A stretch of 64,000 nucleotides of DNA, taken from Eleftheria terrae. GTDB lineage: Bacteria > Pseudomonadota > Gammaproteobacteria > Burkholderiales > Burkholderiaceae_C. The notes below the pieces were generated by a model that did no database searches, was not told the DNA's origin, and was given only the letters and a program-made list of their open reading frames with translations. Below are positions 1 to 64,000 of this stretch, in pieces. The translations under genes were made by a program, and so were the position numbers. The stretch covers positions 3,100,001-3,164,000 of the forward strand of contig NZ_CP106951.1 in assembly GCF_030419005.1 (NCBI RefSeq), written 5' to 3'. Numbering within the stretch: position 1 is the stretch's first letter; each line of letters begins with the position of its first letter.

Positions 1-1165
1 TCCGCGAGCTGATCTCCGGCTGGCTGGCCCGGGCGTCGAGCAGCACCCGGCGGACCTGGTCCTGCGTCATGCCGGCACCAAGGAACTCGGCGGTGCGCCC
101 CGGCGCGCCAGCGATCAGGCACAGCTCGGCGATGGCGTGCGCCTCGTTGCGATAGGCCGCTGCTGCGACAGGCACCGAGACGGCTGCCGACGGCAGAGCA
201 GCGGTGGCGGGCGGCACCGCGTCAGCCGGCGGGTCCATGAGGTCGGTGGAGTGCATCGAGTGCTCCGTGAGTGAGGAAGAAGGAGAAGCGGAAGCGGGCC
301 GCGACATCGCCGCGGCAAGCGAAGGAAGGAGAGTGGCTGGACCGGCGAGGTGGGCGGCAAACTCCGCCTGCACCGCATCCAGGCTCAGCACGGCATCGGC
401 CAGCCCAGCGTCGACAGCAGCGTGGCCGAACAGCAACCGCGCCTCGGTCGCCTGCACGGCGTCTTCGCTCAGCCCGCGCATCTGCGCTACGGAGCCGACA
501 AAGATCCCGTAGAGGCGATCGACCTCGGTCTGCAAGGCAGAGGCGGCTTCGGGCGTCAGGGGCGCATGCGGGCTGAAATCGTTCTTGTGGTGGCCAGCGT
601 AGACCGCGCGGTACGCCAGTCCGTCCTGCAGATCCTTGGCGGACTGGTCCACATGCAGGGCGATGACCCCAATGGAGCCCACCCCCGCGGTTTGCGACAG
701 CGTCAACCGGCTTGCCGCTGCGGCGATCGCATAGGCCGCCGAGTAGGCGGCATCGTTGGCGTGGGCCCAGACCGGCTTGCTCCGACTGGCCGTGCGGATG
801 CGCTGCGCCAGCTCGAACACGCCACCCGCCTCGCCGCCAGGCGAATCGACGTCCAGCAGGATGCCCTTGACCTCCGGATCGGCCAGCGCCGCGTCCAGCC
901 GGGCGCCGATCTCGGCATAGGAGGTCAAGCCGGAGGCCGCCTCCAGACCCATCGAGCGGCGCACCAGGGTGCCGTGGATCGGGATCAGGGCGATGCCGGG
1001 GGCGGGCGGGCTGGCCGCTGTACGGGGCACCGGCAACGCCGGGTACGCCTCGGCGCTGGACCAGCCAAGGCGCGACCCCAGCACCGCCAGGATGACGTCC
1101 AGCTTGGATCGGGTGATCAGCAGCGGCGTCCCGTACAGCCGGGACGCCAGGTAGGGGAGTGACAT
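1..1165 (-). CDS. Phage S49-family head maturation protease (partial, runs off window)
   Basis: Read on the minus strand from ATG at 1165 (protein begins MSLPYLASRLYG), one base after the portal stop codon (TGACATG). The frame stays open to base 1, so the C-terminus is missing. It is a ClpP/SppA-fold serine protease of the S49 family, like lambda gpC, which trims head proteins and may include an internal scaffold. Visible hallmarks are the DSPGGEAGG segment, the AYSAAYAIAAAA stretch that carries the expected nucleophilic serine, and the GVGSIGV segment. Position right after the portal matches the lambda-type order portal - protease - decoration - capsid. The family is clear; whether a nested scaffold start exists lies beyond the window. 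Confidence 0.85.
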   Translation of the reverse strand, partial: MSLPYLASRLYGTPLLITRSKLDVILAVLGSRLGWSSAEAYPALPVPRTAASPPAPGIALIPIHGTLVRRSMGLEAASGLTSYAEIGARLDAALADPEVKGILLDVDSPGGEAGGVFELAQRIRTASRSKPVWAHANDAAYSAAYAIAAAASRLTLSQTAGVGSIGVIALHVDQSAKDLQDGLAYRAVYAGHHKNDFSPHAPLTPEAASALQTEVDRLYGIFVGSVAQMRGLSEDAVQATEARLLFGHAAVDAGLADAVLSLDAVQAEFAAHLAGPATLLPSLAAAMSRPASASPSSSLTEHSMHSTDLMDPPADAVPPATAALPSAAVSVPVAAAAYRNEAHAIAELCLIAGAPGRTAEFLGAGMTQDQVRRVLLDARASQPEISSR

Positions 1166-1166
1166 G

Positions 1167-2642
1167 TCAGAGGTCCTGTTCATGGACGGCGGGTGCCGGT
1201 GTCGTCGCCGCAGGCCGGTCGTGCCGCGGGTCGGAGTCGAAAACCAGCCCTAACGCGTCGGCGCGTTCGTTGTCGGCCGCAATCTCCCGGTCAACGTCCT
1301 CGGCGTCGTAGCCCGACGCAGAGATCGCCTCGGAGCGTGAGAGCAGACCTGAGCGGATCGCGGTGTTCATCGCGTCGAACTCCTTCTTCGGGTCCACCCA
1401 CTGCCAGCCTTGCGGGATCCACTTCACCGCCTGGTACTGTCGGCGGCGCCGCGTGTAGCCGGGCAGCTCCAGCGCCCCTTCCAGCACCGCCTGGGTCATC
1501 CAGGCCCGCCAGATCGGCCGGCACAGCTGGTGCACGATCACGCCGTGCTGCAGCGCTTCGCAGCGACGGCGGAACTCCAGCAGCCCAGCACGGATGGAGG
1601 AGTAGTTCACCTGGGTGAGGTCGCCGGTCAACATCTCGTAGGTGATGCCCATCGCGGCGGCTACGGCGCGGAACTGCTGCCGCATGAAATCGGCATAGGA
1701 GCTGCCAACGTCCGCCGGTGTGGAAAATCGGATGTCCTCACCGGGCTCCAGGAACTGCAGGGTGCCAGGCTCCAGCCCGGCGAGCGCCGCGCCGTGGGCG
1801 TCCGGCTCGCCTTCGCCCATCAGGTTGTCCTCGGGGGCACCACGGGTGATAAAGCCCGCGAACATGGCGGCGGTCTTCTTGCGCACCAGCTCCGCGTCGT
1901 CATACTGATCCAGCTCGTGCAGCTTGACCAGGGCACGGGCGAGCCAGGGCTCACCGCGGATTTGGCCGGGGCGCAGAAGACGGAACAGGTGGATTACCTC
2001 GCTGGCCGGGATGCGCACCGTCTCCATGCCACCGACGCCGGACATGGGCGCCAGCGCGCCATCGTTTGGATGCGAGCGGTAGAGGTGGTAGGCCACCCGC
2101 CGGCCCAATCGGTCGAATTCAATGCCCGCCCGCACCACGTTGCCCGACAGCAGTTCCAGGTTCATCGTGGCCGGCAGGTGTTCCGGCTCCAGCACCTGGA
2201 TCTGCAGGGCCACCGGCAGGCGGTCCTCGGGCCGACGGTAGCGCAGGCGGACCAGCGCCTCGCCGCCCTCCAGCATCGCCCGGCAGGCCAGCGACTGCAG
2301 GCCGTAGAAGTCAGTGAGGCCTGCGGCGTCGGCATCTTCGCACCAGTCGCGCCACAGCGCCTGGATCATCTCGCGCTGCGCGACATCCAGCACCAGCGAC
2401 TGCGGCTTGATGCCGGTGCCGATGGCATTGGCGACAAACGCCTCGGTGCCGGCGGCTGCCCAGGCGTTACGGCGCACCAGGTCACGGCTCTTGGCGCGCA
2501 GCTCGTTCTGGCTGAACGCCAGCGCCGCCACGGCGCCCGGGTTGCCGACCTGCCAGGTAACAGCTCGGCGGCCACCGCCGACACCGTCGTAGGTGGGCGT
2601 CGCCCCGAACAGGCCACGCCTGAGTTTGGCCAACCAGCCCAT
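1167..2642 (-). CDS. Phage portal protein, lambda family
   Basis: A 491-residue protein of the lambda gpB-type portal family (Pfam Phage_portal_2). The portal is the dodecameric ring at one head vertex through which DNA is packed and ejected. Family-typical segments are the N-terminal region with SQNELRAKSRDLVRRNAWA, the middle EVIHLFRLLRPGQIRGEPWLA and the helical region with GITYEMLTGDLTQVNYSSIRAG. Length is close to the usual 500-530 residues. The start ATG at 2642 shares one base with the stop of the gpW-like gene, and the stop is followed one base later by the protease start, so the head genes are tightly coupled. Confidence 0.92.
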   Translation of the reverse strand: MGWLAKLRRGLFGATPTYDGVGGGRRAVTWQVGNPGAVAALAFSQNELRAKSRDLVRRNAWAAAGTEAFVANAIGTGIKPQSLVLDVAQREMIQALWRDWCEDADAAGLTDFYGLQSLACRAMLEGGEALVRLRYRRPEDRLPVALQIQVLEPEHLPATMNLELLSGNVVRAGIEFDRLGRRVAYHLYRSHPNDGALAPMSGVGGMETVRIPASEVIHLFRLLRPGQIRGEPWLARALVKLHELDQYDDAELVRKKTAAMFAGFITRGAPEDNLMGEGEPDAHGAALAGLEPGTLQFLEPGEDIRFSTPADVGSSYADFMRQQFRAVAAAMGITYEMLTGDLTQVNYSSIRAGLLEFRRRCEALQHGVIVHQLCRPIWRAWMTQAVLEGALELPGYTRRRRQYQAVKWIPQGWQWVDPKKEFDAMNTAIRSGLLSRSEAISASGYDAEDVDREIAADNERADALGLVFDSDPRHDRPAATTPAPAVHEQDL

Positions 2643-2851
2643 CAGGTGGACTTGCTGGTCGTGATGCGGATCTGTCGCGGCGGGCGAGCCGTCACGCCTT
2701 GCGCCGCCAGGTCCCGCTTGACCTCTCGCAGAGCCGCCCGCAGCTCGTCGACGTCACGGTACTCGACGGTCTTGTCGCCGAAGCTAACGCGGCGCTCGCC
2801 TTTGGCAAGCGCTGCTTCCAGGTGCTGGAGGTCTTTGGAGGTATACGGCAT
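2642..2851 (-). CDS. gpW-like head-tail joining protein
   Basis: A 69-residue protein beginning MPYTSKDLQHLEAALAKGE. It matches the small gpW-type head-tail joiner pattern: short helix, the hairpin VSFGDKTVEYRDVDEL, then a helix ending in basic residues. In lambda, gpW closes the filled head below the portal before the tail docks. The longer upstream extension in this frame reads as low-quality leader, so the internal ATG at 2851 is preferred. It lies directly before the portal gene with a one-base overlap, as W lies before B in lambda. Family assignment is by pattern and synteny. Confidence 0.8.
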   Translation of the reverse strand: MPYTSKDLQHLEAALAKGERRVSFGDKTVEYRDVDELRAALREVKRDLAAQGVTARPPRQIRITTSKST

Positions 2852-2972
2852 GGTGATGGCTGCTGACAGCTGGTGGGAGGACCTGCTGCCCCTGCGCATC
2901 CGTGGAAGGGTGCAGGTGGCAATTGAAGATGCTGTGACCTAGACTCACGTGCATCGGCATGCAGGAGGTCCG

Positions 2973-3221
2973 ATGGTTAATCAGGCTGATGGTTGTGATG
3001 ACCGTTTGGTCTTGAGGCTGGAGCAGCTGATCCTGTCGGATGAGCGCCGATGCACCTGCGCTCGCCGACTCGCTGCCGGCTTTCCTGCGGGCAGCGACTA
3101 CTGGGAATCCTTGCGCGCGGTTGTGGACCCGGAGGTGACGCAGGCGAGCACACGCCGGTTGTGGGCGAGCCGCCGGGCCTTGCTCCGCGGGACAGTGCAG
3201 CAGGATCGGGAACCGCCTTAG
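2973..3221 (+). CDS. Small hypothetical phage protein on the opposite strand
   Basis: An 82-residue frame beginning MVNQADGCDDRLVLRLEQL. It is supported by a near-perfect Shine-Dalgarno AGGAGG at 2963-2968, four bases before the ATG. It sits between the large terminase and gpW-like genes but is transcribed against them. The protein is rich in Arg, Leu and Ala with two Cys (CTCARR) and has no family I recognise. A minus-strand frame also spans this interval but lacks a convincing ribosome site. It could be a small late accessory (moron-like) gene or a chance frame. Confidence 0.5.
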   Translation: MVNQADGCDDRLVLRLEQLILSDERRCTCARRLAAGFPAGSDYWESLRAVVDPEVTQASTRRLWASRRALLRGTVQQDREPP

Positions 3222-3229
3222 CGGATTGC

Positions 3230-5224
3230 TCATGACGACATCCAGCGGCTCTTGACGACACGCCGCAACGGGCTGGGGGCCCCAGAAGCAGCGAAGCCAC
3301 CGCGATCGGTGGCTTCATGGCGGGAAACGTTGAAGAGAGGCGGCGGTTCGGGATCGGGCCGGAGCGCTGGCGGCTGTACTTGATCGATCTTGAAGGGACG
3401 CTCCAACTCACGCCAGTGGCGCTCCTCCAATCGATCGAGTCCGCAAGCAGCGGCGGCAGCTCGGGCGTAGACCGCGATATCCAGGGCCTCGTTCCTCTCG
3501 CGCATCTTTTGCCACTCCCGCACCGGGAAACCGTTGCGGTCGCGCCGGGTGACCAGTTGCTCCGCGCACAGCTGCTGCAGGTACTCGGCGTCCATGGTGG
3601 GCAGGTGCACGTAGCCCGGCGGATAGGCGATCTCCCCAGTGCTCGGATCGACGTTCGGCGCCTTTCGCAGGTTGCTGTACAGCTCCTGCTTGGCGAGGCC
3701 CACTGCCACCGCAAAGACCTTGATGCCGCGCCGCAGCCGGCGGCCAGCCGCCGTGACATCCACCGCGGTCGGTGTCCCGATCAGTGCGGCACCGGTCGGC
3801 ACACCCTTGACCGCCATCACCCGGCTGTCGTGGCAGGCGCGCACGAACGCGTAGGCCTCCTGCGTCTGGAAACCCGTGTCCACCGCCAGCTTGGCCAGCG
3901 GCATCTGCACCCCACTCTCGTGGGTCCAGGTTTCGTTCAGCAGCGCGCCGAGCTGGCGCCACACGTCGGCTCGACCGGTGTCGCCCATGAGCACGCGGTG
4001 CTCGATCAACCAGGATTCCTTGCCCCGGCCCCAGGCCCAGACCGACACTTCGATGCGGTCCTTCTGGATATCGGCGCCAGCCACCAGCAGCAGGCCGCCC
4101 CAGGGGACCGTCCCCGGGCGGTAGCTCTCGCGCCGCTCCAAAAGCCGCTGCCAGTCGGGCGCTTCGCCGTCCTCGGCCCAGGTCTCGCCGAGCTCCGTGT
4201 TCTTGAACGTCTTGATGGCCGCCGACGAGCGGGATTCCTTGGCGGTGGCGCTCTCCCAGGCGGCGGCAATGTCGCGCCACGACCGCCAGCCGATCGGGCT
4301 GTACAGCGACGACAAGTGGAAGCCAGCCGTCCGCCGCGAGCCGCCCGTGACCGTCGCCCGCCACTGCCCGCGCTCCAGCATCCGGGTCTTGTGGTGCTCC
4401 GGGATGGGCGCGTCACAATCCTCGCAGATGTAGGCGACGGTGTGCGGCCGCTCCCGCTCCCAGCGCAGTCGCTCGAAGCGCAGCCATTGGCTGTGGGCGC
4501 AGTGGGGGCACGGCACGAAGTAGCGACGTTGGTCCGACGCTTCGTACTCGCGCTCGATGGTCGACGCTCCGGCGATGGTCGGCGTCGACACGATGAAGAT
4601 CTTGCGCCGGGCGAAGGTGCGAGTGCGGGCCTCCGCCAGCGAGATGGCATCCCCTTCGCCCTCAACGTCCAGCGGATAGCCGTCCACCTCATCCAGGAAC
4701 AGGTAGCGCACCGGCATCGAACGCAGGCCCACCGCGCTGTTGGCCCCGGTCATCACCAGCACCCCGCCACGGAACTCCTTGGACAGGATGGTGTTGCCAG
4801 CGTCCCGGCTGCGAGCCGGCGCAATCAGCTCGGCCAGTGCCGGTGACTCCTCCACCAGCGGATCGATCCGCTGCTTGGAGTTGCGCTTGGCCATCTCCAC
4901 CGTCGGCCAGACTGCCATCATGGGACCGGGAGAGTGATGGATCACGTAGCCAATCCAACTACTGCCTGCCTCAGTGGCCCCAACCTGCGCTCCCTTCATG
5001 AACACCACGCGCTCCACAGCTGACGTCGGCGAGAGGCAGTCGAGGATTTCGCGCAGGTAGGGCGTGCGGGCGGTGCGCCAGCGTCCCGGCTCGGCCGATG
5101 CCTTGCTGGACAGCACTCGGTGTCGGTCAGCCCATTCGGAGACCGTCAGCAGTGGATCCGGCGTCAAGCCCTGCCGCCAGGCGCGTTCGATCTCGACCGC
5201 CCCTTCGTAGTTGAAGTCCATCAT
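3230..5224 (-). CDS. Phage terminase large subunit, GpA family
   Basis: A 664-residue DNA-packaging motor. The N-terminal ATPase has the Walker-A-like KGAQVGATE (about residues 77-85) and the Walker-B LFLDEVDG (about 175-182). A CxxC ... CxxC zinc-binding insert follows (FVPCPHCAHSQW, then YICEDCDAP), as is usual in GpA terminases. The C-terminal nuclease domain, which makes the cohesive ends, includes LLLVAGADIQKDRIEVSVW and KLAVDTGFQTQEAYAF. Length is typical (about 640-700). The start at 5224 overlaps the end of the small terminase by four bases. It acts at the portal vertex to cut and pump concatemeric DNA. Confidence 0.93.
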   Translation of the reverse strand: MMDFNYEGAVEIERAWRQGLTPDPLLTVSEWADRHRVLSSKASAEPGRWRTARTPYLREILDCLSPTSAVERVVFMKGAQVGATEAGSSWIGYVIHHSPGPMMAVWPTVEMAKRNSKQRIDPLVEESPALAELIAPARSRDAGNTILSKEFRGGVLVMTGANSAVGLRSMPVRYLFLDEVDGYPLDVEGEGDAISLAEARTRTFARRKIFIVSTPTIAGASTIEREYEASDQRRYFVPCPHCAHSQWLRFERLRWERERPHTVAYICEDCDAPIPEHHKTRMLERGQWRATVTGGSRRTAGFHLSSLYSPIGWRSWRDIAAAWESATAKESRSSAAIKTFKNTELGETWAEDGEAPDWQRLLERRESYRPGTVPWGGLLLVAGADIQKDRIEVSVWAWGRGKESWLIEHRVLMGDTGRADVWRQLGALLNETWTHESGVQMPLAKLAVDTGFQTQEAYAFVRACHDSRVMAVKGVPTGAALIGTPTAVDVTAAGRRLRRGIKVFAVAVGLAKQELYSNLRKAPNVDPSTGEIAYPPGYVHLPTMDAEYLQQLCAEQLVTRRDRNGFPVREWQKMRERNEALDIAVYARAAAAACGLDRLEERHWRELERPFKIDQVQPPALRPDPEPPPLFNVSRHEATDRGGFAASGAPSPLRRVVKSRWMSS

Positions 5225-5751
5225 CCGTCCAGCCGTGGCTCGACCTCGCCCAGCTCGTGCAGTTGCTCGCGCACGGCGCGCTCCAGCGCCACGTGCATCT
5301 CGTGCGGGTCCACGCCGAGCCGGGCCGCCAGCTCCGACGAGACCCGACCGGGCCAGTTCAGCCAGGCATCGCGCTCCGCACGCGCCAGCTTGAAAACGTG
5401 GGCCAGCGCCTGCGAGCGGTCGACCAGCTCACCCTTGAGGCGGGCCAGCCGGACCTTGTTGGCTTGCGCCTTGACGACCTCGTTGACGGTGCGGGCCTGT
5501 AGCAGCGAGGTACCACCCGCTGACGCACCGCCGCGCTCCATCAGGTCGCTTTGCACCCGAGGGGCTTGCTGCCGCGTGCCGACGCGCGGCTCCTCCGTGT
5601 TCTGCGCCCACTCGGCGTCAGCCTTCTCCGCATCGATGGTGCCGTCCGGCTGCGGTGTGATGCGGCCCGCTCGGATCGCCTTGTGGACCGCCGTGTCGCT
5701 GACGCCGCGGTGGCGCGCATAGGCCCGGATTGAAAGTCCCATCGTGCTCAT
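5221..5751 (-). CDS. Phage terminase small subunit (Nu1-like)
   Basis: About 176 residues from ATG 5751. An N-terminal helix-turn-helix (SIRAYARHRGVSDTAVHKAIRAG) is followed by a coiled-coil region (VNEVVKAQANKVRLARLKGELVDRS) and a helical C-terminus, the plan of Nu1-type small terminases that bind cos and recruit the large subunit. It precedes the large subunit with a four-base overlap. The start is uncertain: a TTG at 5775, ATG at 5751 and ATG at 5742 are all in frame and none has a strong Shine-Dalgarno. The 118 bases up to the divergent DUF3489 gene must hold promoters for both directions. Confidence 0.8.
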   Translation of the reverse strand: MSTMGLSIRAYARHRGVSDTAVHKAIRAGRITPQPDGTIDAEKADAEWAQNTEEPRVGTRQQAPRVQSDLMERGGASAGGTSLLQARTVNEVVKAQANKVRLARLKGELVDRSQALAHVFKLARAERDAWLNWPGRVSSELAARLGVDPHEMHVALERAVREQLHELGEVEPRLDG

Positions 5752-5812
5752 GCAGGACTGGGCCTGCGGAATCAACTCGCATCAACTCTTCCGTTGCTGC
5801 GCGGCCCGAGAA

Positions 5813-5826
5813 GAGCGTTCATAGCG
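5813..5826 (+). promoter_or_regulatory. Repeated upstream motif, copy 1
   Basis: GAGCGTTCATAGCG, 44 bases before the preferred ATG of the DUF3489 gene. The same 14-mer recurs at 7016 and shortened forms at 6544 and 7496, each ahead of a small plus-strand phage gene. A shared promoter or operator is inferred; no protein binding is shown by the sequence. Confidence 0.5.
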
Positions 5827-5869
5827 ACGTCGCACAGCGACAGCCAACCAACCGAAAAGGATGAACAAC

Positions 5870-6463
5870 ATGAACGCAACGACCCTGACCGCCACCCAGC
5901 GCGAGACCCTGGCCCACGCGGCCGAGCACAACGAAGGCCGCATCGAGTGGTTCCCCGCCAGCGTCAAGGGTGGTGCCCGCGCCAAGGTGCTGCAGGGCCT
6001 GGTGGCCCGCGGCTGGGCCTATCGGGACGGGGAACACCACGCCGTCACCGACGCGGGCTACCAGGCCGTCGGCCAAGAGCGACCTGCACCACAAGAAGAA
6101 GCGGTGGCGCTCGATGAGGACAACACGCTGGAGGATGACGTGGCGGCTGCGGAAGCCAGCTGGGCTGGCACTCAAGCGGCGCCGGCACGCAAGACACGCG
6201 CGCCCCGCGACGGCAGCAAGCAAGCGCAGGTCATTGCCTTGCTGCGCCGCCCCAGCGGCGCCACGGTGGCCGAGATCCAGGCGCTGACCGGTTGGCTGCC
6301 GCACACCGTGCGCGGCACTTTCTCTGGCACCTTCCGTAAGCGCCTGGGCCTGCAGGTGGTCTCTGACAAGGAAGATGACGGTAAGCGCGTCTACCGCATC
6401 GTTGAAGCGGGCGATAGCGAGACGGCTGGCAGCGGCGTCTTCGGCATCGCTGAGCTGCGGTAA
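5870..6463 (+). CDS. DUF3489 domain protein
   Basis: About 197 residues from ATG 5870, preferred over ATG 5861 because AAAGGA lies at a normal distance only for the downstream start. Two parts are visible. The N-terminal unit (roughly residues 10-75) contains HAAEHNEGRIEWFP and ends near AVGQERP. After an acidic linker, the C-terminal DUF3489 unit contains KQAQVIALLRRPSGATVAEI and WLPHTVRGTFSGTFRKRLG, a winged-helix-like fold thought to bind DNA. The N-terminal unit is related to the whole of the next gene. Function is unknown; a regulatory role in the phage is inferred from fold and position. Confidence 0.8.
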   Translation: MNATTLTATQRETLAHAAEHNEGRIEWFPASVKGGARAKVLQGLVARGWAYRDGEHHAVTDAGYQAVGQERPAPQEEAVALDEDNTLEDDVAAAEASWAGTQAAPARKTRAPRDGSKQAQVIALLRRPSGATVAEIQALTGWLPHTVRGTFSGTFRKRLGLQVVSDKEDDGKRVYRIVEAGDSETAGSGVFGIAELR

Positions 6464-6543
6464 TTCCCGGGTGGGCCGCTAAGCGGCCCATTTGCGAACA
6501 CCGGCACATCTGCCAGTGACCCCTTGACGCCGGGACACCCCTG

Positions 6544-6553
6544 GAGCGTTCAT
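6544..6553 (+). promoter_or_regulatory. Repeated upstream motif, copy 2
   Basis: GAGCGTTCAT, 57 bases before the next small gene. It follows a TTGACG (6524-6529) that could act as a -35 box. It matches the first ten bases of the copies at 5813 and 7016. Confidence 0.45.
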
Positions 6554-6609
6554 GCACGGCTGTGCCGGCCAGCTTGGTCCCGCGGCACGCCGACATTCAA
6601 GGAGAGACG

Positions 6610-6963
6610 ATGACCCACACCGCAGTGAACGACCTCCAGCGCTACATCCTGGAGCACGCGATTGACCACACCGAAGGGCGGATGGATTCGCTGCCGCCTA
6701 GCATTCCGGCCTCTGCACGAGATGCGCTGCTGCAGGACCTGTTCAACCTCGGCGTCGTCACCACCGACGGCGCGCGGTGGTTCGTCGCCGTGCTGGCTTA
6801 TGACCTGCTCGGGCGGGAGCGGCCACGCAAGCCCGTCAGTGACCCGTTTGCCGAGGTCGAGCAGCTCCAGCAGATCGCGACGGTGCAACGGGCGCTGAAC
6901 GGGGGCCGTCACACGGTGCACCAGCCACTGCCGAAGGGACCGTGGGCCCTGTACTCGGAGTGA
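6610..6963 (+). CDS. Small phage protein, paralogue of the DUF3489 gene's N-terminal unit
   Basis: A 117-residue protein starting MTHTAVNDLQRYILEHAID, with AAGGAG five to six bases before the ATG. Its first 70 residues align with the N-terminal half of the preceding DUF3489 gene. Shared positions include L.HA..H.EGR, a proline-rich turn, AR...LQ.L...G, DG and Y...GRERP versus Y...GQERP. It lacks the DUF3489 unit. This suggests local duplication followed by loss or gain of the C-terminal domain. No catalytic motif is visible. Function unknown. Confidence 0.7.
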   Translation: MTHTAVNDLQRYILEHAIDHTEGRMDSLPPSIPASARDALLQDLFNLGVVTTDGARWFVAVLAYDLLGRERPRKPVSDPFAEVEQLQQIATVQRALNGGRHTVHQPLPKGPWALYSE

Positions 6964-7015
6964 TCAAACAGTATCCATTTCGAGGAGCACCAGGACTTCA
7001 CTTCTTCCACCGGCG

Positions 7016-7029
7016 GAGCGTTCATAGCG
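7016..7029 (+). promoter_or_regulatory. Repeated upstream motif, copy 3
   Basis: GAGCGTTCATAGCG, identical over 14 bases to the copy at 5813 and followed by GTGTCGCA where the first copy has ACGTCGCA. It lies 40 bases before the next small gene. Confidence 0.5.
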
Positions 7030-7069
7030 GTGTCGCAGCTTCGCGGCGCATTGAAGAAGGAAGGCAGAG

Positions 7070-7444
7070 ATGAACAACATGACCCCGGCACCGGCCAGGG
7101 ACGTGACGCGCACGCCCCGCACGGTGACCTTCAACGGACGGCAAGTCCACGTGCTGGCTTTGGATGTCGCGCTCAGCTTCACCCGCAAGCCGGTTTGCCT
7201 CGACCACGTGGCGATTCACGGCGACCCGCAGAGGGTGTACATCACCACCACCCACCACCTGACAGCGGCCGAATTCGACGAGTTCACCTCGCACTTCATG
7301 CGCCGGCGGAGCTGGCTGGCCGGTGCAGGTGGATCATTCCACGACGCCGCGCTCTGCATCGAAGTCGTGGCGCCGCAGCGTCCGACCCTCTACGTCAACC
7401 CGGAAGGCGCGGACTACGCGCGCTACGTGGCGCGGCTCGGCTGA
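7070..7444 (+). CDS. Hypothetical phage protein
   Basis: A 124-residue protein preceded by a GA-rich ribosome site (GAAGGAAGG). Its first bases (ATGAACAACATGA) repeat those at the start of the DUF3489 gene, so the true start could be ATG 7079. The protein has a beta-rich look, with VTFNGRQVHVLALDVALSF and RVYITTTHHLTAAEFDEF, and a C-terminal PTLYVNPEGADYARYV. I recognise no family. It is the third member of a run of small plus-strand genes each with the same upstream motif, so it probably shares their timing of expression. Confidence 0.65.
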   Translation: MNNMTPAPARDVTRTPRTVTFNGRQVHVLALDVALSFTRKPVCLDHVAIHGDPQRVYITTTHHLTAAEFDEFTSHFMRRRSWLAGAGGSFHDAALCIEVVAPQRPTLYVNPEGADYARYVARLG

Positions 7445-7495
7445 TCAATCGGTATCAGGTAGGAGGCCAAGACCCCTTGGCTTCCTGCCCGCTCA

Positions 7496-7509
7496 GAGCG
7501 TGAATAGGG
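7496..7509 (+). promoter_or_regulatory. Repeated upstream motif, copy 4 (diverged)
   Basis: GAGCGTGAATAGGG, differing from the 14-mer at 5813 and 7016 at three positions. GACCCCTTG lies about 20 bases upstream, as it also does ahead of copy 2. It lies 32 bases before the next small gene. Confidence 0.35.
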
Positions 7510-7541
7510 TCATCACACGCACCCATCAGGAGAAAAACAGC

Positions 7542-7907
7542 ATGCACCCCAACGACGGCTTACTCGGCACACACAACCAAGCTTCGGGTTTCATTGGCGC
7601 TATGGGCCAGCGAGCATCGGCCGCTTGGCCCAAAGCAATGACGCGAATCGCCGAAGCGACCGGCGAACGGTTTGAGTCGGTTCGGGCATTCCTTGACAGC
7701 CGGTACGGCCGCCAATTTGCGGATGACGTCCTCAACTTCCACCATGCCGGCCTCGACCTAGACGCAGCGGTCGCAGCGGCGGTCAACCGCTGGCAGTCGT
7801 GGCGGGTGAGTGCGCGATCCTCAACCCACACCGGCATCCCGCGCGGCATCAGCTACCTGACCGGCTTCGTTGTTGCGGCAGCGTTCGAAGAGGAGCGCGT
7901 TGAGTAG
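7542..7907 (+). CDS. Hypothetical phage protein
   Basis: A 121-residue protein starting MHPNDGLLGTHNQ. AGGAG lies about nine bases upstream, and this start is preferred over a longer in-frame extension that would overlap the preceding gene. It is helical, with KAMTRIAEATGERFESVRAF and GRQFADDVLNFHHAGLDL, then AAVNRWQSW. No known family is recognised. It is the last of four plus-strand genes that share an upstream motif. Confidence 0.65.
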   Translation: MHPNDGLLGTHNQASGFIGAMGQRASAAWPKAMTRIAEATGERFESVRAFLDSRYGRQFADDVLNFHHAGLDLDAAVAAAVNRWQSWRVSARSSTHTGIPRGISYLTGFVVAAAFEEERVE

Positions 7908-7961
7908 TGCCACCAGCGTCGACTGGCCGATTGCTTGCTCAATGCGCGCGACCTGACTTGC

Positions 7962-8267
7962 TCAACGAGTGGCGGGCGGGATCGGTTCGTTGCCACCCGG
8001 CGGGGCGAGGGCGACGGCATCTTCAATCTCCAGTCGCCTGCCGGACCTCATGTCGTCGATAGTTTCTGCAATCAAGCGGCGCTGCTCCCGGAAAGTCGTC
8101 ACCGACTCGCGCATGGTTGCCAGCAGTTGATGGGTCAAGGTGGTGTCCCCACCCGTCTCGGCAAGACGACGGGCTGTCAGCTCCAGTTCCGCAATGTGCA
8201 GCTCGGCCTTCGCAATATCGCGGTCCGCGTCTGCCAGGTGCTCAAGTTCTTGCTCTAGGGTCGCCAT
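7962..8267 (-). CDS. Small coiled-coil phage protein
   Basis: A 101-residue, mostly helical protein with a predicted coiled coil over roughly residues 1-80 (LEQELEHLADADRDIAKAEL, then TFREQRRLIAETIDD). It is a distant paralogue of the next minus-strand gene (8379-8606). Both have HL...DR.I.K, an LE..A segment and a QRR.IA motif at matching spacing. Such small helical proteins are common near phage replication or lysogeny genes and have no assigned role. Confidence 0.6.
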   Translation of the reverse strand: MATLEQELEHLADADRDIAKAELHIAELELTARRLAETGGDTTLTHQLLATMRESVTTFREQRRLIAETIDDMRSGRRLEIEDAVALAPPGGNEPIPPATR

Positions 8268-8378
8268 GACAAGTCCCTTCCATAAACGCTGAACCGTGCT
8301 GATTCCGTACCGGAGTGCGCACCATCGGTTGTGCGCCCGAGCATCCGCGCACTGCCGGCCGTAGCAGTGCCTATCGGT

Positions 8379-8606
8379 CTATACGACACCGCCGGACGTG
8401 GCAATGGATCGGCGTTGGTCTTCGAGAACAATCAGCGCTGCTCGCAAGGCGGCCATAAGCGTCTTGCTGTTCGCCTCTTCGACGTGCCCCTTTGGAATGG
8501 TCTTCGCTGTTTCCTCCAGCTCCGCGAGTCGCGCGTTCACCTTCTCGATGTTCCGATCGATGCTCTCAAGATGGTAGAACTGCTGTGCACGGTCCGTCAC
8601 GATCAT
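8379..8606 (-). CDS. Small coiled-coil phage protein, paralogue of the preceding entry
   Basis: About 75 residues from ATG 8606 (MIVTDRAQQFYHLESIDRN). A longer frame starts at 8642 but adds a leader not shared with the paralogue. The pattern HLESIDRNIEKVNARLAELE followed by LEDQRRSIA matches the gene at 7962-8267. Predicted to be a helical bundle or coiled coil. Function unknown. It lies just downstream of the methyltransferase gene in the same direction. Confidence 0.55.
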   Translation of the reverse strand: MIVTDRAQQFYHLESIDRNIEKVNARLAELEETAKTIPKGHVEEANSKTLMAALRAALIVLEDQRRSIATSGGVV

Positions 8607-8657
8607 TCCTTCTTCGTATTGCGATCGCTGCGATCCAACCACATGAAGCGCCCGCGC

Positions 8658-9917
8658 TCAAACAGAGACGGCGGCCAGTGCATCAAATGGCTGCTGATCT
8701 GACTCACGAACAGCACTTTGCTCTGTCCACTCCTGCCAGCGGCGGATAACCACGTCGGCGTACTTGGCATCCAGCTCCATCACCCGCGCAACCCTGCCAG
8801 TTTTCTCAGCGGCGATCAGGGTCGTTCCCGAGCCAGCAAATGGGTCGAGGACAACGTCACCCGGCCGGCTCGAGTTGCGGATCGCCCGTTCCACCAGCTC
8901 GACCGGCTTCATCGTGGGGTGCAGGTCGTTCTTTGCTCGCCGATCGATCTGCCAGACGTCGCTCTGGTCGCGGTCCCCGCACCAGTGACGCTTGGCGCCC
9001 CTCGGCCAGCCGTAGAGGATCGGTTCGAACTGGCGCTGGTAGTCCGCGCTTCCCAGCGAGAAGCGGTTCTTCGCCCAGATGATGAATGTGGACCAGTGAC
9101 CGCCTGCCTCTCGGAAGGCGGCCTGCAGCGCGTCGAGCTCGCTGGAGGACATGGCTATGTACATCGCGCCGCGACAGCGCGGGACCATCAGCGCCAAAGC
9201 GTCGGCGAGGAACTGCTGGAAGCCCGCTCCGAGGGCGTCGTTCAAGATCGGGCGGGCCGCGCCGCGCTTGCGGTGCATGGCGCTTTCGGTATACGCAACG
9301 TTATAAGGAGGGTCTGCGAACACCATGTCGACCTGGCCATCGCCGAGCAGCAGCTGGTAGGCCTCGGCGGTGGTTGCATCGCCGCAGACCAGGCGGTGCT
9401 TCCCCATCAGCCAAACATCACCCGGGCGGGAGATTGGAGGCGCCTCCGGCTCCGGAACAGCGTCATCGTCCGCCTGCCCTTCCTGCTCCACCTCATCCTC
9501 GGACAGGATGTCCGCCATCTCATCGGCGTCGAAGCCGGTGAGCGACAGGTCGAAATCCGCCTCGTTCAGCTCGGCCATTTCAAGCTGGAGGAGCTCGTCG
9601 TCCCACTCCGCCCAGGTCGCCGACCGGTTCGCAAGCAAGCGAAAAGCACGAATCTGTGCGTCGGTCAGCTCATCGGCCAGTACCACTGGGATCTGCTCCA
9701 GCCCGAGCTTGATCGCGGCCTTTAGGCGAAGGTGCCCGTCAACGAGTTCGCCAGTGCTGCGGGCCACCACAGGCAAACGAAACCCAAACTCCGCGATGAC
9801 GGACGCCATTTGGTCGACCGCGTGGTCATTTTTTCTCGGATTCCGGGCATACGCGATGAGCTTGCTCGTAGGCCAGTGTTCGAGCTTGAGCGGAGGAGAG
9901 AAGCTGTGCGATGGCAT
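8658..9917 (-). CDS. ParB-like nuclease domain fused to DNA methyltransferase
   Basis: About 419 residues from ATG 9917. The N-terminal ParB/sulfiredoxin-like domain (about 15-100) has LIAYARNPRKNDHAVDQMAS and the signature GELVDGHLRLKAA. The C-terminal domain is an amino-methyltransferase of the N4-cytosine/N6-adenine group. The catalytic DPPY (about 202-205) precedes the AdoMet-binding DPFAGSGTT (about 358-366), the beta-type order. No restriction enzyme lies beside it, so it is an orphan phage methylase that could protect phage DNA or regulate transcription. The start has no strong ribosome site. The target sequence cannot be read from the protein. Confidence 0.85.
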   Translation of the reverse strand: MPSHSFSPPLKLEHWPTSKLIAYARNPRKNDHAVDQMASVIAEFGFRLPVVARSTGELVDGHLRLKAAIKLGLEQIPVVLADELTDAQIRAFRLLANRSATWAEWDDELLQLEMAELNEADFDLSLTGFDADEMADILSEDEVEQEGQADDDAVPEPEAPPISRPGDVWLMGKHRLVCGDATTAEAYQLLLGDGQVDMVFADPPYNVAYTESAMHRKRGAARPILNDALGAGFQQFLADALALMVPRCRGAMYIAMSSSELDALQAAFREAGGHWSTFIIWAKNRFSLGSADYQRQFEPILYGWPRGAKRHWCGDRDQSDVWQIDRRAKNDLHPTMKPVELVERAIRNSSRPGDVVLDPFAGSGTTLIAAEKTGRVARVMELDAKYADVVIRRWQEWTEQSAVRESDQQPFDALAAVSV

Positions 9918-10551
9918 TTGCGGTCGAGTGACGGACGGCCCACCCCGAAGAGGTTGTGACGGCTTGTGGGCGCCGTGTGGCGGCTTCAGTGGGAGCAGGA
10001 GGAAAGAAGACGGCCCGGCCACCAATATCACACTGGCGTCGGGCCGCTGAAGGCCGTGGTGAACGGCCGGTCGGAGCAAGGAAAGGAAGGACGAAATCGA
10101 TAGTAGCGCGCGGGAGGCGCGTGAGTGCCAACTGTGCCAACCGGGTTTGCACCCGGACGCTATTCAAGCGTCGCGCGGTTTCCGCCCGCATTGGGTACCA
10201 AAAGGAAGGACCCACAAACTGTCCTGTGGGCTGGCGATGAGGGCGCCAACGGCGATCTGAGGTGGATCGCGTCGCTCTACAGAAGGTCCTTGTGCAGTCG
10301 CAGTTCGAACTGTACCGAGAACGATGCCGGCCGTCTTCCACTCCGAGACCCCGGCCACACCGCGGGTGGGAGCGCCAGCCCTCTTATCGCCGCGGACCGG
10401 AGCGCAAAGTAACTCTCGCTACCAAGGCCTGCTTTCCGCTCCGGGAGATCACTCCCTACTGCTGGTCCCTGCGCCACCGTACCCAAAAATGTACCCAAAA
10501 ACGGCCGAAGTGTTGCAGCCCTCACGTAGCGCTTGAGGGCGCGCATGGGAG
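9918..10551. other. Interval with no convincing gene
   Basis: About 630 bases between the methyltransferase and the DUF6362-like gene. Several frames are open because of high GC, but none has a good start, ribosome site or recognisable protein. It holds a GC-rich stretch with short inverted repeats (for example GGGTTTGCACCC near 10141), GGAGCGCAAAG at about 10397 that recurs near 10577 and 20030, and the TACCCAAAAA doublet listed separately. It may be the promoter region of the methyltransferase. Confidence 0.5.
10479..10502. repeat. Two tandem 12-base repeats, GTACCCAAAAAT/C
   Basis: GTACCCAAAAAT is followed at once by GTACCCAAAAAC, an exact 12-base period. On the minus strand this reads as TTTTTGGGTAC twice. 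Such short tandem sites in phage DNA are usually protein-binding sites. No partner can be named. Confidence 0.45.
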
Positions 10552-10995
10552 CTACAGCCGCATTTCAGGAGCACCAGGGTGCGCAAAGGAGCGCAAAGGA
10601 GCGCTGGCACCCACGGCCTGCTGGTTGAGCCGATCGGCCACGACCTGCAGGGCCACCATCCACCGACGCCAGGCCGTGGTCCGCTCGCAGCCCAGGCGCT
10701 TGCCGATCTCCTGCCAGCCGTAGCGCTGCGCCCGCATCCACACCAGGTGCCGCTGCTCCACCTGCAGCCACTGCACCCACTGCATGGCCTGCAGCAGGCG
10801 GTCGATGTCCTGCGGGCTGGGCGGGAAGCGCACCGGCGCCTCCTCCCTGAGTCCCAGCGCTTCCCACGCCTCCCGAACGACCCGCGGCCAGGTGCTGAGG
10901 TAGCCCTGCACCCGAACGGCAGGCAGCCGTCGCGAGGTCTCTGCAGCATCGGCGAAGCGCATGGCCACTGCCTCGACTGTCCACTGCTCAGCCAT
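10552..10995 (-). CDS. DUF6362-like phage protein
   Basis: About 147 residues from ATG 10995 (MAEQWTVEAVAMRFADAAET). It resembles the DUF6362 family often found in the replication region of proteobacterial phages: an N-terminal W..E.V..R...A..T.RRLP pattern, then LVWMRAQRYGWQEIGKRLG, which looks like a helix-turn-helix, and CERTTAWRRWMVALQVV. A DNA-binding role is likely from the C-terminal HTH. The start overlaps the end of the upstream gene by eight bases. Family naming is from memory of the pattern. Confidence 0.65.
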   Translation of the reverse strand: MAEQWTVEAVAMRFADAAETSRRLPAVRVQGYLSTWPRVVREAWEALGLREEAPVRFPPSPQDIDRLLQAMQWVQWLQVEQRHLVWMRAQRYGWQEIGKRLGCERTTAWRRWMVALQVVADRLNQQAVGASAPLRSFAHPGAPEMRL

Positions 10996-11197
10996 AGCGC
11001 TTGCCTCCCTTGCCGTAGAGCCGCTCGCCGATGCGGCGGACGATCTCGCGCTCGACAAAGTCCAAGCGCTCGTCGGCCTCGTTCACAACGAGGATGCGCT
11101 GCTCACGCCAGCCGTGTTCCTTGACCGCATCCAGGTCGGTCGTCTGCGGCTGCAGCTTGCCCAGCGGGCAACGATACCGGTACGTGTCGATCTTCAT
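10988..11197 (-). CDS. Small hypothetical phage protein
   Basis: A 69-residue protein starting MKIDTYRYRCPLGKLQPQTT. GAGGGAAG lies directly upstream of the ATG at 11197. The rest is helical and charged (ADERLDFVEREIVRRIGERLYG). No family recognised. Its end overlaps the start of the DUF6362-like gene by eight bases, which suggests coupled translation. Confidence 0.6.
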   Translation of the reverse strand: MKIDTYRYRCPLGKLQPQTTDLDAVKEHGWREQRILVVNEADERLDFVEREIVRRIGERLYGKGGKRYG

Positions 11198-11208
11198 AGC
11201 TTCCCTCC

Positions 11209-11754
11209 TCACCGAGCCCACTTCGGGCGATGGCTAAGCGGCAGGTATGCCGGCCGCGCCACGGGCTGCGCAGCCGCCTCTCGGATCAACTCCTCCCGCC
11301 TTGCATGAAAAGCTGCATAGGCCTCGCCAGCGACATCCGCCCAAGCTCTCCGATTGATCGCCTGCCGCTGTCCGCGGCTGAGCGCCGTCGGCGCAACGGG
11401 CGAGGACTGCTCCTGCCGAAGGCGCCGCTCGCATTCGATGAAGTAGCGCCGTGCGTCCCGACCGCGCGGTGTGCGCTCTACCATCGCCAGCTCCTTGGCC
11501 ATGTCCAGCGTGAGGTGCACCTCCGATCGATGTACCGTGCGCCAGCCTCCCTGGTGGGGGACTTGCTCCACAAACTTGTGGAGCAAGTAGTCGGCACCTT
11601 CCTCGAAGCCGTACTTGCGGATGCGCCCCTTGATCCAGGTCGTGTAGTCCTGCGAGGACTCCAGGAACTCGTGCAGACGCCGGGCATTGACCAGCGGCAC
11701 GCTGGTCCCATGGATGCGACCCGACAGCACTGGAATCACTGCTTTGTCGTTCAC
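11209..11754 (-). CDS. AntA/AntB-type phage antirepressor
   Basis: About 181 residues from GTG 11754. AAGGAG lies eight bases upstream, and the start overlaps the stop of the RuvC-like gene as GTGA. The N-terminal AntA/AntB domain contains LVNARRLHEFLESSQDYTTW, KYGFEEGADYLL and the HLTLDMAKELAMVERTPRGR signature. A shorter helical C-terminus follows. Members of this family, as in phage P1, counter the phage repressor or modulate anti-immunity. Here it sits among replication genes, so a regulatory link with early expression is likely but not shown. Confidence 0.85.
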   Translation of the reverse strand: MNDKAVIPVLSGRIHGTSVPLVNARRLHEFLESSQDYTTWIKGRIRKYGFEEGADYLLHKFVEQVPHQGGWRTVHRSEVHLTLDMAKELAMVERTPRGRDARRYFIECERRLRQEQSSPVAPTALSRGQRQAINRRAWADVAGEAYAAFHARREELIREAAAQPVARPAYLPLSHRPKWAR

Positions 11755-12224
11755 GCGGCATCTCCTTCCGTGTCGACGGCCCACAGCAACAGCGCAAGTG
11801 CGTCGGCCTCGTTATCGTCCAAAGGCCCGTAGCCGCGTTTTTTGACCGCGGCGGCCACCTCCCCCTTGCTCGCGTTGCCGCGGCCTGCTACGTGCCGTTT
11901 AATGGCCCCGACGGGCACACCCTGGTACGGGACCTGGTGCTGTTCGCACCAGGCCGTCAGGTGAGCCATGAGGCCGCCGTAGACATGGGCCGCATCGACT
12001 CCGGTGTGCCGGCGCACTTCCTCGAAGTACACCGCCCCGATGTCGCCGGCCGCAGCGCGAAGCTCTGTGAGCCAGCGCTTGAAGCGCAGGAAGCGCATCC
12101 CGCCGCCTTCGAAGCGTTGCGGCTTGAAGTGCTGCGTACCGCTCGTGGTCGTACCGTCCCGCTGGCGCAGTGCCCAGCCAGTGAGTGTGCCCAGATCCAG
12201 GGCAAGAATCGCCATGTTCGTCAT
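11751..12224 (-). CDS. RuvC-like Holliday junction resolvase
   Basis: A 157-residue protein with the RNase H fold pattern: ALDLGTLTGWAL with the first catalytic Asp near the N-terminus, VYFEEVRRH carrying the second acidic site, and a C-terminal NEADALALLLW with the final acidic residues. Phage RuvC-like enzymes cut branched DNA before packaging. An alternative ATG lies nine bases downstream. The gene is coupled to the antirepressor by a four-base overlap and follows the primase gene. About 120 bases without a gene separate it from that primase. Confidence 0.85.
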   Translation of the reverse strand: MTNMAILALDLGTLTGWALRQRDGTTTSGTQHFKPQRFEGGGMRFLRFKRWLTELRAAAGDIGAVYFEEVRRHTGVDAAHVYGGLMAHLTAWCEQHQVPYQGVPVGAIKRHVAGRGNASKGEVAAAVKKRGYGPLDDNEADALALLLWAVDTEGDAA

Positions 12225-12344
12225 CTCGTGTTCCGATGATTTCGGGACTGCGTGACGATTGGTGAACCCCTTCCGGTATTTTTTTTACGCCTGCGCGGCC
12301 GTAGAGATAAATTGGAAAGGCCATCACCAAACGTCACGTGCGGG

Positions 12345-14624
12345 TCAGTCCTCGGGGTTGAATCTGTGGTGCCCGTGCTGCCTCGGCTTGAGACTGAGGC
12401 CCTTGAACGCCCGCACGCCGCCGCTGAGGCGGGACTGCTCGAAACCGCGGGCCTTCAGCATTTCCGCGAAGCGCTTGATGGAGCCGACGAACTCGCCGGC
12501 TCGCTCCGCCCAGTCCCGCCAGTCGGCATAGAGCACCGAGGTAGCGACCTTGGCACCAGGCATGAGCACGATCCGTTCGTCGAGCCACTGACCGCTGGCG
12601 TCCTCGGCCTCGAAGTACTCCTCGGTGGCCGCCACGACGCAGGCGGGCGCGGATAGACCCTCCCGCTGCCACGCGAGACAGCCTCGCACCCCCCAGGCCA
12701 GGATGCCGTCTCGCTCCCTCAGCAGCTTCTCCGTGAGGCGGCCGTCCCGCTTCTCTGGCGGGATCGTGACCGTGAAGGGGACCAGGTGCAGCCGCCGCTT
12801 CATGGCCTCATCTACATTTCGGATGGATGGCTTGTGGTTGCCCGCAATGACGAGCTTGAAGTGCGGCGTGTACTCAAAGAAGTCCTGGCGCATGAAGCGC
12901 GCGGAGACCTTGTCCCCGCCGGTGATCGCCTTCACCTTTGACTCGTTCCACCGGCGCCCCTGTTCGGTTTCGATGGACGCGACAAAGCGGGCACCGCGCA
13001 ATCCCGCCAACTCGGTGGGGTGACGATCGCCGCGTGCTTCCATGAAGGTGTCCATGGGCGCACTGGCGGCGTAGTCGCCGAGGATGGTGGTCAGCACATT
13101 CATGAACACCGACTTGCCATTGGCGCCGGTGCCGTATAGGAAGAAGAGGGCCTGCTCCTGCGTAGATCCGGTGAGGCAGTAGCCGACCATCCGAGCCAGA
13201 TACGCTTGCAGGTCAGCATTCCCGTCGGTCACCGCTTCAAGGAAAGACAGCCACGTCGGGCAATCGCCCTCCGGGCGGGCGGTCGTGATCTTGGTCATCC
13301 AGCTATTGCGGCTGTGCGGGCGAATCGAGCCATCACGCAGTTGAACTACACCACCCGGCGTGTTCAGCGCCCAGACGTCGTTGTCCCAGTCGCTGGCCCG
13401 GGACGCATGCTGCGGGTCCGAGCGCGCGATCTTCTCTACCGCAGCGAAGGTGGCTGCGCTGGCCAACCGGCCGCGCAGCCGGGGCGTATCCGCCAGGGTG
13501 GACGCGCAATGGCCGATCCCCCGGCTGAGGTGCAGCACGTACTGCACTTCGTCGGTGTTCCAGCGCGTGCCGGTCCAGACGAACCACTTGCTCCATGCAG
13601 CGCAGTAGCGCCAGTCTTCGGCGTAGCGGCGGGTGAATGCGGTCGCCAGGCCGTCTTCCGTGGCCCACTCCACACCGTGGAGCACCTCTTGTGCCGAAAG
13701 CGCGGCGGCCGACAAGCTGACTGGCATGCCCCGGCGCGCCGTCAGGAAGCCATGGACGTCGAACTGCTCAGCCACCGCGTCTGCTGCATCCCACCCTTGC
13801 GGCTTGTCCTCCGGGGGGTACAAGATGGCACATGAAGCCGCGCCGACCCGCAGGACGGCCTGCGCGGCGTTCTCGGCGTACTCCCAGCCCGGCTTGTCCT
13901 TGTCGGGCCAGATCAGCACGGTCTTGCCGGTCAGTGGTGACCAATCGGTCTTGTCCACCGGCGCGTTGGCGCCGTTCATGGCGGTGGTGGCACAGATGCC
14001 GAGCCGGATCAGTGCATCCGCGCACTTCTCGCCTTCCGTCAGGACCACCAGGTCAGCGGTGGCGATGCCGGGCTGGTTGTACAGCGGTCGCGGGTTAGGA
14101 GCGGTGGCCTTCTTGTGGCGCACGTCCCAGGGCCGGAACTCCTTTTTGCCGCCCGGCGGGTCGTAGCGGTAGACGATGGCGATCAGCAGGCCGGCAGCGT
14201 CGAGGTAGTCCCACCGGGCCGTGGCTGGGCCCAACTCGTCGACCGGCTGCTTGCGGGGTGGCTTGGCCGTCGGCTGCACCGGTGCACGACCCAGCAGATC
14301 ACAGGCCTTCTGCAGCACCGCCTGAAAATCGCGCTGGACGTCCAGGCCGTAGTGCGCAGCGATGATCGAGAAGACGTCGCCACCAGAGCCATTGGCGCGG
14401 TCGGTCCAGAGGCCCGCCTTCTCGCCTTCCAGCACGATCTCCAGGCTGTCGCCGGGACTGCCGAGCACGTCGCCGATCAGCAGCTTGCCGCCGCGCTTCT
14501 TCGCGGCAGGAAACATCACGGCCAGCACCGACTCCAGCCGGGAAAGCAAGGCGGCTCGGATCTCGTCGCGCTGCGCGTTGAGCTGGTGGTGCACTGGCGT
14601 GCCGTAGTCGTTGAAGTCAAGCAT
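12345..14624 (-). CDS. Phage primase-helicase (Toprim plus SF3/D5-type helicase)
   Basis: A 759-residue replication protein. The Toprim region (about 190-245) has VVLTEGEKCADAL and LIWPDKDKPG. A D5_N-type linker is followed by an SF3 helicase with Walker A GTGANGKS (about 498-505), the FVASIETEQGRRWNESKVK segment and the sensor region LVIAGNHKPSI. The order corresponds to the P4-family primase/helicase architecture. It would prime and unwind phage DNA at the replication origin. The start overlaps the end of the HTH gene upstream by eight bases. Length is normal for the family. Confidence 0.9.
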   Translation of the reverse strand: MLDFNDYGTPVHHQLNAQRDEIRAALLSRLESVLAVMFPAAKKRGGKLLIGDVLGSPGDSLEIVLEGEKAGLWTDRANGSGGDVFSIIAAHYGLDVQRDFQAVLQKACDLLGRAPVQPTAKPPRKQPVDELGPATARWDYLDAAGLLIAIVYRYDPPGGKKEFRPWDVRHKKATAPNPRPLYNQPGIATADLVVLTEGEKCADALIRLGICATTAMNGANAPVDKTDWSPLTGKTVLIWPDKDKPGWEYAENAAQAVLRVGAASCAILYPPEDKPQGWDAADAVAEQFDVHGFLTARRGMPVSLSAAALSAQEVLHGVEWATEDGLATAFTRRYAEDWRYCAAWSKWFVWTGTRWNTDEVQYVLHLSRGIGHCASTLADTPRLRGRLASAATFAAVEKIARSDPQHASRASDWDNDVWALNTPGGVVQLRDGSIRPHSRNSWMTKITTARPEGDCPTWLSFLEAVTDGNADLQAYLARMVGYCLTGSTQEQALFFLYGTGANGKSVFMNVLTTILGDYAASAPMDTFMEARGDRHPTELAGLRGARFVASIETEQGRRWNESKVKAITGGDKVSARFMRQDFFEYTPHFKLVIAGNHKPSIRNVDEAMKRRLHLVPFTVTIPPEKRDGRLTEKLLRERDGILAWGVRGCLAWQREGLSAPACVVAATEEYFEAEDASGQWLDERIVLMPGAKVATSVLYADWRDWAERAGEFVGSIKRFAEMLKARGFEQSRLSGGVRAFKGLSLKPRQHGHHRFNPED

Positions 14625-14850
14625 CGGGCGCCTCCTTCCGGGCGCGTTGCGCTTGCCACGCCAGCATCTCGCGGAGCTTGAAGCGGACCAGCTTGTTGAT
14701 GTAGTAGTGAGGGATGAGCAGCCGCTCTCGCTTGGCCGGGCTACTCAAGATGGAAGACGGCAGGTTCAAAGCGTGCGCCGTCTCAGCCACCGTCAGCAGC
14801 CGCTCTTGCATCAGATCCTCAGCAGTCAAAGTTGATTGGTTGTTGTTCAT
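14617..14850 (-). CDS. Small helix-turn-helix protein
   Basis: A 77-residue protein starting MNNNQSTLTAEDLMQERLLT. The middle LTVAETAHALNLPSSILSSP and the basic LVRFKLREMLAWQ look like an AlpA/excisionase-type winged helix. It lies between the nuclease (four-base ATGA overlap) and the primase (eight-base overlap). It may be an accessory to replication or a regulator. The family is inferred only from the HTH pattern. Confidence 0.65.
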   Translation of the reverse strand: MNNNQSTLTAEDLMQERLLTVAETAHALNLPSSILSSPAKRERLLIPHYYINKLVRFKLREMLAWQAQRARKEAPDA

Positions 14851-15581
14851 GACAGTGATTTGCAGCGGTCCTGCCAGGCGCAGAACCGGCATTCGAAATG
14901 GGTCGGATCGACAAAGGCCCGCGGCAGCAGTTCGCCGGCCTCGGTGGCCTGGATGACCCGTGCGGCGCGGTCCGACATCCGCTGGGCCAGCGCCGCATCG
15001 AAGGGCACGAGCTCGGCATAGATCTCCATCGAGTCGGCGTTCAGGGCCGTGAAGAGCGCCGGGTGCTCGTGCAGCTGCAGGTAGGCCTGGTACAGCGCGA
15101 CCTGGGCGGCGTAGACCGGCTTGGCGGCGGCCAGGCCGTGCTTCTGCAGCTCCTTCCACCCTTTGGCGCCGAGGCACTTCATCTCCCACAGCGCCGGGCA
15201 GGCAAACCCGTCCGGGCCGGAGAGCAGCACGCCGTCAACGTGGCCTTGCAGCCGACCGTCGGCGACGCTGAAGCCAAACTGCTCGCCGTCCGCCTTGCAG
15301 GTGCGAAGATCGAAGCCGGCGGCGCGCAGCCAGGCGGCCATGCACTCCTCCATCCGGTGGCCGCGCTCGAAGATCCGCAGCAGGCGACCGGTGAAGCTGC
15401 GTCCCGGGTCCACGGGGGCCTGCGCGTACTCGAACTGCAGGGCCCGCTCGCAGGCCACGCCGACGCGCGAGGCGCCGAGGTAGCTGCGGACGGTCTGTTC
15501 GGCGGCCCGCCGCTGCAGGCCGTCGTCGATCAGCGCCTCCACCCGTTCGCCCAAGCGGGCTGTCGGGTTGAAGTCCATCAT
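14847..15581 (-). CDS. PD-(D/E)XK nuclease, RecB/Cas4-like, with cysteine cluster
   Basis: A 244-residue protein. The nuclease core is visible as GHVDGVLLSG (Asp), the WEMKCLG motif (E-x-K) and QVALYQAYLQ (Gln motif). One early cysteine (VACERALQFEY) and three at the C-terminus (CRFCAWQDRCKS) match the 4Fe-4S clamp of Cas4 and AddB-type nucleases. It probably makes 3' single-stranded ends for the annealing protein encoded two to three genes upstream. No Cas genes are nearby, so this is a phage recombination exonuclease. It overlaps its neighbours by four bases at both ends. Confidence 0.85.
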   Translation of the reverse strand: MMDFNPTARLGERVEALIDDGLQRRAAEQTVRSYLGASRVGVACERALQFEYAQAPVDPGRSFTGRLLRIFERGHRMEECMAAWLRAAGFDLRTCKADGEQFGFSVADGRLQGHVDGVLLSGPDGFACPALWEMKCLGAKGWKELQKHGLAAAKPVYAAQVALYQAYLQLHEHPALFTALNADSMEIYAELVPFDAALAQRMSDRAARVIQATEAGELLPRAFVDPTHFECRFCAWQDRCKSLS

Positions 15582-16057
15582 CGGGTCGCTTCCTCCCAGG
15601 GAGCTTCGCTGGCCATGTCGGCGAACGGCACCGCGAGCGGGTCCGGCGTTGGCGCCATGCCGCGCACCGGCGGGTACTTGGTCGCCTCGTGGTGCTCGAC
15701 CATCGCCACGGTGTAGCAGGTGACGATGGCATCCACCACCTGCAGCGCCTCGGCTTCGGTGTACTGCCCGAGCGGCTTGTCGAAGCCGATGGCCGAGCCC
15801 GCTTCGCCGAAAGCACGCAGGCAGCGACGCATCGACGCCCGTTCGATCTCGGACGCATCAACCACGGTGACCTCCTTGAGCTCGATCTCCCCGCTGCGTG
15901 CGGCTACCCAGTTGCCATACAGCGCGTGGAACGCTGCCTGGCATCGGCCGGAGCAGAACGCCCAATCGATCGGATAGCGCCGCGGATCGACCACCGCGTA
16001 GCGGTTGTCGGTGTGGCCGAAGCCGCGGGCGTCCCTTGAGCACACCCAGCATTTCAT
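15578..16057 (-). CDS. Zinc-binding phage protein (DUF6511-like)
   Basis: A 159-residue protein with CWVCSRDARGFGH at the N-terminus and WAFCSGRCQAAFH about 20 residues later, four cysteines that could bind one zinc. The second half is helical, with TEAEALQVVDAIVTCYTVAM and VEHHEATKYPP. This resembles the DUF6511 family found in phage replication clusters. The function is unknown. The end overlaps the nuclease start by four bases and the gene follows the putative ssDNA-binding gene by 12 bases. Confidence 0.65.
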   Translation of the reverse strand: MKCWVCSRDARGFGHTDNRYAVVDPRRYPIDWAFCSGRCQAAFHALYGNWVAARSGEIELKEVTVVDASEIERASMRRCLRAFGEAGSAIGFDKPLGQYTEAEALQVVDAIVTCYTVAMVEHHEATKYPPVRGMAPTPDPLAVPFADMASEAPWEEATR

Positions 16058-16069
16058 TTGGCCTCCCGC

Positions 16070-16762
16070 TCATTGCGCCCAGGACGGCTTGGCCGTCACC
16101 GGCGCACGGGTGGCGGTCGGCTGGGGTCCCGACGGGGGACGAGCTGGGGCAGTCTGCGACGTCCTCCATGCCGGCGCCGTCTGCGTGATTGCGGCCGGAG
16201 CCGGCGGTGCTGTGGGCGCCGCAGCGACCTGCTTGGCAGGCGCCTGGCTCACGCGCGACGCGACGCCCATCAGACGGGCGTGATCCGGGTGATCCGGCTC
16301 CACCGCCACCTTGACCACGTTCTTCTGGTTGCCACGGCCGTCCACCTCGACGTCGATGCGAGCCAGGAATTCGATACCGTCCAAGTCGCCGAAGGAGGCG
16401 ATGTGGCGTGCCGCCGCGGCGTGCGGGCTGATGTCCTGGGGATGAACGTTGCGGGCGCTGTTCAGCACCGCGCGGATGAAGCTGCGGCCCATCTGCGCCC
16501 AGGTCGGTCCGTTCGGGCTGTAGAGCCCGATGTTTGTCCAGAGCTTGCGTTTGGCGTAGTCCCCAGCCAGCACCACAAACTCGGCTGCTAGGTAGGCGGA
16601 GCCGGTCTCCTGCGAGACCGAGGCCCAGCCGCCCGTCCAGCCCATGCCTTCGTCGTCCACGCCGCCCGGCTTGAGCGTCATGCGCACCGGCGCGATGGTG
16701 CCCTTGGGGATCAGGTCGAAGGATTGCGGTTCGGCGTCGTTGAAGTCGTTCCACATCGTCAT
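16070..16762 (-). CDS. Putative phage ssDNA-binding/recombination protein
   Basis: About 230 residues from ATG 16762, overlapping the ATPase stop as ATGA. The first 150 residues contain IPKGTIAPVRMTLKPGG, AYLAAEFVVLAGDYAKRKLW and IDVEVDGRGNQKNVVKVAVE, a beta-rich fold like DUF669 or other phage SSB-like proteins. A low-complexity Ala/Pro/Thr tail ends in SWAQ, as flexible tails do in SSBs. Its place directly after a Sak4-like ATPase supports an ssDNA-binding role. The exact family is not certain. Confidence 0.65.
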   Translation of the reverse strand: MTMWNDFNDAEPQSFDLIPKGTIAPVRMTLKPGGVDDEGMGWTGGWASVSQETGSAYLAAEFVVLAGDYAKRKLWTNIGLYSPNGPTWAQMGRSFIRAVLNSARNVHPQDISPHAAAARHIASFGDLDGIEFLARIDVEVDGRGNQKNVVKVAVEPDHPDHARLMGVASRVSQAPAKQVAAAPTAPPAPAAITQTAPAWRTSQTAPARPPSGPQPTATRAPVTAKPSWAQ

Positions 16763-17592
16763 GCGGCGGTCCTTTGCGGTTCGTTGTTGATGGTTTTGTG
16801 AGTGGCGGCGCACTTGGCGATCAGCGCGCCGAGGTCGGGCGGCTCCAGCAGGTCGAGCGAGCCGGAGCGGTCCTTGGCGGGGTAGCCGTAGGGATTGAGG
16901 TTGTGGGTGACGAAGGCGCGGAAGGCGCTGCCGTCCTCGGACTTGATCTTGGCGAGCGTCACGACCTCGTCGACCACGCCGGGCAGCTCGTTGGCGGTCT
17001 TGCTGCCCTCGATCTGTGGCAGGAACACCTTGCGGTTGAAGTCGTCCAGGCGCTCTTCCAGGATCGCCACGAAGACGACGTGCTTGCCGCGGGCGTGCTG
17101 CAGGTGCGTGAGCGCACCAATCATCTCGGCGCCCAGCAGCCCGTAGGCGCCGCGCGTGTCCGGCTTGCCGGTGCGCTCGGAGAACGCCTGCGGCTGCGTC
17201 TTGGCCCACGCCAGGCACCAGCGGGCCAGGACCGTGAGGCTGTCGACGAAGTAGCAGTCGTACTTGTCCAGCTGCGCGGGGTCGCCGTAGCGCTGGCAGA
17301 CGTGATCGAAGTGCGCCTGCGAGAACGGCGCGTCGGCAGGCAGCGCTGGGTTCGGCCCTGCCAGGAACACCACCGTGTCGCGGAACTCGGACCAAGTTGC
17401 CGGGCGCAATGTGTCGCCCCGCCAGTCCTTGACGGCCAGGTCGCCCGCTTCCAGGTCGACGAACAGTGTGCTCGCCTCGGGCAGCGTCCTGAGCTGGCTT
17501 GTCTTGCCAATCCCCGGCCTGCCCAGCAGCACCAGCTTCACGCCGGTGCGCTCCGCCAGCCGCTGCTCGGCGGTGATGATGGGGAGCGCCAT
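16759..17592 (-). CDS. Sak4-like AAA/RecA-fold ATPase (putative single-strand annealing protein)
   Basis: A 277-residue protein with Walker A GRPGIGKTS (about residues 24-32), LFVDLEAGD and the Walker B region YDCYFVDSLTV. The later segment GKHVVFVAILEERLD resembles RecA-type motor proteins. This matches phage AAA_24/Sak4-type ATPases, which anneal or exchange strands with an SSB partner. The partner gene directly downstream and the exonuclease two genes further form a phage recombination set. The start shares one base with the stop of the upstream gene. Annealing activity is inferred. Confidence 0.75.
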   Translation of the reverse strand: MALPIITAEQRLAERTGVKLVLLGRPGIGKTSQLRTLPEASTLFVDLEAGDLAVKDWRGDTLRPATWSEFRDTVVFLAGPNPALPADAPFSQAHFDHVCQRYGDPAQLDKYDCYFVDSLTVLARWCLAWAKTQPQAFSERTGKPDTRGAYGLLGAEMIGALTHLQHARGKHVVFVAILEERLDDFNRKVFLPQIEGSKTANELPGVVDEVVTLAKIKSEDGSAFRAFVTHNLNPYGYPAKDRSGSLDLLEPPDLGALIAKCAATHKTINNEPQRTAA

Positions 17593-18119
17593 CAGTTCGC
17601 CTCCTTGGCATCGAGGTGCAGGGTGATGCTCGCCTTGCCGGGCTCAACCGCCCGTGCCGGCGCGAACTGCTCCTGCAGGCTGGGTGGCCAGCTCTTGAAC
17701 TTCGTCTCGGAAACGGACAGCTTGGCGTCGATGTAGTGCTCGACCTTCTCGCCGCCAGCGACGATGCGCTCGGCCAGCTGGTGCAGCTGCTGCTGGTCCC
17801 ACTTGACGCGCTTGGGTAGCTCGAAGGTGATCTGGACACTGCCGTCGCGGCCGTTCACGGTGCCGAAGTCGCGACCGGAGTCCCGCAGGGCCTGCCGGCT
17901 GGTGGCGCCGTAGGCGGCGTCCAGCGCCGCGGCAAGCTTCTGCTCCGCCTGGCGCAGCCATGCCGCGGCGTCCTGCAGCTGGCGCTGGACGTCGGCCTTG
18001 TGAACGGCGGGCATCGCTGCCAGCTCGGCAACGGTGAGGGCGGCAATCGCCGGCAGCGCGGACAGCTCGGTCACGTGGCAGCCGGGCAGCGCCGTATCGG
18101 TCGTGGTGATGTGGTTCAT
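17592..18119 (-). CDS. Hypothetical phage protein of the recombination block
   Basis: About 175 residues from ATG 18119, with GAGGG upstream of the start. The N-terminal half is helical (VAELAAMPAVHKADVQRQL, QAEQKLAAALDAAYG), and the C-terminal half has a beta segment (SVQITFELPKRVKWD) with LSVSETKFKSWP. It has no family I can name. It is always one step from the Sak4-like ATPase here (one-base overlap), so it probably takes part in the same process. Confidence 0.65.
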   Translation of the reverse strand: MNHITTTDTALPGCHVTELSALPAIAALTVAELAAMPAVHKADVQRQLQDAAAWLRQAEQKLAAALDAAYGATSRQALRDSGRDFGTVNGRDGSVQITFELPKRVKWDQQQLHQLAERIVAGGEKVEHYIDAKLSVSETKFKSWPPSLQEQFAPARAVEPGKASITLHLDAKEAN

Positions 18120-18129
18120 GACCGCGCCC

Positions 18130-18414
18130 TCACTGACCCGCACGCTGCGACGTCGAGCTGTAGACCGCGGCCCGCTCGAACTCCACGATCGCCTCGACGG
18201 GGTAGCCGACCCGCTTCGACAGCTTCAGGTACTTCGGGCCGCGGCCCTCGTGGCGCCAGCGTGCCAGCGTCTTGTGATTGATGCCCCAGCGGTGGGCCAG
18301 CTCGTGCTCGCTGAGGACTTGGCGCTGTACCGGCGTGGCGAGATCCGCCACCGCTGCGGCGAGCTGATGGGCCGCGCTTTGCGCCGCTCGGCCCTTGGGT
18401 GAAGAGATGAACAT
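18130..18414 (-). CDS. Helix-turn-helix regulator or excisionase-like protein
   Basis: A 94-residue protein from ATG 18414 (MFISSPKGRAAQSAAHQ), with AGGAAGG five bases upstream. The core LSEHELAHRWGINHKTLARW followed by RHEGRGPKYLKLSKRVGYPV is the MerR/AlpA-type winged helix, including the typical P-x-Y-x-K-x-x-x-R-V-x-Y wing. It is the first gene of the long minus-strand early operon and starts 56 bases from the edge of the dodecamer array, which makes it the obvious candidate to bind that array. Confidence 0.75.
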   Translation of the reverse strand: MFISSPKGRAAQSAAHQLAAAVADLATPVQRQVLSEHELAHRWGINHKTLARWRHEGRGPKYLKLSKRVGYPVEAIVEFERAAVYSSTSQRAGQ

Positions 18415-18469
18415 GGAACCTTCCTGTGTTGATGTGCGATGCACAGGAAGGATTGAAGAACTATCTTGA

Positions 18470-18686
18470 GGAACTGATAAGGGAACGAAAGTTCCTCATT
18501 CAGCGGTTGTTCAGTTCCTTATGGAAGCCGCATGAACACTGGCTTCTTGCCTTCATGGCGAACCGAGTTCCCCATGCAGTTCCTTAAGATTCGCCCCAGT
18601 TCCTTATGCAGTTCCCTATGAATCGGGCCAGTTCCTCATGCGGTTCCTTATGCAGTTCCTTATAGGACTGACATCGGTTCCTTATG
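18470..18686. repeat. Array of about twelve dodecamer repeats, consensus CAGTTCCTTATG
   Basis: On the plus strand the core GTTCC occurs at 18491, 18514, 18567, 18579, 18599, 18611, 18631, 18643, 18655 and 18677, mostly inside (C)AGTTCCTTATG. Two inverted cores (GGAAC) lie at 18470 and 18482. Spacings are repeatedly 12 or 20 bases (12, 20, 12, 20, 12, 12), so sites are phased by about one or two helical turns. The array fills the interval upstream of the minus-strand early operon. It fits an iteron-type replication origin or a cooperative operator; the sequence alone does not separate these. Confidence 0.85.
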
Positions 18687-18748
18687 ACGTAGCGCTGCTG
18701 CAACAAATGACGCCGCAGACCCCAAGGGCCGCGGCCTCCCAAACGCAA

Positions 18749-18771
18749 ACGGCGAGCCGACGGCTCGCCGT
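18749..18771 (-). terminator. Hairpin after the 317-residue phage gene
   Basis: A perfect 10-base stem with a 3-base loop (18749-18758 pairs with 18762-18771, loop GAC). It sits 44 bases past the stop of the minus-strand gene at 18815. The T-tract on that strand is weak (TTGCGTTT). It could insulate the dodecamer array from read-through. Confidence 0.55.
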
Positions 18772-18814
18772 TGTCGCTTCGAATGTCGAACGATCCGCTC
18801 GACTCAGCTGCTGC

Positions 18815-19768
18815 TCACGGTGATGTGCGGGCAGGCGGCTTGGAGCGAAGGCAATGCCCCGGCCTGGCGATGGGCATCGAGTAGGTGCCGCGCTGTCGAT
18901 GCGTGATGACCAGCGCTCGATAGGCATACAGCGGCCCTTCGTACTCCGGTTCGCCCTTGTTGCACGCCTTCACCTTGAAGAGGTCACCGGGCTTCTCGCT
19001 GCTCAGCCCGGCCAGGCGCATGATCTCCTCGGCGGCGAGGCACTTCCCCTTGGCCAACCAGAGCGCCTTGAAAATCGCAGCCTGGGCATCCGTCAGCCAG
19101 ATCACGCCATGCGGCCAGTCGGCCAGCTGCACGCAGCGGAAGTCAAATGCAAAGGGCGCCGGCGTGGGCTCAATCGCGCCGGGCCGCCAGATCGGTTTTT
19201 CGAGGGCGTCACTGGCAGGGGTCCGTTGTTCGGCCAGGCGCTTCGTGCCCTCCTGCGCTGATGCGCCATCCTCAGCGCGACTGCATGGTTGCGCTCGCCC
19301 GGGGCGGGCCGCCCTGTCGAATCCGGACGGCACCGCCTCAGCTGCCCCCGCGCTGACCTCCTGTACATGGCCCCCGCGCAGTCCGTCCAGGCACAAATCG
19401 ATCGCGTCACAGGCTTGCTCGAACACATCGCGATGGTGGACCAGCAACCAGAAGGACCGGTGCAGATCATGCTGGCAGCCGGCCAGGCCGTGCAGCACGT
19501 CGTCGCGCCCGTCAGCCGCCTTGAGCATCGCCTTACGGCCCAGGGAGTTGGCCAGCCGCGCGCCACGCTGGAATCGCTCCATGAACTCGGGCGGCAGTTC
19601 ACCGCTGGCCAGCTTCTCGATGGCGCAGTCCAGGATCCGTGCCATCTCCTTGAGGGCCACGGGGCGTTGCTGATAACGGAAGTGGGGGCCTTGCTGAGGC
19701 CGCTGCTGCCGCACCTGGTGATGACCAAGATGCGAATGGGCCTCGTTCGAGGCCCGCCTTTTCTTCAT
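18815..19768 (-). CDS. Phage protein with C-terminal winged-helix-like domain
   Basis: A 317-residue protein; GGAGAAGAAG lies just before the ATG. The N-terminal region is basic and helical (ALKEMARILDCAIEKLASGE). The middle is low-complexity. The C-terminal part (about 215-300) has WLTDAQAAIFKALWLAKGKC, AEEIMRLAGL and a basic YRALVITHRQRGTYSM, a pattern like a winged helix of the response-regulator type. It is transcribed toward the dodecamer array and ends in a hairpin. It may be a phage regulator or a replication initiator. No family is recognised. Confidence 0.6.
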   Translation of the reverse strand: MKKRRASNEAHSHLGHHQVRQQRPQQGPHFRYQQRPVALKEMARILDCAIEKLASGELPPEFMERFQRGARLANSLGRKAMLKAADGRDDVLHGLAGCQHDLHRSFWLLVHHRDVFEQACDAIDLCLDGLRGGHVQEVSAGAAEAVPSGFDRAARPGRAQPCSRAEDGASAQEGTKRLAEQRTPASDALEKPIWRPGAIEPTPAPFAFDFRCVQLADWPHGVIWLTDAQAAIFKALWLAKGKCLAAEEIMRLAGLSSEKPGDLFKVKACNKGEPEYEGPLYAYRALVITHRQRGTYSMPIARPGHCLRSKPPARTSP

Positions 19769-19810
19769 TCTTCTTCTCCAAGATCCGGGCCGGCACCTCC
19801 GGCCCGTTGC

Positions 19811-19933
19811 TCACGCAGTGCTGCAGGTTTGCTCAATCCACCAGCGGATGCGCCGGCCTTCGACGGCTATGCGATGTCGATCTGCCATTCGGCGCTGATC
19901 GGCCTCTGCACGTTTGCTGCTGAAGTTGTTCAT
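19811..19933 (-). CDS. Very small phage ORF
   Basis: A 40-residue frame from ATG 19933 (MNNFSSKRAEADQRRMADRH) with GGAG five bases upstream. It lies just before the 317-residue gene in the same direction. The protein is very basic and ends WWIEQTCSTA. No homology can be claimed. It could be a leader peptide or a small DNA-binding protein. Confidence 0.45.
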   Translation of the reverse strand: MNNFSSKRAEADQRRMADRHRIAVEGRRIRWWIEQTCSTA

Positions 19934-20101
19934 AAGGTCTCCAAGTAGTTAAGGTTCTTTACTGCGAGCGCAAATGGTAGTTGCGCATACATCTGCTATC
20001 AAGCCATCCACCCCTGTCAGCCCAGCGAGGGAGCGCAAAGGAGTTACGCCAACCGAGGCTGCGTCCTAGCATCGGATTGGTTTGTTCGTGAACTTCTTCT
20101 C

Positions 20102-20335
20102 ATGCGTCTGCAAGAACCTTCCTTTCTCGGCCATCGCCAAGCGCAAGCCGACCCACCTCGTCATCCACACCAGGAGATCGCCGACCTGCTGGCCCTCGCG
20201 CTACTGCGGCTGCAGCTGCGTACCAGTGCGGCGCCTACGCCACTGCATTCGCCGGCCCCGCTGGTTGGACTTCACTTCCTGCCCGAGCAGAGCGTCAATG
20301 CCAACCCGTCTCGACTAGAAGGAGTTGACGCATGA
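20102..20335 (+). CDS. Small phage protein upstream of DUF2924 gene
   Basis: A 77-residue frame ending in TGA that overlaps the DUF2924 start as ATGA. The segment HQEIADLLALALLRLQLR and the C-terminal LVGLHFLPEQSVNANPSRL look like the small proteins commonly found ahead of DUF2924-recombinase pairs. No strong ribosome site precedes the ATG. Function unknown. The overlap is the main support. Confidence 0.55.
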   Translation: MRLQEPSFLGHRQAQADPPRHPHQEIADLLALALLRLQLRTSAAPTPLHSPAPLVGLHFLPEQSVNANPSRLEGVDA

Positions 20336-20805
20336 AGACACCGGCATCTGCAAACGCCGGCACTGGCCACATCGCTGAGCAGATCGCTCAGTTGCCCTAC
20401 CTGCCGATGGAGAATCTGTGGACGCTGTGGGATGAGCTCTTTGAGCAGCGGCCGAACCATCGCAATCGCACCTACCTGGAGACCCGCCTCGCCTACCGGC
20501 TGCAGGAGCGCGCCTTCGGCGGTTTGTCGCCCTCGGTGCGCCGTCGGCTGGAGCGGATCGGCGAGACCGGCATCGTGCCGCGGCTCAGTCAACGGGAAGC
20601 AAACAGCCTGCTGCCCGGCACGCTCCTGACGCGTGAGTACGACGGGGTCGTGCACCGGGTGGTCGTCCGGGGGCCGGGCGACTTCGAGCACCGGGGCAGG
20701 CGCTACAAGAGCCTCTCGGCCATCGCCCGCGCCATCACGGGAACACAGTGGAGCGGGCCCGCCTTCTTTGGCCTCAAAGCGTCTCGCCGGGGAGACAAGG
20801 CATGA
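20332..20805 (+). CDS. DUF2924 domain protein
   Basis: A 157-residue basic protein starting MKTPASANAGTGHIAEQIAQ, with GAAGGAG ahead of the ATG. The family is recognised by LWDELFEQRPNHRNRTYLET, RLAYRLQERAFGGLS and the C-terminal GTLLTREYDGVVHRVVV plus RRYKSLSAIARAITGTQWSGPAFF. DUF2924 genes are nearly always paired with a large serine recombinase in phages and islands. The second half is related to SLATT-unlike small basic DNA-binding modules, but no activity is established. Overlaps the recombinase start by four bases. Confidence 0.88.
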   Translation: MKTPASANAGTGHIAEQIAQLPYLPMENLWTLWDELFEQRPNHRNRTYLETRLAYRLQERAFGGLSPSVRRRLERIGETGIVPRLSQREANSLLPGTLLTREYDGVVHRVVVRGPGDFEHRGRRYKSLSAIARAITGTQWSGPAFFGLKASRRGDKA

Positions 20806-22217
20806 GGACGGCACGAGGAGCGATGTCCGCGCCTGTGGTTGCAAAGCGTCGTTGCGCCGTCTACACCCGCAAGTCGACGGACGAGGGCCTGGACCAGGAG
20901 TACAACAGCCTGGAAGCCCAACGGGACGCCGGCCTGGCCTACATCGCCAGCCAGCGGCATGAAGGGTGGGTGGCGGTGGCCGATGGCTACGACGACCCGG
21001 CCTATTCCGGCGGCAACCTGGAGCGCCCCGCGCTGCAGCGCCTCATGAAGGACATCGAGGCCGGTCGCATCGATATCGTGGTCGTCTACAAGATCGACCG
21101 CCTGACCCGCAGCCTGGCCGACTTCGCTCGCCTGGTGGAGGTGTTCGACCGCTGTGGCGTGTCTTTTGTCTCGGTCACCCAGCAGTTCAACACCACCACC
21201 AGCATGGGCCGGCTGACGCTCAATGTGCTGCTGTCTTTCGCCCAGTTCGAGCGCGAGGTCACCGGGGAGCGCATCCGCGACAAGATCGCGGCCAGCAAGG
21301 CCAAGGGGCTGTGGATGGGCGGCATGCCGCCGCTGGGCTACGACGTCGTGGACCGAAAGCTGGTGGTCAACGAGGCAGAGGCGGAGCTGGTGCGACACAT
21401 CTTCCGCCGGTACGCCGAGCATGGCTCGGCGGCCACGCTGGTGCGCGAGCTGGCCGTCGAGGGGCGCACCACCAAGACGTGGGTAACGCAGTCCGGCAAG
21501 CTGCGCGAGGGCCGGCCCATCGACCAGCAGTACCTCTTCCTGCTGCTGCGCAACCGGGTCTACCTTGGCGAGATGGTGCACAAGGGCGAGCGCTATGCGG
21601 GACAGCACCCGGCCATCGTTTCCCCTGCCCTGTGGGACGCTGCGCATGTGTTGATCGACGAACGCAAGCAGGGTCCCCGCCAGCGCCGCTCGGAGAACCC
21701 GTCGCTGCTGACGGGCCTGCTGTTCGCGCCCGATGGCCAGCGCATGCTGCCGACCTACACCGACAAGAAGAACGGCAAGCGCTATCGCTACTACGCGCCC
21801 TACCTCTACAAGCGTCGGTCAGCCTCCGCGGTGCAGCACCCTGGCCGCCGCAGCATCGGGTTGATTCCAGCGGCCGAGATCGAAGCAGCCGTGCTGCAGC
21901 AGATCCACGCCGCATTGCGGCAGCCGGAGATGCTGATTGCCACCTGGCGCTCAGCGCAAGGTCACGCTGCCGGTGCTGAGATCGACGAGCCCCGGGCAGT
22001 GGTGACGCTGCAGCGCATCGGTGACGTCTGGGATCAGCTTTTCCCGGCCGAGCAGCAGCGCATTGCCCGCTTGCTCATCGAACGGGTCCAGCTGCGCGAC
22101 GACGGGCTGGACATCGTCTGGCACAGCGACGGCTGGCAGGGCTTTGGGCCGGAGATCCACGGGCATCCCTTCGTGGAGGAGCAGCGGATGGTGGATGCCG
22201 AAGTGGAGTTGGCGTGA
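20802..22217 (+). CDS. Large serine recombinase (phage integrase)
   Basis: About 471 residues from ATG 20802 (GGGGAG seven bases upstream, ATGA overlap). A second possible start is ATG 20823. The N-terminal resolvase domain has the catalytic serine in YTRKSTDEG (about residue 25) and VYKIDRLTRSLADFARLVE with the conserved arginines. The recombinase domain contains GRTTKTWVTQSGKLREGRPI. The zinc-beta-ribbon/coiled-coil region follows, but the classical CxxC ribbon is not obvious. It would integrate and excise the prophage. The target core is not visible. Confidence 0.9.
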   Translation: MRTARGAMSAPVVAKRRCAVYTRKSTDEGLDQEYNSLEAQRDAGLAYIASQRHEGWVAVADGYDDPAYSGGNLERPALQRLMKDIEAGRIDIVVVYKIDRLTRSLADFARLVEVFDRCGVSFVSVTQQFNTTTSMGRLTLNVLLSFAQFEREVTGERIRDKIAASKAKGLWMGGMPPLGYDVVDRKLVVNEAEAELVRHIFRRYAEHGSAATLVRELAVEGRTTKTWVTQSGKLREGRPIDQQYLFLLLRNRVYLGEMVHKGERYAGQHPAIVSPALWDAAHVLIDERKQGPRQRRSENPSLLTGLLFAPDGQRMLPTYTDKKNGKRYRYYAPYLYKRRSASAVQHPGRRSIGLIPAAEIEAAVLQQIHAALRQPEMLIATWRSAQGHAAGAEIDEPRAVVTLQRIGDVWDQLFPAEQQRIARLLIERVQLRDDGLDIVWHSDGWQGFGPEIHGHPFVEEQRMVDAEVELA

Positions 22218-22693
22218 TGGAGCAAGCAACGCGTCCGGTCGTCAGCCCACGACGTACGGTCACCGTTGAGCCGGCGGGCGAACCACGGCAGTACCGCGAT
22301 GGGGTACAGAACGTCACCTTCGTGCCGCTGTCCATCAAGCGGCGTCACAACCGCAAGCTGCTTACTCCGCCACCTGGCGCCCCGGCGCTGAAGACGCAGG
22401 CCACACTGGATGCCTCCATGATCAAGATGCTGGGCAAGGCGTTCTACTGGCAGCGGCTGATCGACAGCGGCGAAGTGCTGCATGCCAGCGACCTGGCCCG
22501 CAAGCTGAAGCTGGAGCCCGGCTGGGTGGCCGAGGTGCTGCGGCTGACCCTGCTTGCGCCCGACATCGTGGAGGCCGTCGTGGAAGGCAAGCAGCCACCG
22601 CACCTGCACTTCCACCTGTTGCGGGGGCGCGAGGACTTGCTACCGCGGATGTGGCAGGCGCAGCGCGAGTTGCTGGGCTTGCCTTTTCGATGA
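22217..22693 (+). CDS. HTH protein following the recombinase
   Basis: A 158-residue protein from ATG 22217, sharing one base with the recombinase stop (GTG 22214 is also possible). The core SDLARKLKLEPGWVAEVLRLTLLAPDIVEAV is a ParB/Noc-like helix-turn-helix; shorter parts are HASDLARKLKLEPGW and VLRLTLLAPDI. Basic residues surround it (SIKRRHNRKLL). This third gene of the DUF2924-recombinase cassette is a candidate directionality factor or regulator, inferred from position only. It is the last convincing phage gene before the T6SS region. Confidence 0.7.
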   Translation: MEQATRPVVSPRRTVTVEPAGEPRQYRDGVQNVTFVPLSIKRRHNRKLLTPPPGAPALKTQATLDASMIKMLGKAFYWQRLIDSGEVLHASDLARKLKLEPGWVAEVLRLTLLAPDIVEAVVEGKQPPHLHFHLLRGREDLLPRMWQAQRELLGLPFR

Positions 22694-22990
22694 ACTGGGG
22701 TGGTCGCCGCCAAGGTGGCGCCATCTACGCGGCGGTGCTCCGGAGTACCTGCTCACCGTCGGCCGGCTATGTGGCCGCGGCGCAAAGGGCATCCGACCCG
22801 CATCGACGCCGCCAGCGCTCGCCGTTAACGGCATCGCCCCGGACATGTGCGCGCCCTCATCACTGTTGCTGCGGTCGATGCGCCCCTTTGAACTAGGGAG
22901 GGACGTCTGCCCATCCCGCTACTACAGTCGCGCCCGGGAGGAGTGCCACTTCAGGATGCACTTCGGAATACGAACAACAGTCGGCTTTTC
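22694..22990. other. Prophage right boundary, no gene
   Basis: About 300 bases with no convincing frame. It should contain the right attachment half-site, but the partner at the left end is not in the window, so no core can be defined. Confidence 0.4.
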
Positions 22991-23599
22991 ATGTACACGC
23001 TTGTCTTCAGGCGATATGCGCCTTTCAAAAGTTTCGGTTTCGGTTTCGAGGGCGACGGAAGAGAAGGACCCTCAACACGTCTCGAGGACACGTCCCGAAC
23101 GATGGGAACCGTGGGTTTCGAGCGGGGGTCGGTTACGCCGATTTGCGGCACGAGTTCGGGCAGCACGTTCGTCGGCCTGGGGGCGTATGTTGAGCGCTTG
23201 CTGCGCCGGCATTACTCCGCTGTGCGCTCGTCGGTGAAGGTGACCGGCCGCAGCCTGCAGCAGCTGCGCTTCACCGCGATGACCGCGGGAGCCAACCCAA
23301 TGGTCCCTGGCGCGCCAACAATCGACACCTTCGTCGACATTGTTGCCTCGTTCAGCAGCAACGCTCTGGTGCTGCAAGGGAAGGTGCGGGGTGACAGCTT
23401 TCCGAACGCCGAGGTGTTTGTTGTCGACACCCGAGGTCAGCCGGTCCTGCTTTTCCATTTCGCCACGACCGGTGGGCGCCAGAGCGGCCCGTTCCTGCGG
23501 CTGGCAGGAAACCATTCTGGGCAGACGATTGGCACCTTCGAGAAGCGCATTCCGCTCGACGGCAACGGCGGATTTGTGACTACCGGCACTCGGCGCTGA
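22991..23599 (+). CDS. Hypothetical protein, possibly DUF3238-like
   Basis: About 202 residues from ATG 22991 (MYTLVFRRYAPFKSFGFGF); a longer frame starts at 22943. The motif FGFGFEGDGREGPSTRL followed by TSRTMGTVGFE resembles the GDxR...SRT pattern of DUF3238-type proteins. The C-terminal half is beta-rich (FVDIVASFSSNALVLQGKVR, EVFVVDTRGQPVLLFHF). No signal peptide. It lies between the prophage and the T6SS cluster, facing the latter. It could be a toxin-like or immunity-like accessory, but no activity is evident. Ribosome site weak. Confidence 0.5.
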   Translation: MYTLVFRRYAPFKSFGFGFEGDGREGPSTRLEDTSRTMGTVGFERGSVTPICGTSSGSTFVGLGAYVERLLRRHYSAVRSSVKVTGRSLQQLRFTAMTAGANPMVPGAPTIDTFVDIVASFSSNALVLQGKVRGDSFPNAEVFVVDTRGQPVLLFHFATTGGRQSGPFLRLAGNHSGQTIGTFEKRIPLDGNGGFVTTGTRR

Positions 23600-23660
23600 A
23601 CTGCTGCATTGCCTCTTCGAGGTGGAGGCCGAGGCTCAACCGGAAGTAGCTTCGGCGTCC

Positions 23661-24722
23661 CTATTCTGGCAAGGCCGCGTGCCGTCCTCCGCCGTTGTAT
23701 CGAATTCTGGCCTTCGATTTTCGATTCGCGATCTGTGCCGCGTTGGCACATTCACGGCACCAATGGCCCCGCCGGATTCTTGAGAGCGGCGCGTGCCAAA
23801 GGTGGCCTCGGTCGCACACCCAGCTCAGCTTGGTGGCGGCATTGATATAGGTGCTCGACAGACACTCGCCACCTCGGGCTCGAGCCGCTTCATGCGCCGC
23901 TTCGATGCTCAGCCGCTTGCTGTCCTTCGTGCATTCGAGGCACCATGACCCGTTGAGGACGTTGCCGCCTACAGCTTCCCACCTGTGGCCGTTTCCGCAG
24001 CGGAATCGATAGCGATGGCGTTTGCCAAGGTAGGCATCGCTTTCGCAGCAGCCGCCCTTGTCTGCCGCGGCCGCGTGCAATCGCTCAAGGCCGTCCGACA
24101 GTAGGTAGGCGTGCCGCTTGTGCTCATCTGCACAGGTGCCGCACCAAGAGCCGCGCAGCACTTCCGCACCGATCGCGTCCCACTGGTGATCCCGCGCGCA
24201 TTTGAAGCGATAGCGGTGTAGGCCTCCAAGATAAGCGTCGCTCAGGCACTGCCCGCCGAGACCAGCGGCGATCGTTTGCAGGCGCTGCAATCCGTCCACC
24301 AGCCGCCGCTGGCTCTTGGTTTTCTCTGCTGTGCACCTTGGGCACGCTCCTCGACCAGCTGTCGACAACATGTGCTTCGGAGCGCGCAGCCATTCATGCC
24401 CGCAAGCGCAGCGAAATCGGTGCGCGCTCTCCACGCCCTTCCACTGCGACTCGAGGCATGTCACTCCATCCCGATTGGCGGCTTCGTGCAAGTCCTGAAG
24501 CATCCCCTCGCAGCGGCACTGCTCGCAGAAGCCCTTGCCGCGCAGCAGCACGCTGGGATAGACGTTCAGCTCGTGTCCTCTCCCGCAGAGGAAGCGGTGA
24601 CGGGTGTGCCAGCCGGACCAGGTGTCGTCGAGACACCGCCACCGGAGGCTCGCCACACGCGACCGCAGCCTTTCGCTGCGGCTCAGGATTGGGTGCGGTG
24701 ATTCGGAGAGGCTGTCGTTCAT
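23661..24722 (-). CDS. Protein with five tandem CHCC zinc-ribbon repeats
   Basis: About 353 residues from ATG 24722 (MNDSLSESPHPILSRSERLR). Five repeats of roughly 60-65 residues each carry a C-x3-H pair followed by C-x2-C, for example CGRGHELNV...FCEQC, CARDHQWDA...WCGTC and CDRGHLWHA...WCREC. Between ribbons lie helices such as GLERLHAAAADKGG. This corresponds to the probable zinc-ribbon type seen in DUF4379-like proteins. It follows the PAAR gene 35 bases away and is probably co-expressed with the T6SS genes. It may bind nucleic acid; effector or immunity status is unknown. Confidence 0.75.
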   Translation of the reverse strand: MNDSLSESPHPILSRSERLRSRVASLRWRCLDDTWSGWHTRHRFLCGRGHELNVYPSVLLRGKGFCEQCRCEGMLQDLHEAANRDGVTCLESQWKGVESAHRFRCACGHEWLRAPKHMLSTAGRGACPRCTAEKTKSQRRLVDGLQRLQTIAAGLGGQCLSDAYLGGLHRYRFKCARDHQWDAIGAEVLRGSWCGTCADEHKRHAYLLSDGLERLHAAAADKGGCCESDAYLGKRHRYRFRCGNGHRWEAVGGNVLNGSWCLECTKDSKRLSIEAAHEAARARGGECLSSTYINAATKLSWVCDRGHLWHAPLSRIRRGHWCRECANAAQIANRKSKARIRYNGGGRHAALPE

Positions 24723-24757
24723 GGGAATCGATCGGGAAGGAGCACGCCCGGAACAGC

Positions 24758-25024
24758 TCAGCCTTTGGAGAAGTTGCCCAGCGTGGCGATCAGCGTGGCG
24801 CCGCAACTGATCTTGTGCCCCTCGAACGCCACCGGCACCCCGTCGATCGTGTAGTTTGGGTCGCCTTCGACGATGGTGCAGTTCTTGTGGCCCTTCTTTG
24901 GGCACGTGCACTTGTCGCCGAGACGAGCTACTGGGATGCCCATCACGGTGTGATGAGTCGCCGCGACGCCAACGACCTTGCCGCCGTGGCTGGTCGGATC
25001 GCCTAGACGAATGACGTTTGGCAT
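24758..25024 (-). CDS. PAAR-domain T6SS spike tip protein
   Basis: An 88-residue stand-alone PAAR protein (MPNVIRLGDPTSHGGKVVGV). It has the repeating short strands and the metal-binding His/Cys positions (HHTVMGIPVARLGDKCTCPK, FEGHKISCGATL). PAAR proteins form the sharp cone on the VgrG trimer and recruit effectors. It follows the adaptor Tla3 in the same direction. No effector extension is fused to it, so it serves as a tip for a separately encoded cargo, here most likely Tle3. Confidence 0.92.
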   Translation of the reverse strand: MPNVIRLGDPTSHGGKVVGVAATHHTVMGIPVARLGDKCTCPKKGHKNCTIVEGDPNYTIDGVPVAFEGHKISCGATLIATLGNFSKG

Positions 25025-25117
25025 GCTATTGCTCTGCTACCGCTTTCACGCGCCCCCTGCATTCCAAATCAACATCCCACATAGCACGAGGCATCAGCGA
25101 ATGCGGCGAGGCGTAAC

Positions 25118-26869
25118 TCACTGTTGCTCATAGTTCGAGGGATCGACCGCTGGCACGGTAGTGGACTTGAACACGTCTCCGCCGCTCGGATGCTGCTGGC
25201 TCTTCCGCTTGTCCTCCGGTGGTGGGCTGATCAGAACGATGCTGGCTTCTTTCGGGTCACGAAGGTTGATCGCTGCAGAGACGCCTCCTTGGCGATAACT
25301 CCCCATAACACCGACAGCCATCTGAACGAACCAAGTCGCCGCCCCTGTATTCCCTAGCTTTCGATCAGCGTCAATCCACTGCTCCGATTTGCTGACGTCC
25401 AGTTCAGGACCGCCGGCCTCTGCCCACTGATTCAGCACTGCGTGGAGTGCGACGGTTTGCTGTGTGTCGCCACCCGTAGCCGCGACGATTCGTGCAGGAG
25501 CGCGTTTGCGCTCAGACTCCGGAAGTGTTTGCAGCGCTTGCTCCCAGCCCGCGGCAAGGGCAGCAATGCGCTGCTCACTACGGGTCAGAGGCTTCCCATC
25601 ATCCCCAGCCGTACTCACAAACACCGGTCGATGCAAATACCCCAAGGTCGGCAGCTTGTCGAAGGTCGAGATCTGACTCTTGTTCCATGGCAGCGGCAGC
25701 CATGGTGTCGGCTTGAAGTCCCTCGGGAGACGCGAGCCGCCCGGAAAACCCAGATCACCGGCCAGAGCAGAGACGCCTCGGGAATGCGCCTCGTCAGACT
25801 GGGTGAACTTGCGGGTTGCTTCAAGCCATTCGTCAGTCGTCGGCTGCCGGCCCACGCCAACGAGCGAATCAACCACTGGGACCGTTTGGCTCAGCTCCGT
25901 GTAGAACTCGTACAACTTGCGGGTGAGACCAGTGTCGAACGGCTCATCCCAGACGAACTTCCGCAAGGCATCTACCCGCTCTCGTCGAGCGAGAACCAGC
26001 AATGCCGATGCGTCCGGCATCTCCGGCACATAGTGCCCGTCCTTGATCACAGCAGGACGGCCCGGCAGGCGATACAGGTCGCGTATATACAGGCCGTCTG
26101 ATGCCGACAGCACGACATACGGGACATCTGGGTGCGCGTCGAAGAAGGCGAACACCTTTTCCAGCAAGCGGTCGGGTCGTTCGGATAACTCCCACGGCGC
26201 AGTGACGAAGAGGTGCCATGCCATTCCCGAGGAAACCGCACTCCCCACCGTCCCGGCAATGGGCTCCTTTCCAGGGACAGGCTGTTGCGCGGGATCGAGG
26301 ATCGGTGTCCCGGCGTAGAACGAGGGCACGCCCCAGTACATTGGCGTTGGCTTCGCTCCGTTCTCCAGCGTACTTGCCTCGCGCGCGCCCTCCAGCGCAG
26401 CCTTGTCGTCGGCTTTCCAGGGGTACTTCTTTGGATCCTGTTCCCGAATGCTGACGTAGGCACCGCTCTTCTGCAGCGCATCCCAAAGCTGCCCCTGCCG
26501 GTACTTGTCGAGGGTGATACCGAGGCTCACGACTTCAAGAACGTACTCGCGGTCCGCAGACGTAGCAGTTCCGGTGGACGCAGAGGGCTGCTCAAGGGTA
26601 GTCGAACTGCGGGAGGTAGACCCTGCCGTGTTGCTGCCCTGCGAAGCGCCATGCCAGCGCCATCCGACGACCGCGATCACCGCAATCACAGGGGCTGCAG
26701 CCCACCAAGCCAAGCGTTTGCTCATCATTGTTTCGCTCATTGAGGGCTCCGGGTGGATCAGCATGATAAACAGCATCCACAGCGGCACTAATACGAGAAG
26801 CGCGACTATGCCACCCAGCAGGTACTTCCACGGCTTGGCTCGCGGGACTTCGCGAGAAGCGGAACTCAC
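25118..26869 (-). CDS. tla3: T6SS lipase adaptor Tla3 (DUF2875 family)
   Basis: A 583-residue protein. Two N-terminal membrane segments (about residues 15-37 and 53-69) precede a periplasmic-type domain beginning YVLEVVSLGITLDKYRQGQLW. DUF2875 features include AWHLFVTAPWELSERPDRLL and PTPWLPLPWNKSQISTFDKLP. In Pseudomonas aeruginosa the homologue Tla3 binds Tle3 and loads it on VgrG2b. The start overlaps the Tle3 stop by four bases (ATGA), which supports joint translation with its client. Confidence 0.88.
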   Translation of the reverse strand: MSSASREVPRAKPWKYLLGGIVALLVLVPLWMLFIMLIHPEPSMSETMMSKRLAWWAAAPVIAVIAVVGWRWHGASQGSNTAGSTSRSSTTLEQPSASTGTATSADREYVLEVVSLGITLDKYRQGQLWDALQKSGAYVSIREQDPKKYPWKADDKAALEGAREASTLENGAKPTPMYWGVPSFYAGTPILDPAQQPVPGKEPIAGTVGSAVSSGMAWHLFVTAPWELSERPDRLLEKVFAFFDAHPDVPYVVLSASDGLYIRDLYRLPGRPAVIKDGHYVPEMPDASALLVLARRERVDALRKFVWDEPFDTGLTRKLYEFYTELSQTVPVVDSLVGVGRQPTTDEWLEATRKFTQSDEAHSRGVSALAGDLGFPGGSRLPRDFKPTPWLPLPWNKSQISTFDKLPTLGYLHRPVFVSTAGDDGKPLTRSEQRIAALAAGWEQALQTLPESERKRAPARIVAATGGDTQQTVALHAVLNQWAEAGGPELDVSKSEQWIDADRKLGNTGAATWFVQMAVGVMGSYRQGGVSAAINLRDPKEASIVLISPPPEDKRKSQQHPSGGDVFKSTTVPAVDPSNYEQQ

Positions 26870-29430
26870 TCCTTGCCTCCCTGGCGAACATTGGTCGGAG
26901 ATGGGGTCGTTGCACCCGGGTTGCTTTGCGGCATCAACTTCTGCTCGCCCGTCAATATGCCTTTCCTGACGGTTCTGGTTTCCCAGAGCGAGGCTTGATT
27001 CCGCTTGATCTCTTCACGCAGCCGCTGGTCCTCCTCCTCACGTCGCTTTTGCTTCTCGAAGTCCTCCGCGGTGGAGTGCTTCACTCGGACACCGTTGACG
27101 GTCTGGCATTCGACTGCGGGAGGAAGGCCCTCGGGCAACAGCGGTAAGCAGGCAGGCAGCACACCGGAGCTGTAGTAGGCACTATTGCCGCTGATGATCG
27201 CCTTGCGCCAGTCCGGCTCGACGTTGTAGAACTTGCCAAAATTCGAGATGAAGCGGCTCCACGTCATGATTCCAAGGCGCGGCTTCTCTAGCTTGCTGGG
27301 CTGCTTCATACGCCAGTCGGCGATAGCGCAGAGGTAGGCATAGAACTCGGGATCAGATGGCGCGCGACCTTGCCCGACAGCGACGTCGTAGGCTGTCACC
27401 TGACGGTGGTTTGTGCGGCTGCCGAAGATCGCTCCATGGAAAGATCGCTCGGACAGGCCATGCTGCCAGCGGGCGCGAGCCTCATCCGGCGTCTCTTTTC
27501 GGCACACCAGAAGCTTGCCGTTCGGCCGCGGTGGAGCGCCGCTTAGACACATGTAGATCGCTTCAACCTCACATCGTTGGCCTGGCTCGTTCTTCCCTTC
27601 ATTGAGCAGCGCCTCGATCTCGCCCTTGCGTATGTCGTCCTGGGAAACCGGACCCGTATGCAGCTTCGGCTGCGGACTAGTCATCGGCGAATGTGATCCG
27701 CTCAATGGCACCCGGGGCAACTGAGTTCTTCGCGGATCGTCAAGGACGAGCCACCGCTGCTGGTAGCCGAAGCGACTGGTTGTCGCAATGGCGGCGTCCA
27801 CCGGGTCTACCTCCTCGTAGGCACCGACCGGGGCTCCTGCCACGGCGACCGCCCCCTCATGCATGGCTGGGACCACTGGTTGGGGTAATGGCTCACCGTT
27901 GATCGTTCTGACGCCAAGGCGTCCGTCAGGGGTGGCACTGACCTGCGCTGGGTCTACTTCGGGATGCTCAGCGCGGTTGGCTCGTGACTTGGGGCCCACA
28001 TGCCCAGCGTCGTCCTCGCCTTTCAACCGGAGGATGAAGTCGTGCGGTGCGCCTTGCCCGACCAATACCGGCCCGGCTTTCCCGTCCTTGCCGCGTCGCT
28101 TTCGGGCGGTGAAAACACGTTGAAAGAAGCCGGCGCCGATTTCTTTCAGCGGTTGCCGCAGCTCATACGCGACTTCGTTGGGTCGCCCGTAGTTGCTGTT
28201 CACGAAAACTTGCGGCGTCCGCTGTGCGGGATCCACTTGTCGCTGTGACGCCTCCACCCTCCGGCCCCGCATGTAGTCCGGTACCCCTTGCCAGCCGATG
28301 CCCTGCACGTGGCCGATCGCGACGGTTCTGTCCTCTGGGCAAAAGTACAGATAGACCTTCCCTCGGTTATCGCGATCCTTCGATTCTTCCCATCGCGCGC
28401 CCACCACACCTCGAGCTTGCGGGTCCTTCAGTGTGCGGAATGCCGGCGCGGTGTGGCGGTTCTTTGCCACGCCCTCTACGATCTTCGCCAGCGTGCGGAC
28501 CCGCGCATGAACAGTCTGAAGGTCTTTGATGACCTCATAGCGATCGGCTTGGATCTTGCGACCGCCATCCGAGCGTTCATATCGCCCAGCCATACGGTCA
28601 TCGACCCCGCCTTTCGTCACCATGTCCACGAAATCAAACTTGGCCGGAATATCCTCGACCAAGCTGTACGGCGGGTGCGTGAGGATCAGCGTATCAGCAG
28701 GGCGGAGCCCGTCTTGCAGCAAGAACGCCTGCGCCAGCAAACTGACCATGCAGCCTTGGCTATGTGCGACGATCGAGACCGTTTCGTTCTGGTCCCAGTC
28801 TCTGATGATGGAGATCAGGGCTGCCAGCCGTTTGGCGGCCAAGATCATGTACATGCGTCCGGGACAATCAAGGACAGGCCGGAGGGGATCGCCGTTAAGG
28901 CGGTCCCCGGCTTGAAGTGGCCCCGACCCGACGCCCCACTTCCACATGTCAGGAAGCGTGGTGGTCGCGTTGGCGAAGGGGCCACCTCCCTTGGAGAAAT
29001 CTTTGTCGAGCCGGTTGCCATAGCGATCCATGGCCTGGCCATGCTTCGTCTCGGCGCCGTTCTTGTACCTCCCGTTGACCTCCCTGTAGCCCCAGTAGAA
29101 CGGTACGACCGGGCTGTGCGTGCTCTGATCGAATGTGCGCTTGAAGAAGACCGCATCTGGATCAACGACCAGCTGACCTTTGTCATCTTCAGTTGGCGCA
29201 CAAAACGAGCCCGGAGTAAAGCGCTGGCCCAGACGTTTCTCGAGGCCTTCACAGATACCTTGCTCGACCTCACCGAAGGAAACCCCGACGTCATTGACGC
29301 CGTGAATCACAATGACTGTCCCCGGCAGGTCGGGTCGGACGGGCACTGGCCTATCCGCCACGCGATTGCTGTGCAGGACGGCGCTGCCTTGGCCTGCCTC
29401 GCCGCTCTTGTCTTCTGGATAGATCCCCAT
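26866..29430 (-). CDS. tle3: T6SS phospholipase effector Tle3
   Basis: An 854-residue alpha/beta hydrolase of the Tle3 type (DUF3274 region in the C-terminal half). The oxyanion-strand segment VIVIHGVNDVGVSF (about 38-51) and the nucleophile elbow SIVAHSQGCM, with Ser near residue 224, are visible. No signal peptide is present, as expected for a cytoplasmic effector delivered by T6SS. In P. aeruginosa Tle3 acts in the periplasm of the target cell. The usual neighbour Tli3, its immunity lipoprotein, is not seen here. A coiled coil (EDFEKQKRREEEDQRLREE) lies near the C-terminus. Confidence 0.9.
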   Translation of the reverse strand: MGIYPEDKSGEAGQGSAVLHSNRVADRPVPVRPDLPGTVIVIHGVNDVGVSFGEVEQGICEGLEKRLGQRFTPGSFCAPTEDDKGQLVVDPDAVFFKRTFDQSTHSPVVPFYWGYREVNGRYKNGAETKHGQAMDRYGNRLDKDFSKGGGPFANATTTLPDMWKWGVGSGPLQAGDRLNGDPLRPVLDCPGRMYMILAAKRLAALISIIRDWDQNETVSIVAHSQGCMVSLLAQAFLLQDGLRPADTLILTHPPYSLVEDIPAKFDFVDMVTKGGVDDRMAGRYERSDGGRKIQADRYEVIKDLQTVHARVRTLAKIVEGVAKNRHTAPAFRTLKDPQARGVVGARWEESKDRDNRGKVYLYFCPEDRTVAIGHVQGIGWQGVPDYMRGRRVEASQRQVDPAQRTPQVFVNSNYGRPNEVAYELRQPLKEIGAGFFQRVFTARKRRGKDGKAGPVLVGQGAPHDFILRLKGEDDAGHVGPKSRANRAEHPEVDPAQVSATPDGRLGVRTINGEPLPQPVVPAMHEGAVAVAGAPVGAYEEVDPVDAAIATTSRFGYQQRWLVLDDPRRTQLPRVPLSGSHSPMTSPQPKLHTGPVSQDDIRKGEIEALLNEGKNEPGQRCEVEAIYMCLSGAPPRPNGKLLVCRKETPDEARARWQHGLSERSFHGAIFGSRTNHRQVTAYDVAVGQGRAPSDPEFYAYLCAIADWRMKQPSKLEKPRLGIMTWSRFISNFGKFYNVEPDWRKAIISGNSAYYSSGVLPACLPLLPEGLPPAVECQTVNGVRVKHSTAEDFEKQKRREEEDQRLREEIKRNQASLWETRTVRKGILTGEQKLMPQSNPGATTPSPTNVRQGGKE

Positions 29431-29460
29431 GTGCGGTCCCTCTTCCCCTACGAACGTCGC

Positions 29461-32232
29461 TTAATCTTTGAAGATGCGGATGTTGGCAATGTGCATGGCG
29501 TCGCTCTGCAGCACTTCGGTCTTGCCCTCGGCGTCGCTCAGGCCGGCAACCGTCCGCCCGTCACTCATGGTGATCTCGAACCGTCGGTTGGCAGCCGGCA
29601 GTGCATCGACGCCCGCCCCGTACAGCAACTGGAACCGCTGATCGGCAGCGCCTTCTGAAAACTGCGGAAGCTCGGTACCCATCGTCGCCGGCCCTGAGTG
29701 AGGGAAGCTGGATGCCTTGCTGGAGATGTTGCCGCTCGTACCCAGCGTGATGTCGCCGTCAATCTTGATGAAGGAGCCCGACTCGCTGATGAGCTTGATG
29801 TCCTTGGCCATCAAGGTGATGCTGCCTTGGGCCCGCAGGACGATGTCCTTGGCCGAATCGACCTGCGTATCGTCGTGTTGGCTTTGCAGCTGCAGCTTGC
29901 CGTGGTGCGAGATCGCCTTCAGCCCGTCATGATGGGAGAAGAGGCTGAGCCCCTTGCCGGCATTGACGTTGAAACGCTGGCCGCTGGTGAGCTGCAGGTG
30001 CTGCTGGGCCACGGTGTCGATGTTCGCCCCGGCATAGCTGACGAGGCACTTCGGCGTGGCGAAGCTGATACCGGCGGGCGCCGTGACACCGATACTGGGC
30101 GCGCCGCCCGGCGGTGACTTCGGGTCGGTGTTGCTGCCGGCCTCCCACTCTCGGACCGCCTGTTTCAGTTCGTCCTGAGGCTTGTCATCGATTGCCAGAG
30201 CCTGGTGCTCAGCGGCGTACTTGCCGAGCGTCTTGAACAGCTCGAGGCACTCTTCCATCAGCGTTTCATATTCCGTCCGCGCGAGCTGGCCGTCGCTCGC
30301 GTTGAGGCGCTTCCATGCGGAGATCAGCAGACCTTTGGCGGTGCGGATCGTGCCGCTCTCGTCAGTACGCAACTCGAAGCCTTCTCCCCGGCGATCTGCT
30401 CTGCCGTCTTGCCGAGGATGCGTCAAGTAGCCCAGGTTGAGCTGGCTGTGCCCGTGCTCGCTGGCGGCCTGTAGGCTAATCTCGCCCGGAGTGTCGTCCG
30501 CCCGCACCTGGTTGTAGCGCTGACCGTGCACCTCCTTGGTCTTGAGGCCTGTCAGGTGCTTGTTGCCGGGCAGGCTGCCCACGTGGCTGAAGTTGACCGG
30601 CGGTGTGGTGGAACCGTGGAGTACACCGGCGATGTACGGCCGATCGGGATCGCCGTCAGCAAACTCGACTTTGACCTCCATGCCAACGCGCGGAATGGCA
30701 TCCAGGCCATAGTGCGCCCCGGCCCACAGGGTCATCCAGCGCACCCAGGCACTGTCCCCGTCGGTGCCACTGGTCCCGGCGCCCTGCCCGTGCTCGTGGT
30801 CACGGGCGTTCAAGCCGGGGAACTGGATCTTCACGCGGCCTTGCTCGTCGCACCACACTTCCTCCCCTTCGGGACCAACCACGATGGCCGTGGTGGGTGG
30901 TGTGGGCGGCAGGTCCTGCTTGGGATTCCATGCCGGGACCAGCGGCGTGCCGCGCTGCACCGCAATGAACCGATTGCGATAGCGCTGCTGGGCATGAGCG
31001 CGGCCCGTGCTATCGCTGGACAGGCGGCCTCTCGCCCAACCGGGGACGTTGCTCTCACACGCCGCGAAAAGCGCCTGTGCGCGGTCGTTCAGCTCCTTGG
31101 GCAGATTGTTGTCGCCCTCGTGGTGCAGCTCGATGGTGATGTACTGGCGTTGCTCAGCGGAGCGAGTGTCCAACTCCGGATGGCCGGCGATGGAGTTCCA
31201 TTCCCCGACCGCCTGGTCACGATTGCCGCCGCTGCCGTGAGTACAAGCCGCCTCGAACTCATGGCGCAGCATGCGCAACCGCGTCAGCCGCTGATGATCT
31301 GCGTAGCTGTCACCAGCATGCGGCGGCTCAACCACCGCATCCTGCAGCAGCGCCGCGAACTCGTTGCCGCTCTCGCCTTGATCGATCACCGTGGTCTCTT
31401 CGACCTGGCTGATGCCCGATACCTTGTAGTCGTAGCTGCTGCGCCGCGTGCTACCCGGCACCAGTTGGACCGCCGAAGCCCACAGCGTGATGCTGTCGCG
31501 CCGCTCCGTACCGTCCAGGCGGTGATAGCGAATCTCCCCCGCCGCGTTCTGGGGCAGCTGCATCGCGTCATCAAACAGCACCAATTGGTGCCGCGGCGTG
31601 TCGTCCTTGCCCTCGCCAGCCACAGGACGGAAGAACCACGCCAATCCCGACCGCTTCCACAGCCGGCGGAGAAAGGCCGCGTCGGTTTCGTTGGCCTGGC
31701 GGATGAACTCGCGCTTGGGGTAGCGACTGGCTTCAAGACGAAGCAGTTCATAGGTGAATGAACGGGCCAGCGCTGGGTAGCGTTGCAGCCACTCGTCCAG
31801 GAGCACCCGTGTGATCTCCAGCACGCTCAGGTTGCGAAACACCCGGCTGTTGACGCGCCGTTCCATGACACCGAGCGCATCGCTCAGGGTCAACTGGTAC
31901 GACGTCAACGAGCCGTCCGACTGGCCGCGTCGGGCCGCCGTCACGAGACCGCAGATGGGACGCAGACGCCCGCTGTCGGTCACCAACTGCACTTCCAATG
32001 GCAGCGCATTGAACTGCTGCAGCGGCAGATCCGATCGAGTGCTGAGGCAAGTGATATGGCCCTCGATGCCGCCGCACAATGATTCGCGGATGTCGATCCG
32101 TTGGAGCAGCAGCACCTTGTCAAGCACGCCGTGGCGCCCTGCCAGGCGCATGCGCATCGGACGATTGACCTCGTCAAACGCCTGCTCGGCAAAGACGCTC
32201 GCGAGTGCGTCTGTCAGGTCAGACAGATTCAT
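29461..32232 (-). CDS. vgrG: T6SS spike protein VgrG (TssI)
   Basis: A 923-residue VgrG. The N-terminal gp27-like half contains LQRIDIRESLCGGIEGHITC and LMRLRHE-type segments; the gp5 OB-fold region has VVGPEGEEVWCDEQGRVKIQ and WVRWMTLWAGAHYGLDAIPR. The C-terminal DUF2345 beta-helix contains KDIVLRAQGSITLMAKDIKL. It trimerises to form the spike that carries Tle3. It is the first gene of the cluster, 30 bases before tle3. No other T6SS structural genes (tssA-M) are in the window, so this is an orphan vgrG-effector cluster. Confidence 0.95.
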   Translation of the reverse strand: MNLSDLTDALASVFAEQAFDEVNRPMRMRLAGRHGVLDKVLLLQRIDIRESLCGGIEGHITCLSTRSDLPLQQFNALPLEVQLVTDSGRLRPICGLVTAARRGQSDGSLTSYQLTLSDALGVMERRVNSRVFRNLSVLEITRVLLDEWLQRYPALARSFTYELLRLEASRYPKREFIRQANETDAAFLRRLWKRSGLAWFFRPVAGEGKDDTPRHQLVLFDDAMQLPQNAAGEIRYHRLDGTERRDSITLWASAVQLVPGSTRRSSYDYKVSGISQVEETTVIDQGESGNEFAALLQDAVVEPPHAGDSYADHQRLTRLRMLRHEFEAACTHGSGGNRDQAVGEWNSIAGHPELDTRSAEQRQYITIELHHEGDNNLPKELNDRAQALFAACESNVPGWARGRLSSDSTGRAHAQQRYRNRFIAVQRGTPLVPAWNPKQDLPPTPPTTAIVVGPEGEEVWCDEQGRVKIQFPGLNARDHEHGQGAGTSGTDGDSAWVRWMTLWAGAHYGLDAIPRVGMEVKVEFADGDPDRPYIAGVLHGSTTPPVNFSHVGSLPGNKHLTGLKTKEVHGQRYNQVRADDTPGEISLQAASEHGHSQLNLGYLTHPRQDGRADRRGEGFELRTDESGTIRTAKGLLISAWKRLNASDGQLARTEYETLMEECLELFKTLGKYAAEHQALAIDDKPQDELKQAVREWEAGSNTDPKSPPGGAPSIGVTAPAGISFATPKCLVSYAGANIDTVAQQHLQLTSGQRFNVNAGKGLSLFSHHDGLKAISHHGKLQLQSQHDDTQVDSAKDIVLRAQGSITLMAKDIKLISESGSFIKIDGDITLGTSGNISSKASSFPHSGPATMGTELPQFSEGAADQRFQLLYGAGVDALPAANRRFEITMSDGRTVAGLSDAEGKTEVLQSDAMHIANIRIFKD

Positions 32233-32352
32233 GCTTGGAAGACCTCCCTCGGATCTTTTTTGCTATTTGTGCCGGCCAGCGATCGGTGCTGATCGCAGTA
32301 CCCGGCTTTGCGCCGCGAAAGTCTATCGTGCGCCCTAGGTGATTCCACGGCC

Positions 32353-32378
32353 GCAGCCCCCCTCTCTTGGGGGGCTGC
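32353..32378. terminator. GC-rich hairpin between vgrG and the LysR gene
   Basis: A 10-base perfect stem (32353-32362 with 32369-32378, loop TCTCTT). It lies downstream of the minus-strand LysR stop. No T-tract follows on either strand, so intrinsic termination is possible but not certain. The remaining bases 32233-32482 hold no gene and must include the vgrG promoter. Confidence 0.5.
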
Positions 32379-32482
32379 TGGCGCCGATCTCCCTCAAATG
32401 AGCGGAAAACGCCGCCTTCTAGCTGCCGTTGCTTCTGATTAGTATCAATCGGGGTGCGCGTCCCGGGGAGCGGCGAGGCCGG

Positions 32483-33421
32483 TCAGGGACAGCGCTGGAG
32501 CGTTGCGCCATCAAGCGCATCCGCCGCAGCTTGCTGGAGACGGGCGAAGGTCTCCCGCATCGCCGGATCCACGAATGCGAGCACCGGATTGCTGTCGGCT
32601 CGCCGCCGAAGCAGCGCGAGCGCGGTGCAGCGCGGCACGTTGCGCAGCGGTCGCAGTGCCACCTCCTTGGGCCGGTGAAGCGCAAGGACTGAGGGAAGCA
32701 AGGCCACACCCAGCCCTGCCGCGACCAAGTCCAGGACCCGGTGCACCGTCGCGACCTCATAGTGCACGTAGGGCTGGAATCTGGCCTTCGCGAAGATCGG
32801 GTCGGGCCGGTCCCCGCGTGTTAGCCAAGACTGCTCACTGAAGGCCGCGAAACGGTCCTCGACGAACTGCTGCAAGCTCAAGGACTCTTGTCTGGCCCGA
32901 GGATCTTGCTGATGCATTGCTATGCAGAGCCGGTCCTCCAAGTGGCACGCCACCGACACCGCGGAATGCCTCGGCCGCAGGCACGCCATACCGATGTCGA
33001 TCTCATTCGCAAGCAAGGCTTCGGTTTGCTCGGTGCTTGCGATGTCGCGCACGTCCATGTCGAATTCGGAGAAGTGCGCCTGAAGCCGAGCTGCGAGCCC
33101 AGGCAGCACCGGAATGGCCAACGAAGGAGCGATGCCGACCCTGAGTCGGTGCTTCTCCACGCCCCTTGCACGACGCGCTAGGTCTGCCAGGCGACCCATG
33201 GACGCAAGTTGCACGCGGGCCTCGGGCAGCAGCGCTTTGCCGGCGGGCGTCAACACAACTCCTCTTGCATGCCGAGCGAACAGCAGGACCCCTAGCTCTT
33301 CTTCTAGTTGACGGATCTGCTTCGACAAGGCTGGTTGAGCGATGAACAGCCCCTCTGCCGCCACACTGAAACTGCCGGCTTCTGCAACAGCTGCGAAGTA
33401 GCGCAGGTGTCTTAGCTCCAT
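32483..33421 (-). CDS. LysR-family transcriptional regulator
   Basis: A 312-residue protein from ATG 33421 (MELRHLRYFAAVAEAGSFSV), with GGGAGG five bases upstream. The N-terminal winged HTH (residues 1-60) has AQPALSKQIRQLEEELGVLLF and ends in LTPAGKALL. The LysR substrate domain follows with LRVGIAPSLAIPVLPGLAAR and LVAAGLGVALLPSVLAL. It resembles the regulators of aromatic-compound degradation in overall pattern, but its ligand is unknown. It is not next to an obvious target operon; vgrG is the nearest gene in the same direction. Confidence 0.92.
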   Translation of the reverse strand: MELRHLRYFAAVAEAGSFSVAAEGLFIAQPALSKQIRQLEEELGVLLFARHARGVVLTPAGKALLPEARVQLASMGRLADLARRARGVEKHRLRVGIAPSLAIPVLPGLAARLQAHFSEFDMDVRDIASTEQTEALLANEIDIGMACLRPRHSAVSVACHLEDRLCIAMHQQDPRARQESLSLQQFVEDRFAAFSEQSWLTRGDRPDPIFAKARFQPYVHYEVATVHRVLDLVAAGLGVALLPSVLALHRPKEVALRPLRNVPRCTALALLRRRADSNPVLAFVDPAMRETFARLQQAAADALDGATLQRCP

Positions 33422-33760
33422 TGGACCTCCCATAACTTTGAGGAATGGGTCCCAGATCCAATATGTCATTGAAGTGCGGGCCCAACTCGGCGAAAAATAG
33501 CGCGTACACAGGGAGGCAGCAATGGGGAAAGAAGGATTGGTCGAGATTAAGGCGACGGCAGCCTGGCGGTCATCCTGCCATCCATTCAGAGCCCGGTCGC
33601 ACGTGCTGCGTCACCCTCATAGGCTCGGCTCCCCAACTACCGTCAGCAGCATCAGAACCGGCTGACTGCATTCCTTAACCGATAAAGGCTCCTGCCCCAA
33701 AGAGGGTGTGGGATGGGCGATCTTTGCCTGCGCGCTTTGCAGGCGATCTGAAGGAGAAGC
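33422..33760. other. Interval with no convincing gene
   Basis: About 340 bases upstream of the LysR gene. Only GC-driven frames occur. A short hairpin (GCCTGC at 33726-33731 with GCAGGC at 33739-33744) lies just before the next possible gene. Confidence 0.45.
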
Positions 33761-34408
33761 ATGCTCGACGGTCACACGCCATACGGCTTCTGGTGCTGCG
33801 CAACGCTTGCACGTGACGTCTCGTGGCAGCGAAGGCGCATCTGGTACCGGGGACTGGAGCGACAGCTACGCTCAGATGGATTCATCACTGGGCTTCACCG
33901 CTCGGTGCTGGTGGCACTGGACCGCTGCCCCAGTGGAGAGCGCCGGTACCGCTATCGGCTGGTTCAGGTACTGCTGCAGGACCCCATCCTGATCGTGGCG
34001 CAGCTCGGCGACCTTTTGCCAATCTTGGAGATCGATGCAGGTGATGCCTCGGGGACCTTTGGATGGAAGGCTACAGGGCTGCCGCATGGGTCCTCCCCCG
34101 CGTTCTCGAGGGCGACCTTGCACAGCATTCACTGCGGTGTGACGCGAGCCGTTCAGCGGCACGATGCAATGTGGAAAGGCGAATCGGGAAGAGCCCGTCG
34201 ACGACGGCTGCTCCTCCACCACAGCACGCGGTGCTTGCAGCACTGCGGCTGTAGACGGTTACTGCTCGTCGCGCGAAAGGATAGAAGGAGGAGACCGGGC
34301 CAGCGATCAAGCAGACGCGCTTGTAGCTGGATGAGCCAGAAAAGCGCCCGCTGGGTCCTTCCCTGTGGGAGGTTGTCTCTTTATTCTGTCCGCGCGGCGA
34401 CGCCGTAA
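33761..34408 (+). CDS. Doubtful hypothetical protein
   Basis: A 215-residue frame starting MLDGHTPYGFWCCATLARDV. AAGGAG five bases before the ATG is the main support. The first 100 residues look protein-like (GLERQLRSDGFITGLHRSVL, YRYRLVQVLLQDPILIVAQL), while the last 100 are Arg-rich and resemble an out-of-frame read. It may be the remnant of a gene shifted near the middle, or not a gene. No family recognised. Confidence 0.3.
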   Translation: MLDGHTPYGFWCCATLARDVSWQRRRIWYRGLERQLRSDGFITGLHRSVLVALDRCPSGERRYRYRLVQVLLQDPILIVAQLGDLLPILEIDAGDASGTFGWKATGLPHGSSPAFSRATLHSIHCGVTRAVQRHDAMWKGESGRARRRRLLLHHSTRCLQHCGCRRLLLVARKDRRRRPGQRSSRRACSWMSQKSARWVLPCGRLSLYSVRAATP

Positions 34409-34479
34409 AGGCGCCGACCCGAAGGTGCAGCAACACCTCGGATCGGCTAACCACAACCAACTTACGCAGGAAGTCAATC

Positions 34480-34731
34480 GTGGCTGATGTCAATCATAGG
34501 CCGGGCGAAGCATTGCCCACAACCAGCAAGCTAGAGAGGAACGAGCGCTACCTCAGCGTCAATGGGGCGTTCCTCCCCTACGACCGAAGCCGCCAACCCT
34601 CTGGCGTGGCGGACACACCGGTACCGTGGGTGCGCCTGCGTGGCAAGTGGCTCAGGGACGCAGGCTTCGAGGTGGACACGCAGGTGCGGGTCCGCGTCAT
34701 GGCCGGGTGCTTGGTACTGACGACGGACTGA
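34480..34731 (+). CDS. SymE-family type I toxin
   Basis: An 83-residue protein from GTG 34480 with AGGAAG upstream. SymE features are ERYLSVNGAFLPYDRSRQP followed by TPVPWVRLRGKWLRDAGF and VRVMAGCLVLTTD, the SpoVT/AbrB-like swapped-hairpin fold. In E. coli SymE is an SOS-induced toxin linked to RNA decay and repressed by the antisense RNA SymR. Here no LexA box was searched exhaustively, and the antisense RNA cannot be confirmed by eye. It sits alone in an accessory stretch beside other defence-like genes. Confidence 0.82.
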   Translation: MADVNHRPGEALPTTSKLERNERYLSVNGAFLPYDRSRQPSGVADTPVPWVRLRGKWLRDAGFEVDTQVRVRVMAGCLVLTTD

Positions 34732-34744
34732 AGGAGGGCGAACA

Positions 34745-34761
34745 GGCCGCTAGCAGCGGCC
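34745..34761 (+). terminator. Hairpin after the SymE gene
   Basis: A 7-base perfect stem with loop AGC (34745-34751 with 34755-34761), 14 bases past the stop. A C-rich rather than T-rich tail follows, so termination is uncertain. The next 200 bases hold no gene, only a palindrome, CCACAGCTGTGG, near 34813. Confidence 0.4.
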
Positions 34762-34960
34762 CCCTCCCCATGGTGCGTTGAGCCGTCGGCGCCCGTCGCT
34801 CCTGCACTTGTCCACCACAGCTGTGGACAGGTTTGTGAGCAGACGGTGCAGACCCCTTGCGAACGGGCTCCAGTAGCTGGTTCCCAGTGGCACGCTGCAA
34901 TTTCTAGCAGGTGCCCCGGCTCACCTCGCCAACCGTCACTCACCTCTGAAGGAAATGAGC

Positions 34961-35536
34961 ATGCACGCACATGATCAGGTGGCTGCGGCCATCGATTTGC
35001 GCATCAAACAACTCGCCGCCCAAGGCGCGTCTGTGGAGATCATTCTCGACCGAATGCTGGGCTTCTTGCCTGGCCTGCGGCAGATCCTCGAAGGAGCGAC
35101 AGAAGCGGAGCTTGCTGCCCTGTACGAGCGCTACGTCGGATTCCAGACGTTCGCCTGCCTGTGGCGCCATGCCTCGGACTGGGTGAGCCAGCAGGACTCG
35201 CTCAAGAGCGCGGAGCTCGCCATCCCTCGTGCACTGCATGAGCCGTTCTCGGCGATGCTGTCGGCGACGGCCGCGCTGGAGATGGCGTTTCAGTCTTGCC
35301 TCGACGCTGCAGCGCCGGATGTGCTGGCGCAGCAGCTCGCGACGCTGAGCGCCATGCACGTCGAATGGCTCCGTCAGGCCAAGCAGGTCATCAACGAGCT
35401 GGCTGGCCTCGATATTCCCTTGGAAATCACGCAGTACATCACCGACTCCGTCACCGATGCGGCTGATCGGATCAAGGTGCTGGAGGCGCAGGTCCTAGCA
35501 CGCGTTCCCAATAGCTCCGTAGCGCGAGCGGCCTAA
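34961..35536 (+). CDS. Hypothetical helical protein
   Basis: About 191 residues from ATG 34961 (MHAHDQVAAAIDLRIKQLAA). AAGGA lies seven bases upstream of this ATG and too close to the earlier ATG at 34955. The protein is almost all helix and rich in Ala and Leu (GLRQILEGATEAELAALYER, VLAQQLATLSAMHVEWLRQ). It has no transmembrane segment, no catalytic motif and no family I recognise. Good codon use and a normal ribosome site make it a likely real gene. Confidence 0.65.
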   Translation: MHAHDQVAAAIDLRIKQLAAQGASVEIILDRMLGFLPGLRQILEGATEAELAALYERYVGFQTFACLWRHASDWVSQQDSLKSAELAIPRALHEPFSAMLSATAALEMAFQSCLDAAAPDVLAQQLATLSAMHVEWLRQAKQVINELAGLDIPLEITQYITDSVTDAADRIKVLEAQVLARVPNSSVARAA

Positions 35537-35585
35537 AGCGCGGAGAGCGGCCGCATTTGCCCCCACCCTTACGAAGCGGCAGCTC

Positions 35586-36096
35586 TCACTGGACGGTGCC
35601 CGCCTCGGGCGTCTCCGCGGCGGCGGACACCGCCGCCTTGCGCTTCCTGGCGGCCGGTTTCGCCGCCTTCTTTGGACCGGTCTTGCGGTTGCCCGCTCCT
35701 GCGGCTCGCCGCGAGGCCTTGTTGGTGGCCGGCCGCTTGCTTGCAAGGCGCCGCTTTTTGGCTGACGCTGGACCCGCTTCTGCGGTAGCGCTGGAAGCGG
35801 TGTTCGGGACAACGACGAGGAAGCATTCGAGCGTTGCTTCGTTCTCAGTTGCCTTGCGCAGCCACCGCGGGTGGGGGCCACGTCCCGACCAACTGTTGCC
35901 CCTGGCCGTCTTGGTATTTGAAAGCCGCAGCGGATCCAGCATGACGCCCGAACGCGTTTCGCGTAGGGACCTTCCCGCCGCCAAACACTTCGTCCGCCGT
36001 AAACCCGTAGAGCGCGATCTGCTGCTTGATCTGCTGGAGAACGCCGGCGCCTTCCCTTCGCCACTTACATCTAGCAGCGGAGGAGGCTTTCGGCAT
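35586..36096 (-). pseudogene. H-NS-like nucleoid protein, frameshifted
   Basis: Reading from ATG 36096 (AGGAG nine bases upstream), the frame gives EGAGVLQQIKQQIALYGFTA, the end of the H-NS oligomerisation region, and then FKYQDGQG. The conserved DNA-binding loop NSWSGRGPHPRWL lies in another frame. Removing one base in the G4 run (plus-strand CCCC 35899-35902) joins the two into KYQDGQGNSWSGRGPHPRWL. After the join comes a long Lys/Arg/Ala tail (PKKAAKPAARKRKAA). As it stands the gene stops early. It is either a true pseudogene or a sequencing error in a homopolymer. Confidence 0.75.
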
Positions 36097-36773
36097 TGCA
36101 CGGCTCTCCTGGAATCAGGATCAACGCAGCATACATGGGGAAGGACGATCCGACCGATATAACAGGAACTCTTTCGAGCCCAGAAGCAGGAGATTGACAA
36201 GCCCCACGCCACTGCGCAGGAGCGCAAAAGGCAGAGGTTCCTAAACGGGTGTTTCATCCACCGTGCGAGCATCTGGGAACTCGGCCCTGCGCTAAAGGCG
36301 GCCCTGCGATTATTCGGGACCAAGATTGTTCGGACGTGTCCGCCAGCGAATGATGCGAATCATAGGCGTTGGAGAAGGGCTGACTCGCGCGGTCTTGGAC
36401 TGGAAGGCCTGTTGCGAGCGCAGATCTGTGTTCGCCCCGTTAACGCGGTTTCCGACACTGACCGGAGCGTGGTGCGGGCTGAACTCGGAGCTCGAAAGCG
36501 CAGGACGGTTGTAACGTGTGAGGGTGTTCGGTGATCGCATTCTGCCTTCGACAAAGTGCGGGCACCAGATGGTCGGGCATGGAAGTGTCCACCGGGCTGA
36601 AAACTTGCGGTCAACACGCCCCGCCATGGCTCCGCGCAGACACGGGCCGTTTAGAGGTCTTCCGTACTGGACCAATTCGCCTTACGGCCGCCGTCATTCT
36701 TCAGTATGAAGCCAGGCGACTTGTTACCGGATAGCCGGAGAAGCAGCCCCTTCCAATTTGGTGCAATTGGCGA
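36097..36773. other. Interval with no convincing gene
   Basis: About 680 bases. Short frames exist on both strands but none has a good start or a recognisable product. Base composition shifts here from GC-rich to more mixed sequence, so it may be a junction between two acquired segments. Confidence 0.5.
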
Positions 36774-37505
36774 TCAGCTCCCATTCTCATTCGGCCGCAC
36801 TTTCGCTTCGTCAATCCGCCTTGCAAGCAAGCTGAGCATGACAAGATACTGCGCCGCCTTCACGGCATTCAGGTCGTGCGTCAGAGAATGTGCCTTCACG
36901 TTGCGAACGCCGGTATAAACCCCCTCATATATCATGAGAAACCCCTTTTGGTCATTCTGGCCGGACTCACTATCCAAATCGCTTAAGATCAGGATGCCGT
37001 TTTTTAGACCGAACGCCTGCCCAACGAGATCTTTTCCATCAAGCTTTAATCCTGTGCGGGCCCGCAGCATTTCCATTACCGCCATCACCCCATTAAGCAC
37101 CGACTCCCGTAGAAAATCAGCTTTATACTGAGGCAAGGAACTTTCGACGATCGCAGGATGCAGCAACTCTTCAAAACCGACCGGTTTCATTACATTAGCA
37201 CCCATCCTCGCCACTCTTTCCGCTGCAACGAGGATGTCAGGCAAGTCACTGCCCAAAATATCGTCATAGTCACCGGCCATGCCGAAGTGTATATGGCGAC
37301 CGAGGGCGCCTACTCGGCCAGAATTGCCGAGATCCGGATCGGCTTGCCTCCATAAACGAAGCAGCGCTTCATAGTCTGCTTTAAGATAACCATTGATTTT
37401 TTTCGCCGCCTCCTTTTCGTCAATTTCGAGATGCGCTTGGGCATCCAACGCCTTCTCCTTTATTTCACGACACTTTTCGTAGACTGACACCAACCATTCA
37501 ACCAT
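36774..37505 (-). CDS. TIGR02391-family protein
   Basis: A 243-residue protein. The C-terminal region matches the TIGR02391 (Hypoth_Ymh) type: ADFLRESVLNGVMAVMEMLR, KLDGKDLVGQAFGL, then GFLMIYEGVYTGVRNVKAHS and a final YLVMLSLLARRIDEAKV. The R-N-x-x-A-H element is RNVKAHS. These proteins occur in defence islands and are thought to relate to Abi/HEPN-type helical RNases. It uses more AT-rich codons than the core genes and lies 110 bases downstream of the GHKL-nuclease gene in the same direction, so they may form one operon. Confidence 0.8.
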   Translation of the reverse strand: MVEWLVSVYEKCREIKEKALDAQAHLEIDEKEAAKKINGYLKADYEALLRLWRQADPDLGNSGRVGALGRHIHFGMAGDYDDILGSDLPDILVAAERVARMGANVMKPVGFEELLHPAIVESSLPQYKADFLRESVLNGVMAVMEMLRARTGLKLDGKDLVGQAFGLKNGILILSDLDSESGQNDQKGFLMIYEGVYTGVRNVKAHSLTHDLNAVKAAQYLVMLSLLARRIDEAKVRPNENGS

Positions 37506-37615
37506 CTTATTTCACCCCGAAAACTGAAGGCCGCCTCAAATCGGATGACCAAATCTACGTACCAAATTGTTGCACTGCAAATCGCCGCTCCGCTGCAATG
37601 AGTGCAGCAGCAAGA

Positions 37616-39619
37616 TTAGTCGATGGAATCATCGTGATTAAAACTTTCACTGTCTTGTTCACGCACAAATCCATCATCAAATACTCCTTCCAGGTACTGT
37701 GCATGGCGCTCCTGCAGGTACTTTAAAGCATCTCCTTTATCAGCCTGAAACTCCAATCGTTCCTGGAAAAATTGGAGGCGCGCACGATTCTCGTCAAGTA
37801 CCTGTGCCCAAGTCTTCACATACACCGAGACGTTGTCCTTCTTGTAGATCTGCCCACTCTCGTCTGCGATCCGTCGCGCCGCATATTCACCATAGCTATC
37901 ACTAATGACCCAAAAAATCCAACGCACGCCCACACCTTTGAAGCGCTCGTCGGCAGCAACGGAGAAGGCATACTTTTCGATCTGGGTAATTTCGTCGGAG
38001 TCGATTGAAACCTTTGGCCGCTTCAATTCCACAACTAAGTGAGTGACCTCATTAGCTTTGTGCCGACGTGTAGCCTTCGAGAGCATCAAATCCACAATCC
38101 CTCTGGTCTGTGAAACATGCTTCACTGGGGCATCGATAACAACCTCTTCACCAAGGATTTTCATGTGGGCGCGCAACACCTCAGTTAATGAGCGGTCGTC
38201 GACAGACAATGTAAACTCTTCACCGAACAACCAACAATTCTCTGCGATTATTCTGTGCAGCTGAGTGCGCTCCTTGAGCCTCTTTTTAGACTCATCATCA
38301 AATAAGATCGCGTCCAGTCCCGCAACAAACTTGATTCTGTCGGCCACCACTTTTGCCGAACTGATAATGGATGAAAGAGAAACGTCCTGTAGTAGCCCAG
38401 CCAATTCATCTCGTTTGCGCTTAGGAAGATTAAGCACCTCCGTTAGGATCAACTGCAGATCTTCGGGACTCTTTTCGATTGCTTGCCGAAGCATCCGTAA
38501 TTGAAACTGCTTATTTTTTGGAGGCGATCGACTAAACTCAGGGAGATGACGCGCAACGTTCAGCGCCACAATATCAAAAACTTGACGCTCAACGTACTCC
38601 ACTTGAGTCGCGGGGTCTCCGACATATGGATATATCTTTTCAGATTTCCATTCCTGAACGAAGCTACTGGCCTCCGATGCCGCCCTCATTCGAAAATAAT
38701 CCTTGATGGCCCTTTGCGCCTCATCGAGCGCAAGGATAACTGGCTCCTGCATTTCCGCCAAATCGGCCACACCGTCCTTTTGAGTTTTGTTCATGTACGG
38801 CGACTGGAGATAGGCCGTGAACTGGAAATTTCCCACATGGAATCGACGCCCGACGTGAACCAACGGAAACTTTTTATCGTTGCACAGAAATAGTGCCCGC
38901 TGTGAGATACCGTTCCATTCAATTAGCTCAAGGCGAACAGGATAATTCTTACCTTCAGAGACGATGTCACTGAGATTGAAGGCCTGTCGGTTAGCCATTA
39001 CCTTGGTAGGATCAACTCGCCTACCTCCCACAGTTACCCGGAGGTTTTCGTAGTCGGACAGATAGAGCGCAAATATCTCCGTTAGCTCATCAAGAGCAGC
39101 ATCGCTGTCGAGCGTCCGATAGTCCTTGTGAGGATTGGACACAACCAGCGTCACGCCTCGCTCTACGCCGGGCGCCGCCTCAGCCTCGTCAGAGATCGCG
39201 ACATGACGAATGTCGCTGGTGGACATGCTGATTTTGTAGGACCAAAGTGTTCCACCTTTGTCGTACACAACCTCCCACTCCGCGTGCGATCCGATCGCAA
39301 ACGCTTTGAAGCGCCCACGCCCCTCTTGTCCATGCAGGTGGCGGCCGCTTGGCGTTGTTGATCGATTCTTCTTCCACGACCCGCCCAGCTTGCGGAAGCA
39401 TTCCGCGGCCTCACTACGCTGAAGACCTAGTCCGTTGTCGCGGACGGTCACTCGGTCTAAGGTACCCATCGCGTTGTGCTCGAAGGAGACGCTCACCCGG
39501 TCAGCATCTGCGTCAAGTCCATTCCAGATCAGTTCGGACAGTGCTTGGACCGGCTTGGCACGCGCGTTCTTCTCTAGATGGTCCGGCTCAACTTCGACTC
39601 GGTATTGCGTAACGGCCAC
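37616..39619 (-). CDS. GHKL-ATPase fused to Shedu/DUF4263-like PD-(D/E)XK nuclease
   Basis: About 667 residues from GTG 39619, chosen because GGAGAAG lies six bases upstream, while the ATG at 39655 has none. The N-terminal GHKL (Hsp90/MORC-type) ATPase has the N-box ELIWNGLDADA (about 29-39), DNGLGL (61-66) and GQEGRGRFK (97-105). A helical middle follows. The C-terminal nuclease has LHRIIAENCWLFG (about 454-466), the Asp of RGIVDLML, the E-x-K of VVELKRP (about 530-535) and ITQIEKYA. ATP-driven clamp closing could gate the nuclease. A defence role is inferred from architecture and island context. Confidence 0.82.
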   Translation of the reverse strand: MAVTQYRVEVEPDHLEKNARAKPVQALSELIWNGLDADADRVSVSFEHNAMGTLDRVTVRDNGLGLQRSEAAECFRKLGGSWKKNRSTTPSGRHLHGQEGRGRFKAFAIGSHAEWEVVYDKGGTLWSYKISMSTSDIRHVAISDEAEAAPGVERGVTLVVSNPHKDYRTLDSDAALDELTEIFALYLSDYENLRVTVGGRRVDPTKVMANRQAFNLSDIVSEGKNYPVRLELIEWNGISQRALFLCNDKKFPLVHVGRRFHVGNFQFTAYLQSPYMNKTQKDGVADLAEMQEPVILALDEAQRAIKDYFRMRAASEASSFVQEWKSEKIYPYVGDPATQVEYVERQVFDIVALNVARHLPEFSRSPPKNKQFQLRMLRQAIEKSPEDLQLILTEVLNLPKRKRDELAGLLQDVSLSSIISSAKVVADRIKFVAGLDAILFDDESKKRLKERTQLHRIIAENCWLFGEEFTLSVDDRSLTEVLRAHMKILGEEVVIDAPVKHVSQTRGIVDLMLSKATRRHKANEVTHLVVELKRPKVSIDSDEITQIEKYAFSVAADERFKGVGVRWIFWVISDSYGEYAARRIADESGQIYKKDNVSVYVKTWAQVLDENRARLQFFQERLEFQADKGDALKYLQERHAQYLEGVFDDGFVREQDSESFNHDDSID

Positions 39620-40064
39620 TGTTGCTTCTCCGATGAGGGCCAAGGTAAGACTCATAGATCATTCGCCCGACCGTATTGTGAGACTACGTAGCTAGCTTTG
39701 GGCTATCAGCTTTGAGCTCCAGTAAGCACCGTGATGGTCAAGAGATACTGGAGAAGGCCGTTCTGGTACCGCCAACTTCGCGAGAAGTGGATACCCATTT
39801 TTTGGCTCCGTGCGGTCGTCCGAGAAGGCATGGCGGTCTCCGTCTCTGCCCTGCCAAGACGGTTCGCAACCGCTCTACTCGACACACGGATAAGTCCTTG
39901 TCAGCAAAGAACTTCTTCTCGCGCCGACCAGAAAAAGTTGTCTCTTTTTTAGAGAAGAGAGCGCAGAAAGGAATCCAACTGGGCCGAAAACAGACCCAAA
40001 GTAGCGGCCCCTTGGCACAGGAAGAACGGCCCTGAAGCCCGCACTGACGCGGGAAAGGCACAAA
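39620..40064. other. Interval between island gene and tRNA-Phe, no gene
   Basis: About 450 bases without a convincing frame. It should contain the promoter of the GHKL-nuclease gene and, if the island integrated at the tRNA, the attachment site. No second copy of the tRNA 3' end was found in the island. Confidence 0.45.
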
Positions 40065-40070
40065 GCAAAA

Positions 40071-40094
40071 CGCCCAACCGAGACCGGTTGGGCG
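40071..40094 (-). terminator. Rho-independent terminator of tRNA-Phe
   Basis: A 10-base perfect stem (40071-40080 with 40085-40094, loop AGAC), followed on the minus strand by TTTTGC. It lies nine bases past the tRNA 3' end. Confidence 0.85.
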
Positions 40095-40102
40095 CTGAAT
40101 TT

Positions 40103-40178
40103 TGGTGGCCTAGGGCGGAATCGAACCACCGACACAAGGATTTTCAATCCTCTGCTCTACCGACTGAGCTACCAGGCC
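40103..40178 (-). tRNA. tRNA-Phe (GAA)
   Basis: A 76-base tRNA with encoded CCA. On the minus strand it reads GGCCTGGTAGCTCAGTCGGT at the 5' end, has the anticodon loop TTGAAAA (anticodon GAA), the T-loop GGTTCGATTCC and an acceptor stem GGCCTAG paired with CTAGGCC (allowing the usual G-C closure). Its 3' end points to the accessory region, consistent with use of this gene as an integration site for islands. It is followed by a strong terminator. Confidence 0.97.
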
Positions 40179-40217
40179 AACGAAGACTGAAAGTATATAG
40201 CAATTCCGGCCGGCTCG

Positions 40218-40919
40218 TCAATTGCCTCCGGACCGCTTGTTACGCGACAAGTCGACGCCCAGCTGCTTGAGCTTGCGGTACAGGTGCGTGCGCTCCAGGC
40301 CGGTCTTCTCGGCCACGCGGGTCATGCTGCCGTTTTCCTTGGCGAGATGGAATTCGAAGTAGGCCTTCTCGAAAGCGTCGCGCGCCTCTCGCAGCGGGCG
40401 GTCCAGCCCGAACAGCTGCTCGGATTGCGGGCCGAGGGCCAACGGCGTGTTCAGCGTCGGCGTGGCCGACGACGAGAGCGTGTGCTCCACCGTCAGCTCG
40501 CGCCCACCTGGCACGGACAGCGGCAAAGACGTCGGCGGAGCAGCGGGACGCTGCGTCTGGCGGGCCAGGCCCTGCTCCACCGAACGCAGCAGCTTCTGCA
40601 ACGTGATGGGCTTTTCCAGGAAGGCCATCGCACCGAATTTGGTGGCCTCCACCGCCGTGTCGATCGTGCCGTGGCCCGACATCATGATGACCGGCATGGT
40701 TAGCTGGCCGGTGGCGCCCCACTCCTTCAGCAAGGTGATGCCGTCGACGTCGGGCATCCAGATGTCCAGCAGCACCAGGTCGGGCCGGGTGTGCTCACGG
40801 AAGGCGCGCGCCTGGGCGGCGTTCTCGGCAAGCTCGATGTTGTGGCCCTCGTCGGAGAGGATCTCCGAGAGCAGCGCACGTATGCCGAGTTCGTCGTCAA
40901 CAACAAGAATGGTGGCCAT
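40218..40919 (-). CDS. NtrX-like response regulator without AAA+ domain
   Basis: A 233-residue regulator. The receiver domain (1-120) has the phospho-acceptor Asp in LVLLDIWMPDVDG and the conserved Lys in FLEKPITL. A linker follows, then a Fis-type HTH at the C-terminus (SMTRVAEKTGLERTHLYRKL). The central sigma-54 AAA+ domain of classical NtrX is missing, as is usual for the Burkholderiales gene next to this kinase. It follows the kinase gene by six bases and is presumably phosphorylated by it. Confidence 0.9.
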   Translation of the reverse strand: MATILVVDDELGIRALLSEILSDEGHNIELAENAAQARAFREHTRPDLVLLDIWMPDVDGITLLKEWGATGQLTMPVIMMSGHGTIDTAVEATKFGAMAFLEKPITLQKLLRSVEQGLARQTQRPAAPPTSLPLSVPGGRELTVEHTLSSSATPTLNTPLALGPQSEQLFGLDRPLREARDAFEKAYFEFHLAKENGSMTRVAEKTGLERTHLYRKLKQLGVDLSRNKRSGGN

Positions 40920-40925
40920 GCAGTC

Positions 40926-43214
40926 TCAGCTCCCCGCTTCGGCAACAGTGGATGTTCCGGTGTCGTTGGGGGCGGGATGGGGTGGGGCAATCATTGAAAA
41001 TGATATCGAAACTTGCGCACCCCTCACCTGGGCCTCCTCCCCCGCACCCGATTCGCTGCCGCCGAGGTTCTTCAAGCGCACTCGTGCCTCGTGCTCGTCA
41101 GCGATCTTCTTCACAACGGCCAGGCCCAGGCCGGTGCCCTTGGTCTTGGTCGTCACATAGGGCTCGAACGCCCGCTTCAATACCTTCTCGGAAAAGCCCG
41201 GCCCGTTGTCGCACAGCACCAGCCGCACGGCCTTCAAGCCACCATCGTCCCCGCGCGTGGCCTCGGTCACGATGCGCACCAGGCCTTCAGGGCGGTCGGC
41301 CACTGCGTCGAGCGCATTCTGAAGCAGGTTGTGCACCACCTGCCGCAGCTGGCTGGCATCGCCCAGGATCATCGGCAGCCCGGCCCCCAGTTCGGCGTGC
41401 AGGTGGCCGGACTCCACCGCGTGGCCGTACAGCGAGATGACTTCGGACACCAGCCCGTTCAGGTCCAGCGGCTTCAGTATCGCACTGGGCAGGCGGGCGT
41501 AGTCCCGGAACTCGTTGACCAGCTGCTTCATGGCACCCACCTGGTTGACGATGGTGGTCACCGACTTGGTGAGCATCTGCTGGTCGGCGCCGGTCAACTT
41601 GCTTTCCAGCTTGAGCTGCAGCCGCTCGGCCGACAGCTGGATGGGTGTGAGCGGGTTCTTGATCTCGTGCGCCAGGCGCCGTGCCACTTCGCCCCAGGCG
41701 ATCGAGCGCTGGGCCGACACCACCTCGGTGATGTCGTCGAACACCAGCAGCTGCGCCTGCTGGGGCAGCCAGGCACCCCGCACCAGCAGCGTGATGGGGC
41801 CGCGCTCGGGCAGCGCGTCGGCCGGCGGCTGCAGCTCGAAGGACTGCTGCCATTGGTCACGCTCGCCGGCGTCGTTGCCCGCCACATGCAGGCTGAACAA
41901 CCGCGCCACCTCGCCAGCGAAGTCGGCCAGGCTCGGTACGTCGGACAAGGGCCGCCCGCAATAGGCGCCCACCGGCAGCCGCAGGATGCGCGTGGCCCCG
42001 GGGTTCACGGAGGCAATGCGGCCCTCGTGGTCGAGCACCATCACACCGGCCGTCAGGTTGTCGAGGATGGTCTGCAGATTGGTCTTGGCCGCCTCGAGCT
42101 GGCTCAGCGTGTGCTGTGCCAGGGCGCGCGCATCGGACAGCTGCTGTGTCATGTCGGCAAATGAACGGGTCAGGCCGCCCAGTTCGTCGCGCGAGGCAAA
42201 GACCTGCTTGGGCGTCAGGTCCCCGGCGGCCACCTGGCGCACGCCTTCGGCCAGCAGCAAGAGCGGCCGCGCGAGCTGGTTGCCCAGGGTCACCGCCAGC
42301 AGCACGGCACCAAAGACGGCCAGGAACAGCGACAAGGTGAGCGTGCCGATGTACATCTTCCGCAGGCCCTCCCGGGCCAGCGAGCGCTGCTGGTATTCGC
42401 GGTAGGCCTTCTGCACCGCCAGCGCATTGGCCGCCAGCGAGGCGGGCAGCAGCTGCGTCACCATCAGGTAACGGTCTTCGGTCAGCAAGGTGAAGCTGGC
42501 CGACGGCACATAGGCCAGCACCCGGATGCGTGGCGGGCCGGTGTCGTCGTCCAGGCCCTCCAGCTGGCTCACCATGCGCTGGCTGCGCGCCTGCCGCAGC
42601 AGGGCGCTCGGCGGCCGCTCCGGCGCCAGCGCAGCCCGCTGCACGCCCACGCTGGCCAGCGGCTGGCCGGCCGGACCCAGCAGCGTCGCGTCTTCGGCCG
42701 ACAACTGGTCACGCACGCGTTCCAAGGCCAGCGCAAGGGCGGCCTGCCGGCCATCGGCACCGAGCCGGTCGGCAGCCGCCCGGGTCTTGCTGCCGAGGTC
42801 GTTGACCAGGGTGTCGAGCGTGACGCGACCCAGGTTCAGGCCGGCGTCGAGCGCGCTTTCCACTTCCACGTCAAACCAGCTCTCGATGCTGCGCGAGACG
42901 AACTGGTAGCTCACGATGTAGATGGCCAGCCCCGGAATCACGCCCACCAGCGCAAAGATGCCGGCCAGCTTGAACAACAGCCGGCTGCCGAACTTGCGCC
43001 GGCGCATGCGCACCACCAGGCGCACCGCCGCGCTGGCGATCACCAGCGCCAGCACTGCGGCAATGGCGCCGTTGAGCCACACCAGCCATTCGAAGTGCTG
43101 CTCGTACAGCCGCCGGTTGTTGGTCGACAGCGCAAGCAGGAAGACCAGCACCAGGCCGCCGCCCGACACGGCGATGAGCGAAAGAATCCAGGCCCAGCGG
43201 GTGGCTTTGGTCAC
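40926..43214 (-). CDS. NtrY-like membrane sensor histidine kinase
   Basis: About 762 residues from GTG 43214 (VTKATRWAWIL); a longer frame begins at 43313 inside the upstream gene. Several N-terminal membrane segments and an extracytoplasmic region are followed by a HAMP-type linker (LARPLLLLAEGVRQVAAGDL), a PAS domain (ILDNLTAGVMVLDHEGRIAS), the H-box RRLAHEIKNPLTPIQLSAE and the ATP lid NGPGFSEKVLKRAFEPYVTT. It signals to the downstream response regulator. The trigger is unknown, though nitrogen or redox cues are reported for the family. Confidence 0.93.
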   Translation of the reverse strand: MTKATRWAWILSLIAVSGGGLVLVFLLALSTNNRRLYEQHFEWLVWLNGAIAAVLALVIASAAVRLVVRMRRRKFGSRLLFKLAGIFALVGVIPGLAIYIVSYQFVSRSIESWFDVEVESALDAGLNLGRVTLDTLVNDLGSKTRAAADRLGADGRQAALALALERVRDQLSAEDATLLGPAGQPLASVGVQRAALAPERPPSALLRQARSQRMVSQLEGLDDDTGPPRIRVLAYVPSASFTLLTEDRYLMVTQLLPASLAANALAVQKAYREYQQRSLAREGLRKMYIGTLTLSLFLAVFGAVLLAVTLGNQLARPLLLLAEGVRQVAAGDLTPKQVFASRDELGGLTRSFADMTQQLSDARALAQHTLSQLEAAKTNLQTILDNLTAGVMVLDHEGRIASVNPGATRILRLPVGAYCGRPLSDVPSLADFAGEVARLFSLHVAGNDAGERDQWQQSFELQPPADALPERGPITLLVRGAWLPQQAQLLVFDDITEVVSAQRSIAWGEVARRLAHEIKNPLTPIQLSAERLQLKLESKLTGADQQMLTKSVTTIVNQVGAMKQLVNEFRDYARLPSAILKPLDLNGLVSEVISLYGHAVESGHLHAELGAGLPMILGDASQLRQVVHNLLQNALDAVADRPEGLVRIVTEATRGDDGGLKAVRLVLCDNGPGFSEKVLKRAFEPYVTTKTKGTGLGLAVVKKIADEHEARVRLKNLGGSESGAGEEAQVRGAQVSISFSMIAPPHPAPNDTGTSTVAEAGS

Positions 43215-43264
43215 GGGACGGTGCGCGCAGGAGAAGGGGTCGTCAGGCTGGGCGGGGGCGCCGC

Positions 43265-43816
43265 TCAGGTCGGGTCGTCGATCACGACGGTGCTCTCGGC
43301 CGAGAGGTTCCACTCGGCCTGGCCGCCGATGCCGATCTGGAAGGGCCGCGGCAGCTGGGTGGTGTCGAGCCGGTAGGCCAGCTCGATGTAATGCCGCTCA
43401 CCGGGTTCGAGCTGCGACACGTCCGCGATTTTCCACCGGCTGACCCGCTGCACTGCCGCCAGCGCCTCGGCCAGCGATTCGTACTGCTGGTGCAGGCTGC
43501 CGAAATTGACCCGGTAGCGCCGCATCAGCGGCTGGTAGGCCAGGCGCCAGGAGCGGCTCTGCCGGGCGATGCGCTGGTCGCGCCAATACCAGCGCGAGCG
43601 CCAGGTGCTGGCCTCGGCCACGAAATGCAGGGGCACGCCCTTCATCAACGCGTCTTCGACCGCACGCGGCAACTCGAAGCGGGCGCTGAAGCCGATCAGC
43701 AGGCCGTCCTCGCCACGGCCGACTTCCACCTCGTGCAAGTCGATGCCGGCCGCCGCCACGGGGCCGGGCAAGACGGTGAGGAGCAGGGCCAGCGCCCATG
43801 CGAGCCAGGCCGCCAT
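43265..43816 (-). CDS. DUF4390 secreted protein
   Basis: About 183 residues from ATG 43816, which places a signal peptide at the N-terminus (AAWLAWALALLLTVLPGPVA). A longer frame starts at GTG 43912. The mature part contains FSARFELPRAVEDALMKGVP and WRSRWYWRDQRIARQSRSWR, and FGSLHQQYESLAEALAAVQR, the DUF4390 signature. This gene regularly lies between rsmB and the ntrY-like kinase in Burkholderiales. It may shape the periplasmic side of that signal path. Function unproved. Confidence 0.85.
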   Translation of the reverse strand: MAAWLAWALALLLTVLPGPVAAAGIDLHEVEVGRGEDGLLIGFSARFELPRAVEDALMKGVPLHFVAEASTWRSRWYWRDQRIARQSRSWRLAYQPLMRRYRVNFGSLHQQYESLAEALAAVQRVSRWKIADVSQLEPGERHYIELAYRLDTTQLPRPFQIGIGGQAEWNLSAESTVVIDDPT

Positions 43817-43927
43817 GCCGGGCCAGCCCCCGCGCGCAGCCGCCACGATGCGGTCCGCTGCCGGCGCGACAGCGGGAGAAACACAGCCGGCAACCCGTTG
43901 ATCGCGACGCACGTTACGACTTCAGTC

Positions 43928-45277
43928 TCAGGCGGGACGCTTTTCGAGCAAGGCGTAGAAGAACCCGTCGTGCGGGGCGGCCGCCGGCCCCGGTTGGGCA
44001 GCCACGTCGGCATTGTGTCGCAAGGGCAGCGCATGCCCCGGGGCGGGCAGTGCACGCGCCTCGCGATGCCGTTGCAAAAAAGCGTCGATCTGCGGCTGGC
44101 CTTCTGCCTTGAAGACAGAACAGGTGCAGTACAGCAGGCGACCGCCCGGCTTGAGCAGCGGCCACAAGGCCTCCAGCATCTCGCGCTGGATGCGGGCCAG
44201 CTGCTCGATGTCGGCATCGCGCCGCAGCCAGCGCACATCCGGATGGCGCCGCACGATGCCGGCCGCGCTGCAGGGCGCGTCCATCAGGATGGCATCGAAG
44301 GGCCGGCCGTCCCACCAGGTCTCGGGCTGGCGGGCGTCGGCCGCCTTCAGCTCGGCCCGCAGCTGCAGGCGCTGCAGGGTGTCGGCCACCCGGGCCAGGC
44401 GGTTGGCATCGCTGTCGATGGCCAGCAGGTCCAGCGAAGCCAGCTCCAGCAGGTGGGCCGTCTTGCCGCCCGGCGCGGCGCAGGCGTCCAGCACACGGGC
44501 GCCAGCGGGCACGGCGGCCGGGCCGCCCTCGCCCGCCAGGCCGAGCAGCAGCGGCGCGGCCCATTGGGCCGCCAGGTCCTGCACCGAGACGTCGCCGGTT
44601 TCGAAGCCAGGCAGCCGGGTCACCGGGCAGGGTTCGTCGAGCCGGATGGCTTGCGGGCCGATCACGCTGGCCGACAGGCCGGCCTGCTGCAGCCGCTCCA
44701 GGTAGGCGGCAGCACTGCCGCGGCCGGCATGCACGCGCAAGGTCATCGGCGGGCGCTCGTTGTTGGCGGCGAGCAGCCCCTGCCAGTGCTGCGGCCAGTC
44801 GCGCTTCAAGCGCTCGACCCACCAGCGCGGGTGGTTCCAGGCGGCCACCACGTCGGCATCGGTGGCCTGCATCAGCGCGGACCGCTCGCGCAGGAAGCGC
44901 CGCAGCACCGCATTCAGGAAAGGCGCGCTGGCGCGTTCGCGCTGCTTGACGGCCTCCACCGCCTGGTCCACCAGGGTGTGCTCGGCATAGGCAGCGGCAT
45001 CGGCGCTGTCGCACAGCAAGGCCAGCGCCGTCAGCAGCAGCGCGTCCACCCAGGCGGGCGGTGCCCGCTTGGCCAGCTTGGCCCGCAGCGCCTGTGCACG
45101 GCCCAGGCCGCGCATCACCTGGAAGCTGAGGGCCTGCGTGCCGGGGCGAGCGGGGGCCGGGCAGGCAGCCAGCGCGTCGTTGAGCGAGGCGCCGCTGCGC
45201 ACCGCACGCACCGCGTCCGCGGTGTGGCCGAGCAGGCGCGACAGGGGCAAGGAACTCGAAGTGGGGGAGACGTTCAC
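43928..45277 (-). CDS. rsmB: 16S rRNA m5C967 methyltransferase RsmB
   Basis: About 449 residues from GTG 45277 (VNVSPTSSSLPLSRLLGHTA). The N-terminal NusB-like domain covers residues 1-140 (SFQVMRGLGRAQALRAKLAK). The methyltransferase has the AdoMet loop VLDACAAPGGKTAHLLEL and the catalytic cysteines in DAILMDAPCSAAG and YCTCSVFKAEG. RsmB methylates C967 of 16S rRNA. The usual fmt gene before it is not here; the M48 peptidase gene precedes it. No strong ribosome site precedes the GTG, so the start is moderately certain. Confidence 0.93.
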   Translation of the reverse strand: MNVSPTSSSLPLSRLLGHTADAVRAVRSGASLNDALAACPAPARPGTQALSFQVMRGLGRAQALRAKLAKRAPPAWVDALLLTALALLCDSADAAAYAEHTLVDQAVEAVKQRERASAPFLNAVLRRFLRERSALMQATDADVVAAWNHPRWWVERLKRDWPQHWQGLLAANNERPPMTLRVHAGRGSAAAYLERLQQAGLSASVIGPQAIRLDEPCPVTRLPGFETGDVSVQDLAAQWAAPLLLGLAGEGGPAAVPAGARVLDACAAPGGKTAHLLELASLDLLAIDSDANRLARVADTLQRLQLRAELKAADARQPETWWDGRPFDAILMDAPCSAAGIVRRHPDVRWLRRDADIEQLARIQREMLEALWPLLKPGGRLLYCTCSVFKAEGQPQIDAFLQRHREARALPAPGHALPLRHNADVAAQPGPAAAPHDGFFYALLEKRPA

Positions 45278-45395
45278 GGCCGGCAGTCTAGTGCAGGCGG
45301 CAGCCGCACGCCGGCAGGCGGGATTCCGCAGCCGACTTGCGTCGGCCCCGCTCGCTGGCGCCGGAGCAGCCGCCGGACCACCGGCGGGCCGTTCC

Positions 45396-47336
45396 TCAGC
45401 GCCCCTCCAGCTCCTGGTATTGGGCTGCCAGCAGCGGCGGCAAGGGGCTGTCGAGCAGCACGGCCATCGCGCGCAGCGCATCGGCGCTGGCCGCATCGAG
45501 CCGGCCTTGCGGTGCGAGCTGCACCGCCAGCTCGCACCAGGTGCACAGCAGCACCGGCCGCTGCACGGCCTTCAGGCGGCCGGCCTGGTGCACCGCCTGC
45601 ACCAGCGCGTCACCGTCGGGCAGGCGCCAGGCGGGCATCGGCCGGTCGCCCATCAGGCCGCGCCACACGGCGCGGTACCAGGGCGGCGCCTCGGACGGCG
45701 GCAGCTGCAGCAGGGCGTCGGCCGCGACCACGCGGGCCAGGAAGGCGGTCAACACGGAGATCGGCTCGGCCAGGGGCTCGATGTCCTGGTCGCCGCCGGC
45801 AGCCAGGGCGCGCGGGGTCGGCCCGGCCAGCAAATGGCGCATCACCAGCCAGCGCAGCCGGTCAAGCGGACTCGCATGGCCATCGGCGCCCATGATGCGG
45901 CGCGCCGCCTCCAGCAGGGCACGGCGCTCGGCCACCGGTGCGGCGGCGCTGCGCTGCAGCAGTTGCTCGAACACCGGCATGCGGCTCGCATCGCCCAGCC
46001 GCTCGACATCGGCGAACACGGCCGCAGCCCCCGCGAAGCCGTCGGTCTCCTGCTGCCAGGCCTTCAGCTCGGCCATGTTGCCGGGGGTCAGCAGCAGGGC
46101 CAGCACGGCGGCGCGGCGCTCCATCGGCCCCTGCCAGTAGCCGGCGCGGCCGAGGGCGGCCTGCCGCGTGTCGGCCGCTGGGTCCAGCGCGGCACGCTGC
46201 ACCGCGTCGTGGCGCTCGGCCTCGGGCGGCGTGGCGGCAGCCGCCGCCTGCACCACCTCGGCAGACACCCGGCGCGCCACGCCGGCTGCGAAGGACAGCA
46301 CCACCCCCTGCTGCATCGGCTGCGTGTCGGGTGCATCGTCGTCCTGGGGTGCCAGCTGGCGTGCCGGCAGCGGATCGACCGCATGGCCGTAGATGCGGCG
46401 AATGCGCTCCTGCAAGGGCGGGTGGCTGTCCAGGCTGCCCCAGCGGAGGCGGGAGACGAAAAAGAGATGCGACAGGCTTTCCGCCTGCACGTTGCGCAGG
46501 CGGTCCTGACGGCGCCAGGCCTGGTCGGCGATCTTGCGCAAGGCCCCGCCGATGCCCTGCACGCTGCGTGTGAACTTGACGGCCGAGGCATCGGCCAGGA
46601 ACTCGCGCTGCCGCGACACCGCCGCCTTCAACAACCGGCCCGCCAGCCAGCCGAGCGAGCCGACCGCCATCAGGCCAGCACCGAAGAACACCGCCAGGCT
46701 GCGATGGCCGCGCTCATCCGGCTCCACCAGCGAATGGCCGAAGGTGTAGATCATCTGCAGGCCCCACACCAGGCCGATGAGGCGCATGTTGAGCCGGGTG
46801 TCGCCGTGCACCAGGTGGCTGAACTCGTGGGCCACGACGCCCTGCAGCTCGTCGCGCGTCAGGCGCTCCAGCGCGCCGCGGGTGACGGCCACCACCGCGT
46901 CGTCGACCTGCCAGCCCGCGGCGAAGGCGTTGATGGCGTCCTCCCGGTGCAGCACCCACACCTGGGGTGGCTGCACATTGCAGGCGATGGCCAGCTCGTC
47001 CACCACATTGAGCAGCCGCTTCTCGTAGAGGTCGCCAGGCCGGCCCTCGGGCTCGCTGATGCAGCGCCCGCCGGCCAGCCGGGCCACATGGGCGCCGCCT
47101 TCGCGCAGCCTCAGCATCTCGAACCAGCAACCGCCGAGCACGAACAGCAGCACCAGGCCGGTGTTGGTCTCGAAGAAGAAGCGGGGCCAGTCGGCTGCCC
47201 ACGGGAAGCTGAGGCGGTAGATCAGCGCCAGCACGCCATTGACGGCCAGCACCAGCAGCACCAGCACGGCCGCGAACAGCAGCAGCAGGCGGCGTGTGGC
47301 TGCCTGCGCCTGGTCCTGGTGGTCGCGGAAACGCAT
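45396..47336 (-). CDS. M48-family membrane metallopeptidase
   Basis: A 646-residue protein. Two N-terminal membrane segments (about 16-40 and 59-75) are followed by the zinc site AHEFSHLVHGD (HExxH at about 170-174) and a second membrane hairpin near VFFGAGLMAVGSLGWLAGRL. The rest of the M48 domain has REFLADASAVKFTRSVQGIG, with the third ligand in the E-x-x-x-D pattern. A long C-terminal alpha-helical region of over 250 residues is specific to this subgroup. It is encoded 38 bases after the LemA gene, a widely seen pairing. Confidence 0.9.
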   Translation of the reverse strand: MRFRDHQDQAQAATRRLLLLFAAVLVLLVLAVNGVLALIYRLSFPWAADWPRFFFETNTGLVLLFVLGGCWFEMLRLREGGAHVARLAGGRCISEPEGRPGDLYEKRLLNVVDELAIACNVQPPQVWVLHREDAINAFAAGWQVDDAVVAVTRGALERLTRDELQGVVAHEFSHLVHGDTRLNMRLIGLVWGLQMIYTFGHSLVEPDERGHRSLAVFFGAGLMAVGSLGWLAGRLLKAAVSRQREFLADASAVKFTRSVQGIGGALRKIADQAWRRQDRLRNVQAESLSHLFFVSRLRWGSLDSHPPLQERIRRIYGHAVDPLPARQLAPQDDDAPDTQPMQQGVVLSFAAGVARRVSAEVVQAAAAATPPEAERHDAVQRAALDPAADTRQAALGRAGYWQGPMERRAAVLALLLTPGNMAELKAWQQETDGFAGAAAVFADVERLGDASRMPVFEQLLQRSAAAPVAERRALLEAARRIMGADGHASPLDRLRWLVMRHLLAGPTPRALAAGGDQDIEPLAEPISVLTAFLARVVAADALLQLPPSEAPPWYRAVWRGLMGDRPMPAWRLPDGDALVQAVHQAGRLKAVQRPVLLCTWCELAVQLAPQGRLDAASADALRAMAVLLDSPLPPLLAAQYQELEGR

Positions 47337-47374
47337 GGCGGCGCGCGGCGCGGGAGGGGGCGGGCCGGCGCCGG

Positions 47375-47968
47375 CTAGAACTGCACCCGCACCGCCTGGC
47401 GCTCGGCCTCGCCAGTGGTGGACTGCAGCATGCCCGCCGGAGTGAAGCCGAACAGGCCGGCGATCAGCGTGGTGGGGAACTGCTGGGCGGCGTTGTTGTA
47501 GTCGAGCGCCGCATCGTTGAAGGACTGCCGCGCGAAGGCCACCTTGTTCTCGGTGCTGGTGAGCTCCTCGGACAGCTCGCGCAGCGTCTGGTCGCCCTTG
47601 AGCTCGGGGTAGTTCTCGACCACTGCCATCAGGCGCCCCAGGCTGCCCTGCAGCGCCTGCTCGGCCACCATGAGGGCACCCACCGGGCCGCGGCCGGTGG
47701 GCCGGGCGCGCACCTGGTCGGCCGCGGCGCGGGCCTGGTTGCGGGCGGCGATCACCGCCTCCAGCGTCTCGCGTTCATGCGCGATGTACTTCTTGGCGGT
47801 TTCCACCAGGTTGGGAATCAAGTCGTAGCGGCGCTTGAGCTGGACGTCGATCTGCGCGTAGGCATTGGCAATCGCATTGCGCAAGCGCACCAGCCGGTTG
47901 TAGGCGCCCACTCCCCAAAAAAACAGCACAGCCACCACCACCCAGGCCACCATCTGCGTCGTGCTCAT
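47375..47968 (-). CDS. lemA: LemA family protein
   Basis: About 197 residues from ATG 47968; AAGGAG is upstream. One N-terminal membrane helix (VAWVVVAVLFFWGVGAYNRL) anchors a helical domain with the LemA signatures YAQIDVQLKRRYDLIPNLVE, ENYPELKGDQTLRELSEEL and YNNAAQQFPTTLIAGLFGF. The function is unclear in general. Pairing with the M48 peptidase suggests a joint envelope role. A hexanucleotide repeat lies upstream of it, between this gene and queC. Confidence 0.93.
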   Translation of the reverse strand: MSTTQMVAWVVVAVLFFWGVGAYNRLVRLRNAIANAYAQIDVQLKRRYDLIPNLVETAKKYIAHERETLEAVIAARNQARAAADQVRARPTGRGPVGALMVAEQALQGSLGRLMAVVENYPELKGDQTLRELSEELTSTENKVAFARQSFNDAALDYNNAAQQFPTTLIAGLFGFTPAGMLQSTTGEAERQAVRVQF

Positions 47969-48108
47969 TGGCACTCTCCTTCCTCATCCTCGAAGTCCCG
48001 CGACTCTACGACAGCCCCTGCGGCCGGCCAAGCAGAGGAGGCGCTGAACGCCTTGTTCTCGCATTCGACGCAGCGCGGCGCGCCACCGCAGCCGCAAAGG
48101 CGCACGGC

Positions 48109-48177
<69 letters not shown>

Positions 48178-48242
48178 GAGCGTAAGGTCGATGTGCCGCC
48201 GCAGCCCGCCCGCCGCAACGCCGGCGCAGCAGCGGCCCCGGC

Positions 48243-48998
48243 TCAGGGCTGGCCAGTGGCTGCGTCGTCCGGCGGCCCGGGCAAGCGGGCCTGGCCTGCC
48301 AGCCAGGCATCGTGCCCGCGCCGGCGCAACTCGCACGACGGGCAGTGGCCGCAGCCATAGCCCCAGCGGTGGCGCTGGCCGCGCTCGCCGAGGTAGCAGG
48401 TGTGGGTCTGCTCGACGATCAGGTCGTTCAGCGCCTGCCCGCCCAGCGCATCGGTGAGGGCCCAGGTCTGCGCCTTGTCCAGCCACATCAGCGGGGTCTC
48501 GATCACCATCGGCTGGTCCAGCCCCAGGCTGAGGGCCACCTGCAGGGCCTTGAGCGTGTTGTCGCGGCAATCCGGATAGCCGGAATAGTCGGTCTCGCAC
48601 ATGCCGCCCACCAACACGCTGGCGCCCCGGCGGTAGGCCAGCGTCGCCGCGAAGTTGAGGAACAGCAGGTTGCGCCCGGGCACGAAGGTGTTGGGCAGGC
48701 CGTTCTGCGCCATCTCGATGGCGCGCTCCGAGGTCAGCGCGGTGTCGCTGATCTGCCCCAGCAAGGCCAGGTCGAGCAGGTGGTCGGGGCCCAGCCGTCC
48801 GGCCCAGTGCGGAAAGGCCTGCCGCAGCGCGTCGAGCACCCGCGGGCGGCAATCCAGCTCGATGCGGTGGCGCTGGCCATAGTCGAAGCCCAGGGTCTCG
48901 ACCTGCGCATAGCGGGCCAGCGCCCAGGCCAGGCAGGCAGTGGAGTCCTGGCCACCGGAGAAGAGCACCAGGGCCTTGCGGGGGTCTTGCACTTGCAT
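48243..48998 (-). CDS. queC: 7-cyano-7-deazaguanine synthase QueC
   Basis: About 251 residues from ATG 48998, one base after the proA stop (TGACATG). The PP-loop ATP site is [17 protein letters not shown] (about 9-26). The zinc site is at the C-terminus, [20 protein letters not shown] with the following CELR. QueC turns CDG into preQ0 in queuosine synthesis. Other queuosine genes are not in the window. Confidence 0.95.
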
Positions 48999-48999
48999 G

Positions 49000-50280
49000 T
49001 CAGTTCCGCACTTCGCCCTGGCCAAACACCACGTACTTCAGCGAAGTGAGCCCTTCCAGGCCCACCGGGCCGCGCGCATGGAACTTGTCGGTGGAGATGC
49101 CGATCTCGGCGCCCAGGCCGTACTCGAAGCCGTCGGCGAAGCGGGTGGAGGCATTCACCATCACGCTGGCCGAGTCCACTTCGCGCAGGAAGCGCATGGC
49201 ATTGGAATGGTGCTCGGTCAGGATGGCGTCCGTGTGGTGCGAGCCGTAGCGGTTGATGTGGGCGATGGCTTCGTCCAGGCTGTCGACCACCTTCACGCTG
49301 ATCACCGGCGCCAGGTACTCCTCGGACCAGTCCTGCTCGGTGGCGGCCACCACCCGGGCACCGGCCACGCCGGACAGCCAGCGGGCCGCGCCCTCGTCGC
49401 AGCGCATCTCCACGCCCTTGGCGGCAAACACTGCGCCGATGCGCGGCAGGAAGGCCGGCGCGATGTCACGGTGCACCAGCAGCGATTCGGCCGCATTGCA
49501 GGGGCTGTACTTCTGCGTCTTGGCGTTGTCGGTCACCGCGAGGGCCAGCTCCAGCCCGGCGCTTGCATCGACGAAGACGTGGCAGTTGCCGTCCAGGTGC
49601 TTGATCACCGGCACCTTGGCTTCGCGGCTGATGCGCTCGATCAGCGACTTGCCGCCGCGCGGGATGATGAGGTCCACATGCTCGGGCATCGCGATGAGCC
49701 GGCCCACCGCCTCGCGGTCGGTGGTCTCGATCAGCTGCACGCCTTCGGCCGGCAGGCCGGCTTCGCGCAGCGCCTGCTGCACCAGCTTCCACAGCGCCAG
49801 GTTGGAATGGATGGCTTCGGAGCCGCCCCGCAGCACGCAGGCGTTGCCGCTCTTGATGCCGAGCGAGGAGGCTTCGATGGTGACGTTGGGCCGGCTCTCG
49901 TAGATCATGCCGAACACGCCGACCGGCACCCGCATCTGCCCCACCGAGATGCCGGTGGGACGACGCCGCACGTTGGTGATCTCGCCCACCGGGTCTGGCA
50001 GCGCGGCCACTTGCACGCAGTTCTCGGCCATCTGGGCGATGACCTTGTCGGTCAGGCGCAGTCGGTCGACCATCGGCGCGCTCAGGCCGTTGCGCTCCGC
50101 ATTGGCGATGTCCTTGGCGTTCTCGTCCTGCAACAGCGCCCGCTGCTCGCCGATCAGCGCGCCCAGGCGCAGCAGGGCCTGGTTCTTGGCAGCGGTGGAC
50201 GCGGCCGCCATCAGCGTGGCGGCCGCCCGGGCGGCCTCGCCCAGCCGGGCCATGTAGGTGGGGATGTCGGTGGCACTCAT
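49000..50280 (-). CDS. proA: Gamma-glutamyl phosphate reductase ProA
   Basis: A 426-residue NADPH-dependent aldehyde dehydrogenase-fold enzyme. It makes glutamate-5-semialdehyde in proline synthesis. Visible signatures are [35 protein letters not shown], the catalytic cysteine region [17 protein letters not shown] and the C-terminal [20 protein letters not shown]. Length is as expected. It is followed one base later by queC. The proB gene is not adjacent. Confidence 0.96.
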
Positions 50281-50329
50281 GGCCCGGATTGTCGCAAACC
50301 CGCCGCTTTCGCGCCGGCGGCGGGCCGGC

Positions 50330-51301
50330 TCAATGCGGCAGGGCCGCCAGCAGCATCAGCCACAGCGGGGCCGCCAGCACGAAGGCCAGCGTCGACGTCA
50401 CGATGGCGGCGGTGGCCTCCGCCTCCAGCGCGCGGTAGCGCTGCGCAAACATCAGCGCGTTGCTGCCGGTGGGCAGGGCCGCGGCCATCACGATGACCGT
50501 CAGCGGCAGCCCGCGCAGGCCAGCCACCCCGTAGCCGGCCAGCAGCACCAGGGCCGGCATGACCAGCAGCTTGGCCGCGGCCAGTGCAGATGCGGTGGTG
50601 GCCGAGCCGCGCAGGCCATAGTGCGCCAGCGACATGCCGATGGCCACCAGGCAGACCGGCACCACCGCCTCGCCGAGCATGGCCAGCACGCCATCCACCG
50701 GCTCGGCCAGCGTCCAGCCGGTGAGGTTCCAGGCCAGGCCGGCCAGCACCGGCAGCACCACCGGGTGGATCACGGTGTTGCGCACGGTCTGCCCCAGCAT
50801 GCGCGCCAGGCGGGGGCGACCGCCCTGCTCGCGCGCCGCGGCCCGGCCCACATCCAGCTCCACCAGCACCGTCTGCACCGACAGCAGGGTGAGCGCATGC
50901 ACGCTGACGATGGCCAGGTGCACCGACAGGCCCTGCTCGCCGAACAGGGCCGCGGCCATCGGGATGCCGAGCTGGGCCGTGTTGCCGAAGGTCGCCGTGA
51001 GCGCACGCACGCTGGGGCCCGCCGGAGGCAGCGCGGGCCGCCCGCGCTGCGAGAGGTAGAGGGCCACCATCCATGCAGTGGCAGGGATGAAGAATGCCGC
51101 CAGCGTCGACCACGGCAGGGTGGCGATGTCGATGCGCGCGGTGGTGCGAAACAGCAGCGCCGGCGCAAACAGGAAGAACGCCGCATTCGAGAGCGCGCGC
51201 GCCGCCTCGCCGCCGCCGAAGAACTTCATGCGGCCGGCGCCCCAGCCGAGCGCGACGACCGAGAAGATGGCAAACAGCTTGAAGAAAACGACGCTGGACA
51301 T
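50330..51301 (-). CDS. AEC-family transporter (auxin efflux carrier fold)
   Basis: About 323 residues from ATG 51301. About ten membrane helices are visible, with family segments [40 protein letters not shown] and [20 protein letters not shown]. The two discontinuous helices with N-x-x-x-x-G-x-P and the following half-repeat mark the AEC/bile acid-type fold. Substrate is unknown; malonate and other carboxylates are known for relatives. It lies 49 bases upstream of proA in the same direction. Confidence 0.9.
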
Positions 51302-51637
51302 GGCGCCAGTATGGCCACCGCAAGCCTGCCGCGGGCCGCGGGAACTGCGTAGACAGGCGGGCAAAGTAGGCGGGCGAAGGCCGCTACTGCGGTGCAGGCG
51401 CCAGGCCTTGTGCTTCCCGGACCGCAAGCTGCAGCGCCTCGGCGCCTCAGCAGCTCAAGGCGTCCGCCGGTCAGGCTTCGAGGCGGCGTGGCCGGGCTCC
51501 GCTCAGCGGCTGCGCCACCGGCCGTCGCAGGGCACCGGCCCGTCCGCAGCCAGCGCCGTGACGAGCCCGGACCTCGGACCTGGAACCTCGGACCTCGGCG
51601 CCCGTCCGGGCCCGCGCCCGCCCGCGGCGCCTCGGCC
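51302..51637. other. Interval with no convincing gene
   Basis: About 335 bases between the transporter start and the topB stop. GC-rich low-complexity sequence; no frame with a good start or product is seen. Confidence 0.5.
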
Positions 51638-54232
51638 TCAGGACTTTGCGGCCGCCTTCTTCGCCGGCGCCTTCTTGGCGGCGGCCCGCGGGGCACGCGG
51701 CTCGAACTCGAACACCACCTTGCCTTCTTTCGCATCCCACTTCAGGAAGGCCTTGAACTTGCGCCGCGTGCGGGCGGAGACAAAGTTGTCGAGCAGGTCG
51801 GTCTTGCCCTCGGCCAGCAGCTTGCCCATCTGCTCGCGGCTCACCGGCTGCTGCAGGATGATCTTGCCGCTCTTGAAGTCGCAGGTGGTGTGCGGGCCGA
51901 CGCTCTTCTCGCAGACATAGCTGGTGCCGTGCTCGTAGACGCTGGCCTGGCACTTGGGGCAGCGGCCGAGCGGCTCCTGGCCGCTGAAGTCGATGGCCTC
52001 GCCGCCTTCGGCCTCCTTGCGGGCGTCCTCGCCGAAGTCGAATTCGAGCTTGTAGTTGCGCAGCTCGTCGTCGTACACCAGCTTCAGCTCCGCGGTGAAG
52101 GGCCAGCCGGCCTTGGAGCGGAAGCCCTCCAGCGGGCCGATGCGCTTGTCGCGCAGGAACTGCTCGACCTCCGGCAGCTCGAAGCTGCGGCCGCCGGGGA
52201 TCTTGCTCATCGAGAAGCCGCAGCCGCCGTCCTCGCCACTGCCGGCCGCCCCCACGCAGCTGAAGCGGCGGTAGTTCTCCTTCACCGTGCCGCCACAGTT
52301 GGGACAGGGGGTCTTCAGCGTCGCGTAGTCGCCGGGGATGGTGTCGCGGTCGTATTCCTTGGCCTTCTGCACGATGCGCTGCGTCATCGCGGCGATCTCG
52401 TCCATGAAGGCCTCGCGGCTCAGCCGGCCCCGCTCCATCTGCGACAGCTGGTATTCCCAGTTGCCGGTGAGCTCGGGCTTGGTGAGGTCTTCCACGCCCA
52501 GGCCGCGCAGCAGCGTCATCAGCTGGAAGGCCTTGGCGGTGGGCATCAGCTCGCGGCCTTCGCGCACCAGGTACTTCTCGAGGATCAGGCCTTCGATGAT
52601 CGCCGCCCGGGTGGCCGGGGTGCCGAGGCCCTTCTCCTGCATGGCTTCGCGCAGCTCGTCGTCGTCGATCAGCTTGCCCGCGCCTTCCATCGCGCCCAGC
52701 AGCGTCGCTTCGCTGTAGCGCGCCGGCGGCCGGGTCTTGAGCGGCACGACGTTGATCTCCTCGTTCACCACCGTCTCGCCGGCCTTCACCGGCACCAGGG
52801 TGGCGTCGTCTTCCTGTGCGTCCTTGCCGTACACGGCCAGCCAACCGGGCTTCACCAGCACCTTGCCGTTGGTCTGGAAGCTGTGCTCCTGGCCGGCATG
52901 CTTGACGGTGGTGATGCGGGTGGTCACCAGGTATTCGGCCGCCGGGAAGAACACCGCCAGGAAGCGCTTGACCACCATGTCGTAGAGCTTCTGCTCCGCC
53001 TCGCTCAGGCTCTTGGGCGACTGCAGCGTGGGGATGATGGCAAAGTGGTCCGACACCTTGGCGTTGTCGAACACCCGCTTGTTGGGCTTCACATAGCCCT
53101 CGGCCAGCGCCTTCTTGGCATGCGGCGCGTAGAGGCGGGTGGCCTCGTCGGTGGCCAGCATCTGCACCGTGTCCTTCGCGACGGCCAGGTAGTCCTCCGG
53201 CAGCGCGCGCGAGTCGGTCCGCGGGTAGGTCAGCACCTTGTGCTTCTCGTACAAGGCCTGGGCCAGCGACAGGGTGGTCTTGGCCGAGAAGCCGAAGCGC
53301 GAGTTGGCCTCGCGCTGCAGCGAGGTGAGGTCGTACAGCAGCGGGCTGGACTGCGAGCTGGGCTTGGATTCCTCGGTGACCGTGCCGCTCTTGTTGCGCA
53401 CCGCCTCGGCAATGGCCTCGGCTTCCTTGGCCGTCCAGAGGCGGTCGGCGCGCAGCTCGGGGTCGCCCTCGGTCTTCTTCCACTTGGGGTTGAACCACTT
53501 GCCGTCGTACTGCCCCGCCTCGCAGCCGAAGGTGGCCCGCACCTCCCAGTAGTCGCGCGAGACGAACTTGCGGATCTTCTCCTCGCGCTCGACGACGATG
53601 GACAGCGTGGGCGTCTGCACCCGTCCGACGGTGGTCAGGAAGAAGCCGCCGTCGCGCGAGTTGAAGGCCGTCATCGCGCGGGTGCCGTTGATGCCCACCA
53701 GCCAGTCGGCCTCGGAGCGGCAGCGCGCGGCGCTGGCCAGCGGCTGCATCTGCTCGTCGCTGCGCAGCTTGGCGAAGCCGTCGCGGATGGCCTGCGGCGT
53801 CATCGACTGCAGCCACAGCCGCCGGATGCCCTTGTTGAGCGAGCCCTTGGCTGGCGAGGCGTACTGCACGATGAGCCGGAAGATCAGCTCGCCCTCGCGC
53901 CCCGCGTCACAGGCGTTGATGATCTCGGTGACGTCCTTGCGCTTGATGAGCTTGACGATCGCGTTCAGGCGGCCCTTGCTCTTGTCGATCGGGTTGAGAT
54001 CGAAGTGCGGCGGGATCACCGGCAGGTTGTTGAAGCTCCACTTGCCGCGCTTGACGTCGAATTCCTCGGGCGCCTTGATTTCCACCAGGTGGCCCACCGC
54101 CGAGGTGACGACGTACTGCTCGTTCTCGAAATATTCATCGTGCTTGTCGAACTTGCCGACCGAGGGCGTCAATGCGCGCACGATGTCCTGTGCGACCGAG
54201 GGCTTCTCGGCAATAACCAATGCTTTGCTCAT
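51638..54232 (-). CDS. topB: DNA topoisomerase III (TopB)
   Basis: About 864 residues from ATG 54232 (MSKALVIAEKPSVAQDIVRA); a GTG lies nine bases upstream. The Toprim domain opens with LVIAEKPSVAQDIV and has NACDAGREGELIF. The active tyrosine lies in VLTYPRTDSRALPEDY. A zinc-finger motif (CPNCGGTVKENYRRFSC) and a second CPKCQ...C set lie in the C-terminal half, before a Lys/Ala-rich tail (AKKAPAKKAAAKS). It decatenates DNA as a type IA enzyme. Divergent from the SET-domain gene. Confidence 0.95.
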   Translation of the reverse strand: MSKALVIAEKPSVAQDIVRALTPSVGKFDKHDEYFENEQYVVTSAVGHLVEIKAPEEFDVKRGKWSFNNLPVIPPHFDLNPIDKSKGRLNAIVKLIKRKDVTEIINACDAGREGELIFRLIVQYASPAKGSLNKGIRRLWLQSMTPQAIRDGFAKLRSDEQMQPLASAARCRSEADWLVGINGTRAMTAFNSRDGGFFLTTVGRVQTPTLSIVVEREEKIRKFVSRDYWEVRATFGCEAGQYDGKWFNPKWKKTEGDPELRADRLWTAKEAEAIAEAVRNKSGTVTEESKPSSQSSPLLYDLTSLQREANSRFGFSAKTTLSLAQALYEKHKVLTYPRTDSRALPEDYLAVAKDTVQMLATDEATRLYAPHAKKALAEGYVKPNKRVFDNAKVSDHFAIIPTLQSPKSLSEAEQKLYDMVVKRFLAVFFPAAEYLVTTRITTVKHAGQEHSFQTNGKVLVKPGWLAVYGKDAQEDDATLVPVKAGETVVNEEINVVPLKTRPPARYSEATLLGAMEGAGKLIDDDELREAMQEKGLGTPATRAAIIEGLILEKYLVREGRELMPTAKAFQLMTLLRGLGVEDLTKPELTGNWEYQLSQMERGRLSREAFMDEIAAMTQRIVQKAKEYDRDTIPGDYATLKTPCPNCGGTVKENYRRFSCVGAAGSGEDGGCGFSMSKIPGGRSFELPEVEQFLRDKRIGPLEGFRSKAGWPFTAELKLVYDDELRNYKLEFDFGEDARKEAEGGEAIDFSGQEPLGRCPKCQASVYEHGTSYVCEKSVGPHTTCDFKSGKIILQQPVSREQMGKLLAEGKTDLLDNFVSARTRRKFKAFLKWDAKEGKVVFEFEPRAPRAAAKKAPAKKAAAKS

Positions 54233-54414
54233 CGTACTCACTACTGCTCAGACGAAACTCGCGCGAAGCGACGCCTCGCGAACCCGCTCGCCGCCTGCGG
54301 CAAGCACGCACATCCCCGGCCGCCGGGGCACGGCCGCCCCAGGTCTTGGCAAGGCGAATGCCAAGCCCACTTGGTCGTCAACGCTGCAGTTAGGAATGTT
54401 CGTCTCCACGGGAT

Positions 54415-54445
54415 TTGACGGGTCTGCGAGGCAGCCCCCTACAAT
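54415..54445 (+). promoter_or_regulatory. Candidate sigma-70 promoter for the SET-domain gene
   Basis: TTGACG at 54415-54420 and TACAAT at 54440-54445 with a 19-base spacer, somewhat long. It lies about 50 bases before the ATG at 54494 and points at the SET gene. Confidence 0.55.
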
Positions 54446-54455
54446 GCGGCTCCCT

Positions 54456-54483
54456 CGCGCGTGCGCGCACACACGCATGCGCG
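54456..54483. repeat. 28-base alternating purine-pyrimidine tract
   Basis: A perfect alternation of pyrimidine and purine from 54456 to 54483, mostly CG and CA steps. Such DNA can adopt the left-handed Z form under negative supercoiling. It lies just after the candidate -10 box, between topB and the SET gene. Confidence 0.8.
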
Positions 54484-54493
54484 CTCAATTTCA

Positions 54494-55024
54494 ATGTACC
54501 CAAAGTCATCCATGACGCAAGCCCGGCCGTCTCGCCCCCAGGCGCCCAGCACCGCTCGGCAGCCCGCCACCCCGGCCGCCGGCCGCCGCACCCAGGTGCG
54601 CCGCTCCGGCGTGCACGGCAAGGGGGTCTATGCCCTCACCGCCTTCAAGAAGGGCGAGACCATCATCGAATACCGCGGCGAGGTGATCACCTGGGAGGAG
54701 GCGCTGCGCCGCCACCCGCACGACCCCAACGATCCGCACCACACCTTCTACTTCCACATCGACGACGAGCACGTCATCGACGGCAAGTACAAGGGCAATT
54801 CGGCGCGCTGGATCAACCACCACTGCGACCCGAACTGCGAGGCCGACGAGGTCGAGGGCCGCGTCTTCGTGAAGGCGCTGCGCAACATCAAGCCGGGCGA
54901 AGAGCTGTTCTACGACTACGGCCTGGTGATCGACGCGCGCTACACCGCCAAGCTGAAGAAGGAATACGAGTGCCGTTGCGGCAGCAGCAAGTGCCGCGGC
55001 ACGATGCTGGCCCCCAAGCGCTGA
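54494..55024 (+). CDS. SET-domain protein-lysine methyltransferase
   Basis: About 176 residues from ATG 54494 (ATG 54512 is also possible). A disordered Ala/Pro/Arg leader is followed by the SET domain: VHGKGVYALTAFKKGETIIE, the N-H-x-C element ARWINHHCDPNCEADE, and the catalytic-tyrosine region ELFYDYGLVIDARY. The post-SET cysteines are in ECRCGSSKCRG. Bacterial SET proteins are known in chlamydiae and some proteobacteria and may methylate nucleoid or ribosomal proteins. The substrate here is unknown. It precedes birA by about 37 bases. Confidence 0.9.
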   Translation: MYPKSSMTQARPSRPQAPSTARQPATPAAGRRTQVRRSGVHGKGVYALTAFKKGETIIEYRGEVITWEEALRRHPHDPNDPHHTFYFHIDDEHVIDGKYKGNSARWINHHCDPNCEADEVEGRVFVKALRNIKPGEELFYDYGLVIDARYTAKLKKEYECRCGSSKCRGTMLAPKR

Positions 55025-55061
55025 CGACGGCCTTGCCAGGTATTCACGTCCAGCCCTTGTG

Positions 55062-55847
55062 ATGACCACGCTGCACTGGCCCTGCGAGACCCTCTGGGAG
55101 CGGCTGGAGCCGCTGTGTCCCGGCCTCAGCGTGGAGGCGGTGGCCGAGGTCGACTCCACCAGCACCCGGCTGCTGGAGCGCGCCCGCGCCGGCGACGCCG
55201 CGCCCTGCCTGATGGTGGCGGAGCACCAGCGCGCCGGCCGTGGCCGACAGGGCCGGCCCTGGGCCTCGCAGGCGGGCGCCTCGCTCACGTTCTCGCTCGG
55301 CCTGCCCTATGCGCCGCGCGACTGGTCGGGCTTGTCGCTGGCGGTCGGCGTGGCGCTGGCCGAGGCGCTGCCAGCCGGCATCGGCCTGAAGTGGCCCAAC
55401 GACCTGTGGCTGCTGGACGGTGCCGGCCGCGGCCGCAAGCTCGGCGGCATCCTGATCGAAACCACCGGCTTGCAGGGCAACCCGGCCGGCCGTTACGCAT
55501 TGGTCGGGGTGGGCCTCAACATCCGGCCGGTCGACGCGCCCGACGCCCGCAACCGCGTGGGCGCGCTGCAGGAGCTGGATGCCACCCTCACCGCACCCGA
55601 CGTGCTCCAGCGGGTGGCCCTGCCGCTGCTGGCCGCGCTGCTGCGCTTCGAGTCGGAGGGGTTCGATCCGTTTGCCGATCGCTTCGCCATGCTGGATGTG
55701 CTGCGCGGGGTGCCGGTGCGCACCAGCCATGAGGATCCGCTGCAAGGCATCGGCGCGGGCGTTGATCGCAAGGGGGCGTTGCTGCTGCAGACCGCGGCCG
55801 GGGTGCAGGCCATCGAAAGCGGGGAAGTGAGCGTGAGGCCATGCTGA
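55062..55847 (+). CDS. birA: Biotin--[acetyl-CoA-carboxylase] ligase BirA
   Basis: About 261 residues from ATG 55062. The catalytic domain has VAEVDSTSTRLLERARAGDA, the adenylate loop AEHQRAGRGRQGRPWASQAG and LKWPNDLWLLDGAGRGRKLG, with GGILIETTG. No N-terminal DNA-binding HTH is present, so it is a ligase only and not a bio-operon repressor. It biotinylates the AccB carrier. The end overlaps the SPOR gene by seven bases. Confidence 0.95.
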   Translation: MTTLHWPCETLWERLEPLCPGLSVEAVAEVDSTSTRLLERARAGDAAPCLMVAEHQRAGRGRQGRPWASQAGASLTFSLGLPYAPRDWSGLSLAVGVALAEALPAGIGLKWPNDLWLLDGAGRGRKLGGILIETTGLQGNPAGRYALVGVGLNIRPVDAPDARNRVGALQELDATLTAPDVLQRVALPLLAALLRFESEGFDPFADRFAMLDVLRGVPVRTSHEDPLQGIGAGVDRKGALLLQTAAGVQAIESGEVSVRPC

Positions 55848-56686
55848 GATTGATCGTGCTCCTGCTGCTGCTGGGCAACCTCGGCTTCTATGCCTGGAGC
55901 CATGGCCACCTGGGCGGCTTGGTCGGCCAGGCGTCCGACCAGCGTGAACCGGAGCGCCTGCAGCGTCAGGTGCGCCCCGAGGCGATCCACCTGCCAAACG
56001 ACACAGCCGGCCGTGGCGCCGCCGCCGAGCCGGCTTCCCTGCCCGTGGCGCTGCCACCGGCGTCGCCATCAGGAGGGGCCGACGCTGCGGGCACCGCCCC
56101 TTCCGGCACCGGACTGCCGATGGCCGAGGCTGCGTCGGCCGTTCCGGTGGTGGCCGTGGCCGCCGCCACCCAGGCGGCCGAAGCTGCGCCGGCGCCGCCC
56201 GCGCCCGTGCCGGCCGACAGCCGCTGCATGGAGGCCGGCCCCTTCGCGGAGGCCGACTTCGGCACCACCCGCGCGCTGCTGCGCAGCGAGCTGCCGGCCG
56301 ACGCCTGGCGCGCCATCCGCCATGAGAAGGCGGGCGTCTTCATGCTCTACCTGGGCCGATTCCCGACACGCGAAGCGATGCTGCGCCGGCAGACGGAGCT
56401 GCGGCCGCTGGGCATCAAGTCGGAGGAGGTGCGCAACTCGCCGGGCTTCGAGTTCGGCCTCTCGCTGGGCCGCTATACCGAACGCAAGGAGGCCGACGCC
56501 CGGCTCGATGAACTGGTGAAGAAAGGCCTGCGCGCGGCGCGGCTGGTGACCATCACCCCGCCGGTAAGCACCTATGTGGTGCGGGTGCCGGTGGCCGACA
56601 CCGCGCTGCAGGGCCGCCTGGCGGCCCTCAGGCCGCGGCTGGGCGGGCGCAGCTTTGCGGCCTGCCGGGGCGCTGCCGCGGCCTGA
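55841..56686 (+). CDS. SPOR-domain membrane protein
   Basis: A 281-residue protein. One N-terminal membrane helix (LRLIVLLLLLGNLGFYAWSH) is followed by a Pro/Ala-rich linker and a C-terminal SPOR-like domain (about 125-245) containing CMEAGPFAEADFGTTRALLR, AGVFMLYLGRFPTREAMLRR and SLGRYTERKEADARLDEL. SPOR domains bind denuded septal peptidoglycan. Overlap with birA suggests one transcript. It is not one of the classical FtsN/DamX/DedD types, and its role is not known. Confidence 0.85.
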   Translation: MLRLIVLLLLLGNLGFYAWSHGHLGGLVGQASDQREPERLQRQVRPEAIHLPNDTAGRGAAAEPASLPVALPPASPSGGADAAGTAPSGTGLPMAEAASAVPVVAVAAATQAAEAAPAPPAPVPADSRCMEAGPFAEADFGTTRALLRSELPADAWRAIRHEKAGVFMLYLGRFPTREAMLRRQTELRPLGIKSEEVRNSPGFEFGLSLGRYTERKEADARLDELVKKGLRAARLVTITPPVSTYVVRVPVADTALQGRLAALRPRLGGRSFAACRGAAAA

Positions 56687-56903
56687 GCCGCCTCGTCCCC
56701 TGGGCCAGCGCGCGCCTCGCAACGAGGCGCGCCACGTGCCGGATCCGTCATCTGGCGATCGGCCCTTGGGCAACCAGGCCCTCTCCAGCGAGCGGACTGC
56801 CGGCGCGTCCAGAGCCATGCAGGCCTGCCGCTTCCCGGCTGCTGTCCGCCGCCGCTTTTAAGGTAGGGGTGCCGCGCCGCCCAACGCGGCGATAGATCTG
56901 CGC

Positions 56904-58580
56904 TCAGGCAGTGGCCGCTGCCCGCCGGCTGCGCTGCGCCAGTCCGGCGACCAGTGCGAGGCCGGCCAACCAGCCCCAGCCGAGCGCGCCGCCGCCACCA
57001 CCACTGTCGCTGACGGAGCCGGCATCGGGGTTGTGGAACACCGGCGCGGCGCTGGGATCGGCTGCGTACTGCAAGGCCTTCTCGGCATCCAGGATGCCGG
57101 CGCCGCAAGTCGTGGTCGTGCAATAGCAGCGGCCCTGCTTGCGCTGGGCGTCACATTGCTCCAGCGTGGAGTACTGGCTGGTCGTGACGTGCGGCCGTGC
57201 GGTCGACTTGATGCCGTGCACCAGCTGATCCAGCGTCAGCGACGGGTTGCGCGCCAGCATCAGCGAAGCCACGCCCGCGACCACCGGCGTGGAGAAGCTG
57301 GTGCCGTAGGACGCCCCGTAGTTGTTGGTGCCCGGCCCACGGGTGCCGTCGTTGGAGGCGGTGTACAGGCCGCCGTCGGTGGCCTTCAGGGAGCCGTCTT
57401 CAGTGTCGCCGCCGACGGTGGTGATGCCGATCTGCGGGCCGAGGCTGGCATAGACCGTCTTGAAGCCGTCGCGGTTGATCGCACCCACGCCGAGCACGCC
57501 CGGGCAGCGCGCCGGCCTGCCCACCGGGCCCAGGTCGTTGCCACCGGCGGCGATGATCAGCACGCCCATGCGGTTCAGTTCGTTGATGGTGTCCTGGTAC
57601 GGCGCGCAGCTCTGCTCGCTGCTGCCGAAGCTGAGGTTGATCAGCCGCACCGGGTGCGGGTTCTTCGGTGCCCCCGACACCGACAGCCCGGCCGCCCAGC
57701 GCATGCCGTCCACGATGTCGCTGACCAGCGCGCCGCACTTGCCGGCAATGCGCACCGAGACGATGCGCACGTTGCGGTTGATGCCAGCGACACCGATGCT
57801 GTTGCCGGTGTCGGCGCCGATCTGCGCCGCGATCTTGGTGCCGTGCCAGGAGCTTTCTTCCTCCGGCTCGCCCGAGCCGCATTCGCCTGCATCCACACCG
57901 TCGCCGGGGTCGGAGAAGTCCTCGTCGCGGCCGTCGCCATCCCCGGTGGGATTGCTGGTGCCGTTGCTGCCCAGGCTCATCAGGTCATAGCCGGAAGTGA
58001 AGCGCTCACCTTGCAGGTCAGGGTGGCTGCGCAGCAGACCGGTGTCCAGCACCGCAACGCTGATGTCACCGCCCGTCGTGACCTGCCACGCCCCCGCGAT
58101 ATTCGGCACGCCACGGCTGCCGGCGCCGGGCGCCGCGCTCAGCCACCACTGCTGGCCGTAGTGCGTGTCGTTCGGCGCGGCGACCTGCAGGCGGTGCTCC
58201 CGCACATTGGGCACCGCCCATTCGACATTCGCGTCCTGCGCCAGCTCCCGCGCCAGACGGTCGGCCTCGGCCCGTTCCAGCGGCCGGCTCCATTGCACCC
58301 AATGGGCGCCGGTGCCAACCGGCCGCACCTCACCCATCGCAAGCGACTTGCCGGAGAAGACCTGGGCCAGCCGTTCGCGCGCCACCTGCTGCGGCACCTC
58401 GCGGCCAGGCAGCGACGGCGCCTGCGGTTTGAGCTTCACCAGCACGCCAAAGGCGGGCGCCGCTGAGGAGGACGGGGTGGCGACAGCCTGTGCAGCCACA
58501 GCGCAAGGCAGCGCCAGGGACAGCAGGCAGGCGGACAGGAGGCAGGCGGACAGGAGGCGGCGGCGAGAGGACGGCGACAT
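56904..58580 (-). CDS. Secreted S8-family subtilase with C-terminal GlyGly-CTERM-like tail
   Basis: A 558-residue protein. A signal peptide (residues 1-30, with LSACLLSACLLSLALPCAVA) and a short pro-region come before the protease. The triad is Asp in VAVLDTGLLRSHPD (about 179), His in SWHGTKIAAQIG (about 246) and Ser in YGASYGTSFSTPVVAG (about 428), with the oxyanion Asn in AAGGNDLG. The C-terminus is a Gly-rich spacer, one membrane helix (LGWGWLAGLALVAGLAQ) and a basic end, like GlyGly-CTERM tails processed by rhombosortase. It is probably exported and anchored or released. Confidence 0.9.
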   Translation of the reverse strand: MSPSSRRRLLSACLLSACLLSLALPCAVAAQAVATPSSSAAPAFGVLVKLKPQAPSLPGREVPQQVARERLAQVFSGKSLAMGEVRPVGTGAHWVQWSRPLERAEADRLARELAQDANVEWAVPNVREHRLQVAAPNDTHYGQQWWLSAAPGAGSRGVPNIAGAWQVTTGGDISVAVLDTGLLRSHPDLQGERFTSGYDLMSLGSNGTSNPTGDGDGRDEDFSDPGDGVDAGECGSGEPEEESSWHGTKIAAQIGADTGNSIGVAGINRNVRIVSVRIAGKCGALVSDIVDGMRWAAGLSVSGAPKNPHPVRLINLSFGSSEQSCAPYQDTINELNRMGVLIIAAGGNDLGPVGRPARCPGVLGVGAINRDGFKTVYASLGPQIGITTVGGDTEDGSLKATDGGLYTASNDGTRGPGTNNYGASYGTSFSTPVVAGVASLMLARNPSLTLDQLVHGIKSTARPHVTTSQYSTLEQCDAQRKQGRCYCTTTTCGAGILDAEKALQYAADPSAAPVFHNPDAGSVSDSGGGGGALGWGWLAGLALVAGLAQRSRRAAATA

Positions 58581-58890
58581 GGGATCGATTATGAGAGAGA
58601 GGACCAGTCACGCGGAAACTCTGCCCATGCAGAAGCCCTACCGCAGTTCGGCGGCACCGGGCGTCGCGGGAGGACGGGGCGAATACGCGCGTTCCGGACC
58701 GATTGTCACTCACCCAGCAGCCAGCGTGCCGAGACGACAGACGGTCGCCGTAAGGTGATGTTCGGGCGCCACGCCAAGCCGGGAGTGGCGACGCGCCGCC
58801 GCCGTACCCAGAAAAAAGGGCCCCCGCGGGGCCCTTGCGACCAGCCCGGAGGCCGGCAGATCGGCAGCATTGTCTTGCCGCTGTTACGAC
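58581..58890. other. Interval upstream of the subtilase; holds the gap terminator
   Basis: About 310 bases with no gene. The subtilase promoter should lie here. The part near 58816-58836 is the gap terminator listed separately. Confidence 0.5.
58816..58836 (-). terminator. Rho-independent terminator of gap
   Basis: A 9-base perfect stem (58816-58824 with 58828-58836, loop CGC). On the minus strand it runs straight into a six-T tract (58812-58817 on the plus strand as A6). It lies about 55 bases past the gap stop. Confidence 0.9.
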
Positions 58891-59901
58891 TTACTTGGCG
58901 CCCATCAGGGCCACGGTGGTGTCCAGCATGCGGTTGCTGAAGCCCCACTCGTTGTCGTACCAGCTCGACACCTTGACCAGGCGGCCGCTGACCTTGGTCA
59001 GGGTCGCGTCGAAGGTGCTGGAGGCCGGGTTGTGGTTGAAGTCCACGCTCACCAGCGGGGCGGTGTTGTAGCCCAGGATGCCCTTCAGCTCGCCTTCGGC
59101 CGCGTCCTTCAGGATCTGGTTCACTTCCTCGACGGTGGTGTCGCGCTTGGCGATGAAGCTCAGGTCGACGATGGACACGTTGATGGTCGGCACGCGGATC
59201 GCGAAGCCGTCCAGCTTGCCGTTGAGCTCGGGCAGCACCAGGCCGACCGCGGCAGCCGCGCCGGTCTTGGTGGGGATCATGCTCTGCGTGGCGCTGCGCG
59301 CGCGGCGCAGGTCTTCGTGGTAGACGTCCGTCAGCACCTGGTCATTGGTGTAGGCGTGGATGGTCGTCATCAGGCCGGTTTCCAGGCCGATCTTGTCGTG
59401 CAGCGGCTTGACCAGCGGTGCCAGGCAGTTGGTGGTGCAGCTGGCGTTGGAGATCACCGTGTCGCTCGCCTTCAGCACGCCGTGGTTGACGCCGTAGACC
59501 ACCGTCGCGTCCACGTCCTTGCCGCCGGGCGCGGAGATGATGACCTTCTTGGCGCCGCCCTTCAGGTGGGCACTTGCCTTTTCCTTGCTGGTGAAGAAGC
59601 CGGTGCACTCCATCACCACGTCCACGCCCAGCTCGCCCCACGGCAGCTCGGCCGGGTTGCGGTTGGCCAGCACGCGGATCTTGTCGCCGTTGACGATCAT
59701 GTAGTCGCCTTCGACGCTGACCTCGCCCGGGAAGGGACCGTGCGCGGTGTCGTACTTGGTCAGGTGCGCATTGGTCTTGGGGTCGCCCAGGTCATTGATC
59801 GCGACGATCTCGATGTCGTGCTTCTTGCCGCCCTCGTAGTGCGCGCGCAGCACGTTGCGGCCGATGCGGCCGTAGCCGTTGATGGCAACCTTGATGGTCA
59901 T
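58891..59901 (-). CDS. gap: Glyceraldehyde-3-phosphate dehydrogenase
   Basis: A 336-residue enzyme from ATG 59901 ([20 protein letters not shown]). NAD-binding start as shown; the catalytic cysteine is in [20 protein letters not shown]; the C-terminal domain has [20 protein letters not shown] and [17 protein letters not shown] is typical (seen here as [17 protein letters not shown]). It works in glycolysis and the Calvin cycle. It follows tkt by 82 bases in the same direction and ends in a strong terminator, so tkt-gap is one unit. Confidence 0.97.
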
Positions 59902-59983
59902 TGTCTTCTCTCCTGTGATGATGGGAAAAACCGGGGGGCCGCCGCGCGAAGCGGCCACGCCGGCCGCCCCGCGCCGCCGGCCG

Positions 59984-61999
59984 TCAAGCCTTCTTCAGGA
60001 CCACGCGCACCGTGTCCGCGACGTTCTGCGCCGTGAAGCCGAAGTGCTTGAACAGCACGCCGGCCGGCGCCGATTCGCCGAAGGTGTCGATGCCGACCAC
60101 CGCGTCGACGCGGTACTTCCACCAGAAATCGGTGACGCCGGCCTCGACCGCCACGCGCGGCAGCCCCTCGGGCAGCACGGCGCGCTTGTAGGCGACGGCC
60201 TGGCGGTCGAACACGTTGGTGGAGGGCATGGACACCACGCGCACCGCGATGCCGTCCTTGGCCAGCTCGGCCTGAGCATGCAGCGCCAGCTGCACCTCGG
60301 AGCCAGTGGCGATCAGCACGGCCTGCGCCTTCTTCTTCAGGCCCACCTCGGCCGGCTCGGCCAGCACGTAGGCGCCTTTGGAGATGTCCTCCAGGCCGGC
60401 CTTGGGAGCGTAGGGCAGGTTCTGGCGCGACAGCAGCAGCGCGCTCGGGCGCTGGCGGTTCTCGATCGCGCAGGCCCAGGCCACCGCGGTCTCGGCGGTG
60501 TCGGCCGGGCGCCACACGTCCAGGCCGGGGATCAGGCGCAGCGAGGCGGCATGCTCGATGGACTGGTGGGTGGGGCCGTCCTCGCCGAGGCCGATGGAGT
60601 CGTGCGTGAAGACGTGGATCACCCGCAGCTTCATCAGCGCGGCCATGCGGATGGCGTTGCGCGAGTAGTCGCTGAAGGTGAGGAAGGTGCCGCCGTAGGG
60701 GATGTAGCCGCCATGCAGCGCGACGCCGTTCATGATGGCGGCCATGCCAAACTCGCGCACACCGTAGTTGATGTGGCGGCCGCCGTTGCCCTTGCCGTCG
60801 GCATCGAAGCGCAGCGCGGGGGTCGACTTGGTGTTGGTCAGGTTGGAGCCGGTCAGGTCGGCCGAGCCGCCCAGCAGCTCGGGCAGCTCGGCGGTGAAGG
60901 CCTCCAGCGCGAGCTGGCTGGCCTTGCGGCTGGCGACCGTCTCCGCCTTGGCATGGGCGCCGACCGCGGTGTCCACCGCCACCTGCGCGAACTGCTTGGG
61001 CAGCTCGCCCTTCATGCGGCGCTCGAACTCGGCGGCCAGCTCGGGGTGCTCGGCGCGGTAGCCTTCGAAGGTGGCGTTCCAGGCCTGCTCGGTGGCGCCG
61101 CCGCGGGTCTTGCCGTCCCAGGCTTCATAGGCCTCGGCAGGCACCAGGAAGGGCTCATGGGGCCAGCCCAGCGCCTCGCGGGTGCCGCGGATCTCCTCGG
61201 CGCCCAGGGCCTCGCCGTGCGCCTTGGCGGTGCCGGCGCGGGTCGGGGCGCCCTTGCCGATGATGGTCTTGCAGACGATCAGGCTCGGCCGGTCGGTGCT
61301 CAGCTTGGCCTTGGCAATGGCCTGGTCCACCGCATCCACGTCATGGCCGTCGACCGGGCCGATGACGTTCCAGCCATAGGCCTCGAAACGCTTGGGCGTG
61401 TCGTCGATGAACCAGGGGGCGACCTCGCCGTCGATGGAGATGCCGTTGTCGTCGTACAGCGCGATCAGCTTGTTCAGCTTCCAGGCGCCGGCCAGCGCGC
61501 AGGCTTCGTGGCTGATGCCTTCCATCAGGCAGCCGTCACCCATGAAGACATAGGTGTGGTGGTTGACGATGTCGTAGCCGGGGCGGTTGAACTCCTCGGC
61601 CAGCAGCTTCTCGGCCAGCGCGAAGCCGACTGCGTTGGTGATGCCCTGGCCCAGCGGGCCGGTGGTGGTCTCGACACCGGGGGTGATGCCCACCTCGGGG
61701 TGCCCCGGCGTCTTGCTGTGCAGCGTGCGGAAGCCCTTGAGCTCCTCGATTGGCAGCGGGTAGCCGGTCAGGTGCAGCAGCGCGTAGATCAGCATCGAGC
61801 CGTGGCCGTTGGACAGCACGAAGCGATCACGGTCGAACCACTGGGGGTTGGCGGGGTTGTGGCGCAGGTGGCGGTTCCACAGCGCCACCGCGATGTCGGC
61901 CATGCCCATCGGGGCGCCCGGATGACCGGAATTGGCTTGTTGCACTGCATCCATTGCCAACGCGCGGATTGCGTTGGCCATCAGGGTCGTATCGGCCAT
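59984..61999 (-). CDS. tkt: Transketolase
   Basis: About 671 residues from ATG 61999 ([20 protein letters not shown]). The ThDP site has [20 protein letters not shown] and the transketolase start [18 protein letters not shown]. The Pyr domain contains [20 protein letters not shown]. Length is normal. It interconverts sugar phosphates in the pentose phosphate path. The order tkt-gap is common in this group. Confidence 0.97.
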
Positions 62000-62268
62000 G
62001 CGGAACCTGTTCAGACTGCCTCCCGCCGGAACGCTGCGGCCAGCGCGCAAGCGGAAGTTCAAAGGGTTTGGGAGGAAGCCCGGATTGTAAAGGCCGCCCG
62101 ATAATCACCGGGCGCGACCGAAACCCGTTTGATTTCATCCCCCGCTCCCATGTCGATGTTCCCCCTCGCCCGCCCTGCACCGCGGCCTGCGCCCAGCGGC
62201 GCCGTCAGCGAGTGCTCCCACCCTGCCGAAGGCGCCCGCACCGCCGGGCTCGGCATGGAGGCCGCCTC

Positions 62269-62997
62269 TTGAGCGCCACCAACCTGAAGGCCATTGTGCT
62301 GGCCGCCGGCCGCGGCGAGCGCATGCGCCCGCTGACCGACCACACGCCCAAGCCCTTGCTCGAAGTGCATGGCAAGCCGCTGATCGTCTGGCACCTGGAG
62401 GCACTGGCCCGCGACGGCGTGCGCGAGGTCGTCATCAACACCGCCTGGCTGGAGGAGCGCTTCCCCGCCGCACTGGGCGACGGCTCACGCTGGGGCCTGA
62501 AGCTGCACTACTCGATGGAAGGCCGCGACCACGGCGGCGCGCTGGAGACCGCCGGCGGCATCGCCAGCGCCCTGCCCTGGCTGGGCGAGGCCTTCTGGGT
62601 GGTGTCGGGCGACATCTACTGCCCCGGTTTCCGCTTCGATGCCGGGCTGGCGCACGACTTCACCGCCAGTGACCGGCTGGCCCAGCTGTGGCTGGTGCCC
62701 AACCCGGACTTCCACCCCCGGGGTGATTTCGGGATCTCCGCCGATGGCCTTGGCCTGGCCGACGGGCCGGGCCCGGACGGCCGCCGCTGGACCTACAGCA
62801 ACCTCGCCCTGCTGCGGGCCGAGCTGTGCCGCGGCGTGCCGAGCGGCACGCGCGCACCGCTCGGGCCGCTGCTGTTCGAGGGCATGCGGCAGGGCCGCAT
62901 CGGCGTGACGGCCTACCCGGGCCGCTGGGAGAACGTCGGCACGCCCCAGCAGCTGGCGGCGCTCAATGCCTCACCGCTGGGGGAGGATGCGCCATGA
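62269..62997 (+). CDS. murU: MurU-like nucleotidyltransferase
   Basis: About 242 residues from TTG 62269, chosen because GGAGG lies seven bases upstream and the product begins just before the conserved KAIVLAAGRGERMRPLTDHT. Further signatures are PKPLLEVHGKPLIVWHLEAL, EVVINTAWLEERF and WVVSGDIYCPGFRF. It is closest in pattern to MurU, which makes UDP-MurNAc from MurNAc-1-phosphate in cell-wall recycling. The usual partner kinase AmgK is not beside it. The 270 bases between it and tkt hold promoters for both directions. Confidence 0.82.
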   Translation: MSATNLKAIVLAAGRGERMRPLTDHTPKPLLEVHGKPLIVWHLEALARDGVREVVINTAWLEERFPAALGDGSRWGLKLHYSMEGRDHGGALETAGGIASALPWLGEAFWVVSGDIYCPGFRFDAGLAHDFTASDRLAQLWLVPNPDFHPRGDFGISADGLGLADGPGPDGRRWTYSNLALLRAELCRGVPSGTRAPLGPLLFEGMRQGRIGVTAYPGRWENVGTPQQLAALNASPLGEDAP

Positions 62998-63058
62998 ACC
63001 CGCTGCGCCCCTTGCAACGCACTTGCATGCGCGACATCCACCGCAGCGGGGTGAGGCC

Positions 63059-63769
63059 ATGAGCGCCGGCAGCATGCTGGCCCTGCTGGCCTGCCTGGCC
63101 GCGGCCTTCGGGCTGGAGCAGCTGGTCGTGCGCATGGTGCGCGCGGTGCTGCAGGCAAGCGCCCCGCTGTCGGGCGACCAGGCGGACTCCTTCACCTACG
63201 ACCGCATGCCGTGGACCTTCGGCGAACGCGACCTGGCCTGGCTCTGGCTGGCCCTGGTCGCCGCTGCGGCGGCCGGCTGGAGCGCCTTCCATTTCCAGCA
63301 GTACCTGTTGCTGCTGCCGGCCATTCTGGCCTGGGGTGCCGCCCTCGCCTGGGACCTGTGGAGCTGGGAGCGGGTGGCGGCCAGCGTGAAGCTGGTCAGC
63401 TGGCGGCGCGGCTGGCGCCAGTCGGTACGGCAGGTGCCGATCTCCCGGCTGGCCGACGTGACGGTGCACGAGAAGCCTGGCCGCGGCCCGGCCGGCGTGT
63501 GCCGCCTGGTGCTGACGCTGGACGACGGCAAGATCGTCAAGCTGCCCCGCTGCAGCAGCTGGGGTGGCCTGGGACGCGCCGAAGACGTGGCCAACTTCAT
63601 CCGGCTGCAGATGCAGCAGGTGCAGGACATGCGCCGCCGCGCCAGCAACGACCGCCGTCGCGGTCGCCCGGCGGTGGACCCGGTGGAGCGCGAACTGCGG
63701 GCCAAGCTGAAGGCCTTGCGCGAAGGCCGCACGGCCAGCGCCGACACGGCGCCGCAAGACCTCGGCTGA
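63059..63769 (+). CDS. Membrane protein of unknown function
   Basis: About 236 residues from ATG 63059. Three hydrophobic segments (MLALLACLAAAFGLEQLVV, then LAWLWLALVAAAAAGW and YLLLLPAILAWGAALAWDLW) are followed by a cytoplasmic part with VKLVSWRRGWRQSVRQVPIS and a basic C-terminus (DMRRRASNDRRRGRPA). No family recognised. It starts 61 bases after the murU-like gene in the same direction. Confidence 0.75.
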   Translation: MSAGSMLALLACLAAAFGLEQLVVRMVRAVLQASAPLSGDQADSFTYDRMPWTFGERDLAWLWLALVAAAAAGWSAFHFQQYLLLLPAILAWGAALAWDLWSWERVAASVKLVSWRRGWRQSVRQVPISRLADVTVHEKPGRGPAGVCRLVLTLDDGKIVKLPRCSSWGGLGRAEDVANFIRLQMQQVQDMRRRASNDRRRGRPAVDPVERELRAKLKALREGRTASADTAPQDLG

Positions 63770-63770
63770 C

Positions 63771-63810
63771 GCGCCCGCGCCCACCTGCGGTGGGCAGCGC
63801 GGGCGGGCGC
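63771..63810. terminator. Strong GC hairpin between converging genes
   Basis: A long imperfect stem (GCGCCCGCGCCCACC with GGTGGGCAGCGCGGGCGGGCGC) between the membrane-protein gene and the converging aldo/keto reductase. No T-tract, so its strength as a terminator is uncertain. Confidence 0.55.
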
Positions 63811-63816
63811 CGGCGC

Positions 63817-64000
63817 TCAGCGAGCCAGGTCCAGCGTCAGCTCGTCGATGCGCTGCATCACCTCCGGCGTCAGCTTGGGCAGCAGGTCCACCGCCTTCAG
63901 GTTGTCCTGCAGCTGGCTCAGGCGGGAGGCGCCGGTGATGACGGTGCTGACATGCGGGTTGCGAGCGCACCAGGCGATGGCCAGCTGCGCCACCGTCCCG
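63817..64000 (-). CDS. Aldo/keto reductase (C-terminal part)
   Basis: The last 60 residues of a gene that enters from the right. They include [20 protein letters not shown] and [20 protein letters not shown], the C-terminal cofactor-binding part of Kv-beta-type aldo/keto reductases, and end DELTLDLAR. The active-site Tyr and Lys lie outside the window. Subfamily cannot be set. Confidence 0.88.

Follow-up and report, generated by a model that had tools for sequence, protein, structure and literature searches.

Two adjacent genes beside a tRNA-Phe gene on the chromosome of Eleftheria terrae, one encoding a GHKL ATPase fused to a putative nuclease and the other a protein of the TIGR02391 family, raise the question of whether they form one anti-phage system or are separate genes that share a site. 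An earlier note on this DNA had taken them as a pair, with an ATP-gated clamp driving the nuclease. From our analysis of the locus within a 64,000-nucleotide stretch (contig NZ_CP106951.1, positions 3,100,001 to 3,164,000; hereafter the window), we consider it likely that the genes are independent of each other, that both are defence genes gained laterally at a variable chromosomal site next to tRNA-Phe, and that the larger one acts alone in the manner of the VcSduA protein of Vibrio cholerae.

The larger gene occupies 37616..39619 on the minus strand and encodes a 667-residue GHKL ATPase / PD-(D/E)XK-type nuclease fusion resembling paraMORC3 and VcSduA. A longer reading of the frame (37616-39655, minus strand) starts from an upstream ATG at 39655 and gives 679 residues; we prefer the GTG at 39617-39619, because the majority of aligned homologues start at this position and a GGAG lies 9-12 bases 5' of it. 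The smaller gene, at 36774..37505, follows 3' on the same strand after an intergenic gap of 110 bases (37506..37615), in which no terminator-like site was reported. Both open reading frames described in the earlier note are real, including the 667-residue reading. The two genes are AT-rich relative to their surroundings, with a GC content of 0.48-0.50 over 37-39 kb compared with 0.56-0.76 in the remaining 1-kb steps of the window. Promoter- and terminator-like sites occur in numbers near chance.

The N-terminal region of the larger protein contains a GHKL ATP-binding domain (39218..39547, minus strand; residues 37-146 in the numbering of the 679-residue reading), which is matched by the Pfam family HATPase_c_3 at 8.4e-14. 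We aligned the window protein with 16 relatives that are 19-48% identical to it, taken from the first 21 GHKL loci after setting aside L073-L076 and L087. Glu41 and Asn45 of the N-box ELIWN (39521..39535, minus strand) are invariant in 17/17 sequences, as are D73, G75 and G77; the window protein thus has the ATPase domain, with conserved N-box and DxGxG residues, of paraMORC3 / VcSduA-type GHKL proteins. The same 17/17 invariance holds for Asp522 (38090-38092, minus strand) and for Glu543 and Lys545 of the E-x-K motif ELK (38021..38029, minus strand), a combination of D and ExK that identifies the C-terminal region, at the level of motifs, as a predicted PD-(D/E)XK module. The joining of a GHKL ATPase to a module of this type, as first noticed in the sequence, is borne out by these residues. 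The best Pfam match of the nuclease half is HSDR_N_2, at 2e-4 and below the Pfam cut-off; with E values up to 1 allowed, the same model is matched by all 14 sequences aligned for the family, the best of them at 2.8e-5. The distance between the key glutamate of the ATPase and the key lysine of the nuclease is 504 residues in the window protein and 500-509 across the 17 sequences. In the structural model, the N-terminal half resembles Hsp90/MORC2, with VIA matches covering mainly residues 12-330, and the nuclease half is modelled poorly, with pLDDT under 50 over residues 421-540.

The C-terminal module had also been assigned a DUF4263/Shedu pattern, a label that on sequence comparison denotes a distant resemblance. 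A C-terminal profile built without L069 is similar to five SduA_C sequences (E 7.7e-5, probability 62), a suggestive value that accords with a distantly related PD-(D/E)XK nuclease; by contrast, the N-terminal half of the window protein differs from that of Shedu SduA, and the DUF4263 family PF14082 does not match the protein in hmmscan at E 10. Nor does PF14082 match anything in the window's genome at E 1e-5, in a search that matches 5/200 genomes of the order.

The clamp-nuclease had been put forward as an unusual device, a view overtaken by the literature: the window's fusion adds one more to a group already characterised, its design published in 2008 and a protein of the same layout tested in 2025. 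According to the sections of the two papers on which we draw, paraMORC3 (Iyer, Abhiman and Aravind 2008) combines a GHKL ATPase and a middle domain with a C-terminal RE-fold nuclease bearing E-D-ExK residues, is prevalent in proteobacteria and includes some standalone genes whose neighbours are not conserved (PMC2292703), and VcSduA of Vibrio cholerae is a single-gene GHKL and PD-(D/E)XK system that protects against phages (PMC12137116). The window protein shares these features of paraMORC3, and it differs from those members that lie in restriction-modification operons. A restriction-modification context was considered for the window gene and rejected, the nearest C5 methylase in the genome, in a search confined to PF00145, being ~124 kb away. 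VcSduA, which lies in a variable genomic island, has the same N-terminal GHKL domain and C-terminal nuclease in a single gene; its protection is abolished by the mutations E27A, in the ATPase glutamate, and K557A, in the nuclease lysine, and its homologues are reported in ~1.2% of the genomes examined in that study. Its authors hypothesise that the nuclease is under the control of the ATPase, model the protein as a dimer whose middle domain resembles a clamp, and place GHKL-containing Shedu proteins such as VcSduA in Shedu type I-D (PMC12137116). The Glu-to-Lys spacing in the published numbering of VcSduA is 530, compared with 500-509 in the aligned family, and we therefore liken the window protein to VcSduA by layout and not by sequence, and make no claim of close orthology. 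Two further families bear on its identity. The BbrUII/HgiDII restriction enzyme family (NF050001) is the top NCBIfam match (E 1.6e-13, mostly over the ATPase part), yet its score of 50 bits falls far short of the cut-off, which is 550, and the GHKL-nuclease is therefore not a member. The phage protein family phrog_6203, which carries no functional description, matches over the full length (residues 24-639, E 2.1e-69).

The smaller gene encodes a protein of 243 residues that is a member of the Ymh / TIGR02391 family, in agreement with the earlier note. It matches PF09509 (Hypoth_Ymh) at 3.1e-26, with 92 bits against a cut-off of 25, and TIGR02391 in NCBIfam at 9.8e-20, with 70.9 bits against a cut-off of 39.45. 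It also matches the PADLOC models Aga_HEPN (7.9e-16) and PD-Lambda-3_B, and contains the RNxxxH motif as RNVKAH (36888..36905, minus strand), in which R201, N202 and H206 are invariant in 18/18 aligned sequences. It is consequently predicted to be a HEPN ribonuclease: Anantharaman and colleagues (2013) assigned Ymh to the HEPN superfamily, and the sections of their paper used here describe Ymh proteins as solos, as fusions to paraMORC, AbiJ-NTD1 and AbiTii, and in operons with restriction-modification genes (PMC3710099). The window protein agrees with this family in its PF09509 match and motif, and differs from the Ymh-ATPase fusions in being a solo protein, with a conserved N-terminal part of its own. 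As to fold, Foldseek with the structural model gave no match at E 0.001, VIA returned chiefly unrelated helical bundles and is weak as fold evidence, and the HEPN profile matched no PDB sequence at E 10.

If the two genes formed a true two-gene system, the GHKL-nuclease would sense and cut phage DNA and the HEPN ribonuclease would shut the cell down should cutting fail. Their common strand, the 110-base gap and the lack of a predicted terminator between them make co-transcription possible. GHKL-Ymh HEPN fusions have moreover been described (PMC3710099, in the sections used), and in one of the loci collected here, L048, a protein of 546 residues that combines HATPase_c_3 with PF09509 at its C terminus is encoded beside a C5 methylase and matches the fusion type reported in 2013; a GHKL ATPase and this HEPN family can thus cooperate. 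The fused GHKL of L048 has no nuclease domain among its Pfam matches, and a fusion of this type makes a functional link between the window genes at most conceivable.

The neighbourhood counts, which the earlier note had named as one way of refuting its proposal, go against such a system. The pair is not conserved in the loci and genomes examined. No GHKL-nuclease gene was found in the fetched flanks of HEPN-gene loci from reference genomes (0/48; 41 of the 48 flanked on each side by 2.5 kb or more, 28 scoring above 250 bits to the profile), or, at E 1e-30, anywhere in the genomes behind 42 of these loci (0/42, L059-L064 being the most distant and left out), where the same query detects the gene in the window's own genome as a positive control. 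The gene was likewise absent from HEPN loci outside the 48, namely L093-L097 from the order sample and L079 and L080 from viral contigs; L093 and L094 apparently repeat L025 and L035. Conversely, the HEPN gene was absent from the fetched flanks of 30 GHKL-nuclease loci (0/30). These comprise 21 loci, 14 on viral contigs and 7 in genomes (16 of the 21 with flanks of 2.5 kb or more on each side, and none of those aligned exceeding 48% identity), together with 4 plasmid loci and 5 from a genus search of Paraburkholderia. Four Paraburkholderia loci are ~62-64% identical to the window protein and none has a HEPN gene nearby; three copies from the genus search are full-length at 62-64% identity, and the copy on a P. 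hospita plasmid (L146) is 62% identical and split across two frames. Partial or broken genes among the 30 loci are those of L076, L087, L088 (one stop), L146, L160 and L161.

Broader samples gave the same picture. Both genes occur together in only one of the 399 genomes of the order sample, the window's own, and none of the 47 plasmid accessions with a GHKL match recurs among the 60 that are listed, out of 88, for the HEPN protein; plasmid neighbours were read in 4 GHKL records and 1 HEPN record. The longest-contig sizes of the listed homologues (117 values for one protein, 119 for the other) have none in common, which is weak evidence. Clustering of neighbour families took in 42/48 HEPN loci and 14/21 GHKL loci, and no published description of this pair was found in the open-access literature searched. 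On the counts, we rejected an operonic two-gene system, and consider cooperation of this kind improbable. The locus differs from that of VcSduA in its neighbour, the pair next to VcSduA being GrwAB, which was shown to be an independent system (PMC12137116).

The distribution of each gene on its own supports their independence. The GHKL gene is spread patchily, being present in 1/150 genomes of the family sample, 3/399 of the order and 6/369 of the class, in 5/144 genomes of the genus to which the Paraburkholderia source of L032 belongs, in 47 plasmid records (34 of them spanning 80% or more of the query), at 14 loci on viral contigs and in 2 phage records. The HEPN gene occurs in 12/399 genomes of the order sample, and its protein in 88 plasmid records, of which 1 spans 80% or more of the query; none was found in phage records. 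The neighbours of these relatives are varied. A Phaeobacter plasmid carries the GHKL gene in overlap with one for type ISP restriction-modification, and the GHKL loci L068, L071 and L091 have a neighbour family in common with L048, where the member is the C5 methylase. Of the relatives of the HEPN gene, L024 has an AbiJ_NTD4 gene in its vicinity and L031 has OLD-like and UvrD genes; another, on a Massilia plasmid, adjoins genes for a phage integrase, a GIY-YIG nuclease and a DUF4209 protein, and L020 and L039, judged from the first residues of the neighbouring proteins, lie among genes not recognised as defence. The defence-island setting claimed for the TIGR02391 gene is thus supported in part, by the two scanned relatives L024 and L031 with defence-type genes nearby.

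The same distribution bears on whether the GHKL-nuclease might be a MutL-like housekeeping or repair protein with no part in defence. It has weak sequence matches to MutL in the PDB and NCBIfam, and the 2008 description, in the sections used, allows that paraMORC genes not associated with restriction-modification might act in repair (PMC2292703). A gene this patchy in family, order and class, carried on plasmids and viral contigs and AT-rich in composition, is hard to reconcile with housekeeping, and the same-layout VcSduA is anti-phage (PMC12137116); we regard a repair function as unlikely. An anti-phage role of the GHKL-nuclease, as the earlier note had proposed, is probable.

The chromosomal site is variable. 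A tRNA-Phe (GAA) gene was identified by ARAGORN at 40103..40178 on the minus strand, and its 3' end faces both genes; the AT-rich pair does lie on the 3' side of this tRNA, as had been observed. Of 26 other genomes with the response-regulator gene, the tRNA-Phe site was fetched from 12 relatives, 8 in the same genus and 4 in the same family, along with a further 2.7-10.4 kb past the tRNA. The tRNA is kept in 12/12 of these loci, and in 12/12 similarity to the window ends between 39837 and 40103. The relatives' sequence over those 2.7-10.4 kb has no match to 26.0-39.8 kb of the window and contains neither gene; the spot is therefore one at which relatives carry different cargo. In the congener G904, homologues of window 34.0-36.1 kb, with SymE-like and H-NS-like genes, lie ~13-15 kb beyond the tRNA-Phe, and G908 has a match to the SymE region ~20 kb beyond it and a shorter match ~27 kb beyond. 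Both genes were probably acquired laterally. A tRNA-integrated genomic island was considered and rejected, since the window holds no second copy of two tRNA-Phe 3' segments at up to 3 mismatches, and hence no att-like repeat, and the 8 neighbouring ORFs scanned include no integrase.

The lack of such a repeat in the window and of an integrase among the scanned neighbours, the AT-rich insert amid GC-rich genes and the occurrence of broken relatives, such as the plasmid copy in two frames, would also fit a decaying or silent island in which one or both genes are non-functional. Against this, both frames in the window are full-length and every conserved catalytic-type residue is present, and we judge decay to be very unlikely. 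The least probable reading is a two-arm defence of recent origin and confined to one lineage, in which a single ATPase cycle would govern both a DNA cut by the ATPase's own nuclease and an RNA cut by the neighbouring protein, as a split counterpart of the GHKL-HEPN fusions; it finds room because context was read for homologues less close than the nearest, the closest GHKL homologues read in context being ~62-64% identical where the nearest are 66-83%, and the closest HEPN homologues 61% (L017, L018) where the nearest are 62-67%.

Two independent defence genes remain the best explanation, and the GHKL-nuclease is most likely a restriction factor of the VcSduA type that acts without a partner. 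On this reading, its GHKL domain would bind ATP and dimerise, the middle domain would close as a clamp around DNA, either bare or in complex with protein, and hydrolysis of ATP would license the C-terminal PD-(D/E)XK module to cut invading phage DNA; family knowledge makes such ATP-gated cutting, as proposed for VcSduA, the likeliest mechanism for the larger gene. The smaller gene would act separately, as a HEPN-type ribonuclease cleaving RNA during infection, and is probably an abortive-infection or backup effector. If the two genes did cooperate, GHKL ATPases would be linked to HEPN effectors in trans, against which the counts argue; these results correct a tempting but unsupported pairing of the two genes. 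They also add a betaproteobacterial-type member to the GHKL-nuclease group; the 2025 report demonstrated the activity of this group and, in the sections used here, still treats its gating by ATP as a hypothesis (PMC12137116).

A SymE-family toxin gene lies on the forward strand at window 34480-34731 (PF08845, 9.1e-16), and DNA homologous to this region is found ~13-15 kb past the tRNA-Phe gene in the congener genome G904 and ~20 kb past it in G908. On the same strand, a 193-aa frame at window 34955-35536 gave no match in a Pfam scan at E 1. The reverse-strand frame at window 35586-36323, which adjoins the AT-rich GHKL-nuclease and HEPN genes, carries an H-NS C-terminal domain that scored barely above the cut-off (PF00816, 5.7e-6); its product is a possible silencer of foreign DNA.

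Among the loci fetched around HEPN-family (Ymh HEPN) relatives, L031 encodes a 999-aa protein that combines a caspase-like domain (PF00656) with a DEAD helicase (L031:5914-8913). Close by are a Ymh HEPN gene, an OLD-like/UvrD pair and a gene classed as AbiJ-NTD4-like because it resembles one in L024. Two large genes of 651 and 706 aa are positioned immediately ahead of the Ymh HEPN gene in L024 (L024:5918-9987); neither was matched by Pfam at 0.001, and genes resembling them occur in L093. The HEPN gene of Salinimonas sits amid a run of mostly small same-strand genes (L027:1-12197), which might be integron cassettes. A GHKL ATPase is fused to a Ymh HEPN domain at L048:8750-10387, adjoining a C5 cytosine methylase; this gene is an instance of the paraMORC-Ymh fusions known since their publication in 2013 (PMC3710099).

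GHKL-nuclease genes are also carried on plasmids. The Paraburkholderia hospita plasmid copy is divided between two frames (L146:9962-12338) and is broken or misassembled. A plasmid from Phaeobacter carries the GHKL-nuclease gene together with a type ISP restriction-modification gene (L147:3091-10004). These two genes overlap by 4 bases, and some members of the GHKL-nuclease family may therefore work in the context of a restriction-type operon.
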